Origin: Desulfuromonadaceae bacterium
GTDB taxonomy: Bacteria; Desulfobacterota; Desulfuromonadia; Desulfuromonadales; SZUA-401
Direction of reading: 5' to 3'
Assembly (NCBI GenBank): GCA_003246035.1
Contig: QKBP01000018.1
Span: 1 to 39,112, forward strand
Length of the DNA: 39,112 bases
Shown: one piece after another, positions 1 to 39,112 of the stretch
Layout of the letters: each line of letters begins with the position of its first letter
How positions within the stretch are numbered: position 1 is the stretch's first letter
Program-made: the position numbers and the translations under genes
Notes under the pieces: model-generated
Databases searched by the model: none
Seen by the model: the letters and a program-made list of their open reading frames with translations, nothing else
Told to the model about the DNA's origin: nothing

Positions 1-345
1 GAGGCCGCCGGCGACGTAGGGAATCAGGAACGGGTGGTAGTAGCGCACCGTCCCGCCGACATGGAGGTAGTCGGTGTCGAGGTCGAAGAGCTTGTCGTTA
101 GGTTCGGCGTAGAGTGCGCTCTCCTGGTGGCTCCAGAACAGCTCGAGGTCCTTGTCAGGGAGGTAGTCGACATCGACGGCGAGGGCGAAGGAACCGCTCT
201 CGTCGATGTCGAGCGAGGTTCCGGTGCCGGTCTCGAAGCTCCCGCCGACGCGGTAGCCGGCCATCAGGGAGAAATCGCCGGCCCATGCCGGCGGCGCGGG
301 GATGCTCAGGGACAGGAACAGGGCGAGGAGCGTGAATCGCTGCAT
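1..345 (-). CDS. Outer-membrane beta-barrel protein, C-terminus cut by window edge
   Basis: The reading frame opens at the ATG at 345, preceded by GGAGG at a four-base gap, and runs off the left edge after 115 codons. The first ~22 residues form a signal peptide (MQRF, a hydrophobic run, then APPAWA before GDFSLMAG). The mature part alternates polar and hydrophobic residues and is rich in Gly, Tyr and Asp (for example LMAGYRVGGSFETG and DYLHVGGTVRYYHP), which is typical of small OmpW/OmpA-like barrels that end in strands with aromatic residues. I infer an outer-membrane location. No ligand or specific function can be read from this part. Confidence 0.7.
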   Translation of the reverse strand, partial: MQRFTLLALFLSLSIPAPPAWAGDFSLMAGYRVGGSFETGTGTSLDIDESGSFALAVDVDYLPDKDLELFWSHQESALYAEPNDKLFDLDTDYLHVGGTVRYYHPFLIPYVAGGL

Positions 346-393
346 GGGGCCTCCGGCGCGGGGGATGCCGGAAGTATACCATGGTCGAGGGGG

Positions 394-660
394 CTAATCG
401 CCGGTGGCCGGAGGGGCGGCGAAGGACATCAGGGTGCGCAGCAGGTCTTCGGCGCCGTAGCTGTCACCGAAGCAGCCGGCCCCGGCGTAGGCGTCGAAGT
501 TCTCCACCTGGGTGAGCAGCAGCCGGACCTTCGCCTCTTCGCCCCGGAACGTTTCCGGCTGCAGGGCGATGGCGAGCAGCGGCTCGACCAGGAAGTCGGG
601 GAGCTCTCCTTCCTCGCTCTGCTGGCGGATGGCACGTTCCAGCCGCTCGAACAGCTCCAT
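394..660 (-). CDS. Small conserved-type protein of unknown function
   Basis: An 88-residue frame starting MELFERLERAIRQQ. It is strongly helical by composition, acidic (LPDFLVEPLLAIALQPETFRGEEAKV), and has no signal peptide, membrane segment or recognised motif. It lies nine bases downstream of the M48 protease stop on the same strand, so it is probably the last gene of the DUF898-M48 operon. I do not recognise the family. Its codon use and GC match the neighbours, which supports it as a real gene rather than a chance frame. Confidence 0.6.
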   Translation of the reverse strand: MELFERLERAIRQQSEEGELPDFLVEPLLAIALQPETFRGEEAKVRLLLTQVENFDAYAGAGCFGDSYGAEDLLRTLMSFAAPPATGD

Positions 661-669
661 GACTCCTCG

Positions 670-1716
670 CTATTGGGTAACCTGCTCCGCGGCCAGCAGC
701 CGCTCGATCCGCTCGCGGGTGGCAGGGTGGGTGGAGAAGTAGTCGCCGACTTGGTCGTTAGTCTTCTGCGATTCGGGGTGGCGGGCGTAGTGGTCTTCTT
801 CGAGGCGCTTCAGGAAGCGGCCGTAGAGGCCTACCCCGTGGCCGGTGAGGTGCAGCCAGGCGGCCGCTGCATCGTCGGCCTCGCGTTCCATCTCGCGCGA
901 GAAGCCGGCTTCGACCAGGGCGGTCGGCAGAGCCGCAGCCACCGAGGTGATCGAGGTGAGGTCGCCGGTGAGCGCCACCACCACCATGCCGGTTCCCATG
1001 CTCTGGAGCACGTGACGCAGGGCGTGGCGCCGCTGAAGGTGACCGATCTCGTGGGCCATGACCGCGGCGAATTCGGTGTCGTCCTCGACCAGCTCGACCA
1101 GGCCGTCGGTGACCACTACCGTGCCGCCGGGGAGCGCCAGGGCGTTGGCGCCGAGCGCCTCGGAGGCGCGAAACAGCAGCCGGTAGTTGCCGTCCGGCTC
1201 GACGTCCTCGACCACCGCGGCGAAGCGCGCCAGCAGCTCGTCCTGGCGCTGCGCGTCGAGCTCGGTCTCGTCGAAGTAGAAGCGCTCGAGCAGCTCCATC
1301 GACTCCCCGCCGATCAGGCTCTCGGTCTCGGCCGGGAGGGAGAAGGCGGCCACCTTGGCCAGCGCCGGGATGCCGTACTGGATGAAGCCGACAACCAGCA
1401 GCACGGTGGCGACCAGGGCCAGCAGGGCGTACTTGAGGCTGCTCTCGACGCGGTGGACCAGGCTCTGGAAACCGCTGCCGAGGATCTCCTCGAGGGCGGT
1501 TAAGAACGCCGGGTCGGCGATTTCGCAGCTGCCGCCGTCGGCCAGGCGCAGGGCGCGTCCGAAGTTGCCGACCGGCGGGGAGAGCCTCAGCTCGCCAAAG
1601 GGATAGCTGCGGGAGAAACCCTCCCCGTTCAGGCGGAGGGTCTCTTTCTCGAGCGACAGGGTCACGTCGTGGCGTGCCGAGGACTGGCCGTCGAAGTAAT
1701 GGGCCCGGGTCTGCAT
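670..1716 (-). CDS. M48 family zinc metalloprotease, membrane anchored
   Basis: 348 residues. A soluble N-terminal ~90 residues is followed by one hydrophobic segment (about 95-118) and an M48 peptidase domain. The zinc site is visible as HEIGH (His222, Glu223, His226), with the third ligand in the EREAD motif (Glu277). A typical M48 end follows (STHPATRERIERL). The family comprises integral or anchored proteases such as HtpX, Oma1 and BepA. The start ATG overlaps the stop of the upstream DUF898 gene (TGATG), so the two are translationally coupled. DUF898 and M48 genes sit together in many bacteria, so they probably act together in envelope protein quality control. The substrate is unknown. 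Confidence 0.87.
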   Translation of the reverse strand: MQTRAHYFDGQSSARHDVTLSLEKETLRLNGEGFSRSYPFGELRLSPPVGNFGRALRLADGGSCEIADPAFLTALEEILGSGFQSLVHRVESSLKYALLALVATVLLVVGFIQYGIPALAKVAAFSLPAETESLIGGESMELLERFYFDETELDAQRQDELLARFAAVVEDVEPDGNYRLLFRASEALGANALALPGGTVVVTDGLVELVEDDTEFAAVMAHEIGHLQRRHALRHVLQSMGTGMVVVALTGDLTSITSVAAALPTALVEAGFSREMEREADDAAAAWLHLTGHGVGLYGRFLKRLEEDHYARHPESQKTNDQVGDYFSTHPATRERIERLLAAEQVTQ

Positions 1717-3152
1717 CAGAAGCCGATCTCGATGTCGATGTCGAAGATATCCCCGATCTCTTCACCGATCGCGTCGACCTCCTCGCTGACCGCGCTGACA
1801 AACTGGTCGAGGTTGCCGTGGGCGACCAGGGCGGTGCGGCCGATCCGGTAGCGGGCCAGGCGGACCGCCGCCCAGGGGATCAGCAGCCCGATGCTGAGCA
1901 TGATGGCCACCGCGCTGGAGAGGTAGATCCAGAGCATGGTGCGGGTGCGCAGGGCGCTGGCGAGACGGTGGGGCCCGAGGCGGGTGGAACTCCAGGTGAG
2001 GTTGATCACCCGTACCTGCCAGAAGAGGATCACCAGCAGGTAGGCGGCGATGAAGCCGAGGTAGCCGATGATAATCATCGCCGGGAGGGTGGCCTCGGAG
2101 AACTCCTGGCCGGAGAAGATCGAGAGGCCGGTGGTCGCCAGGCCCGCGGAGGTGACTAGTGCGATCACCAGGATCAGCATCCCGAAGGTCTTCAGGGCGA
2201 TCAGGTAGAAGTCGCGCGGCCGGGCGTGGAAGGTGAAGGGGGTGCGCCCGTAGCGGGTATTTTCAACCAGGAAGCGCTTCTGGCGCCAGGCGAAGTAGGG
2301 GAGCATCGCGAGTCCGGAGAGCAGCAACACGACGGCGGCCACCCCGGCGAGCACGGGGGAGATCGGCGTCAGCAGCGCCGCCGACAGGCCGGCGAGGAAG
2401 AAGCACACAAATGCCGCGGCCGGAAAAGCGGCGTAGGCGATGTAGGCCTCGCGGTAGTTGGGGACGAAGTTGAAACGGATATTGCGGTGTGACGAGTAGC
2501 GGCTGTTGAACATCCGCGAGCGGACCACCAGCCAGGGCATGACGGCGAGCAGGAAGAGCACGCCGATCAGCTGGCCGATCAGCGGGATCAGGTTGCCGAC
2601 CAGGCTGTAGCCCATGAACAGGGCGATCCCCAGCAACCAGCCGCGCAGCAGCGCCATCGGGTCGGCGAGGTAGTCGAAGTTGGAGCGGTCGACCTGGGTG
2701 TGGCCGAAGAAGAAGCGCCGCTTGCGGACCTTGGCCCAGGGCGAGTAGAGGCCGAGGGTCACCACCTTGAGCAGGGCGTTGACGATCCAGATCCCGAAGT
2801 AGTCCCGTGCCGTGCCGGTGAAGGTGAAGGGGATGCGCCGCGGACGGGCGTCCACGGATTCGGTCGACGGCGGAGCCGCCGGTGGGGGCGGCGCGGGGAG
2901 AACGTCGGTCTCGCCGGGAGGGGCGGGGGCATCGCTGGCGGCTGCGGAGGGTTCGGCCAGAGATGGTGAAGTCTCGGCGGCGACAGGGCGGCCGTCTTCC
3001 TCCACGGGCGGAGATGCCGACGGCTGCAGCGGCAGGGGGAACTTTTCCCCGCAGCGCGGGCAGTTCACCTGGCGGGCCGAGGCGGGGATCTTCTCCCGGG
3101 GGACGTCGCGGCTGAAGCCGCACTGTGGGCAGGTCAAGGCGATGAGAGTCAT
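1716..3152 (-). CDS. DUF898 (YjgN-type) multi-pass membrane protein with N-terminal zinc ribbon
   Basis: 478 residues from the ATG at 3152 (MTLIALTCPQCG). An in-frame start 17 codons earlier is less likely, because it would begin ahead of the zinc ribbon, which normally sits at the very N-terminus. Residues ~8-40 hold two CPxC pairs (CPQCG and CPRCG), as in MJ0042-type zinc fingers. A Pro/Ala-rich low-complexity linker follows (about 45-105). The rest is two DUF898 halves, each beginning with a PFTFTGTARDYFGIW or PFTFHARPRDFYLIA type motif and carrying several membrane helices. The function of YjgN proteins is not established. It heads the operon with the M48 protease. Confidence 0.82.
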   Translation of the reverse strand: MTLIALTCPQCGFSRDVPREKIPASARQVNCPRCGEKFPLPLQPSASPPVEEDGRPVAAETSPSLAEPSAAASDAPAPPGETDVLPAPPPPAAPPSTESVDARPRRIPFTFTGTARDYFGIWIVNALLKVVTLGLYSPWAKVRKRRFFFGHTQVDRSNFDYLADPMALLRGWLLGIALFMGYSLVGNLIPLIGQLIGVLFLLAVMPWLVVRSRMFNSRYSSHRNIRFNFVPNYREAYIAYAAFPAAAFVCFFLAGLSAALLTPISPVLAGVAAVVLLLSGLAMLPYFAWRQKRFLVENTRYGRTPFTFHARPRDFYLIALKTFGMLILVIALVTSAGLATTGLSIFSGQEFSEATLPAMIIIGYLGFIAAYLLVILFWQVRVINLTWSSTRLGPHRLASALRTRTMLWIYLSSAVAIMLSIGLLIPWAAVRLARYRIGRTALVAHGNLDQFVSAVSEEVDAIGEEIGDIFDIDIEIGF

Positions 3153-3170
3153 GGCAGTTATCCGCTCGAC

Positions 3171-3198
3171 ATTATAACGGCATGCTCCCCGGGATGCC
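3171..3198 (-). promoter_or_regulatory. Candidate -10 and overlapping inverted repeat upstream of the DUF898 operon
   Basis: On the minus strand a perfect TATAAT (3171-3176) lies about 20 bases before the ATG at 3152. Directly upstream is an inverted repeat, GGCAT (3179-3183) and ATGCC (3194-3198), with a 10-base spacer. There is no good -35, so an operator or activator site between -10 and -35 is possible. The short leader argues for a weak or near-leaderless start. Confidence 0.35.
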
Positions 3199-3232
3199 AG
3201 CATAATATTGAGTCATTCCAGGGGGATAAACT

Positions 3233-3658
3233 TCAGGGACGAGGGCGATCTCCGGGCGGGAGCGCCTCGAGCAGCGCTTCGAGGGGGGGCGGCAGCTTCC
3301 TGTGCCCGCTGCGGGCCATCACCCCGGTGACGATCCGGGCTCGCAGTACCGTGACCTCATCCGCCAGACGCACGACCTGCTGGTGGAAGACCACTTTCCG
3401 GCGCGAGATCCGCTCGGCGTTCAGGTCGACCCGGAAACGGTCGCCGCTGACAAGCGCGTGCAGGTAGTCGAGCTCGGCGCGCATCACCACCATGTGCACC
3501 CCGGCGGCGGTCAGCTCGGCGAAGTCGAGCCCGTGACTGTGCAGGTACTCGTGGCGGGTATGTTCGAGGTAGTTCTGGTAGACCGCGTTGTTGACGACCC
3601 CCTGCAGGTCGCATTCGTAATCGCGCACCGAAAAATCGAGTGAAAAGGTTCCGGACAT
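3233..3658 (-). CDS. Hot-dog fold acyl-CoA thioesterase (YbgC/4-hydroxybenzoyl-CoA type)
   Basis: 141 residues from the ATG at 3658, chosen because CGGAGGG lies just before it; an upstream in-frame start has no such site. The N-terminal block VRDYECDLQGVVNNAVYQN matches the 4HBT/YbgC signature, with Asp-Leu-Gln-Gly in the place of the usual catalytic Asp-x-x-Gly, followed by the YLEHTRHEYL helix. Length is normal for a single hot-dog domain (about 130-150). Such enzymes hydrolyse short acyl-CoA or acyl-ACP thioesters as tetramers in the cytoplasm. The substrate cannot be read from sequence. It diverges from the Gate-domain gene. Confidence 0.85.
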   Translation of the reverse strand: MSGTFSLDFSVRDYECDLQGVVNNAVYQNYLEHTRHEYLHSHGLDFAELTAAGVHMVVMRAELDYLHALVSGDRFRVDLNAERISRRKVVFHQQVVRLADEVTVLRARIVTGVMARSGHRKLPPPLEALLEALPPGDRPRP

Positions 3659-3769
3659 GAGCCCTCCGTGGACGGTTTCTCCCATACAAACCACGAAACG
3701 GCGGGCAAGGCAAGTTCCCGCTTGCCGGTGTTCGAGGGGCGTGCTATCGGTAGCTTCTCAGGAGGGTAC

Positions 3770-4765
3770 ATGGAGGCGTTCGGGGTAAAGGAAGGGATTC
3801 TGAGGCTGTTCCGGGATGCGCTGCGCACCTCCGGAGAGCTGTTCCGGATCATCGTCCCGATCGCCGTGGCGACCCGCCTCCTCGAGCTGGCGGGAGGGAT
3901 CGAGCCTCTCGGCCGGCTGCTCGCCCCGCTGATGAAGCTGACCGGGCTCCCCGGGGAGATGGGGCTGGTCTGGGCGACCACCCTGCTGACCAACCTCTAC
4001 GGCGGGATGGTGGTCTTCGCCACCCTCGCCCCCGGCCTCGACCTGAGTGTCGCCCAGGTGACGGTGCTTACCAGCATGATGCTGATCGCCCATGCCCTGC
4101 CGGTCGAGCTGCGCATCGCCCAGAAGTCGGGGCCGCGTTTCCGGGTGATGGCGCTGCTGCGCCTCGGCGGGGCGCTGCTCTACGGGGCGCTGCTGAACCG
4201 CCTCTACCTTTTCTTCGGCACCCTCCAGCAGCCGAGCCGCGCCCTCTGGACCCCGCCTCCCCGCGACCCGAGCTGGAGCGGCTGGGGAGCGGGGCTGCTC
4301 GAAACCCTGCTGACCATCTTCGTGATCATCCTCGCGCTCCTCGCCCTGCTGCGGCTGCTCGACCGACTCGGGGTGACCGCCCGGCTGACCCGCATCCTGG
4401 CGCCGCTGCTCGGCTGGCTCGGGATGCGGCGCGAGGCCGCGCCGGTGACCATCATCGGCATGACCCTCGGAATCAGCTACGGCGGGGGGTTGATCCTGCG
4501 CGAGGCGCGCAACGGCACCCTCTCCAGCCGCGACCTGTTCCTGTCGCTGTCGCTGATGGGGCTCTGTCACAGCGTCATCGAGGACACCCTGGTGATGATG
4601 GTCATGGGGGGACACCTCTCCGGCATCCTGGTCGGGCGGGTGGCCTTCGCCCTGCTGATGGTACGCCTGCTGGGGATTCTCCTGAGCCGCGTCCCGGAGG
4701 CGACCTTCGCGCGCTGGTTTTTTCGCGCTCATCCCGGAGACTCTGCCGGTGCTCCGGAAGGCTAG
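3770..4765 (+). CDS. Nucleoside-recognition (Gate) domain membrane protein
   Basis: 331 residues from the ATG at 3770, which has AGGAGGG three bases upstream. The longer in-frame start at 3668 would overlap the divergent thioesterase promoter region and has no ribosome site. There are about eight hydrophobic segments in two similar halves, each with a Gate-type stretch (GLVWATTLLTNLYGGMVVFA, then TIIGMTLGISYGGGLILREA), and the motif LMGLCHSVIEDTLVMM typical of SpmA/SpmB/YjiH-like proteins. The domain is shared with concentrative nucleoside transporters, but for stand-alone proteins like this the substrate is not known. Its stop codon shares the bases CTAG with the stop of the converging sirtuin gene. 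Confidence 0.8.
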   Translation: MEAFGVKEGILRLFRDALRTSGELFRIIVPIAVATRLLELAGGIEPLGRLLAPLMKLTGLPGEMGLVWATTLLTNLYGGMVVFATLAPGLDLSVAQVTVLTSMMLIAHALPVELRIAQKSGPRFRVMALLRLGGALLYGALLNRLYLFFGTLQQPSRALWTPPPRDPSWSGWGAGLLETLLTIFVIILALLALLRLLDRLGVTARLTRILAPLLGWLGMRREAAPVTIIGMTLGISYGGGLILREARNGTLSSRDLFLSLSLMGLCHSVIEDTLVMMVMGGHLSGILVGRVAFALLMVRLLGILLSRVPEATFARWFFRAHPGDSAGAPEG

Positions 4766-5526
4766 CCGAGCGCTTTCCTGACCCGCTCTGCCAGCTGCTG
4801 CAGGGTCTCGCCGGCGCTCTCGCCGAAACGGACACTCGCCAGCGCGTCGCAGGGGGTCGGGTCGCGGTTGACGAAGATCAGCGCGGCCCCCTGCTGGGCG
4901 GCGACTACGGGGATATGGCAGGCCGGCTGGACCTCGAGGGAGGAGCCGATCATCAGCATCAGGTCGCACTGCTCGGCCAGCTCGTAGGCGCGCTGCATGG
5001 CCTCGGCCGGCATCGCCTGGCCGAAGGAGACGGTGTCGGGCTTGATCAGGCCGCGACAGTGCGGGCAGCGTGGCACCGCCTCGCCGGCCTCGAGGCGCTG
5101 CCGGATCTCGGCGATCGGCCACTGCCGACCGCACGCGAGGCAACTGGCGCTCATGTTGGTGCCGTGCAGTTCGATCACCGGGTCGTTACCGGCGGCCTGG
5201 TGGAGGCCGTCGATGTTCTGGGTAATCACGGCATGCAGCCGGCCGAGCTGCTGGAGTTCGGCCAGCGCCTCATGGGCCCGGTTGGGGCGCGCGGCCAGCA
5301 ACCCCGGAATCAGCTCCCGGCGCATCTGCCAGTAGTCGCGGCGGGCCTCCTCGTCGGCCAGGAACTCCTGGAAGGTGACCATGCGGTAGCGGTCCCACAA
5401 GCCGCCGGCACTGCGGAAGTCGGCCAGACCCGATTCGGTGGAGATCCCCGCGCCGCTGAAGGCGACCACGCTGCGGGCGCGTGCGATCAGGGTGGCGGCG
5501 CGCGCCAGGCGTTCCTCGAGTGACAT
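4762..5526 (-). CDS. cobB: SIR2-family NAD-dependent protein deacylase
   Basis: 254 residues. The ATG at 5526 is preferred over the in-frame GTG two codons earlier because that GTG lies inside the ribosome site (GGGAGGTGCAC then ATG). NAD-binding GAGIS (25-29), TQNIDGLH (102-109), catalytic His121 in ELHGT, and four zinc cysteines (129, 132, 154, 157) are all present, as is the late GSSLEVQPA motif. Length is normal for bacterial sirtuins. It removes acyl groups from lysines using NAD, giving nicotinamide and O-acyl-ADP-ribose. Whether it favours acetyl or longer acyl groups is unclear. The cobB symbol is by family only. Confidence 0.9.
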
Positions 5527-5556
5527 GTGCACCTCCCGGATGGCATCTACCCTGGC

Positions 5557-5565
5557 AGTCTAGCA
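5557..5565 (-). promoter_or_regulatory. Candidate extended -10 promoter of the sirtuin gene
   Basis: On the minus strand TGC-TAGACT fits the extended -10 pattern TGnTAnnnT, about 30 bases before the ATG at 5526. No convincing -35 is present at 17 bases. Confidence 0.33.
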
Positions 5566-5595
5566 TATCTCCCGTCGCCCCAACCTTCGCGGCGA

Positions 5596-5624
5596 TTGAC
5601 ACTCCCCGGGCAACATTGTATGAA
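5596..5624 (+). promoter_or_regulatory. Sigma-70 type promoter of hisI-hisG
   Basis: A perfect TTGACA (5596-5601) is followed after exactly 17 bases by TATGAA (5619-5624). Transcription would begin near 5631, about 30 bases before the GTG start of hisI, which also argues against earlier in-frame starts. Confidence 0.65.
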
Positions 5625-5661
5625 GAGAGACTCGATTCTACAGCAAGGGGAGGTAGCGCGC

Positions 5662-6042
5662 GTGATCAAGATCGATTTCGACAAGATGGGGGGGCTGATC
5701 CCGGCCATCATCCAGGACCACGAGACCAACGAGGTCCTGATGGTCGCCTTCATGGACGAGAAGACCCTTAACAACACCCTGCGTGACGGCAAGACCTGGT
5801 TCTATTCCCGCAGCCGCAACAAGTACTGGATGAAGGGGGAAGAGTCGGGGAACACCCAGGACGTCATGGAGGTCTACACCGACTGCGACGCCGACACCGT
5901 GGTGATCAAGGTCAAGCAGAACGGTCCCGCGGCCTGCCATACCGGCAACCGCAGCTGCTTCTACGTCAAGTGGGAGGATGGCCAGTGGGTGGAGCACAGC
6001 AACCCGCTGTTCGATCCCGACGAGGTGTACAAGAAAAAGTAA
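5662..6042 (+). CDS. hisI: Phosphoribosyl-AMP cyclohydrolase
   Basis: 126 residues from the GTG at 5662, preceded by GGGGAGG. The resulting N-terminus [14 protein letters not shown] is the usual one for the family, whereas an upstream ATG lies within the promoter. It opens the adenine ring of phosphoribosyl-AMP in the third step of histidine synthesis. The metal sites are visible: DCDAD (Asp74, Asp76, Asp78) for magnesium and Cys75, Cys92, Cys99 for zinc, with the [11 protein letters not shown] motif. It is a stand-alone cyclohydrolase without the HisE pyrophosphatase domain. hisG follows 58 bases downstream beyond a hairpin terminator. Confidence 0.95.
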
Positions 6043-6048
6043 CAGGCA

Positions 6049-6080
6049 GGCCTTGGGAGCAGGTTCCCAGGGCCTTTTTT
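6049..6080 (+). terminator. Rho-independent terminator or attenuator between hisI and hisG
   Basis: GGCCTTGGGA (6049-6058) pairs with TCCCAGGGCC with one G-U pair, a short loop, and six T residues after it. It stands between two genes of the same pathway on the same strand, so partial termination is more likely than complete. Confidence 0.75.
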
Positions 6081-6100
6081 CGATAGGAGAGGTGGACGCC

Positions 6101-6976
6101 ATGTCACAGGAACTGAAACTCGGCATCCCCAAGGGGAGCCTCGAAAACGCCACCATCGAGCTGTTCGGCAAGGCCGGCTGGAAAATCAAGAGCAGCTCGC
6201 GCAACTACTTTCCGACCAGCGACGATCCCGAACTGAAATGCAGCCTGGTGCGCCCCCAGGAGATGGCCAAGGTCCTCGAGCGCGGCAAGCTCGATGTCGG
6301 CATCGCCGGGCGTGACTGGGTGCGCGAGAACGACTCCGACGTGGTCGAGGTCGGCGAGATGGTCTACTCCAAGGTTTCGCGCCGCCCGGCCCGCTGGGTG
6401 CTGGTGGTCGGACCCGACTCCAAGGTCGAGAAGCCCGAGGACCTCGAAGGGGCGACCATCTCCACCGAGCTGGTCGGCTTCACCAAGCGCTTCTTCGCCG
6501 AGAAGGGGGTCAACGTCAACGTCGAGTTCTCCTGGGGCGCGACCGAGGCCAAGATCCTCAAGGGGCTGTGCGACGCGATCGTCGAGGTGACCGAGACCGG
6601 CTCGACCATCAAGGCCAACAACCTGCGCATCGTCGCCGAGCTGATGGAGTCGGTGCCGGTGCTGATCGCCAACCGGGAAGCCTGGGCCGATCCCTGGAAG
6701 CGGACCAAGATCGAACAGATCTACACCCTGCTGCAGTCGGCGCTGCGTGCCGAGGGGATGGTGGGGATCAAGCTCAACGCCCCCGGCGACAAGCTCGACG
6801 CCATCACCGAGGTGTTGCCGAGCCTCAATCGCCCGACCGTGGCGCATCTCTACAACTCCGACTGGGTCTCGGTGGAGAGCGTCCTGCACGAGAGCGAAGT
6901 GCGCTCGATCGTGCCGGAACTGATGCGTCTCGGCGCCGAGGGGATCGTCGAATACCCCCTCAACAAGATCATCTGA
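6101..6976 (+). CDS. hisG: ATP phosphoribosyltransferase, long form
   Basis: 291 residues from the ATG at 6101, with GGAGAGG upstream. It catalyses the first step of histidine synthesis (ATP + PRPP to phosphoribosyl-ATP). The N-terminus [11 protein letters not shown] and the block [20 protein letters not shown] (PRPP-binding region, about 153-172) are typical. The length, with ~80 residues after the catalytic domain ([14 protein letters not shown] onward), shows the long, hexameric form carrying the C-terminal histidine-sensing domain, so no HisZ partner is needed and feedback inhibition is expected. It is co-directional with hisI and followed by a strong terminator. Confidence 0.96.
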
Positions 6977-6983
6977 TCCCGCC

Positions 6984-7014
6984 AGCCGGCACCCGGCCAG
7001 GGTGCCGGCTTTTT
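6984..7014 (+). terminator. Rho-independent terminator after hisG
   Basis: A perfect 10-base stem, AGCCGGCACC with GGTGCCGGCT, closes a 7-base loop and is followed by five T residues. Confidence 0.88.
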
Positions 7015-7188
7015 CCCATCTTTTTTCGCCAATTCCCCGCCGGGGGGTTTCCAAGGGACGCCCCCTGTGGTAGGCTTTCGCTGGCAATATCAGACACATA
7101 TCATTGGTATCACCTTTTCTTAGTTAACGCCTGGGGACTTTTATCGGGCTACTCTGCTGAGTGTTTCAGTTCATGTGGAGGGGCGCCA

Positions 7189-9114
7189 ATGGCTTTCCAT
7201 GCCGGTGACGACACAACCCTGCTGTACAACAGTCGCATCATCGATACCTACCTCAAGCTGATTGATCGACGCTACCCGGGTGCCGACGTCTACACCCTGC
7301 TGAACGAGGCAGGGATGACCCTCTCCGAAGTGGGCGATGAAGGGCACTGGTTTACCCAGGATCAGGTCAACCGCTTCTACGCCTGTCTCGAACGTCTCAC
7401 CCAGAACCCCCAGATTGCCCGGGAGGCCGGGCGGTTTGCGGTTTCGGCCAATGCTCTCGGGATGTTCCGCCAGTACCTGCTGAGTTTTTTCGGTCCGGCC
7501 GACATGTTCAAGCGGATCGGTCATCTCTGCAGCAAGTTGACCCGCTCGGCGACCTACACCTCGCGGCCGCTGTCGAACAGCAGCGTCGAGGTCGTCGTCA
7601 CGCCGCTCCCCGGTTGCTACGAAGAGCCGTTCCAGTGCGAGAACCGGCTGGGTTTCTTCGAGGCCGGGGTGATGCTGTTCAACTACAACATCCCCGGCAT
7701 CAGCCATCCCGAGTGCCTGTTTCGCGGCGACCCGGTCTGCCGCTACGAGGTGAGCTGGGAACGTCCCCGCTCGGTCCGGTGGCGCATCGGGCGCAATCTT
7801 TTGACCCTGATCGCCATTCCCGCCTCCGTCGCCGCGCTTTTCATGCTCCCCCCGGTGGCCAACCTGGCGCTGATCCCGTTGACCTTGACCGTCCTGTTCG
7901 GGCTCAGCCTGATGGCCGAGATGTATGAAAAGCAGGAGCAGCACGTCAGCCTCTCCCAACTGACCGATACCACCGAACAGTTGATAGACCAGGTCAACAT
8001 CACCCACAGCAACGCCATGATGAGCAAGGAGATCGGCGAGGTCCTCAAGGACCACGTCAGCGTCGAGGAGACCCTGAGCAAGGTCACGCGTGTCCTGCAC
8101 GAACGCCTCGATTACGAGCGGGGGGCCATTTTTCTCGCCAACCGGGAACAGAATCTCCTCGAGTTCCGAGCCGGCTACGGGTACAGCGAAGGGGAGAAAC
8201 GTCTCTTCGAGCGGGTACCGTTCCGCCTCGACCAGGAATACGCCCCGGGGCTCCTGACGCGCTGTTTTTCGGAGAACCGCTCGCTGCTGGTCAATAACCT
8301 GGATGGTCAGGACCCGTCCCTCTCTCCGCGGCGGATGAATATCGCGACGGCCCTGCGGATCGAGTCGCTGATCTGTTGCCCGATCCGCAGCAAGCAGGAT
8401 GTGGTCGGGGTCCTGCTGGTCGACAACCCGATCGGCCGGAGGATGCTGCGCGAGACCGATCTGAGCCTGATCGAGGGGGTGACGCCGGCCATCGGGATTG
8501 CCCTGCACAACGTGCAGCTGCTGGAAGGGAAGGAGCGCCAGTTCGAAACCCTGCTGCAGGTCATGTCGGCGAGCATCGACGCCCGCGATTCGCTGACCCG
8601 GGGTCACTCGGAGAAGGTCACCGAGTACGCCCTGAGCATCTGTCGCATGATGGACATCGATGACGGGTACTGCGAAGCGGTCAGGGTGGCTGCGCTGCTG
8701 CACGACTACGGCAAGCTCGGGGTCCCCGATTCGATCCTCAAGAAGAACGGCCGCCTCGACAGCGGAGAGTACGAGCAGGTCAAGAGCCACGCGCTGATGA
8801 CCGGAGAGATCCTGCGTCAGATCAATTTCGAGGAATCCCTGAGTGAAGTGCCGATCATCGCCCAGGCCCATCACGAGAAAATCGACGGCAGCGGCTACCC
8901 CCAAGGTCTGAAGGGGGACGATATCCCTCTCGGGTCGCGGATCATCGCGGTCGCCGACGTCTTCGAGGCCGTGACCGCCAAGCGTCACTACCGCGACCCG
9001 CTGTCGGTCGACAAGGCGCTGCACATTATCCGCGAAGGGAACCAGAAGCATTTCGACCCGCACGTGGTGGCGGCGTTCGAACGCTGCCTCGAGCGGGGCT
9101 GGCTCGACGCCTGA
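7189..9114 (+). CDS. Membrane HD-GYP c-di-GMP phosphodiesterase with V4R-like and GAF sensor domains
   Basis: 641 residues from the ATG at 7189 (GGAGGGG upstream). Residues ~1-190 resemble a V4R/XylR-N type sensor, ending in the cysteine-bearing ECLFRGDPVCRYEVSW (Cys176, Cys184). Two membrane helices lie at about 203-245, a helical linker to ~285, a GAF domain at ~285-445 and an HD-GYP domain from ~450. The HD pair is at 505-506 (ALLHDYGKLG) and HHEKIDGSGYP at 561-571, so both hallmark motifs are intact and hydrolysis of c-di-GMP is expected. It is monocistronic, after the hisG terminator. The signal sensed by the V4R-like part is not known. Confidence 0.88.
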   Translation: MAFHAGDDTTLLYNSRIIDTYLKLIDRRYPGADVYTLLNEAGMTLSEVGDEGHWFTQDQVNRFYACLERLTQNPQIAREAGRFAVSANALGMFRQYLLSFFGPADMFKRIGHLCSKLTRSATYTSRPLSNSSVEVVVTPLPGCYEEPFQCENRLGFFEAGVMLFNYNIPGISHPECLFRGDPVCRYEVSWERPRSVRWRIGRNLLTLIAIPASVAALFMLPPVANLALIPLTLTVLFGLSLMAEMYEKQEQHVSLSQLTDTTEQLIDQVNITHSNAMMSKEIGEVLKDHVSVEETLSKVTRVLHERLDYERGAIFLANREQNLLEFRAGYGYSEGEKRLFERVPFRLDQEYAPGLLTRCFSENRSLLVNNLDGQDPSLSPRRMNIATALRIESLICCPIRSKQDVVGVLLVDNPIGRRMLRETDLSLIEGVTPAIGIALHNVQLLEGKERQFETLLQVMSASIDARDSLTRGHSEKVTEYALSICRMMDIDDGYCEAVRVAALLHDYGKLGVPDSILKKNGRLDSGEYEQVKSHALMTGEILRQINFEESLSEVPIIAQAHHEKIDGSGYPQGLKGDDIPLGSRIIAVADVFEAVTAKRHYRDPLSVDKALHIIREGNQKHFDPHVVAAFERCLERGWLDA

Positions 9115-9125
9115 GCCGTCTTGCC

Positions 9126-9290
9126 TTGATTTTCGTGGGGAGGCTATTCGCGTACGCGAACCGATGGCTCCATGCCCCCGAGAGAAGCGGCGGAGCCCCT
9201 TGAGGAGCCGAGGAGGCCCTGACCGGCCTCAACACGTGCGAACCTTCTAGCGCCCCGGCTGGCCGAATGCGGCTCCGGGGTGTTGTCGTG
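9126..9290. other. Hairpin-rich intergenic region, possible structured RNA
   Basis: Between the HD-GYP gene and the TRAP operon (convergent) lie four successive inverted repeats. They are a perfect palindrome TTCGCGTACGCGAA (9147-9160); GGCTCC (9166) with GGAGCC (9192, and an alternative copy at 9204); GAGGCC (9213) with GGCCTC (9225); and CCCCGG (9253) with CCGGGG (9275) enclosing GCCG/CGGC. There is no T-tract of a standard terminator and no convincing ORF. It could be a small RNA on either strand, a bidirectional terminator, or a mobile repeat. It does not match tRNA, 4.5S, RNase P or tmRNA signatures that I know. Confidence 0.4.
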
Positions 9291-9300
9291 TGTGCCCCGG

Positions 9301-10578
9301 TCAGTTGAGGAACATCATCGAGAGTTCGGGGAGGTAGGTGATCAACAGGACGCAGAGCATGAGGATGGCCAGGAAGGGCCAGGTCGCGTGGTAGATTTCG
9401 GTGATCGGCTTCTTGAAGCGGTAGCTGGCGATGAACAGGTTGAGTCCCACCGGCGGTGTGAGGTAGCCGATCTGCATGTTGGCGAGGAAGATGATGCCGA
9501 GGTGGACCGGGTGGACATTGTAGCCGACCGCCACCGGCAGGATCAGCGGGACCACCAGGACCAGGGCCGAGAAGATGTCGAGCAGGGCCCCGAGGATCAG
9601 CAGGAAGAGATTCAGCAGGATCAGGAAGGTCAGGCGGCTGCTGACCTGCCCCTGGATGAACTCGAACAGCTTGGTCGGCGCACCGATATCGATCATGTAG
9701 TTGGCCGAGGCGAGCGAAACCCCGAGAATCAGCAGGATCCCTCCGACCATCACCATCGACTGGCGCATGACTTCCGGGAGGTGCCGGATGCTGACCTCGC
9801 GCAGGATCAGGACCTCGACGACGATCACGTAGAGGGCGGTGACCGCGGCGGCCTCGGAGACGGCGAAGTAGCCGCTGTAGATCCCCCCCAGCACCACGAT
9901 CGGCAGAGGGATCTCCCAGGCCGCGTCCCGGAGGGCCGAGAAGACCTCACGGGACGAGAAGCTCGCCAGCTTGCGGCGATGGCCCCGGTTGACCCAGACG
10001 CTGTACGTCGAGAGCAGCAGGAGCATCAGCAGTCCCGGCAGGATGCCGGCCAGAAACAGGTCCTCGATGCTGACCGGGGGGCCGACTTCGGCCTGCTGTG
10101 CGACGATGCCGTAGAGGATCAGCGGGAGCGATGGGGCGAAGAGCAGCCCGAGGCTTCCGGAGGTGGTGACCAGTCCGAGGTTGAAGCGGGGGGGGTAGTT
10201 GGCCTCATGCAGCGCCGGGTAGAGAAGCGCCCCGAGGGCGATGATGGTCACCCCGGAGGCCCCGGTAAAGGCGGTAAAGATCGAGCAGGCCCCGAGGGCG
10301 ACGATCGCCAGTCCGCCGGGCATCCAGCCGATCAGCGCCTGGGTGAGACGCACCAGGCGGTGCGGGGCCTGGCTCTCGCTCAGCAGGTAGCCAGCGAAGG
10401 TGAAGAGCGGGATGGCCAGCAAAATCGGCATTTCGGCAATCCGGTAGATCTCGAGAGGGACGATCGAGAGGTCGATGCCGCTGCGATGAAAGCCCCACAT
10501 GGCGCTGGCGGCGATAATGGCGAAGAGGGGGGCGCCGAGGAGCGCGAGCAGAATCAGGAGCAGGCCGACGATGATCAC
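9301..10578 (-). CDS. dctM: TRAP transporter large permease (DctM)
   Basis: 425 residues from the GTG at 10578, in GGAGG-ATGCC-GTG, overlapping the dctQ stop by four bases (GTGA). This start gives the normal DctM length and first helix (MIIVGLLLILLALLGAPLFA); a longer frame would run back through dctQ. It has about 12 membrane helices and the family motifs IPLFTFAGYLLSES and FTGASGVTIIALGALLYPAL. This subunit forms the sodium-coupled transport channel for an organic acid or similar solute delivered by DctP. Confidence 0.92.
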   Translation of the reverse strand: MIIVGLLLILLALLGAPLFAIIAASAMWGFHRSGIDLSIVPLEIYRIAEMPILLAIPLFTFAGYLLSESQAPHRLVRLTQALIGWMPGGLAIVALGACSIFTAFTGASGVTIIALGALLYPALHEANYPPRFNLGLVTTSGSLGLLFAPSLPLILYGIVAQQAEVGPPVSIEDLFLAGILPGLLMLLLLSTYSVWVNRGHRRKLASFSSREVFSALRDAAWEIPLPIVVLGGIYSGYFAVSEAAAVTALYVIVVEVLILREVSIRHLPEVMRQSMVMVGGILLILGVSLASANYMIDIGAPTKLFEFIQGQVSSRLTFLILLNLFLLILGALLDIFSALVLVVPLILPVAVGYNVHPVHLGIIFLANMQIGYLTPPVGLNLFIASYRFKKPITEIYHATWPFLAILMLCVLLITYLPELSMMFLN

Positions 10579-11102
10579 GGCATCCTCCGGCGGCGAACCA
10601 GCTGCAGGGTCTTGCGCAGCGTATGGGTCAGGTAGCGGTAGCTGATCAACCCGAACCCGAGCGGCAGGATCGCCTGGACGACCCAGGACGGCCAGTCTCC
10701 CAGAACCCGCGAGCCGAACTCGGCCTCGATGCGCACGAAGTTCCAGGAGTGCCAGGCGAGGACAGCGCAGATCACGGTGGTGAAGAGGTCCGTGAGAATG
10801 CGTACCATCAGCTGCGAACGCAGGGGGAGGAAGCGCGAGATCACGTCGATGGTCAGGTGGTTGTCGTCGCGGCTGGCGGCCAGGGCGCCGATCAGGCAGA
10901 GCCACAACACCAGGATGCGCAGCAGCTCGTCTCCCCAGACCAGCCCGCTGTCAAAGACGTTGCGCAGGACGATCAGCACAACCGCGAGGACGACCATCAC
11001 CAGCAACATCAGGGCGAGGAGCGCGTCTTCGAGCCATTTCCCCCAGCACCAGAGACGATCCAGGGGGTTCGGGCTCTTCTCCGGACACTCCTCTTCAGCC
11101 AC
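10575..11102 (-). CDS. dctQ: TRAP transporter small permease (DctQ)
   Basis: 175 residues from a GTG at 11102, overlapping the dctP stop by eight bases. Four membrane helices (about 24-47, 60-78, 98-120, 138-158) and the conserved WGDELLRILVLWLCLIGA region identify a DctQ subunit, which packs against DctM. The last helix is followed by a very basic tail (VRRRRMP). Both overlaps indicate tight translational coupling with dctP and dctM. Confidence 0.92.
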   Translation of the reverse strand: MAEEECPEKSPNPLDRLWCWGKWLEDALLALMLLVMVVLAVVLIVLRNVFDSGLVWGDELLRILVLWLCLIGALAASRDDNHLTIDVISRFLPLRSQLMVRILTDLFTTVICAVLAWHSWNFVRIEAEFGSRVLGDWPSWVVQAILPLGFGLISYRYLTHTLRKTLQLVRRRRMP

Positions 11103-12099
11103 GGTTCCGCTCCCGGTAGTCGAGCAGGTAGCGCTCCATCTGCAGCCACAAGGCCTTGTCGAAGAAGCCGTTGTGGCTCAACTCTTCGATGGCGGCCCGG
11201 GTCAGGGTGCGAAGCTTGCGGATCTCTTCCCGCTCCTGGTCGATGGCGATCATCCCCTGGTCGAGCAGGGCCTGGTAGGCATCGCGGTTGTCCTGGCGGT
11301 TCTGCTGGTCGAATGACCGGAACATCGGCTCGATCACCTCGCGCACGATGGCCTGGTCGGCAGCGGAGATTTTCTGGAAGGTGCGCTGATCGAGAGCAAA
11401 GACCCCGATGATGTAGGTCAGCGGGGTGGTGGCGATGTACCGGACGCGAGTCTGCCACTGGAAGACCAGCGCACCGATCGGCGAGGTGGCGACGATGTCG
11501 ACCAGGCCCGTCTGCAGGCCGGTCAGGACGTCGGTGATCGGCAGCGGCACGGGCGAGAGCCCCAGCGCCTCCATCGAATTGTAGTAGACCCGGTCTCCCT
11601 CCGGGACCCAGACCTTTTTGCCGCGCAGGTCATTCACCCCGCGGATCGGGTCGTTCCCCATGAACATCCCGAAGCCCCCCTCGGCAAAACCGAAGCTGAC
11701 GAAACCGTTCGCTGCGAGGCGATCCTTAAGGATCGGATCGAAACGTTCCCGCACGTAAGCGACCTCGTCGAGGTTGTCGAAAAGCAGCGGCAGGCTGTAG
11801 AGGCGCAGGTCGGGGCAGACTTCCTCCAGGGCACCGCCGGTGAACATGCCGCCGTGCAACTGGCCGACACGGATCTTGCGCAGCACGCTCTTCTCGTTCC
11901 CCATGACGCCGCCCGGATAGAAGCGGAATTCGACCCGGCCCTCGGTGCGCTGCTTGATGGTCTCGGCCGCTTTGCGCATCTCGACGATCCAGAGCGACCC
12001 CTCCGGGGCGATGGTGGCGATCTTGAGGGTCATGGCCATCGCCGGGAGGCTGACCAGGGAAAGCACCAGGACGGTGAGAAAAATGCGTGGGACGATCAT
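11095..12099 (-). CDS. dctP: TRAP transporter periplasmic solute-binding protein (DctP)
   Basis: 334 residues with a signal peptide (MIVPRIFLTVLVLSLVSLPAMA, cut before MTLKIATIAPEGS). The start ATG has GGGAG upstream. Family motifs include the early LKIATIAPEGSLW, the GGVMGNEKSVLRKIRVGQLHGG segment and the LRGKKVWVPEGD region. It captures the substrate in the periplasm and hands it to DctQM. The ligand is not readable, but the subclass paired with a TatT lipoprotein is proposed to carry hydrophobic or unusual solutes. It lies 14 bases after tatT. Confidence 0.92.
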   Translation of the reverse strand: MIVPRIFLTVLVLSLVSLPAMAMTLKIATIAPEGSLWIVEMRKAAETIKQRTEGRVEFRFYPGGVMGNEKSVLRKIRVGQLHGGMFTGGALEEVCPDLRLYSLPLLFDNLDEVAYVRERFDPILKDRLAANGFVSFGFAEGGFGMFMGNDPIRGVNDLRGKKVWVPEGDRVYYNSMEALGLSPVPLPITDVLTGLQTGLVDIVATSPIGALVFQWQTRVRYIATTPLTYIIGVFALDQRTFQKISAADQAIVREVIEPMFRSFDQQNRQDNRDAYQALLDQGMIAIDQEREEIRKLRTLTRAAIEELSHNGFFDKALWLQMERYLLDYRERNRG

Positions 12100-12113
12100 G
12101 CTCGGCTTCTCCC

Positions 12114-12941
12114 TCAGAAATAATTGTCGGCGGACTCGAGGAACTGGCGTGCTTCGGTCTGGGCCAGGGTGTTGACGAGGGTCTTCCCGTTGCCGCCCGG
12201 TTCAGCGGCGAGGACCTCCTGCAACAGTCGATCGTGCAGTTCCCGGTCGTAGACGCCGCGTGCGTAGTAGCGGGCGAAGGCGACCTTGAAGCTCAGATCG
12301 CGCCCCCCGGAGATTTCCAGGGCCCGTTCGAAGTGCTTACGGCTCTCTTCCGGTTCTCCACCCAGGGCCGGGGGGCGCAGGGCCATCAGGATCCCCAGGT
12401 AGAGATGGCCGGCTCCCTGCTCCCAGGTTTCGTCGATGGCGATGACCCTCTGCAGGGCGAGTTCGATCCGTGGCAGTTCGGCCAGGGCGCGCATGTCGTT
12501 GCGGTGGGTCTGCAGCCAGGCCAGCATCGAAACGCTGTAGGCGTAGAGCTCTTTCAATTCGTCCTGGTCGAGTCTCTCCAGTACCCTGCGGTAGGGTTCA
12601 AAGGGCATCTCGGGGAGATCGCAGGCGATTTCGTTGGCCAGGCAGATCGCCTGATTGCCGTAACTCCGGCTGCGCTCCGCGAGCAGGGCGCTGCTCTGCG
12701 GGTCGCTGCTCAGCGAGGTGGCGTAGAAGGCGTAGAGCTTGGCGGCCGCGGCATTCATGCCGGCATCTTGCGGGTCATTGGCGACCAGAGTATCGAGCAT
12801 CAGCAGGTAGGCGGGGAAGGCACTCGACACCAGGGACGGGACGGGGTAATCCATGATCGTGCGTTCGAGGGCACGGGGGAGTCCGCCCAAACCGCAGGCG
12901 TTCAAAAACAACAGCAGAAGCAGCACCAGTCGTTTCGGCAT
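12114..12941 (-). CDS. TatT-type TPR lipoprotein of a TRAP transporter
   Basis: 275 residues. The N-terminus is a lipoprotein signal (MPKRLVLLLLLFLNAC, lipobox LNAC), so the mature protein is lipid-anchored at Cys16. The rest is all helical with TPR-like repeats (for example ELPRIELALQRVIAIDETWE and ESRKHFERALEISGGRDLSF). It matches the TRAP transporter T-component family described for Treponema Tp0956, where TatT trimers bind the DctP-like protein. It is the first gene of a tatT-dctP-dctQ-dctM operon, which confirms the assignment. Confidence 0.88.
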   Translation of the reverse strand: MPKRLVLLLLLFLNACGLGGLPRALERTIMDYPVPSLVSSAFPAYLLMLDTLVANDPQDAGMNAAAAKLYAFYATSLSSDPQSSALLAERSRSYGNQAICLANEIACDLPEMPFEPYRRVLERLDQDELKELYAYSVSMLAWLQTHRNDMRALAELPRIELALQRVIAIDETWEQGAGHLYLGILMALRPPALGGEPEESRKHFERALEISGGRDLSFKVAFARYYARGVYDRELHDRLLQEVLAAEPGGNGKTLVNTLAQTEARQFLESADNYF

Positions 12942-12971
12942 CGAACAACATCCTGGGAAGAAATGCTATAC

Positions 12972-12999
12972 ATGATAATGGATTCGGCAGGGAAGACAA
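12972..12999 (-). promoter_or_regulatory. Candidate sigma-70 promoter of the tatT-dctPQM operon
   Basis: On the minus strand TTGTCT (12994-12999) is followed after 16 bases by TATCAT (12972-12977), about 30 bases before the tatT ATG. Confidence 0.5.
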
Positions 13000-13030
13000 C
13001 GGTTTTACGCGACGAAATCGAATCCGGTCC

Positions 13031-13059
13031 TTGTCAGCGCCCGACCCGGGACGTATTCT
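13031..13059 (+). promoter_or_regulatory. Candidate sigma-70 promoter of the class V PLP enzyme gene
   Basis: TTGTCA (13031-13036), 17 bases, then TATTCT (13054-13059), placed 35 bases before the ATG at 13094. The divergent tatT promoter lies ~30 bases to the left. Confidence 0.5.
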
Positions 13060-13093
13060 GGTGGCCCGGATGACGGGCTTACAGGAGTAGCGG

Positions 13094-14215
13094 ATGCAGA
13101 CCTGGTATCACGAGATGATGCTCGCAGCGGACCAGCTGTTTTTGAACCACGCCGCGATCGCCCCGTTGTCGCGGCGCGCGTTCGAGGCGATGCAGGCGTT
13201 CAATCGGGACTGCGCGCAGCGGGCGAGCAGCGACTGGCGGGACTGGCAGGGACGGGTGGCCGGGGTGCGACGCCAGGCGGCGCAACTCCTCGGTGCCGCT
13301 CCGGAGGAGATCGCCTTTACCGGCAACACCTCGAGCGGGTTGGCGACCGTGGCCGAAGGGTTCCCGTGGCAGGAGGGGGACACGATGCTCTTCGTGACTC
13401 CCGACTACCCCGCCAACGTCTACCCCTGGCAACACCTGGAGCGACGCGGGGTCAAGGTTCGGAGTCTCGCCCGCCGCGAGGGGCGTATCGACCTGGAGCA
13501 GCTCACCAGGGCCCTGGTGCCGGGGGTGCGTCTGCTCGCTGTCAGCAGCGTCGACTTCGCCACGGGCGCGGTGGCCGACCTCGCGGCGATCGGTTTGCTC
13601 TGCCGCGAGAGAGGGGTGATGCTGGCGGTCGACGCCATCCAGTCGCTGGGGGTGCTGCCGATCGACGTGCACGCCTGCGGGATTCATTTCCTCTCCGCCG
13701 GTGCGCACAAGTGGCTGCTCGGCCCCCTCGGGACGGGGGTCCTGTTCGTCGAACGTTCCTGGTGCCGTCGCCTTGCCCCTCCCCTGGTCGGATGGAAGAG
13801 CGTGGTCGACGAGGAGGACTTCACCCTGCACTTCGAACTGCGCGACGACGCGGCGCGCTTCGAGCCTGGGAGCCTCAATTTCAGCGGAATTTTCGGTCTC
13901 GGAGCATCCCTGGGGCTGCTCGCCGAGGTCGGCCCGGAGACGGTGCGCCGGCTGGTCGGGGAACGGATCGCGCAGCTGCGTGAGGGGATTCACAAGCGTG
14001 GTTTGCGGGTCCTCACCCCGGAGGGTTCGGGCGAGCAGGCGGGGATCCTGACCTTCATCCCCCATAACCGTCCGGAAGAGGTTTTCCGCAAGCTGCTGGC
14101 CGAGGGGGTGCTGCTGTCGCTGCGCGGCGGCGGCCTGCGGGTCAGCCCCCATTTCCATACCGGCCCGAGCGAGATCGAGCGCTTCCTCGAGCTGCTCGGG
14201 CGCTGCGACGGCTAG
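13094..14215 (+). CDS. Class V aminotransferase-fold PLP enzyme (C-S lyase, desulfurase or epimerase-like)
   Basis: 373 residues from the ATG at 13094 with AGGAG upstream. The N-terminal FLNHAAIAPLS, Asp180 (VDAIQS, pyridine-nitrogen contact) and the PLP lysine Lys206 (SAGAHKWLLGP) place it in the class V fold together with NifS, SelA-like, isopenicillin N epimerase-like and EgtE/C-S lyase enzymes. There is no obvious NifS/SufS mobile-loop cysteine motif, so ordinary cysteine desulfurase activity is doubtful. Its stop shares CTAG with the stop of the converging dipeptidase gene, making it the direct neighbour of the peptide-modification operon. A C-S lyase role there is attractive but inferred. 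Confidence 0.85.
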   Translation: MQTWYHEMMLAADQLFLNHAAIAPLSRRAFEAMQAFNRDCAQRASSDWRDWQGRVAGVRRQAAQLLGAAPEEIAFTGNTSSGLATVAEGFPWQEGDTMLFVTPDYPANVYPWQHLERRGVKVRSLARREGRIDLEQLTRALVPGVRLLAVSSVDFATGAVADLAAIGLLCRERGVMLAVDAIQSLGVLPIDVHACGIHFLSAGAHKWLLGPLGTGVLFVERSWCRRLAPPLVGWKSVVDEEDFTLHFELRDDAARFEPGSLNFSGIFGLGASLGLLAEVGPETVRRLVGERIAQLREGIHKRGLRVLTPEGSGEQAGILTFIPHNRPEEVFRKLLAEGVLLSLRGGGLRVSPHFHTGPSEIERFLELLGRCDG

Positions 14216-15150
14216 CCCGGGAGGACGCGGGCGTAGAAGCGCAGCCAGTTTCCCCCCAGCAGGGCGGCAATCCCTTCGTCGCCGTAGCCTTTTCGGTCGA
14301 GTCCTTCGACAAGCCGGCTCCAGCCCCGGTAGTCCTCGAGCCCGGCGCACGCGCCGGGAAATCCACCGTAGTCCGAGCCGAGGGCGACGTGCCCGATCCC
14401 TACCGTGTCGACCAGCCAGTCGAGCTGGTTCACGACCTCCCGCCAGTCAATCGTCGCGCCCTCTCCAAGCATCTCCGGGGCCAGCGCGAGGCCGATCACC
14501 CCGCCGCGAGCGGCGATGGCGCGGGCCTGTCCCGGGTCGAGGTTGCGGACACGGTCACAGAACGGGCGCAGGCCGGTGTGCGAGCTCATCACCGCGCCGG
14601 GGTAGCGGTCGAGGACCTCCTGCAGTCCCGGCGGGGCCAGATGAGCCAGGTCGATGACCCAGTTGCGCTCGGCGAGAGTTGCCAGCAGCGCTCGGCCGGC
14701 GTCGGTCAACCCCCCCGGGGCGCTGACGCCGTTCCCGTCGGCAAGCCGGTTGCGGCCGGCGTGCGTGAGCCCGGCCATCCTGACCCCCTGCGCTTCGAGC
14801 TGCGCGAGGTCGGCCTCGAGCAGGGCGTCGGCGTTTTCGATCAGCAGCAGCTGCCCGGGGCGTTCACCGGCCCGGAGTCCCTGCAGGTCGGCTGCGTGGC
14901 GCACGGGTACCAGGCCGGCCGTGGCCCGTTCCGAAAACGCGAGCTGCCGGAGGAGGTGGGGCCAGGCTTCGGTCCCGTTGTGGCGGTCGGCACAGTAGAG
15001 CGCGCAGACCATCAGGAGTACCCCGCCGTCATGAACGGCGCCGGGAGTGAACGGTCCGCTGCGCAGCGCTCTCCAACTGGCGGAGGGGGCAAAATCCTGC
15101 AGGTAGTAGGTGAGGTCGACGTGACCGTCGACGATCGCAGGGGTCGGCAT
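14212..15150 (-). CDS. Membrane dipeptidase family (peptidase M19)
   Basis: 312 residues from the ATG at 15150, five bases after the methyltransferase stop. TTG codons slightly upstream are possible starts, and none has a strong ribosome site, suggesting translational coupling. M19 zinc motifs are present in order: DGHVD (His10, Asp12), the bridging Glu in LIENAD, GLTHAGRN, DLAHL, SSHTGLRPF and LGSDYGGFPG. The family hydrolyses dipeptides, including Cys-Gly and beta-lactam-like substrates. No signal peptide is seen, so it is probably cytoplasmic. As the last gene of the radical SAM-peptide-methyltransferase operon it may trim peptide products to single amino acids. Confidence 0.88.
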   Translation of the reverse strand: MPTPAIVDGHVDLTYYLQDFAPSASWRALRSGPFTPGAVHDGGVLLMVCALYCADRHNGTEAWPHLLRQLAFSERATAGLVPVRHAADLQGLRAGERPGQLLLIENADALLEADLAQLEAQGVRMAGLTHAGRNRLADGNGVSAPGGLTDAGRALLATLAERNWVIDLAHLAPPGLQEVLDRYPGAVMSSHTGLRPFCDRVRNLDPGQARAIAARGGVIGLALAPEMLGEGATIDWREVVNQLDWLVDTVGIGHVALGSDYGGFPGACAGLEDYRGWSRLVEGLDRKGYGDEGIAALLGGNWLRFYARVLPG

Positions 15151-15155
15151 CGGCG

Positions 15156-16082
15156 TCAACGGCAAAAGAGCATGGTGTCGCTGGTGATCTGTTCGTAGTG
15201 GTTGCGATGGCTGCGCAGCTTCCAGGGGGTGCGCTCGTGGCGCAGCAGTCGCCAGGCGGGCTCGCTGTCGACGACCAGCCGGTGCTCGACCCCGGCATAA
15301 CCGGGTCCCTGGAAGGGGCCGCTACGCTGCCCCCCCAGCCACTCCTCTTCGGGGGCGACCTCGAGCGACCAGGAGAACGGGTCGGCGAAGAGGAGGGCGC
15401 TGCCGTGGTTCAGGGCGACGCGCGACAGCTCCTCGAAGTGTCTGCGCGGGCTGGGGAGCTTGTCCACCAGGTTGAGGCTCGCAAGGGTTGCGATGTTGGC
15501 GGCCCGGAACGGCAGTGCCAGGGCGTCGGCGACCAGGAACTCGCAGCGGCGCTCTTGCCAGCCGGCGGGGAGAACCAGCTGCTGCGGCTCCCCCTGGAGA
15601 CCTTCGCGGAGCAGGGAGAAGCTGATGCTCCCTTCGTTCAGGAGTCGCCGCGCCGCGTGGATGAAGTCGCTGCAGCGGTCGACGCCGAGGGTCAGGCAGC
15701 CGGTGTCGGCCATCTCGAAGGTGAAGCGCCCCACGGCGCAGCCGACGTCGAGCTGCACGCCGTCCCCCCGAGACGGCAGCCACCTGCGCCACTCCCGGTA
15801 TGCCGGGATCGCCTCGGGATCCTGCCAGAGGTCGGCGTAGTGCCCCCACAGGTAGGCCGAGAGTCGCGCCTCTCCGGCGTAGGGGTCGAAGCGGGTCGTC
15901 TCGCCGTCGGGGAGGAGCGAGGCGACGCCCTCCAGGATCGGGTAGCCCATGCCGCAGTGACGGCAGTGCAGCGCGCCGGTGACGACGTCATCGCCGCGGG
16001 TGGTCTCGGCGTCGAGGTGCAGACTCCGTTCGCCCGGGAGGCAGCGGGGGCAGATCAGGATGTCGAGCAGTTCCTGGTGCAT
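15156..16082 (-). CDS. SAM methyltransferase with Trm112-like zinc head, OvoA C-terminal-domain-like
   Basis: 308 residues. Residues 1-60 are a Trm112-type zinc ribbon (Cys11, Cys14, Cys40, Cys43; ending YPILEGVASLLP). A class I methyltransferase domain follows, with the SAM motif LDVGCAVGRF (111-120), an acidic VDRC at the end of strand two, and DPFSWSLEVAPEEEWLGG (234-251). From memory, LDVGCAVG, the NLVDKLPSPR segment and the SW...E..P.E.WLGG block recall the C-terminal N-alpha-methyltransferase domain of the ovothiol enzyme OvoA; no alignment was computed. The iron sulfoxide-synthase and DinB domains of OvoA are absent. It lies downstream of the Cys-His repeat peptide, beyond a hairpin terminator, and likely acts on that peptide or its breakdown products. 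Confidence 0.8.
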   Translation of the reverse strand: MHQELLDILICPRCLPGERSLHLDAETTRGDDVVTGALHCRHCGMGYPILEGVASLLPDGETTRFDPYAGEARLSAYLWGHYADLWQDPEAIPAYREWRRWLPSRGDGVQLDVGCAVGRFTFEMADTGCLTLGVDRCSDFIHAARRLLNEGSISFSLLREGLQGEPQQLVLPAGWQERRCEFLVADALALPFRAANIATLASLNLVDKLPSPRRHFEELSRVALNHGSALLFADPFSWSLEVAPEEEWLGGQRSGPFQGPGYAGVEHRLVVDSEPAWRLLRHERTPWKLRSHRNHYEQITSDTMLFCR

Positions 16083-16102
16083 GGTGTGTTCACCGGGTAA
16101 GG

Positions 16103-16130
16103 AAAAGGGCGGGGCCGTGAGACCCCGCCC
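16103..16130 (-). terminator. Hairpin terminator or attenuator after the peptide gene
   Basis: On the minus strand GGGCGGGG pairs perfectly with CCCCGCCC across an 8-base loop and is followed by TTTT. It sits between the precursor peptide stop and the methyltransferase start. Partial read-through would give more peptide than downstream enzyme message. Confidence 0.7.
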
Positions 16131-16157
16131 CCCGTCGCCTGGGCAGCGTCGGTCAGG

Positions 16158-16328
16158 TTATGCCGGGCCATGGCACGCGGGAGCGTGGCAAGCCGGGGCA
16201 TGACAGGCCGGGGCATGGCAGGATGGTGCATGACATGCCGGGGCGTGGCAGGAAGGCGCATGGCAGGAAGGCGCATGGCAACTTGCCGCGGTCGTCACTT
16301 TCTTTTCCACCGATTTGATCTCGAGCAT
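16158..16328 (-). CDS. Cys-His repeat precursor peptide (candidate RiPP precursor)
   Basis: A 56-residue peptide. Residues 1-15 (MLEIKSVEKKVTTAA) are a charged leader; residues 16-55 are eight uninterrupted five-residue units: SCHAP three times, then ACHAP, SCHAP, ACHAP, ACHAP, ACHGP, with a final Ala. All eight units keep Cys-His and Pro; only the first and fourth positions vary (Ser/Ala, and Ala to Gly in the last). There is no signal peptide and no CxxCH heme site. It lies 26 bases after a B12 radical SAM gene and before a methyltransferase gene, with a near-perfect ribosome site (AAAGGAGGTGA). This size, repeat plan and context fit a ribosomally made peptide that is enzymatically modified. 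I do not recognise the family. Confidence 0.88.
   Translation of the reverse strand: MLEIKSVEKKVTTAASCHAPSCHAPSCHAPACHAPSCHAPACHAPACHAPACHGPA
16164..16283 (-). repeat. Eight in-frame 15-base coding repeats, (S/A)CH(A/G)P
   Basis: The 120 bases are exactly 8 x 15 with no interruption. Synonymous positions vary (TGC/TGT, CAT/CAC, all four Ala codons and several Pro codons), while the Cys, His and Pro are invariant. Selection therefore appears to act on the peptide, and the repeat is not a fresh DNA slippage product, although the first two units are identical in DNA. Confidence 0.92.
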
Positions 16329-16333
16329 CGTGT

Positions 16334-16344
16334 TCACCTCCTTT
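16334..16344 (-). promoter_or_regulatory. Unusually strong ribosome binding site of the precursor peptide
   Basis: On the minus strand AAAGGAGGTGA ends 5 bases before the ATG at 16328 and matches the complement of the 16S rRNA 3' end over its whole length. The methyltransferase start has a related context (GGTGAACACCATG against GGTGAACACGATG) but lacks the AAAGGAG part, so the peptide should be translated far more strongly. Confidence 0.8.
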
Positions 16345-16354
16345 CGTGGCTGGG

Positions 16355-18358
16355 TCAGGCCGAATCTGCATAGAGCAGATGCAGTCCGTTGAGCTGGCGG
16401 GCCGCTGCCGAGCAGTCAGTCAGGAACTCGGCGCGGCCTTTTCCCGAGGAGTGCTCGGGGTAGAGCTGAGTGGCAATCTCCGCGAGGGGCAGGCCTTCGC
16501 GGCAGAGGGTCAGAAAATCGTAGCCGAAGCGGTTGAGCTCCTGCACCTCGAGCTGCCGGTCCTGCTGGCGGAACACCAGCCAGGTCGGTGTGGCGGGATA
16601 GCGTTCCCGTGTCACGCCCAGCTGCAGGTCGGCCACGATCTGCGGCAGGGAGTACCGGAAGCTCGCGAGGACCACGTTGCGCTGCAGCCGGGGCTGCCAG
16701 TCCCCCGCCCCGCTCAGGTCGATGGTCGCGACGGTCTCGGCGACGTTGTGGCGGGCCGCTTCGATGGCGCAGGATTCGTACTGCAGGACCTCCTCGAGGT
16801 GTGGCCAGTCGTCGCCGTGGCCGGCGATGACCCGGCGGGCGAAGGGGGGGAACTCCCGGAAGCAGGCCTGGGGGGAGAGGGGGGAGGTCGGGACCTCTTT
16901 CCTGAAGTCCGCGAACAGGAGGCTTGGCGAGCGCCTGGCCGCTTCGGTCAGCAGCAGGAAGGTCTTGGGGAAGAGGTTGATCAGCAGCGGGAAGTCGGTA
17001 GCCAGCGCGGCCAGTTCGGAGAGCTCCATCCCGGCGCAGGGGAGGTTGTAGAAGCTGCTGAACAGCTCCGGGTCGGCGTCGATACGCTCCTCGTCCTCGC
17101 TCAGCCGTTTCCCGTCGTGGAATTCGATGCCGAGGGCAAAGTAGCTGTCGACTTCCCGCACCAGGGTGCCGAGGTAGCGTCGGTGCAGATCCGTCCCCGG
17201 GAGGACCGTGGGGATCTGCATCAGCGGGTTGGAGTTGCCCCGCACCCCGGTTTGCAGCGCCAGCTGCAGGGTGGCGTCGATGTCCTCGCGCTGCTCCTCC
17301 GGGAAGCCGACCACGAAACTCAGGGTCGGGACCATCCCCTGCGCCACGGTCTCGCTGACCCGCTGGTGCAGAATGCCGGGGTCGATCTGCTTGCGGATGA
17401 ACGCCAGGGTCCGTTGCGAGCCGGAGTCGATCCCGTAGCACATCGATTCGCAGCCGGCCCGGCGCATCAGCGCCAGGGTCTCGCGGTCGACGGTGTCGAG
17501 ACGCGAGATGCAGTACCAGCTGAGGCTCTCCAGCCCGGCTTCGAGGATGCCGCGGCAGAAGTCGTCGACGAAGCGGCGGTCGGCGGTGAACTGGTCGTAG
17601 GCGAGCAGGAAGCAGTCGGCCCCGTGCTGATCGCGCAGGGTGTGCATCTCGTTGATCAGGCGTGGCACCGAGAAGGTCCGGCAGCGGCGTCGCCACATGC
17701 TCGCTTCGGAGCAGTAGACGCAGGCGTGCGGGCAGCCACGCCCGACTTCGAGGATCGCGATGCTGCGCGGCAGGTTGCAGGCATGGCGGTAGGCGTCGAG
17801 CTCCGCCACCAGGGAATAGTCAGGGAGCGGCAGGCTGTCGAGGTCGTCGATCAGCTCCCGTTGCGGTCCGTGGAGAATCTCGCGGCCGCGCCGCACGCTC
17901 ACCCCGGCCAGCCCCCCGCCGTCACCGCCCCGGGCGTAGCACTCCACCAGCTCGGGGAAGGTCACCTCCCCTTCGCCGCACACCACGGCGTCGAAGGCCG
18001 GGTGGCGTTGCAGGGTCGACTCGGCGACGAACGAGGCGTTGTGTCCGCCGACCACGATGCGGATCTGCGGGGCGAGAGCTTTCAGGCGCGCGGCGATGGC
18101 CACGGTCGGGGGGTAGGTGGTGCACTGGGCGCTGAAGGCGACCAGTTCGGGCTCGCCGGCGAGGATCTGGCGGGCGCAGTCGTCGTAGAGGGACGGCCCG
18201 GCACGCAGGGAGCCGTCGCGCAGCCCCAGAACCTGGTCGTGAACCGTCACCTCGTGGCCGCTGCGGCGCAGCCGCGTACCGAGGTTGACCAGCCCCAGGG
18301 GGGGGAGGTTGTACATCGAGGCATGGTAGAAAGGGGGGAAGACCAGCGCCACCCGCAT
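16355..18358 (-). CDS. B12-binding radical SAM enzyme with C-terminal PqqD-like recognition domain
   Basis: 667 residues from the ATG at 18358 (GGAGG six bases upstream). Residues ~1-150 are a cobalamin-binding Rossmann domain (MRVALVFPPF start, VVGGHNASF, VVCGEGEVTFPELVE). The radical SAM core follows with CPHACVYC (Cys209, Cys213, Cys216), YGIDSGSQRTL and FVVGFPEE. After a long variable region, the last ~65 residues (from about 602: VQELNRFGYDFLTL, then LPLAEIATQL, ending QLNGLHLL) look like a PqqD-type winged-helix RiPP recognition element. Relatives methylate unreactive carbons or form other radical-derived bonds in peptides. It is the first gene of the operon. The next gene is the Cys-His repeat peptide, its likely substrate. 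Confidence 0.88.
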   Translation of the reverse strand: MRVALVFPPFYHASMYNLPPLGLVNLGTRLRRSGHEVTVHDQVLGLRDGSLRAGPSLYDDCARQILAGEPELVAFSAQCTTYPPTVAIAARLKALAPQIRIVVGGHNASFVAESTLQRHPAFDAVVCGEGEVTFPELVECYARGGDGGGLAGVSVRRGREILHGPQRELIDDLDSLPLPDYSLVAELDAYRHACNLPRSIAILEVGRGCPHACVYCSEASMWRRRCRTFSVPRLINEMHTLRDQHGADCFLLAYDQFTADRRFVDDFCRGILEAGLESLSWYCISRLDTVDRETLALMRRAGCESMCYGIDSGSQRTLAFIRKQIDPGILHQRVSETVAQGMVPTLSFVVGFPEEQREDIDATLQLALQTGVRGNSNPLMQIPTVLPGTDLHRRYLGTLVREVDSYFALGIEFHDGKRLSEDEERIDADPELFSSFYNLPCAGMELSELAALATDFPLLINLFPKTFLLLTEAARRSPSLLFADFRKEVPTSPLSPQACFREFPPFARRVIAGHGDDWPHLEEVLQYESCAIEAARHNVAETVATIDLSGAGDWQPRLQRNVVLASFRYSLPQIVADLQLGVTRERYPATPTWLVFRQQDRQLEVQELNRFGYDFLTLCREGLPLAEIATQLYPEHSSGKGRAEFLTDCSAAARQLNGLHLLYADSA

Positions 18359-18395
18359 GATTATCCTCCACGGTCGAGCACGGTGAATTCCGTTA

Positions 18396-18404
18396 ATACT
18401 ACCA
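18396..18404 (-). promoter_or_regulatory. Candidate extended -10 promoter of the radical SAM-peptide operon
   Basis: On the minus strand TGG-TAGTAT fits TGnTAnnnT, about 38 bases before the ATG at 18358. There is no clear -35. Confidence 0.35.
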
Positions 18405-18457
18405 GATAGAAGCTGGAAGTGTGCGACGCTGAGGAAAAACTAACCGCGACAGGAAGC

Positions 18458-18486
18458 TTGTTCGGTCGTCGGTCGGATGCTAGAGT
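18458..18486 (+). promoter_or_regulatory. Candidate promoter of the DUF1847 gene
   Basis: TTGTTC (18458-18463), 17 bases, then TAGAGT (18481-18486), preceded by TGC, so it is also an extended -10. The start codon is 41 bases downstream. Confidence 0.45.
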
Positions 18487-18527
18487 GAATCTCCACGATA
18501 TCGACCCGCCGAGCCAGGAGAGTGACC

Positions 18528-19274
18528 ATGAGCCGAAAGACCGAGCAGACCTTGTCCTGTTCCCGTTGCAGCGGGGTGTGGGAGAAGCAGGGGCAGACCA
18601 ATTGCTGGAGCGCGCCCGGAAGCGGCCCGCCCCGGCCGGGCTATTGCCCTTCGGAGCGCGAAGCCGAGATCATCGCCGACTCGTTTCGCCGTTACACCGG
18701 CAGTGACGAGGACGCGCGCCTGGCCAAGGTGGCCGCGGTCGTCGAGGGGCTCTGCTATCAGCCGGTCCCCGGTTCGGAGGCGGTCAACGCCCGCTGGACA
18801 CGGGTCGAGGACACGATCGCCCTGGCCCGCCTGATGGGGTGGACGAAGGTCGGCATCGGCACCTGCATCGGCCTGCTGCAGGAGAGCGACCGCCTGGTGG
18901 CGATTCTGGAGGCCCAGGGCCTGGAGGCCTATTCGGTCTGCTGCAAGGCCGGCAGTATCGACAAGCTCGAGCTCGAAATCGGCGAACAGGACAAGGTCCG
19001 GCCCGGAACCTTCGAGCCGGCCTGCAACCCGATTGCCCAGGCGCGACTGCTCAACGAGCAGCAGACCGACATGAACATCATCGTCGGCCTGTGCGTCGGC
19101 CACGACATGCTGTTCGCCAAGTACTCGGACGCTCCCGTGACCACCCTGGTGGTCAAGGACCGCGTCACCGGGCACAACCCCGCCGCGGTCCTCTACGGGC
19201 AGAACTTCTACTACAAGCGGCTGCAGAAGCAGCCGGTTCTCAGTGATGAGGAGCTGGAGAAGCACCGCGGGTAA
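18528..19274 (+). CDS. DUF1847 cysteine-rich putative metal-binding protein
   Basis: 248 residues from the ATG at 18528 (AGGAG upstream); the GTG two codons earlier is less well placed. The N-terminus has a cysteine cluster (CSRCSGVWEKQG, a later Cys before WSAPG, then GYCPSE), and the C-terminal two thirds match DUF1847 (GIGTCIGLLQESDRLVAILE; a further pair of cysteines in VCCKAG; GLCVGHDMLFAKYSDAPVTTLVVKDR). The family is found mostly in anaerobes and its function is not known; zinc or iron-sulfur binding is inferred from the cysteines. It diverges from the radical SAM gene and is followed by a strong bidirectional terminator. Confidence 0.82.
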   Translation: MSRKTEQTLSCSRCSGVWEKQGQTNCWSAPGSGPPRPGYCPSEREAEIIADSFRRYTGSDEDARLAKVAAVVEGLCYQPVPGSEAVNARWTRVEDTIALARLMGWTKVGIGTCIGLLQESDRLVAILEAQGLEAYSVCCKAGSIDKLELEIGEQDKVRPGTFEPACNPIAQARLLNEQQTDMNIIVGLCVGHDMLFAKYSDAPVTTLVVKDRVTGHNPAAVLYGQNFYYKRLQKQPVLSDEELEKHRG

Positions 19275-19291
19275 GCGGTGCGGAGACCTTC

Positions 19292-19332
19292 ACGACAAAA
19301 GGGGAACCCCGCAGGGGTTCCCCTTTTGTCGT
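19292..19332. terminator. Strong bidirectional terminator between converging genes
   Basis: A perfect 19-base stem (ACGACAAAAGGGGAACCCC and its complement) closes a GCA loop. The stem carries AAAA on one arm and TTTT on the other, so it can act on both strands, for the DUF1847 gene and for the OmpA-type gene. Confidence 0.92.
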
Positions 19333-19350
19333 TTCGGATGGGGAACTTCG

Positions 19351-20091
19351 CTATTCGCTGGCCGGTTTGACGATGCGCTGGTATTTGGGGACCAGCACGA
19401 TCTGGATACGCCGGTTCTGGGCGCGTCCTTCACGGGTGGCGTTGTCGGCGATCGGTCGGAACTCGCCGTGCCCGACCGCGGTGAGGCGCTCGGCGTCGAT
19501 CCCCTGCTCCTCGAGGAAGCGGACCACGGTCACCGCGCGGGCGGTAGAGAGCTCCCAGTTCGAGGGGAAGTGATCCTTGATGCGCGAGCTGATCGGGATG
19601 TTGTCGGTATGCCCTTCGACCTCGATGTCCTTGTCGTCGATCCCCTTGACGATGTCGGCCACCCGCTTGAGGACTTCCAGGCCTTCCTTCTTGATCTTGG
19701 CGCTCCCCGAGGGGAAGAGGATGCTGTCGACCATGTTGACCGTCAGGCGCCCCTCGAGCTCGGAGATGGTGATCTCGCCCCGCTCGATCTCCTGCTGCAT
19801 CTGCTGCTGCAGCTGGCTGTAGGAGCTCTGCATCTTGGCCATGGCCGCTTCGCGGGCGAGGCGCTCCTGCTCGACTTCGGCGGCGAGGTTGCGCGTGTGC
19901 AGGTCGAGGCTCTCGATGGTCTTCTGCGAGGAGGCCAGATTCTCCTCCAGGGCGAGCTTTTCGGCCTCGGTGGTTGCGAGCTGGTCGGTCAGCTGCTGGT
20001 TGAGGGCGACCTGCTCCTCAAAGGTCGACTTGGCGACGCAGCCGGACAGGACCAGGGTCAGGACAGACAGTAGCAGGAAAAACCGTTTCAT
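19351..20091 (-). CDS. OmpA-family peptidoglycan-associated lipoprotein with coiled coil
   Basis: 246 residues from the ATG at 20091 (GGAGG upstream). A lipoprotein signal ends at LSGC (Cys18). Residues ~22-120 are a heptad-rich coiled coil (QLATTEAEKLALEENLASSQK), and the C-terminal ~120 residues are an OmpA peptidoglycan-binding domain with VEGHTDNIPISS, NWELSTARAVTVVRFLEEQG and REGRAQNRRIQIVL. It probably tethers the outer membrane to peptidoglycan. A MotB-like reading is unlikely because there is no inner-membrane proton-channel segment. Confidence 0.9.
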   Translation of the reverse strand: MKRFFLLLSVLTLVLSGCVAKSTFEEQVALNQQLTDQLATTEAEKLALEENLASSQKTIESLDLHTRNLAAEVEQERLAREAAMAKMQSSYSQLQQQMQQEIERGEITISELEGRLTVNMVDSILFPSGSAKIKKEGLEVLKRVADIVKGIDDKDIEVEGHTDNIPISSRIKDHFPSNWELSTARAVTVVRFLEEQGIDAERLTAVGHGEFRPIADNATREGRAQNRRIQIVLVPKYQRIVKPASE

Positions 20092-20123
20092 GGTGAACCT
20101 CCTGAGATGGAATGACGGAGAGT

Positions 20124-20132
20124 ACTATAGCA
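20124..20132 (-). promoter_or_regulatory. Candidate extended -10 promoter of the OmpA-type gene
   Basis: On the minus strand TGC-TATAGT matches TGnTATAAT with one change, 33 bases before the ATG at 20091. Confidence 0.42.
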
Positions 20133-20155
20133 GGCTTCGCGGCGATTGCAGCCGG

Positions 20156-21391
20156 TCAGCCGAGGGCTTTTTCGATCTCGTGCGCGAGGTGGGCGAAGGC
20201 CTCGCGTCCCGGCTCGGCGCGGAATCCGCTCAGCGCTACGAGACGCTGGCGGCCGCTTCCAGGAATCAGGGCGACCACCCGGTAGGGGACCAGGAAGGCG
20301 ATCATCAGGCCGAGGGACATGGTGATCGAGCCGAGCCAGACCAGCGGCTCGCCGGGGTCCTTGGAAAACTGGAAGCCGGCATACCAGGAGCCGAACTTGT
20401 CACGGTTGAACGCGGTCTGATAGATCGCTACGCCGCGATGGGTCAGCGGCTGGTTGATTTCGATCTGACCCTGGCGGATGACCCGGCCCTGTTCGAGGAT
20501 CGACACTTCGCTGTGCAGCTGTTTGAGCATCGGGTCGCGGTAACCGCTCGGGCGCACGGTGACCGGCAGGGCGATCTCCTGCGAGGCGCGCCATTCGTTG
20601 GGGGTGGCGTGGTATTCGCCGAGGTAGCGCTCCCCGCGGTAGATGCCGAGGATCAGCAGTTTCTGGTCGGGGATGAACTTGCGCACCAGGGCGCTGTGCC
20701 CGGTCCCGGGAAGTTCGACGGTCTCTCCCTCGCGGGTGGTGACGGTGGTCAGGAGCGTATCACTTTCCGGGTCGCGCAGGTCGAAGCGGATGTCGAGGGG
20801 GTAGTAGATCGGTTCGAAATGGTCGAGGCGGAAGGTGAAGCCGAGGTCGCGGTCCTTGAGGGTGTCCCAGTCGAGCACGCGGCGGCTGCTGTCGCCGACG
20901 TAGATGTTGAGGGTGCCGACAAAGCCGGTTTCGGCCAGCAGCGCTCCGAGCATGACCGCCAGCACCGAGACGTGGACGATGGTCGAGCCCCAGCGCCCGG
21001 CTCGCCCCTTGCGGGCGAGAATCCCCTCGGGGGTCCGGCTGGTCGTGTAGCCGGCGCGCTGCAGCGCCTGCAGGGCCCGATTGGCGTTGAGCTCCGGTGG
21101 CAGGTCATGGTGCTGGACCAGGCGTTCGGGGGTGACGAGCAGGGCGCCGAAGCGATCGAGGTCGGCGAGGTTGCGGCGGATGGTCTGTACCGTGCAGACC
21201 GCCAGGTTGAGGGCCAGCAGCCCGAGGAAAAGTCGGAACAGCGGAGCCTGGTAGAACAGCTCGTAGCGGGCGACCTCCATCCCGTCGAGCACCATGGTGC
21301 GCGGCTTGAGGGTCCCGTAGACCGAGACCGCCGCCAAGCCGAGCATCAGCGGGATGGTCAGCTTTACCGAGCTGAGCAGGCGCAGGATCAT
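20156..21391 (-). CDS. resB: ResB-like cytochrome c biogenesis protein
   Basis: 411 residues. It starts MILRLLSSVKLTIPLMLGLA and has the ResB plan: hydrophobic segments near 10-27, 50-68, 128-148 and 350-372 with a large periplasmic domain between the last two (QIEINQPLTHRGVAIYQTAF is the conserved ResB motif). ResB works with CcsA/ResC in System II to pass and attach heme to apocytochromes c. No CcsA gene lies beside it here. It starts six bases after the DUF362 gene ends, so the two are in one operon. Confidence 0.88.
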   Translation of the reverse strand: MILRLLSSVKLTIPLMLGLAAVSVYGTLKPRTMVLDGMEVARYELFYQAPLFRLFLGLLALNLAVCTVQTIRRNLADLDRFGALLVTPERLVQHHDLPPELNANRALQALQRAGYTTSRTPEGILARKGRAGRWGSTIVHVSVLAVMLGALLAETGFVGTLNIYVGDSSRRVLDWDTLKDRDLGFTFRLDHFEPIYYPLDIRFDLRDPESDTLLTTVTTREGETVELPGTGHSALVRKFIPDQKLLILGIYRGERYLGEYHATPNEWRASQEIALPVTVRPSGYRDPMLKQLHSEVSILEQGRVIRQGQIEINQPLTHRGVAIYQTAFNRDKFGSWYAGFQFSKDPGEPLVWLGSITMSLGLMIAFLVPYRVVALIPGSGRQRLVALSGFRAEPGREAFAHLAHEIEKALG

Positions 21392-21397
21392 CGGGCG

Positions 21398-22525
21398 TTA
21401 CCAGTCCTTGCCGGCCGGGGCGAGCGTTTCGAGCGTGTAGCTGCGGCTGCCGAGGCCGACCTTTTCGGCGTGTTCCAGGGTGACCTCCCAGTCGATGTCG
21501 GGATGGACGCCGCGGAACTTGTCCCCTCCCGGTGCGTGGCCGTTGGCCAGGGCGGTGCCGCTCATCCCCTGGGCCTGGTTGACCAGGTCGGCGCAGGCCT
21601 GGTCGAGTGCCACCGGGTCGGTCCCCACGGCGATGCCGATATCCGGGACGATCGGGGCGTCCGAGTGGCCGTAGCAGTCGCAGGAGGGACTGACCTGGGT
21701 GATGAAGTTGACGTACAGGGTCTTCCCCGCTTTGCCGCTGACCGCGCCGAGGGCGTACTCGGCCATCTTGCGCATGACCTTGGGGGCCTCCTCGTTCCAC
21801 TGGATGCGGATCGCCATCTCCTCGCAGACGGTGATGCAGCGCCCGCAGCCGGTGCAGGTCTCGGCGTCGATGCGCGCCTTCCCTTCGACGAAGCGGATGG
21901 CGTCGTGCGCGCAGGCCTTGAGACAGGCGGCGCAGGCGGTGCAGGCTTTCTCGGCGACCTGGGGGGCGACGTTGGAATGCTGCTCGAGTTTCCCCTCGCG
22001 GCTCGAACAGCCCATGCCGAGGTTCTTGATCGCGCCACCGAAGCCGGTGAGCTCGTGACACTTGAAGTGCGAGACCGCGATCAGCGCGTCGGCCTCGAGG
22101 ATCTCCAGGCCGATGTCGACGCTCTCGAGAAGCACGCCGGCGATCGGGACGCGCCGGGCAGAATGTCCCCGCAGCCCGTCGCACATGATCAGTGGCGCCC
22201 CGGCGACCGCGTAGGCGAAGCCGTTTTCGATTCCGCAGGAGAGGGCCGAAACCGCCTCCTTGCGCTGCCCGGGGTAGAGGGTGCAGGAGTCGGTGAGGAA
22301 CGGCTTGCCGCCGAGTTCCTTGACCCGGTCGACAATGCGGCGCAGGAAGACCGGGCGGATGTAGGCGTGCCCCCCCCTTTCGCCGAAGTGGACCTTGATG
22401 GCCGCAAGTTCGCCACGACCGACCACGCTGGCGATTCCGGCCTGGTCGATCAGGCGCAGGAGCTGGGCAAAGAGGTTTTCCCGGTGGCCGGCGCGCAGGT
22501 CGGTGAAATAGACGGTGCTGGACAT
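21398..22525 (-). CDS. DUF362 protein with two 4Fe-4S clusters
   Basis: 375 residues from the ATG at 22525 (GGAGGGG upstream); the longer in-frame start at 22573 has no ribosome site. An N-terminal DUF362 domain (KVHFGERGGHAYIRPVF, GGAIKNLGMGCSSREGK) is followed by a bacterial ferredoxin insert with two cysteine quartets, CTACAACLKAC and CTGCGRCITVC (about 211-250), then the DUF362 remainder with a further Cys-Asp-Cys (SPSCDCYGHSDAP). Such proteins are common in strict anaerobes and are assumed to be electron carriers, but no reaction is established. It is transcribed before resB. Confidence 0.87.
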   Translation of the reverse strand: MSSTVYFTDLRAGHRENLFAQLLRLIDQAGIASVVGRGELAAIKVHFGERGGHAYIRPVFLRRIVDRVKELGGKPFLTDSCTLYPGQRKEAVSALSCGIENGFAYAVAGAPLIMCDGLRGHSARRVPIAGVLLESVDIGLEILEADALIAVSHFKCHELTGFGGAIKNLGMGCSSREGKLEQHSNVAPQVAEKACTACAACLKACAHDAIRFVEGKARIDAETCTGCGRCITVCEEMAIRIQWNEEAPKVMRKMAEYALGAVSGKAGKTLYVNFITQVSPSCDCYGHSDAPIVPDIGIAVGTDPVALDQACADLVNQAQGMSGTALANGHAPGGDKFRGVHPDIDWEVTLEHAEKVGLGSRSYTLETLAPAGKDW

Positions 22526-22738
22526 GACCCCTCCCAAGAGCGTGCGTGGACTGTCGCCCGCAAAAGCTAACACAGCAGCCTGGAGAGTTCAATCGAGCAG
22601 GGTAAAACAACGTTCTGACATTGTTTGAAATTTTCTTGTCGTGTGATGAAATTCGGTCTGTTCTTCATATTTTCTAGGGCATAAAACTTCAGAAAGCTGT
22701 TATGATTTTAATCATTAATGCTTCAAGGAGGATATGCC

Positions 22739-23674
22739 GTGGAGACCGAACAGAAACTTCATCTGCTTCATCGCGCCCGTCTCAAGGGGGTGTTCCGGAG
22801 GATTTCCGTGGTCGTGGTGATCGGCGTGCTGGCCTACTACTCGATAGCCGTGGTCTACGCGACCCGCACCATCTACAAAGTCCGGCGCAACTACGCGGTT
22901 GTCCTCGAGGATCTCTCGGGGGAACGCCGGGTCGTTTCCGAGGTCGGCTGGCATGCCCGCCTCCCGTTCTTTACCCGGATCGAGCTCGAGGTCCCGCTGA
23001 TGAACCAGCAGCTTCACCTCGGCGGGGTCCCCGAAGGCGAGAGGATCATCTCCCAGGGGAACGTGGCGCTGATCACCAGCGCCATGCTCACCTACCGCAT
23101 CCGCGACCTCGAGCGCTGGGGGATCGAGAATCAGTCGCCCCAGGCCCTGCTGCAGAACGACTTCGACGGCATCGTCAAGGACATCATGCAGGGGCGGATC
23201 GTCGACGAGCTGATTTCACACCGCGAGGAGATCAAGGAGGAGATCTTTACCGACCTGAAGAACCGTCCGATCAACCAGGGCGGCCCGACCCTCGAGGAGA
23301 AGTACGGGATCGAGATCGTCTCCTTCGTACTGCGGGACACCCGTTTCAGCGAAAAGCTGGCCGAGGCCTCCGAGGAGAAGAAGCGACGCGAGCTGATCGC
23401 CGAGGCGGAGAACTACGCCGCCGACCTCGAGGCGAGCCGGACCCGCAAGCTGTACGCCGCCTACAGCGAATCGATCCGCGAGTTCCGTGCCTCTCTGGGG
23501 CTGAAGAAGGAGAGCGACCGCTACCTGTTCGAGTTCCTCAACCAGCAGAAGTGGGCGACCGCCTACGAGAAGAATCAGCACGGGCAGAACACCTTCGTGC
23601 TCAACAACACCAACACCTCTCCCTCGGTGGTTCTGCCGGAGCTCTCCCCGGAGCCCCAGGCGGCCGATCGCTGA
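22739..23674 (+). CDS. SPFH/band 7 (prohibitin-like) membrane protein
   Basis: 311 residues from the GTG at 22739, seven bases after AAGGAGG; the ATG inside GGATATGCC is out of frame. One N-terminal membrane helix (about 22-42) is followed by an SPFH domain (NYAVVLEDLSGERRVVSEVGWHAR read in parts, with FTRIELEVPLMNQQLHL) and a charged helical stretch (EASEEKKRRELIAEAENYAA) like HflK/HflC and prohibitins. The upstream 213 bases are AT-rich, with no clear -35. The Lon-type AAA+ gene starts 15 bases downstream, so the pair probably form a membrane-ring and protease complex, as HflKC do with FtsH. Confidence 0.85.
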   Translation: METEQKLHLLHRARLKGVFRRISVVVVIGVLAYYSIAVVYATRTIYKVRRNYAVVLEDLSGERRVVSEVGWHARLPFFTRIELEVPLMNQQLHLGGVPEGERIISQGNVALITSAMLTYRIRDLERWGIENQSPQALLQNDFDGIVKDIMQGRIVDELISHREEIKEEIFTDLKNRPINQGGPTLEEKYGIEIVSFVLRDTRFSEKLAEASEEKKRRELIAEAENYAADLEASRTRKLYAAYSESIREFRASLGLKKESDRYLFEFLNQQKWATAYEKNQHGQNTFVLNNTNTSPSVVLPELSPEPQAADR

Positions 23675-23689
23675 GGAAAGGGAGGCGGA

Positions 23690-26600
23690 ATGTACGGGCG
23701 ACGTAAGACGCGCACCCCGGTATACGTTCACCTGTCGGAAAGGCGCCTGCGGCAGATCGACGCGCTGGTCGAAAGCTGGAGTTACGAGATCCGCCTGTTC
23801 GTGCTCCGCCAGCTGCGCCAGTTCGAGCCGCGCCGCACTCCCTTCCTGATCCTGAGGGCGGGGCTGCGCCGGCTCCTGTTCAGCCGTGACAAGGGCTTCC
23901 AGTTGCTGCAGGACCCCGAGCAGCTCAACGACTGGCGCAGGCGCTTCAAGGTCTCGGGGTCGCAGAATGCCCGGGCCGCCTGGGAGAAGATCCTGCTGAA
24001 GGAGCTCGACTGGCACGATTACCAGTACCTGGTCGATCAGCTCGAGAAGCGGACCTCGGACATCTACGTCCCCGAGAAGCTGATCCGCACCTTCGATCGT
24101 CTCTACCATGCGCATATCCTCAAGGAGTATTCGGAGGAGGCCGATGTCCCCCGCGCGCCGCTGGTGCTGGTGGTCGGCGGGAGCGGCAGCGGCAAGACCG
24201 CCACCGTCGCCCAGGCGATCGAAGAGGCGATCTTCCGCTCCGAGGTCCGCCCCAAGCTCGACCTGAAGGCCAAGCAGCGCGAAGTGCTCGCCAACGAGCC
24301 GATCTGGCGGAGCCTCGAGGATATCGACCCCGAACTGGCGGTGCGCATCGAACGGCGGCGCAAGGTCGAACGTCTCCGCCTGATGGCGCGGCTGCCGCTG
24401 GTGAAGTACCTGTTCCGCGAGCGGATCGCCCAGGCGCTGTCGGTGCTCGAAGAGCAGGGGGTCGAGGTCGACTACGCGGTGATCACGCCCAACGACTACC
24501 AGACCGCCTGGTCGGGGGAGCCGGGGAATTACCTGCGCAAGGCGATGGGCGACCCGCGGCGCTGCTCGATCCGCCATCTCGAGGAGGCCCACTCGGCGTT
24601 CGGGCGCCCCGAGATGCTCAGCACCGCCAACGGCCAGCAGGGGACCCTGATCGATTCGTCGAACATCCTGCTCGACGAGATCGTCAACGGACGCCGGGAC
24701 TGCCTGCTGATCGCCACCAGCGACCGGACCGAGCTGTTCGACCCGTCGATCTATCGGCGTTTCGTCGAACGGGGCCTGGTGATCGACATCAGCGAGCTGT
24801 GGGAAGACCCCGCCAACCTGCGCGAGGTGGTACGGCGCGAATTGCGCCGCCGCAATTTCCGTTTCGGTCCCAGCGGGGCCCCGCGGGAGCTCGACGAGGC
24901 CGTGCTCGACAGCTGCGTGGAAAGACTCTACCCGATCTTCCAGGAGCGGAGCCTGCGCATCACCCCGGCGTACGTGCGCCGCCTGATCGATTCGCTGATC
25001 ACCCTCAAGGGGGATTTTCATGCCGACCTGCTGGCCGACCAGCTGCTGGTGCGCAACGCCTTCAAGGCGGTGGCGCGCAACGTCTACGGTTCGCTCTACA
25101 AGAAGGTCGTGGGGCAGATGGAGCGCAACGTACGCTGGAACGAGTACATCGGGGGGATCAAGAACGAATTCTCCGAGATGGCCAACAACGCCCTGTTCTA
25201 CAACATCAGCGACGAAAAGGGCGTGGTGCTGACGGGTCCGCCGGGGTCGGGCAAGACCTTCATGGTGCGGGCCTGGCTCGGGGACAACCGCGAGGTCCAG
25301 GACCTGGCCGTCAAGCTGAACGACCTGAGCGACCCCAACCAGCCGCTCGAGGGGATGGTGGAAAACCTCGAGCGGGTGTACGACATCGCCAAGATGCTCA
25401 GCCCCGCGATGGTCTTTTTCGACGAAGGGGACGCGGTCGCACCCCGCCGCTCCCCCCAGGGCGGGAGCCCCTACGACAAGGTGACCAACACCTTCCTCTC
25501 GATCATCGACGGTGAATCGCCGCTCTCGCGGGTCTTCACCGTGTTGACCACCAACCGCCTCGACATCATCGACCCGGCGCTGATCCGTTCGAAACGGCTC
25601 AAGGTGCTCAACGTCAGCGGTCACCTGCGCGAGGAGGACGCCCTGCGCATCGTGACCAAGGAGCTGCAGGACATCCCGCTCGCTTCCGGGATGAGTTACG
25701 AGGAGATGGTGCGGGTGGCCCAGAACCTGTGTGAAACCCCCGCCGATTTCACCGCGTTCGCCGAGAAGGTCCGCAGCCTCAGGAACACCGAGGTGGAGGT
25801 GATGAGCAAGCTGTTGCGCGTGGTCGAGGGGAGCGAAGAGGACCGCAGCCGCTTCGTGCGGTTCAACTACAAGACCCTGCTCGGTCTGCTCGAGGGGGCC
25901 GAGGGGACGGCGCAGATGCTGTTGCGGGCGCGGCAGGGAGAAGAGGGGCTGCTCGAGCTCCTCGATGACATCGCCGAACGTTTCCGTCCCCAGCAGGCCT
26001 CCGGGATCTTCCCTGTGACCCGCTGGCACCTGCAGGCCGCCCGCGCCCAGCTGGCCGAAAGCCCGATGCGCAAGGGGAAACAGCAGCTCGAGGAGTTTCT
26101 CGAAACCGAGCTTTCACGGGAGCCGCAGGTCGGTTTCGTGGTCGGCGTGGGGGCCAATGAGACCTCCGGGATGCTGCTGCCGATCGCCTCGGCGCTGGTC
26201 TATCGCATGTTCCCGGAAAAGCTGCTGGTGACCGGCGCGGTCTCGACCACGGCCCCGGGGGCCGGCGAGCTCGACATGGCCGTGCAGATGACCCGCCAGA
26301 GCGCCCAGGAGGCCCTGACCCTGGTCGAGAACTACCTCCAGGAGCTCTCCCCCGAGCTGAACGTGACCCGCCTGCTGGGAGAGTTCCTCGACGGGTACAC
26401 CATCCACCACCAGATGCTCTCCGCCTCGTACAGCGTCGGGGGGCCTTCGGCCGGCTTCGCCCTGGCGATCAACACCCTCTCGGTGCTGCTGCAGCTGCCG
26501 GTCTTCAACGACTTCGGCATCACCGGGGCGCCCTGGATCAAGGGGGCCCAGACGGGCGAGGTGGGAGCCTCGGTGATTATCGGCGGACACCGCAAGAAGG

Positions 26601-27046
26601 CCGAAAAGGTACTCCAGTACCTGCCACGCATGTACATGCCGTTGCAGAACTACCAGGACATCGAGCCGGAGGTTCTCGAAGCCTACCGGATTGCAGGGCG
26701 GGATATTCGCGGTGTCCGCTCCTTCTCGGCGCTCGTCCCCGAGGTGCTCCAGGTCAGTCCCCTGCAGCGACAGCGCTTCGAGCGCTTTCACTTGCTGCGC
26801 ATCGAGCGCGACCTGAAGCGGGGCGCCGGGGAGGGGGAAGGCGACGAAGCGCGCCTGGCGAAGCTGGAACGCGAGCTGCGACAGGAGGTCGAGGGGGAAA
26901 TCCGTCGGCGCATGCAGGTCATCGCCCGGACGGTGCGGACGGGAGAGGCGTTCGCGAGCCTCGCCGGACTGTTCGCCGCCGATCAGCCCGCCAAGGCCGC
27001 AGTCGAAGGTCCCGAGGCGTCCCGCGGCCTCTCGGTCGAGCGTTGA
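23690..27046 (+). CDS. Two-AAA+ Lon-type (S16) protease, 1118 residues
   Basis: An unusual architecture. Residues ~1-150 are helical and basic. The first P-loop ATPase domain has Walker A GGSGSGKT (163-170) and a Walker B-like ILLDE (326-330), with sensor-1-like IATSDRTE. The second AAA+ domain has GPPGSGKT (516-523), Walker B MVFFDEGD (Asp578, Glu579), LTTNRLD and a likely arginine finger near Arg633. The C-terminal part is a Lon proteolytic domain: Ser920 in GGPSAGF and Lys970 in IGGHRKK, the Ser-Lys dyad about 50 residues apart (about 43 in E. coli Lon). A charged coiled coil ends the protein (about 1025-1085). There is no LonA N-domain and no membrane helix, so membrane placement would come from the SPFH partner. 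Confidence 0.87.
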   Translation: MYGRRKTRTPVYVHLSERRLRQIDALVESWSYEIRLFVLRQLRQFEPRRTPFLILRAGLRRLLFSRDKGFQLLQDPEQLNDWRRRFKVSGSQNARAAWEKILLKELDWHDYQYLVDQLEKRTSDIYVPEKLIRTFDRLYHAHILKEYSEEADVPRAPLVLVVGGSGSGKTATVAQAIEEAIFRSEVRPKLDLKAKQREVLANEPIWRSLEDIDPELAVRIERRRKVERLRLMARLPLVKYLFRERIAQALSVLEEQGVEVDYAVITPNDYQTAWSGEPGNYLRKAMGDPRRCSIRHLEEAHSAFGRPEMLSTANGQQGTLIDSSNILLDEIVNGRRDCLLIATSDRTELFDPSIYRRFVERGLVIDISELWEDPANLREVVRRELRRRNFRFGPSGAPRELDEAVLDSCVERLYPIFQERSLRITPAYVRRLIDSLITLKGDFHADLLADQLLVRNAFKAVARNVYGSLYKKVVGQMERNVRWNEYIGGIKNEFSEMANNALFYNISDEKGVVLTGPPGSGKTFMVRAWLGDNREVQDLAVKLNDLSDPNQPLEGMVENLERVYDIAKMLSPAMVFFDEGDAVAPRRSPQGGSPYDKVTNTFLSIIDGESPLSRVFTVLTTNRLDIIDPALIRSKRLKVLNVSGHLREEDALRIVTKELQDIPLASGMSYEEMVRVAQNLCETPADFTAFAEKVRSLRNTEVEVMSKLLRVVEGSEEDRSRFVRFNYKTLLGLLEGAEGTAQMLLRARQGEEGLLELLDDIAERFRPQQASGIFPVTRWHLQAARAQLAESPMRKGKQQLEEFLETELSREPQVGFVVGVGANETSGMLLPIASALVYRMFPEKLLVTGAVSTTAPGAGELDMAVQMTRQSAQEALTLVENYLQELSPELNVTRLLGEFLDGYTIHHQMLSASYSVGGPSAGFALAINTLSVLLQLPVFNDFGITGAPWIKGAQTGEVGASVIIGGHRKKAEKVLQYLPRMYMPLQNYQDIEPEVLEAYRIAGRDIRGVRSFSALVPEVLQVSPLQRQRFERFHLLRIERDLKRGAGEGEGDEARLAKLERELRQEVEGEIRRRMQVIARTVRTGEAFASLAGLFAADQPAKAAVEGPEASRGLSVER

Positions 27047-27055
27047 CTGGCGGGG

Positions 27056-28180
27056 CTAGGCCCGGGGGAGCAGCTCTTCCTGTGCGCTCTGGGGGGAGCC
27101 CTGGTTGTGGAGATAGACGCTGCGGCTCGGGAAGGCGATCTCCAGCCCCATCCCCTCGAGAATGTCCATGATCTTCAGGCACACGTCCTGGCGGGCGTCG
27201 AGGTACTCGCGCCAGACCGTGGTGGTGGTGAAGCAGTAGACCATGATGTCGAGGGAGCTGGCGCCGAAGTCGGTGAAGTGGACCAGGAAGAACTCCTGGT
27301 CGATGGCCGGATGGCTGGTGAGCATGGCGCGGACCCGCTGGACCGCCGTGCGCATCTGCTCGGGGCTGGTGGCGTAGGTGACGCCGACCGTCATCTTGAT
27401 GCGCCGCTTCGGCATGCGGCTGAAGTTGTTGACCGCAAGGTTGGCGATCACGTTGTTCGGCACGGTGATCAGGGTCTTGGCGAAGGTGCGGACCTTGGTG
27501 GAGCGGAAGCCGATCTCCTCGACGGTCCCCTCGAGATCCCCGGCCTTGATCCAGTCGCCGATCTTGAAGGGGCGGTCGAGGATGATCATCAGCGAGCCGA
27601 AGATGTTGGAGAGGGTGTCCTTGGCGGCGAGCGCCACTGCCAGGCCGCCGATCCCGAGGGAGGCGAGCAGTCCCGAGATCGAGTAGCCGAGGTTCTGGAT
27701 CGCCATGATCGCGGCGATGACGATCACGAAGGCCTTGAGGCTCTTGCGGATGAAGGGGATCAGGTGGTCGTCGAGCTGGGAGTCGGTCTTTTCCGCCCAG
27801 CGGGTCAGGAAGGTGTCGACCAGGTCGGTGAGGTTGAAGAAGATCCAGGCCACTCCCCCGGTGACCATCAGCTTGAGCAGCCCCTGCACGAACAGCCTCA
27901 GGTTGACCGGTTCCACGGGGAGGGCGAGGATCGCGGCCGCGACGAACAGCCCGGCGGTGAAGACCAGGAATTCGAGCGGTTTCTGCAGGCTCTGCACGAA
28001 CAGGTCGTCGTAGTCGGACGCGGTCCGTTGCGACAGCGGCCGCATGACGCGCGCGAAGAAGTGCGCCAGCAGCTTGCGACCCAGCAGGGCCACGATCAGG
28101 GCGGTGAAGGCGCCGGCGAACTGGCCGACGCTGGTGCCGAGAAAGGTTTTGTCGAGTAGCGCGAAGATATCCTGAATCAT
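27056..28180 (-). CDS. MscS-family mechanosensitive ion channel
   Basis: 374 residues. There are four hydrophobic segments before the MscS core. The pore helix is GLLASLGIGGLAVALAAKD, followed by the beta domain (LDRPFKIGDWIKAGDLEGTV, EEIGFRSTKVRTF, ITVPNNVIANLAVNNFS) and a C-terminal alpha-beta domain. It opens under membrane tension during osmotic downshock. It is convergent with the Lon-type gene, nine bases between stops, and has no operon partner. Confidence 0.92.
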   Translation of the reverse strand: MIQDIFALLDKTFLGTSVGQFAGAFTALIVALLGRKLLAHFFARVMRPLSQRTASDYDDLFVQSLQKPLEFLVFTAGLFVAAAILALPVEPVNLRLFVQGLLKLMVTGGVAWIFFNLTDLVDTFLTRWAEKTDSQLDDHLIPFIRKSLKAFVIVIAAIMAIQNLGYSISGLLASLGIGGLAVALAAKDTLSNIFGSLMIILDRPFKIGDWIKAGDLEGTVEEIGFRSTKVRTFAKTLITVPNNVIANLAVNNFSRMPKRRIKMTVGVTYATSPEQMRTAVQRVRAMLTSHPAIDQEFFLVHFTDFGASSLDIMVYCFTTTTVWREYLDARQDVCLKIMDILEGMGLEIAFPSRSVYLHNQGSPQSAQEELLPRA

Positions 28181-28265
28181 CTGTCCCTCCCTGCGAGTGC
28201 CCCCTAGATAGCAGAAGTCCCTGGCCTTTTCAAGTCACCGCTCCCCCTGCAGGTTGACGACGCTG

Positions 28266-28274
28266 TGCTACAAT
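28266..28274 (+). promoter_or_regulatory. Candidate extended -10 promoter of acnA
   Basis: TGC-TACAAT (28266-28274) is a one-mismatch -10 with the TGn extension, 33 bases before the ATG. A TTGACG lies too close (nine bases) to be its -35. Confidence 0.42.
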
Positions 28275-28307
28275 GGGGGTGCATTTCATGACCCGAGGAG
28301 AGAGTCC

Positions 28308-30971
28308 ATGGCCCGTTCCCGTGACAGTTTCAGGACCCGTCAGCCGCTGGTGGCCGACGGAAAAAGCTACGATATTTTCAGCCTCGCCGCCCTCGAAAAG
28401 GAGAGCGGCCTTTCCTTGACCCGCCTCCCCCTGACCCTCAAGGTGTTGCTCGAAAACCTGCTCCGCTTCGAGGACGACGAAACGGTGAACGCCGACGATA
28501 TCCGCGCCCTGCTCGCCTGGCTGGACCGCCGCGCGAGCGACCACGAGATCGCTTTCCGCCCGGCGCGGGTGCTGATGCAGGATTTCACCGGGGTGCCGGC
28601 GGTGGTCGACCTGGCGGCGATGCGTGACGCGGTGGCCCGCGCCGGAGGCGACCCGCAGGCGATCAACCCCCAGGTCCCGGTCGATCTGGTCATCGACCAC
28701 TCGGTGATCGTCGACGAGTACGGTGCGCCGCAGGCCTTTGACGTCAACGTGCAGAAGGAGATGGAGCGGAACCGCGAGCGCTACGCTTTTCTGCGCTGGG
28801 GACAGCTCGCCTTCGAGAACTTCCGCGTCGTCCCGCCCGGAACCGGGATCTGCCACCAGGTCAACCTCGAGTACCTGGGGCGCACGGTCTGGAGCGAGGA
28901 GCAGGACGGGCGCACGCTTGCCTATCCCGACACCCTGGTCGGTACCGACAGCCACACCACGATGATCAACGGTCTCTCGATCCTCGGCTGGGGGGTCGGG
29001 GGGATCGAGGCGGAGGCGGCGATGCTCGGCCAGCCGATCTCCATGATCATCCCCGAGGTGGTCGGCTTCCGCATGACCGGCAAGCTCAACGAGGGGGTGA
29101 CCGCCACCGACCTGGTGCTGACCGTTACCCAGATGCTGCGCGAGTTCGGGGTGGTCGGCAAGTTCGTGGAATTCTTCGGCTCCGGGCTGTCGCAGATGCC
29201 GCTGGCCGATCGTGCGACCATCGCCAACATGTCCCCCGAGTACGGGGCGACCTGCGGCTGGTTCCCCATCGACAACGTCACCCTCAACTACCTGAAGCTC
29301 ACCGGCCGCGACGAAGTGGTGCCGCTGGTCGAGGCCTATGCCAAGCACCAGGGCCTGTGGCGTGACGACGGCAGCCCCGATCCCGAGTTCAGCGACGTGC
29401 TGGAGCTCGATCTCGCCACGGTCAAACCGAGCCTGGCGGGACCGAAGCGGCCCCAGGACCGGGTCAATCTTGAGGACCTCAAGGCCGCGACCGAGAAGAC
29501 CTTCCCCGAAGGCGAGGCAGGCAAGAAAGTTGCGGTCAAGGGAGAGGACTTCGAACTCAGGCAGGGGGACGTGGTCATCTCGGCCATCACCTCCTGCACC
29601 AACACCTCGAACCCGGCGGTGATGATGGGGGCCGGTCTGGTGGCCAAGAAGGCGGTGGAGAAGGGGCTCCGGCAGAAGCCCTGGGTCAAGACCTCCCTCG
29701 CGCCCGGCTCCAAGGTCGTGACCGACTACCTCGAAAAGGCCGGGCTGCAGGAGTATCTCGACCGGCTCGGCTACAACGTGGTCGGTTACGGCTGCACCAC
29801 CTGCATCGGCAACTCGGGACCGCTGGTCGGGCCGATCGCCGAGGCGATCGACCAGGGTTCCCTGACGGTCTGTTCAGTCCTCTCGGGGAACCGCAACTTC
29901 GAGGGGCGCATCCACGCCCAGACCCGCAACAGCTGGCTCGCCTCCCCGCCGCTGGTGGTCGCCTTCGCGCTGGCGGGAACGACGCGCATCGACCTGACCT
30001 CCGAGCCGCTCGGGAAGGACAAGGACGGCCACGACGTCTACCTGGCCGACATCTGGCCGAGCGACGCCGAGATCGCGGAGCTGGTCAAGACCGTCTCGGC
30101 CGACATGTTCCGGGAGAAGTATGCCGACGTCTTCACCGGCAACGACGCCTGGCGCAACCTCGATATCCCCAAGGGGAAGACCTACGCCTGGCAGCCCGAC
30201 TCGACCTACGTCAAGGAGCCCCCTTTCTTCGAGGTGCGCAAGGAGATGCCGGAAGGGTATGCCGGCTTCGGGGGGGCGCGCCTGCTCGCCCTGCTCGGTG
30301 ACTCGATCACCACCGACCACATCTCCCCGGCCGGGGCGATTCTCGCCAGCAGCCCCGCCGGCCGCTACCTGCAGGAGCACGGCGTCAAGCCCTCCGATTT
30401 CAACTCCTACGGCTCGCGCCGCGGCAACCACGAGGTGATGATGCGCGGGACCTTCGCCAATATCCGCATCCGCAACGAGCTGGTCCCCGAAACCGAAGGC
30501 GGAGTCACCCGGCATATTCCGAGCGGCGAAGAGCTGAGCATCTACGACGCGGCGATGAAATACCAGCAGGAGCAGACCCCTCTGGTCATCGTCGCCGGCA
30601 AGGAGTACGGGACCGGTTCGAGCCGGGACTGGGCGGCGAAGGGGACCCTCTTGCTGGGCGTCAGGGCGGTGATCGCCGAAAGCTACGAGCGGATCCACCG
30701 CTCCAACCTGATCGGCATGGGGGTGCTGCCGCTGCAGTTCAAGGAGGGGGTGAGCCGCAAGACCCTCGAACTCGACGGCAGCGAGACGTTCGCAGTCCCC
30801 GGCCAGAGCGAAAGTCTGCAGCCCGGACAGGACGTCACCGTGCGAATAACCCGGAACGACGGCTCGACGGAGGACGTGACGATGACCTGTCGCCTCGATA
30901 CCGGCAACGAAATCGCCTACTTCCAGAGCGCTGGAATTCTCAACTACGTACTCCGCCGTCTCGTTGGATAG
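28308..30971 (+). CDS. acnA: Aconitate hydratase, AcnA/IRP1 type
   Basis: 887 residues from the ATG at 28308 (GAGGAG upstream); the start at 28254 would lie at or before the promoter. It interconverts citrate and isocitrate in the TCA cycle. The 4Fe-4S ligands are visible as Cys430 (ITSCTNTSNP), Cys496 and Cys499 (GCTTCIGNSG), close to 435/501/504 of E. coli AcnA. The swivel domain holds GKEYGTGSSRDWAAKG with the catalytic arginine-serine region. Length is normal. It is monocistronic with its own promoter and a G8/C8 terminator. Confidence 0.97.
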   Translation: MARSRDSFRTRQPLVADGKSYDIFSLAALEKESGLSLTRLPLTLKVLLENLLRFEDDETVNADDIRALLAWLDRRASDHEIAFRPARVLMQDFTGVPAVVDLAAMRDAVARAGGDPQAINPQVPVDLVIDHSVIVDEYGAPQAFDVNVQKEMERNRERYAFLRWGQLAFENFRVVPPGTGICHQVNLEYLGRTVWSEEQDGRTLAYPDTLVGTDSHTTMINGLSILGWGVGGIEAEAAMLGQPISMIIPEVVGFRMTGKLNEGVTATDLVLTVTQMLREFGVVGKFVEFFGSGLSQMPLADRATIANMSPEYGATCGWFPIDNVTLNYLKLTGRDEVVPLVEAYAKHQGLWRDDGSPDPEFSDVLELDLATVKPSLAGPKRPQDRVNLEDLKAATEKTFPEGEAGKKVAVKGEDFELRQGDVVISAITSCTNTSNPAVMMGAGLVAKKAVEKGLRQKPWVKTSLAPGSKVVTDYLEKAGLQEYLDRLGYNVVGYGCTTCIGNSGPLVGPIAEAIDQGSLTVCSVLSGNRNFEGRIHAQTRNSWLASPPLVVAFALAGTTRIDLTSEPLGKDKDGHDVYLADIWPSDAEIAELVKTVSADMFREKYADVFTGNDAWRNLDIPKGKTYAWQPDSTYVKEPPFFEVRKEMPEGYAGFGGARLLALLGDSITTDHISPAGAILASSPAGRYLQEHGVKPSDFNSYGSRRGNHEVMMRGTFANIRIRNELVPETEGGVTRHIPSGEELSIYDAAMKYQQEQTPLVIVAGKEYGTGSSRDWAAKGTLLLGVRAVIAESYERIHRSNLIGMGVLPLQFKEGVSRKTLELDGSETFAVPGQSESLQPGQDVTVRITRNDGSTEDVTMTCRLDTGNEIAYFQSAGILNYVLRRLVG

Positions 30972-30981
30972 GCGGCACAGC

Positions 30982-31009
30982 GGGGGGGGCTGTCCCCCCC
31001 CTTTTTTTT
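30982..31009 (+). terminator. Rho-independent terminator after acnA
   Basis: Eight G residues (30982-30989) pair with eight C residues across a CTGT loop, followed by eight T residues. The homopolymer arms are prone to length variation and sequencing error. Confidence 0.92.
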
Positions 31010-31024
31010 CTTGAGCAAATTACT

Positions 31025-31053
31025 TTAGAAAGGCCTCCGCTCTCCTCTATAAT
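31025..31053 (+). promoter_or_regulatory. Sigma-70 promoter of the PAS/GGDEF/EAL gene
   Basis: TTAGAA (31025-31030), exactly 17 bases, then a perfect TATAAT (31048-31053). Transcription would start near 31060. Confidence 0.62.
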
Positions 31054-31054
31054 G

Positions 31055-31080
31055 AAAAAAAGCCCCTCGGATGAGGGGCT
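31055..31080. other. Hairpin at the predicted 5' end of the GGDEF/EAL transcript, minus-strand terminator
   Basis: AGCCCCTC (31061-31068) and GAGGGGCT (31073-31080) form an 8-base stem with a GGAT loop. On the minus strand it is followed by seven T residues, so it reads as a terminator against antisense transcription into acnA. On the plus strand it would cap the 5' end of the message and protect it. Confidence 0.65.
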
Positions 31081-31097
31081 GTTTCCGGGAGAGTCCA

Positions 31098-34000
31098 TTG
31101 TCCAAGAAGTCCCCTCCGGCGAGATTGTCCGCCATGTCCTGTACGCGTCCGTCAGCGCTTACCGATCGTCTGCAAAAAGTCATCGACAGCATCCCCGCGC
31201 CGGTCTTCTGCAAGGATGACAAGGGTGTGTATACCGATTGTAACGAAGCCTTCTGTCAATTCATCGGATATTCGCGCGAAGAGATCGTCGGTCAGACCGT
31301 TTTCGGCGTCGCCCCGTCGGAGCTGGCCGAGGTGTATCACAAGGCCGACCTGGATCTCATGGAGGCTGGAGGGATTCAGGTTTACGAGACCAAGGTGCGC
31401 TGTGCTGACGGTTCCTATCGCGACGTGATGTTTCATAAATCGGTCATGCTTGCCGAATCGGGCGAGGTTGAAGGCCTTGTCGGCGTGATGCTCGATATCT
31501 CGGCGCGTAAACAGCTCGAAGAGCAGGTGCTGGTGATTTCGCGCGGGGTCGCCCCGGCTGCCGGCGAGAACCTGTTCCTCCCCTTGGTCAAGCACCTCGC
31601 AGAAGCCCTGAACGCCGATGTGGCTTTGGTCGGCATGCACGCTGCCGATGACCCGATGAACATCGAAACACAGGCGGTATGGGCCGACGGCGCGGAAGCC
31701 GCGAACATCGTCTACCCGCTCTCCGGGACTCCCTGCGAGCAGGTAACGATTCAGGGGGTCTGCTCCTATCCGGAGCATGTCCAGCAACTCTTCCCGAAGG
31801 ACAGGTTGTTGGTCGACATGGGTGTCGAAGCGTACGTGGGCGCCCCCCTGGTCGACAGCTCCGGAGATTCTCTCGGCGTGCTGGTGGTCCTGTTTCGCGA
31901 GCCTCTCGCCGGGTTGGGGCACCTCGAGACCCTGTTGAAGATTTTTGCCTCCCGGGCCGCGGCGGAGATCGAACTGCTCAAGCGCGACCAGCAGCTGGCC
32001 AAAAGCGAGCGTCGCCTGCGAACCGTGTTCGAGAACACCCCGGGTCTCAGCGGCCTGCTGAACGTCCATGGCGAGATGCTGCGGGTCAACCGCACCGCGC
32101 TGAAGATGATCAATGTCAGCGAAGAGGAGATCCTGGGGAAATATTTCTGGGAGACACCCTGGTGGACCCATTCGACAGAGCTGGCGGAGCGTCTGCGCGA
32201 GTCCGTTCAGAAGGCTGCGGCCGGTGAAGAGGTGTCGTTCGTTGCGACCCACATCGACGCCAGCGGCGAAGAGCGTATCATCGACTTCTCCCTCCGGCCG
32301 ATCGTCGAGAACGGGAAAATCGTTTACCTTCTGCCGGAAGGGCACGACATCACCGAAATCATGCAGACGGAAGCCGCCTTGCGGGAGAGCGAGGAGCGTT
32401 TCCGGGCGATCCTCGACACCAGCCCCGATGCCATGATCCTCGTGCAGCCGGACGAGGGGGTGATCGTCGGCGTCAACAAGGGGTTTTGCGAGTTGACGGG
32501 ATACAGGCACACCGAGGTCATCGGCAAAAGTTCTCTCGATCTCGGCCTGTGGCTCAACGAGGGCGACCGAGACCGTTTCTACGGGGAGTTGGAAAGGCTC
32601 GGCACGGTCACCAACTTGGAGGCCGAGTTCTGCATGCGGGACGGCAGCGTGCGCATCGGACTGCTCAGCGCCCGCATGGTCCCTCTGGTCGAGGAGCCGC
32701 TCCTGTTGCTGGTGGTGCGGGATGTCACCGGTATGAAGGCGGTCGAATTGGCCCTGCAGCAGAGCGAGGACCGTTACCAGGCCTTTGTCGCCAACAGCAC
32801 CGAGGGGATCTTCCGTGCCGATCTCGATCCCCCCATGGAGGTCTCTCTCCCCTTTGATGAGCAGGTCGAGTTCGTGATCGAGCGGGTCTGCATCTCCGAA
32901 TGCAACCACGAGTTTGCCCGCATTTACGGATTCGAGTCGCCGGAGCAGATGGTCGGGCGGTACTCGCTGGAGTTCTACGACCCCGACAGCATCCGCGAGG
33001 TCGTCGTCGCCTTCATCGAGGGGGGGTACCGGATGAGCGCCCGGGAGACCCGCCAGTTCACGGCCGAGGGAGAGGAACTCTGGCTCGAGACATCGCTGGT
33101 CGGGACGGTCGAGGATGGCAAGCTGGTGCGCCTGTGGGGGACCCGTCGGAACGTGACCGAGAGCCGACGGCATCGCGAGGCCCTCGAGTTCATGGCCAAC
33201 CACGACAGCCTCACCAAACTCCCCAACCGCTTCTGGCTGAAGCGGGCCACCGATCTGGCTCTGGAGCGCCGTCAAGAGGATGGCGAACGTCTCGCCCTGC
33301 TGCTGATCGACTTGGACCGCTTCAAGGATATCAACGACAGTCTCGGCCATCATGCGGGCGACGTACTGCTCAAGCAGCTTGGCTTAAGGCTCTCCGAGTA
33401 CCTCAAGGCCCAGCGCTGCCATTTGGCCCGCCTCGGTGGCGATGAATTCGCCGTGCTGATCCCCCTCTTCACCCCGCCCCGACGTCCGCAGCAGCTCGCA
33501 GGCGAGATCCTGCGCCTGATCAAGCAGCCTTTCAACCTCGAGGGGATGCAGGTCGAGATCGGGGCGAGCGTGGGGATCAGCTGTTACCCCGAGCATGGCG
33601 ATTCGCCTTCGACCCTGCTGCGCTGCGCCGATGTCGCCATGTATCAGGCGAAGAAGGATGTGCGGGGATACCGGGTGTATGACGTCGGCAGTGACCCCAA
33701 CAGCCCCGAGAAGCTCGCTCTCTACTCGGAGCTCGGCCAGGCGATCCGCTCCGGGCAGATGCTCCTGCACTTCCAGCCGAAGGTCGATCTGCGGGAGGAG
33801 CGACTGACCGGATTCGAGGCCCTGGTGCGCTGGCAGCATCCGCTGCGGGGGTTGATCCCTCCGGCCGAGTTTATCCCGTATGCGGAGCTCGGCTCACTGA
33901 TCGTGCCGCTGACCCACGAGGTCCTCGAGCAGACCTTCGGCCAGTGGCGGCGCTGGAGCGATGACGGGCTGAACACCCGCGTCGCGGTGAACATCTCGCC

Positions 34001-34484
34001 GCGCATGCTGATGGACGAGGAACTGGTGCCGAAGGTCGAGGAGCTGGTGCGCAAGTATCGGGTCCCGGCCGGGAGCATCGAGTTCGAGCTGACCGAGACG
34101 GCCCTCTTCCACGACCCGGTCCATGCCGAGGAGGTGCTCAACCGTTTTCACGCCATGGGGATACGGCTCTCGGTCGATGACTTCGGTACCGGCTACTCTT
34201 CGCTCTCCCTGCTGCGGAGGCTGCCGCTGCACGCGCTCAAGGTCGACCGCAGCTTCGTGGCGCAGATGGTGGCCAGCGAGATCGATATGAACCTGGTCAG
34301 ATCGACGGTCAATCTCGCACACAACCTCGGGCTGCAGGTGGTCGCCGAAGGGGTCGAGAATCCCGAGACCCTCGATGCCCTGGCCGAGATCGACTGTGAC
34401 GAAGCGCAGGGATTCCATGTCGGCCGCCCGATGCCGCCGGGCGAGGTCGAGGGCTGGCTGGAGCGTGGACGCTGGAGAGGATAG
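31098..34484 (+). CDS. Multi-PAS/GAF sensor with GGDEF and EAL domains
   Basis: 1128 residues from a TTG at 31098 (GGAGA five bases upstream, ~38-base leader from the promoter); an ATG at 31134 is the alternative, while the ATG at 31071 lies in the hairpin. In order: PAS (about 25-140), GAF (about 155-300), three further PAS domains (about 310-700), GGDEF (RLGGDEFAVL, 780-784) and EAL (FEALVRW, 907-909; with FELTETALF, VDDFGTGYSS, EGVE). Both active-site motifs are intact, so it could make and break c-di-GMP, though in many tandem proteins one activity dominates. No membrane helix is seen, so it is a cytoplasmic sensor. The ligand is unknown. Confidence 0.9.
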   Translation: MSKKSPPARLSAMSCTRPSALTDRLQKVIDSIPAPVFCKDDKGVYTDCNEAFCQFIGYSREEIVGQTVFGVAPSELAEVYHKADLDLMEAGGIQVYETKVRCADGSYRDVMFHKSVMLAESGEVEGLVGVMLDISARKQLEEQVLVISRGVAPAAGENLFLPLVKHLAEALNADVALVGMHAADDPMNIETQAVWADGAEAANIVYPLSGTPCEQVTIQGVCSYPEHVQQLFPKDRLLVDMGVEAYVGAPLVDSSGDSLGVLVVLFREPLAGLGHLETLLKIFASRAAAEIELLKRDQQLAKSERRLRTVFENTPGLSGLLNVHGEMLRVNRTALKMINVSEEEILGKYFWETPWWTHSTELAERLRESVQKAAAGEEVSFVATHIDASGEERIIDFSLRPIVENGKIVYLLPEGHDITEIMQTEAALRESEERFRAILDTSPDAMILVQPDEGVIVGVNKGFCELTGYRHTEVIGKSSLDLGLWLNEGDRDRFYGELERLGTVTNLEAEFCMRDGSVRIGLLSARMVPLVEEPLLLLVVRDVTGMKAVELALQQSEDRYQAFVANSTEGIFRADLDPPMEVSLPFDEQVEFVIERVCISECNHEFARIYGFESPEQMVGRYSLEFYDPDSIREVVVAFIEGGYRMSARETRQFTAEGEELWLETSLVGTVEDGKLVRLWGTRRNVTESRRHREALEFMANHDSLTKLPNRFWLKRATDLALERRQEDGERLALLLIDLDRFKDINDSLGHHAGDVLLKQLGLRLSEYLKAQRCHLARLGGDEFAVLIPLFTPPRRPQQLAGEILRLIKQPFNLEGMQVEIGASVGISCYPEHGDSPSTLLRCADVAMYQAKKDVRGYRVYDVGSDPNSPEKLALYSELGQAIRSGQMLLHFQPKVDLREERLTGFEALVRWQHPLRGLIPPAEFIPYAELGSLIVPLTHEVLEQTFGQWRRWSDDGLNTRVAVNISPRMLMDEELVPKVEELVRKYRVPAGSIEFELTETALFHDPVHAEEVLNRFHAMGIRLSVDDFGTGYSSLSLLRRLPLHALKVDRSFVAQMVASEIDMNLVRSTVNLAHNLGLQVVAEGVENPETLDALAEIDCDEAQGFHVGRPMPPGEVEGWLERGRWRG

Positions 34485-34526
34485 CTTGGGAAACGGTCTG
34501 GTCGACGGTGCTGCAGGGAGCCGGGG

Positions 34527-34949
34527 CTAGCGTCCCCACAGCAGGCGTGTGAGCATCCCGGTGAAGAACCCCCATGCGAAGTTGTAGAGCATGACGAACA
34601 GCGGCAGCATGAGGCCGAGCTTGAGCCCCATCTGACCGTACGGGGTGGTGTAGGGATAGAAGTAGAAGAGCTGAACGAGGGTGGGGGCCAGACTGATCAG
34701 GAGGCCCTTGCGGATCCAGCGACGGCGCGAACGGGGCGAGCCGACCAGCAGGAAATAGGCGAGCGCCCAGATCCCTCCCCAGACCAGGCGGGGGTAGAGC
34801 CATGCCAGGGTGAACGCTGGAGCGAGGGTGACACCGGCGAGCTCGGTGACCCCCCAGTTTCCGAATGCCCAGGCCAGGGCGCTGCTGCACAGGGCCCCGA
34901 GCATTCCGGCTACAAAGCAGACGGCCATCAGAGCGTTGCTGTTCTGCAT
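34527..34949 (-). CDS. Small multi-pass membrane protein of unknown function
   Basis: 140 residues from the ATG at 34949, with GAAGGAGG upstream. Four or five hydrophobic stretches (for example ALMAVCFVAGMLGALCSSALA and LMLPLFVMLYNFAWGFFTGM) flank a basic loop (GSPRSRRRWIRKG). I do not recognise a named family. It begins 18 bases after larE and is probably the last gene of the rrf2-cysK-larE operon, which may suggest a link with sulfur or metal metabolism. Confidence 0.7.
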   Translation of the reverse strand: MQNSNALMAVCFVAGMLGALCSSALAWAFGNWGVTELAGVTLAPAFTLAWLYPRLVWGGIWALAYFLLVGSPRSRRRWIRKGLLISLAPTLVQLFYFYPYTTPYGQMGLKLGLMLPLFVMLYNFAWGFFTGMLTRLLWGR

Positions 34950-34967
34950 CGAAGACCTCCTTCGGGA

Positions 34968-35771
34968 TCAGGCCTCGCCCATGCTACCACTACGGAACCC
35001 CTGCAGGTCAAGGGTCACGTAGGTAAAACCGAATTCTTTGAGGCGCTCCACGAGTGCGCTGCGCCATGCCTGGTCGAGCAGGCGGGGGAAGTCGTCCGGG
35101 TCGAGCTCGATGCGGGCCAGGTTGTCGTGGCAGCGCACGCGAAAATTTCCCAGTTCCAGGCTCTGCAGGAAGTCCTCGCAGCGTTCGACCCGGGCCAGGT
35201 TGTCAGCCGTGAGCGGCGTGCCGAAGGGGATGCGCGAGGCCAGGCAGGCGAAGGAGGGACGTTCGGCGGTCGGCAGCCCCAATTGGCGACTCAGGCTGCG
35301 GACCTCCTGTTTGCCGAGTCCGCATTCGGCCAGGGGGGAGAGCACGCCGAGTTCCTCGAGGGCCTTGAGCCCCGGGCGGTCCTCGCCGAGATCGTCGCGG
35401 TTGGTGCCGTCGACCAGGTGGGTAAAGCCGAGTTCGGCGAGTTTTCCGCGGAACAGGCTGAAGATGTGGTGCTTGCAGTGGTAGCAGCGATCCCGCGGGT
35501 TGGTCGCCACGTTTTCGAGCTGCAGGACGTCCTCGTGGAGGACCACGTGGCGGACCCCGAGGTGCTCGGCCATTTCCCGCGCCTCGCCCTGTTCACGCCG
35601 GGGGACCAGTTGGGTCGCGGCGGTCAGGGCGACAACCCGCTCGGAGCCGAGGGTGTCACGGGCAACGGCCAGCAACAGGGTCGAGTCGACCCCGCCTGAA
35701 AACGCCACAGCCACCTGCTCGAGGTGGCTGAGTCGCGTACGTAGCTGAACGAATTTCTCTTCCGTCGTCAA
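34968..35771 (-). CDS. larE: ATP-dependent sacrificial sulfur transferase LarE
   Basis: 267 residues from a TTG at 35771, overlapping the cysK stop by four bases (TTGA). The PP-loop SGGVDS (25-30) adenylates the pyridinium dinucleotide precursor of the nickel-pincer cofactor (NPN) of lactate racemase and related enzymes. Cys176 (SFACLASR) sits at the position of the sacrificial cysteine. Cys96 and Cys99 (RCYHCK) make a three-cysteine set like that of cluster-using relatives, where a 4Fe-4S cluster carries the sulfur instead of destroying the protein. LarB and LarC are not in the window. Confidence 0.9.
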
Positions 35772-36688
35772 TCGAAGATCCCCGTCGAGAGGTAACGCTC
35801 TCCCGTATCGCAGAGAATGGTTACGACCTGCTTCCCCGGTCCGAGTCGCCGGGCGATCTGGCTGGCGGCGTACACGTTGGCCCCGGCAGAGATGCCGACC
35901 AGAAGTCCCTGGTCGCGGGCCAGGCCGCGGGTGGTGGCGACCGCCTGCTCGTCGCTCACGAGCATGACCTCGTCGTAGATGTCGGTATCGAGGACGTCGG
36001 GGACGAAGCCGGCGCCGATCCCCTGGATGCCGTGTGGTCCGGGGTCTCCGCCGGAGAGGACCGGCGAACCATCCGGCTCGACGGCCACGATCAGGGTCTC
36101 GGGCTGGCTGGCGCGCAGCGCCCGGCCGACCCCGGTGATCGTACCGCCGGTGCCGACCCCGGCGACAAAGGCGTCGACCCGGCCGTCGAGGGCGGCAAGG
36201 ATTTCGGGACCGGTGGTCTGCTCGTGGATCCGCGGGTTGGCGGGGTTGGCGAACTGCTGGGGCATGAAGCCGCGGCGCTGGGCGACGATTTCCTCGGCCT
36301 TATCGATCGCGCCGCGCATGCCGAGATTGCCGGGGGTCAGAACCAGTTCAGCCCCGAAGGCTCCCAGCAGCCGGCGGCGCTCCTGGGACATGGTGTCGGG
36401 CATGGTCAGGACCAGGCGATAGCCGCGGATGGCACAGGCCAGTGAGAGGCCGATGCCGGTATTGCCGCTGGTCGGTTCGACGACCAGCCCCCCCGGCTTG
36501 AGCAGCCCATCCTGCTCGGCCTGTTCGAGCATGGCCAGGGCTATGCGATCCTTGACGCTCCCGCCGGGATTGTTCGCTTCCAGCTTTCCCCACAGCGTCG
36601 CGCAGTCCGCCTGGTCAGGCAGTTCGATGCGGACCAGCGGGGTGTTGCCGATCTGTCCAAGCGCTTTTTCGCTGCGCGCCGTTGGCAT
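35768..36688 (-). CDS. cysK: Cysteine synthase (O-acetylserine sulfhydrylase)
   Basis: 306 residues from the ATG at 36688 (CGGAG upstream); the longer in-frame start at 36865 would run back over the rrf2 gene. It makes cysteine from O-acetylserine and sulfide. PLP lysine Lys46 (NPGGSVKDR), the substrate loop [20 protein letters not shown] and the C-terminal [11 protein letters not shown] are all present. It lies 32 bases after an Rrf2-type regulator gene and is coupled to larE, which consumes sulfur. It is likely co-regulated by that repressor. Confidence 0.95.
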
Positions 36689-36720
36689 GGTGGACTCCGT
36701 CTGTGTCGATTCGGGATGGT

Positions 36721-37209
36721 TCAGATGAAATACATGTAGCGGTGGTCGAGTTCCTTTTCGAGCCCCATGTCCTTCCCCTTGTTGCACAGGTCGCGCAGGG
36801 AGATGCCGCTGAAAAAGTTGTTCAGCATCTGGCTCGCTTCGGTCCAGAGGTCCTGGGTGACGCACTGGCCGTCAAATTCGCACTGGCGGGAGCTCGAGGT
36901 GGTTTTGCGCCCCTTGCAGGCGTTCTTGCGGCTGCAGTCGACCAGCTTGAATTCCCCTTCGGCGGCGAGGATGATTTCGGCGACGCTGATCTCCTCGGGC
37001 TTGCGCGAGAGGTAGTAACCACCCTGCGGCCCACGCCGGCTCTTGACCAGCTTGGCCTTCTTGAGGTCCTGGAAGATCTGCTCGAGGTAGCGGGGGGAGA
37101 TCGCCTGGCGGCGCGAGATGTCCTTGATCTGTACCGGGAGGGTACCGGCATTGTAGGCCATGTCGAACATGGCGCGTACACCGTAGCGGCTTTTGGTGGT
37201 TAAACGCAT
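36721..37209 (-). CDS. Rrf2-family transcriptional regulator (IscR/CymR-like)
   Basis: 162 residues from the ATG at 37209 (AAAGGAG upstream). The winged helix-turn-helix starts [18 protein letters not shown], with the recognition region [28 protein letters not shown] read in two parts. Four cysteines, 92, 98, 110 and 116, could hold an iron-sulfur cluster. 92 and 98 fall at the numbers of two IscR ligands, while the third and its His partner differ. It precedes cysK, as the IscR/CymR group often does, so it probably senses cysteine or cluster status and controls its own operon. Confidence 0.9.
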
Positions 37210-37240
37210 GCGTGAACTCCTTTTCTAAAGGCTGGAACGG

Positions 37241-37270
37241 ATTATGGCTAAACTGCACGAATTCTGTCAA
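37241..37270 (-). promoter_or_regulatory. Sigma-70 promoter of the rrf2-cysK-larE operon
   Basis: On the minus strand a perfect TTGACA (37265-37270) is followed after 18 bases by CATAAT (37241-37246), about 30 bases before the rrf2 start. It is a likely site of autoregulation. Confidence 0.62.
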
Positions 37271-37326
37271 GAAATAAATACGGTAAAAAATCGTTGTTTG
37301 GGGGCTAAATGCCCATCCCGAGCATC

Positions 37327-37354
37327 TTGACGGGGGTCGCGCAAGGGCTAGAAT
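37327..37354 (+). promoter_or_regulatory. Candidate promoter of the hsp20 gene
   Basis: TTGACG (37327-37332), 16 bases, then TAGAAT (37349-37354), about 70 bases before the GTG start. It is preceded by CTTGA, so heat-shock sigma use is possible. No CIRCE inverted repeat was found. Confidence 0.5.
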
Positions 37355-37425
37355 TGAACACGGAGAGAGGTGTTTCGTGTCCGGAATATCTGCGAAGAAA
37401 TAACCGAGAAAGGGGGTGTTTGGTC

Positions 37426-37896
37426 GTGTTGCCGACCCGCTGGGATCCGTTCCGTGAACTGACCCGAGACCTGGGGATGCTGCACCGTGAATTCGACGAG
37501 CTGTTCCGTCGCACCTTCGGTGCCGAGCGTTCCACCGTCGGTGAAGACCTGCGTCTGCCGCTGGTCAACACTTTCGTGAAAGACAATATCCTCCATGTCG
37601 AAGCCGAACTGCCGGGTGTTCGCAGCGAGGACCTCGACGTGAACGTCGAAGGGCGCGTCCTGACCATCCGCGCGAACATCAGCTCTGAAAGCGAAGTCAA
37701 GGAGGAGCATTACCTGCTGCGCGAGAGCCGCAAGCAGTCGTTCCTGCGTCGCCTCGATCTGCCGGAGAGCGCCAATGCCGATGAAATTCACGCCCAGTTT
37801 GATGACGGCGTGCTGCGCCTGAGCATGCCGATGGCCAAGAAGGCTATTGAGGGGCGCAAGATCCCGATCGAGACCGCGAAGAAGAAAGTCCACTGA
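37426..37896 (+). CDS. Hsp20 small heat-shock protein
   Basis: 156 residues from the GTG at 37426 (AGGGGGTG upstream), giving MLPTRWDPFRELTRDL, the usual N-terminus of such proteins; a longer frame begins before the promoter. The alpha-crystallin domain runs from about residue 45 (VNTFVKDNILHVEAELPGV) to the strand pair ending DDGVLRLSMPMAK. It binds unfolding proteins as an ATP-independent oligomer. A clear terminator follows. Confidence 0.93.
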   Translation: MLPTRWDPFRELTRDLGMLHREFDELFRRTFGAERSTVGEDLRLPLVNTFVKDNILHVEAELPGVRSEDLDVNVEGRVLTIRANISSESEVKEEHYLLRESRKQSFLRRLDLPESANADEIHAQFDDGVLRLSMPMAKKAIEGRKIPIETAKKKVH

Positions 37897-37942
37897 CGCC
37901 TCCGGGCGTTGGTCTCCTCTCTCGCCCGGCCGGGCACAGATG

Positions 37943-37967
37943 AATCGCCGTGAAGGCGATTTTTTTT
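37943..37967 (+). terminator. Rho-independent terminator after hsp20
   Basis: AATCGCC and GGCGATT form a 7-base stem with a GTGAA loop, followed by at least seven T residues. Confidence 0.88.
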
Positions 37968-37987
37968 GTCCGCGCGGTGTCCGCAGG

Positions 37988-38012
37988 AAAGCGGCCGCCC
38001 GAAGGCGGCCGC
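37988..38012 (-). terminator. Terminator of the decarboxylase gene
   Basis: On the minus strand GCGGCCGCC pairs with GGCGGCCGC across a TTCG tetraloop and is followed by TTT. It stands 10 bases past the stop at 38023. Confidence 0.75.
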
Positions 38013-38022
38013 GTCAGGGCGG

Positions 38023-39112
38023 TCAGGGGGTGAGGAGGTCGGGGGAGAAATGGTAGGTGGCGAAGTAGTCCTCGAGGGTTTCGGCGCGGCGGATCTTTTC
38101 GACCGTACCGTTGCTGCGCAGCATCAGTTCCTGGGGGCGCAGGCGGCCGTTGTACTGGAAGCCCATGGCGTGGCCGTGGGCGCCGGTGTCGTGGATGACC
38201 AACAGGTCGCCTTCGGCGATCGGCGGCAGCTCGCGCTGGATGGCGAACTTGTCGTTGTTTTCGCACAACGAGCCGACCACGTCGTAGGTCTCGCTGGCCG
38301 CGGCACCCTGCTTGCCGAGGACCTCGATATGGTGGTAGGAGCCGTACAGCGCCGGGCGCATCAGCGATGACATGCAGGCGTCGAGGCCGATGTACTTGCG
38401 GTAGGTGTCCTTGTGGTTGATGGCGGTCGCTACCAGCGCACCGTGGGGGCCGGTCATGTAGCGCCCGCTCTCCATGTACATCGCCGGGGCGTAGCCGTGG
38501 CGCTCTTTGAAGGCGTCGAACAGGGTGGTGATCTCGCCGGCCATGCGAGGGATGTCGAGGGCCTGCTGGTCGGGGCGGTAGGGGATGCCGAAGCCTCCGC
38601 CGATGTTGACGAACTCGAAGCGGATGCCGAGCTCCCCTTCGACCAGTTCGGCAATCTCCAGGACCATGCGGGCGGTCTCGACCATGTAGGTGTAGTCGAG
38701 CTCGTTGGAGGCGACCATGGTGTGGAGTCCGAAGCGCTTGGCGCCGCGTTCCATCGCCTTGCGGTAGGCGGGGACCACCTGCTCGTGGGTGACGCCGTAC
38801 TTGGCCTCCACCGGGTTGCCGATGATCACGTTGCCGGTCCGGCGCGGGCCGGGGTTGTAGCGGAAGCAGACCAGCTCGGGCATCTCGGGGACCTTGTCGA
38901 CCAGGGTGATGTCGTCGAGGTTGAGAATGCAGCCGCCGTCCTGTGCGGCAAAGGCGAATTCCTCGGCGCTGGTGTTGTTGGAGGTGAACATGATCTCCTC
39001 CGGCTGTGCGCCGAGTTCGCGCGCCAGGACCAGCTCCGGGATCGAGCTGCAGTCGAAACCGAACCCCATCTTCGCCATCAGCTTGAGGATCTCGCGGTTG
39101 GGGAGCGCCTTG
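38023..39112 (-). CDS. lysA: Diaminopimelate decarboxylase-type PLP enzyme, N-terminus cut by window edge
   Basis: At least 362 residues; the reading frame continues past the right edge (KALPNREILKLMAK precedes the first internal Met codons). The fold III decarboxylase motifs include NIGGGFGIPY (phosphate loop), ESGRYMTGPHGALV, and the cysteine motif VGSLCENNDKFA with HDTGAHGHAMGFQYNGR near the end, which binds PLP across the dimer. This matches DAP decarboxylase, the last step of lysine synthesis. The related ornithine and arginine decarboxylases share the fold, so the substrate is likely but not proved. The PLP lysine region lies outside the window. Confidence 0.85.
   Translation of the reverse strand, partial: KALPNREILKLMAKMGFGFDCSSIPELVLARELGAQPEEIMFTSNNTSAEEFAFAAQDGGCILNLDDITLVDKVPEMPELVCFRYNPGPRRTGNVIIGNPVEAKYGVTHEQVVPAYRKAMERGAKRFGLHTMVASNELDYTYMVETARMVLEIAELVEGELGIRFEFVNIGGGFGIPYRPDQQALDIPRMAGEITTLFDAFKERHGYAPAMYMESGRYMTGPHGALVATAINHKDTYRKYIGLDACMSSLMRPALYGSYHHIEVLGKQGAAASETYDVVGSLCENNDKFAIQRELPPIAEGDLLVIHDTGAHGHAMGFQYNGRLRPQELMLRSNGTVEKIRRAETLEDYFATYHFSPDLLTP

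What the first reader, a model, noticed from the sequence alone, without database searches (positions are those of the whole stretch)
14212..18358. Candidate new RiPP system built on a Cys-His repeat peptide
Four minus-strand genes stand in order: a B12 radical SAM enzyme with an apparent PqqD-like recognition domain, a 56-residue peptide of eight (S/A)CH(A/G)P units, a methyltransferase and an M19 dipeptidase. The short leader, repeat core, very strong ribosome site and recognition domain are all RiPP hallmarks. I know of no described class with tandem Cys-His-x-Pro units; novelty could not be checked.
Basis: partly seen in the sequence, partly recalled or inferred. Interest (0 to 1): 0.93.

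Follow-up and report, generated by a model that had tools for sequence, protein, structure and literature searches.

The report
Ribosome-made route to thiohistidine and selenohistidine
A gene for a short peptide of repeated cysteine-histidine units lies beside a radical-enzyme gene in many bacterial genomes, in some of them with a UGA codon predicted to encode selenocysteine in place of the cysteine, and the pair is likely an oxygen-independent, ribosome-templated way to put sulfur or selenium onto histidine, as in the antioxidant ovothiol.

Summary
Confirmed and conserved. Of 48 loci encoding a relative of the B12 radical SAM enzyme, 33 carry a (CHxP)n peptide just downstream and 13 a related peptide in which an in-frame UGA replaces the Cys of a CHAP unit; one has both, three neither. 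The UGA precedes a hairpin with frozen synonymous sites; 13 of 14 such genomes have a strong tRNA-Sec. So: very likely a RiPP precursor with a selenocysteine version. The window's methyltransferase has as nearest solved relatives OvsM, OvoA and OvoM, the 5-seleno/5-thiohistidine N-methyltransferases. Such a methyltransferase is found in 46 of 49 genomes with the enzyme, linked or not. In one clade all 7 genomes have a stand-alone OvoM over its cut-off but no OvoA sulfoxide-synthase module over cut-off. I infer an oxygen-independent, ribosome-templated replacement for that module: chalcogen moves from Cys/Sec to the next His, then release, C-S lysis, N-methylation. Peptide, UGA and hairpin are shown; the chemistry is untested. 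Ten literature searches found no description.

The parts
16158..16328 (-). Precursor peptide, 56 aa, leader MLEIKSVEKKVTTAA then eight (S/A)CH(A/G)P units; stop included
   Evidence: homologous CHxP peptide in 33 of 48 loci
16334..16344 (-). Ribosome-binding site AAAGGAGGTGA
   Evidence: sequence
16355..18358 (-). B12-binding radical SAM enzyme, 667 aa
17711..17734 (-). CxxxCxxC motif (C209, C213, C216), expected ligands of the radical SAM 4Fe-4S cluster
   Evidence: invariant in the 18 rows of A1; role from general knowledge of radical SAM enzymes
17945..18313 (-). B12-binding domain, residues 16-138
   Evidence: PF02310 1.9e-17
16379..16660 (-). Predicted C-terminal leader-binding (PqqD/HvfC-like) winged-helix domain, about residues 567-660
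   Evidence: weak HvfC match to residues 501-656; strands then three helices in the AF2 model; Pfam PqqD in 7 of 120 listed homologues
15156..16082 (-). Methyltransferase of 5-thio/5-selenohistidine N-methyltransferase kinship, 308 aa
15906..16082 (-). Trm112-like N-terminal zinc-ribbon domain of the methyltransferase (C11, C14, C40, C43 invariant in 22 rows)
14212..15165 (-). M19 dipeptidase, predicted to trim the released peptide
   Evidence: PF01244 1.4e-53; in 27 of 48 loci
13094..14215 (+). Class V PLP enzyme, convergent to the operon, predicted C-S lyase; PLP lysine K206 invariant, desulfurase catalytic-Cys loop absent
   Evidence: in 10 of 48 loci and 29 of 49 genomes

Best explanation
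These genes likely form a RiPP-type pathway in which a B12-binding radical SAM enzyme, guided by a predicted leader-binding domain, would join the sulfur (or selenium) of each Cys (or Sec) to the neighbouring histidine of a (CHxP)n peptide, to be released and N-methylated as an ovothiol-type 5-thiohistidine (or 5-selenohistidine). Shown: the conserved peptide with its strict Cys-His pairing, the UGA-for-Cys version with a constrained hairpin, tRNA-Sec in those genomes, and a methyltransferase whose closest solved relatives are all 5-thio/5-selenohistidine N-methyltransferases. Inferred: bond formation by the radical SAM enzyme, oxygen-free and in place of the sulfoxide-synthase half of OvoA; trimming by the M19 dipeptidase; C-S (C-Se) cleavage by the PLP enzyme where present, or by a general lyase where not (the OvoB role); N-methylation last. 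My odds: RiPP system 0.93; selenocysteine at the UGA 0.93; chalcogen transfer to histidine 0.5 (the figure given below).
For: Peptide conserved in 45 of 48 loci, C followed by H in 191 CHxP units of 28 parsed peptides. UGA exactly at a Cys position in 14 loci, hairpin codons TCT, CGG, AGA 14 of 14 and CCG 13 of 14 while neighbouring codons vary; SelB over cut-off in 12 of 13 and tRNA-Sec at 73-77 bits in 13 of 14 of these genomes. Cys/Sec exchange says the chalcogen matters. Methyltransferase: top three PDB relatives OvsM, OvoA, OvoM by sequence, profile and fold; TIGR04345 matched by 22 of 22 members; 32 columns shared with 11 OvoM/OvoA domains. Co-occurrence: methyltransferase in 46 of 49 enzyme genomes, unlinked in all 14 U-type genomes; 9 of 9 against 25 of 288 in an even draw. 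One clade of 7 genomes uses a stand-alone OvoM over cut-off instead, with no OvoA N-module over cut-off. PLP enzyme without the desulfurase Cys loop and M19 dipeptidase fit a release pathway.
Against: No chemistry tested. Nearest named radical SAM relatives are mostly C-methylases (ApyD, TokK, CysS, TsrM, MgmA). The window methyltransferase is under the TIGR04345 cut-off (78.5 of 170 bits). The Trm112-type methyltransferase also occurs in 25 genomes without the enzyme, in 17 of them beside a molybdopterin oxidoreductase. PLP enzyme found in only 29 of 49 genomes and in none of the 7 stand-alone-OvoM genomes; M19 in 27 of 48 loci. U-type and OvoM-type are each one event on the tree. G037 has both this system and OvoA. 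Only nine OvoA-length genomes were tested for lack of the enzyme (0 of 9). Hairpin: no compensatory changes, one row breaks a pair, no Rfam match.
Confidence: 0.5

Rival explanations
1. The product stays a peptide: the Cys-His units are modified (for example to N-methylated thiohistidines) and the finished repeat peptide binds metal ions such as copper or zinc, like a bufferin or a metallophore.
For: Up to 12 Cys-His units per peptide; HvfC-like domain recalls the bufferin/HvfA maturation systems (link recalled). METTL9, a methyltransferase of histidine in proteins, is among the more distant fold matches of the methyltransferase.
Against: U-type peptides have a single UHAP unit and few or no other Cys, poor for a multidentate chelator; a dipeptidase gene lies in 27 of 48 loci and a PLP lyase-type gene in 10; closest methyltransferase relatives act on free amino acids.
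Confidence: 0.25
2. The radical SAM enzyme is a C-methylase of the peptide (at Cys, His or Pro) and the methyltransferase N-methylates the histidines; no sulfur moves.
For: Nearest NCBIfam model ApyD, 245.6 bits under a cut-off of 750, belongs to a pathway whose B12-rSAM makes beta-methyltyrosine (PMC10635010 abstract); TokK, CysS, TsrM, MgmA among the top fold matches.
Against: Does not explain Cys/Sec exchange, the thiohistidine kinship of the methyltransferase, a true stand-alone OvoM in 7 of 7 genomes of one clade, or the PLP enzyme. AprD4 and OxsB, also among the top fold matches, are not methylases (recalled).
Confidence: 0.15
3. The enzyme makes a thio- or selenooxazole or another ring from Cys/Sec and its neighbour, as reported for SbtM and the selenobacteriocin peptide; the histidine is a bystander.
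For: A radical SAM RiPP with Cys/Sec substrates is on record: Lewis 2021, seen only as a reference title in PMC13188914.
Against: His follows the Cys in every unit counted and the UGA in 14 of 14; U-type peptides match no NCBIfam family, TIGR04081 included; no such model among the 25 best of 30 NCBIfam matches of the enzyme.
Confidence: 0.06
4. The CHAP/UHAP unit copies the active-site motif of formate dehydrogenase and the system serves maturation of molybdenum or tungsten enzymes.
For: FDH carries UHxP (Table 1 of PMC13188914); the Trm112-type methyltransferase lies beside a molybdopterin oxidoreductase in 17 of 25 genomes without the radical SAM enzyme (one scanned, L099, 308 bits to TIGR01591 with cut-off 666).
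Against: U peptides share the leader of the CH peptides and end SPVRR; none of the conserved neighbour clusters I read around the enzyme is a molybdenum gene (crude gene caller, ten representatives read by eye).
Confidence: 0.04

Closest known systems
Ovothiol pathway: OvoA sulfoxide synthase, OvoB PLP lyase, OvoA C-domain/OvoM N-methyltransferase (PMC12631010, part 1 read)
   Same: Methyltransferase kinship; a PLP enzyme is at hand in 29 of 49 genomes; the predicted net result, sulfur from Cys to His, is the same
   Different: No OvoA N-module over cut-off in 47 of 48 genomes; Cys and His come as a ribosomal peptide; a radical SAM enzyme takes the first step (inferred)
Ovoselenol/selenoneine enzymes (OvsM 9bxh; SenA) - PDB titles and a review; original papers not seen
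   Same: OvsM is the best phmmer hit of the window methyltransferase; selenium on histidine is the predicted product of the U version
   Different: Selenium would come from genetically encoded Sec
ApyD / aminopyruvatide RiPP (PMC10635010, abstract and outline)
   Same: B12-binding radical SAM RiPP enzyme, nearest NCBIfam model
   Different: 245.6 of 750 bits; no MNIO or P450 gene noticed here; different precursor
Selenobacteriocin SbtA/SbtM (TIGR04081; Lewis 2021, reference only)
   Same: Radical SAM RiPP with selenocysteine in the precursor
   Different: SGUG motif in the review table against UHAP; no match of three U peptides to the model
CefA, Cys-every-fifth RiPP peptide (NF038108)
   Same: Cys at every fifth residue
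   Different: 20.2 of 30 bits for the window peptide; over cut-off in 0 of 48 genomes
RiPP-derived small molecules: 3-thiaglutamate (PMC9016710, abstract start in listings), PQQ (recalled)
   Same: Small molecule built on, then cut from, a ribosomal peptide (inferred here)
   Different: Four to twelve CHxP units per CH-type peptide, and a Cys-His coupling not described there

Membership tests
RiPP biosynthetic system | Short precursor gene conserved beside its modifying enzyme | tested here: met
   45 of 48 loci
RiPP biosynthetic system | Leader plus core, with a leader-binding domain | tested here: inconclusive
   Conserved leader MLxIKxVEKK; HvfC/PqqD-like domain weak in the window protein, PqqD in 7 of 120 listed homologues
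RiPP biosynthetic system | Post-translational modification shown | not testable with these tools
   needs co-expression and MS
Selenoprotein (U-type peptide) | In-frame UGA followed by a SECIS-like hairpin, open frame after it | tested here: met
   14 loci; frozen synonymous sites; but no Rfam match and no covariation
Selenoprotein (U-type peptide) | Sec machinery in the genome | tested here: met
   SelB over cut-off 12 of 13 (G038 fragments only); tRNA-Sec 73-77 bits in 13 of 14 (G032 50 bits)
5-thiohistidine N-methyltransferase TIGR04345 (window protein) | Score over the curated cut-off | tested here: not met
   78.5 of 170 bits; so a distinct Trm112-fused branch, not filed as OvoM
5-thiohistidine N-methyltransferase TIGR04345 (stand-alone partner in 7 genomes) | Score over the curated cut-off | tested here: met
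   7 of 7 genomes, 306-326 bits; six proteins scanned 306-327 bits
OvoA pathway | Sulfoxide-synthase module TIGR04344 | tested here: not met
   over cut-off in 1 of 48 genomes (G037); window genome not held
EgtE/OvoB-type C-S lyase (PLP enzyme) | PLP lysine kept, desulfurase Cys loop absent | tested here: met
   11 rows and PDB alignments
EgtE/OvoB-type C-S lyase (PLP enzyme) | EgtE model TIGR04343 over cut-off | tested here: not met
   83.3 of 400 bits
ApyD NF050148 | Score over curated cut-off | tested here: not met
   245.6 of 750 bits
CefA NF038108 | Score over curated cut-off | tested here: not met
   20.2 of 30 bits; 0 of 48 genomes
Selenobacteriocin SbtA TIGR04081 | Match to the model | tested here: not met
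   three U peptides, no family up to E 10

The most novel reading that the evidence does not exclude
A categorically new biosynthetic logic: anaerobic bacteria spell sulfur or selenium transfer to histidine in the genetic code, as Cys-His or Sec-His pairs of a small peptide, and a B12 radical SAM enzyme fuses each pair, giving an oxygen-free, ribosome-templated synthesis of ovothiol and ovoselenol that has displaced the OvoA sulfoxide synthase.
Probability: 0.4. Interest if true: 0.95.

Novelty: new variant of a known kind. Interest (0 to 1): 0.88.

Why it matters
Ovothiol is made by an oxidative iron enzyme, OvoA (PMC12631010; its need for oxygen recalled). How genomes with an OvoM but no OvoA could get 5-thiohistidine is open, and this locus is a candidate answer. 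If true it adds a C-S/C-Se bond-forming reaction to B12 radical SAM chemistry, a RiPP class whose core exists in Cys and Sec versions, and a case in which selenocysteine would be a building block for a small molecule rather than a catalytic residue. A homologue of the enzyme is named from Geobacter metallireducens (P0083), a cultured laboratory bacterium, so it can be tested directly.

Tried and rejected
Peptide as CefA or SbtA: rejected on scores. Chance UGA or pseudogene: unlikely given frozen synonymous sites and the kept frame in 14 loci. Protein search with the CH peptide: one relative only, P0121, uninformative. Rfam 'evalue' search of five U loci: no SECIS family. Neighbour clusters around the enzyme: found with a crude longest-ORF caller; I read ten representatives by eye, with names from memory, and saw none that looked part of the system. 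EgtB-like genes in five U-type genomes: the one scanned is EgtB over cut-off beside an EgtD-like gene just under its cut-off, so likely a separate ergothioneine pathway.

Literature: ten searches; seven aimed at this system and none listed a paper on CHxP or UHAP peptides; one search was spoiled ('ovom' matched ovomucoid). Seen: PMC12631010, part 1 of 3 of the text and passages; PMC13188914, passages and section 7 parts 1-2 of 3; PMC10635010, abstract and outline; PMC9874932, one passage; PMC4493562 and PMC9016710, search listings only. Papers on ovoselenol, selenoneine and SbtM: seen only as references; contents recalled. Preprints outside PubMed Central and most subscription journals are not covered.

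Limits and dropped rows: the locus scan used two short peptide patterns and is not exhaustive (P0083 of G. metallireducens gave no locus). The parser missed five CH peptides that one search shows (L010, L024, L033, L040, L042), so unit counts cover 28 of 33. L048 has masked bases inside its peptide. One search used a pattern I mistyped (0 of 395 genomes, known positives missed too): uninformative; one search is the corrected search. Of the 25 methyltransferase-only loci two (L087, L092) begin at a contig end, so the enzyme could lie beyond. The Fisher value 6e-9 for stand-alone OvoM treats untested genomes as lacking the enzyme and kin as independent; I do not rely on it. G445 was not searched for SelB or OvoA.
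Full report
WHAT IS THERE. The minus-strand genes are as described: a 667-aa B12-binding radical SAM enzyme (16355-18358), a 56-aa peptide (16158-16328) behind a strong AAAGGAGGTGA site, a 308-aa methyltransferase (15156-16082) and an M19 dipeptidase (14212-15165). The peptide reads MLEIKSVEKKVTTAA and then eight (S/A)CH(A/G)P units. A class V PLP enzyme (13094-14215, plus strand) ends against the dipeptidase gene. Pfam confirms the enzymes. The radical SAM enzyme's nearest NCBIfam model is ApyD (245.6 bits, cut-off 750), and its C-terminus matches an HvfC-type leader-binding domain weakly; Pfam PqqD is precomputed for 7 of the 120 listed homologues. The AF2 model (pLDDT 89.5) has as nearest structures TokK, MgmA, CysS, TsrM, AprD4 and OxsB.

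CONSERVATION. A profile of 18 homologues (A1) found 48 loci in named genome contigs. 33 have a CHxP peptide in the same orientation directly downstream (32, L006). 13 have a related peptide with a UGA; L025 has both. L005 shows neither, L012's contig ends 108 nt after the enzyme, and L014 has only a hairpin remnant fused to the enzyme's end. In the 28 CH peptides parsed there are 4 to 12 CHxP units each, 191 in all, x being A (153), G (28) or S (10). In the loci fetched, the methyltransferase is found in 22 of 48, M19 in 27 and the PLP enzyme in 10; several loci are cut by contig ends. In an even draw of 297 genomes of the phylum the enzyme is in 9.

A SELENOCYSTEINE VERSION. In one branch of the enzyme tree the peptide reads, typically, MLQVKDIEKK...VVPT, UGA, HAP(S/T)(E/Q)SPVRR, stop: the UGA stands where the Cys of a CHAP unit belongs. 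A corrected pattern search hit 14 of 39 genomes of one order, once each, with no hit of the reversed control; 13 are the known loci and the fourteenth, L074, again lies between the enzyme and M19. L074 and L025 carry ordinary CHAP units as well. After the UGA comes a hairpin, AUCUCCG-GUN-CGGAGAU in most rows. Its codons are frozen (TCT, CGG, AGA 14 of 14; CCG 13 of 14), although TCT and AGA make up only 12% and 11% of the Ser and Arg codons of the same loci's radical SAM genes, while the third bases of His, Ala, Pro and the loop Val, and the stop codon, vary: a mark of selection on RNA. Against it: the stem shows no compensatory change, one row (L035) breaks a pair, and Rfam has no match. SelB is over cut-off in 12 of 13 of these genomes (G038 has fragments); tRNA-Sec scores 73-77 bits in 13 of 14 (G032 only 50 bits). 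A 2026 table of prokaryotic selenoprotein families (said to hold 119) lists no such peptide; its one bacteriocin entry is selenobacteriocin TIGR04081, which the three U peptides scanned do not match.

THE METHYLTRANSFERASE. Against the PDB sequences the window protein's first three hits are OvsM (5-selenohistidine N-methyltransferase, 8e-20), OvoA (6e-18) and OvoM (5-thiohistidine N-methyltransferase, 2e-12), then a gap to 6e-5; with the 22-member profile A2 they are 3e-33, 4.5e-33 and 8.5e-33, next 2e-13. The AF2 model (pLDDT 91.6) gives the same three first, next 1e-11. TIGR04345 (ovoA_Cterm) is matched by 22 of 22 members, and a Trm112-like ribbon by 22 of 22, but the window protein is under the TIGR04345 cut-off (78.5 of 170 bits). 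Thirty-two columns are at least 90% conserved both in these 22 and in 11 stand-alone OvoM or fused OvoA domains.

CO-OCCURRENCE. 46 of 49 genomes with the enzyme (the 48 plus G445) hold such a methyltransferase: 39 the Trm112 form (two cut by contig ends), including copies outside the locus in all 14 U-type genomes, and 7 an OvoM-size form; none was found in G005, G011 and G016. In the draw of 297, all 9 genomes with the enzyme have the full-length Trm112 form, against 25 of the other 288 (Fisher 1.2e-9, or 1e-8 without the centre genome; kinship not corrected). The 7 OvoM-size genomes are one clade of the enzyme tree. In their order (141 genomes) 104 have TIGR04345 over cut-off, these 7 among them at 306-326 bits, always in frames of 405 aa or less, and no OvoA N-module was found in the flanks fetched or, over cut-off, in the genomes. 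Of the other 97, three are stand-alone (G469, G500, G557), one is cut by its contig end (G572), and 93 sit in OvoA-length frames or, in four shorter frames, have the N-module beside them. In all 48 genomes only G037 has TIGR04344 over cut-off, beside this system. Nine OvoA-length genomes within the 297 draw were tested for the enzyme: 0 of 9 have it; the rest were not tested. So in one clade the enzyme's companion is an ordinary 5-thiohistidine methyltransferase in genomes where no OvoA module was found.

MECHANISM, IN STEPS. Shown by sequence: peptide, Cys-His pairing, UGA version, methyltransferase kinship. Inferred: the leader (VEKK) is bound by the C-terminal domain; radical SAM chemistry couples Cys S or Sec Se to the imidazole of the next His; proteases and the M19 dipeptidase release the linked pair; the PLP enzyme, which keeps the PLP lysine but lacks the catalytic-Cys loop of cysteine desulfurases, cleaves the C-S bond as OvoB does in the ovothiol pathway (PMC12631010) and EgtE in ergothioneine synthesis (PMC4493562, abstract in the listing); the methyltransferase N-methylates the product. 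The PLP enzyme is found in 29 of 49 genomes and in none of the 7 OvoM-type ones, so there a general lyase would have to serve.

AGAINST. The nearest named radical SAM relatives are mostly methylases. Both swaps, to U and to OvoM, are single events on the tree. G037 has both systems. The Trm112 methyltransferase also lives without the enzyme, in 17 of 25 such loci beside a molybdopterin oxidoreductase, so it has at least one other context. Formate dehydrogenase shares UHxP. A peptide end product is not excluded. No chemistry was tested.

VERDICT. The finding is real and broader than reported, and ten literature searches found no description of it. RiPP nature is very likely; thiohistidine/selenohistidine formation is the best-supported mechanism, at about even odds.

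Noticed in passing
L089-L091, L093-L096, L098, L099, L101, L102, L105-L110: In 17 of 25 genomes with the Trm112-type methyltransferase but no radical SAM enzyme found, the gene next to it encodes a ~700-aa molybdopterin oxidoreductase (one scanned, nearest formate dehydrogenase alpha, 308 of 666 bits). A second, different thiohistidine-related system?
   Followed up: partly
L112-L125: Where the methyltransferase lies outside the locus (13 U-type genomes and G014), an inositol-monophosphatase family gene follows it in 14 of 14; the one scanned is CysQ (284 bits, cut-off 229).
   Followed up: partly
L014:4480-4530: The radical SAM frame of L014 ends in ESPVRR, the tail encoded by the U-peptide hairpin: the peptide seems lost by deletion (or by an assembly collapse) while M19 and the PLP enzyme remain.
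   Followed up: partly
L135-L139: Five U-type genomes (G022, G031, G036, G041, G045) also carry an EgtB-like gene beside an EgtD-like gene; in L135 EgtB is over cut-off (488 of 360 bits), EgtD just under (286 of 291).
   Followed up: partly
L025:10046-10237 and L025:10585: One locus has both a CHAP peptide with irregular spacing and a separate UHAP peptide, a possible duplication intermediate.
   Followed up: no
window 18522-19274; L007:6867-7583: A DUF1847 gene lies divergent to the radical SAM gene in the window and, 74% identical, in L007; seen in none of the other 47 loci.
   Followed up: no
window 16355-18358: Beside the CxxxCxxC motif, C79, C194, C268, C283, C307 and C649 of the radical SAM enzyme are invariant in 18 homologues; a further cluster or active-site thiols?
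   Followed up: no
window 16346-18409: A 687-aa open frame runs antisense over the radical SAM gene, probably a by-product of high G+C.
   Followed up: no
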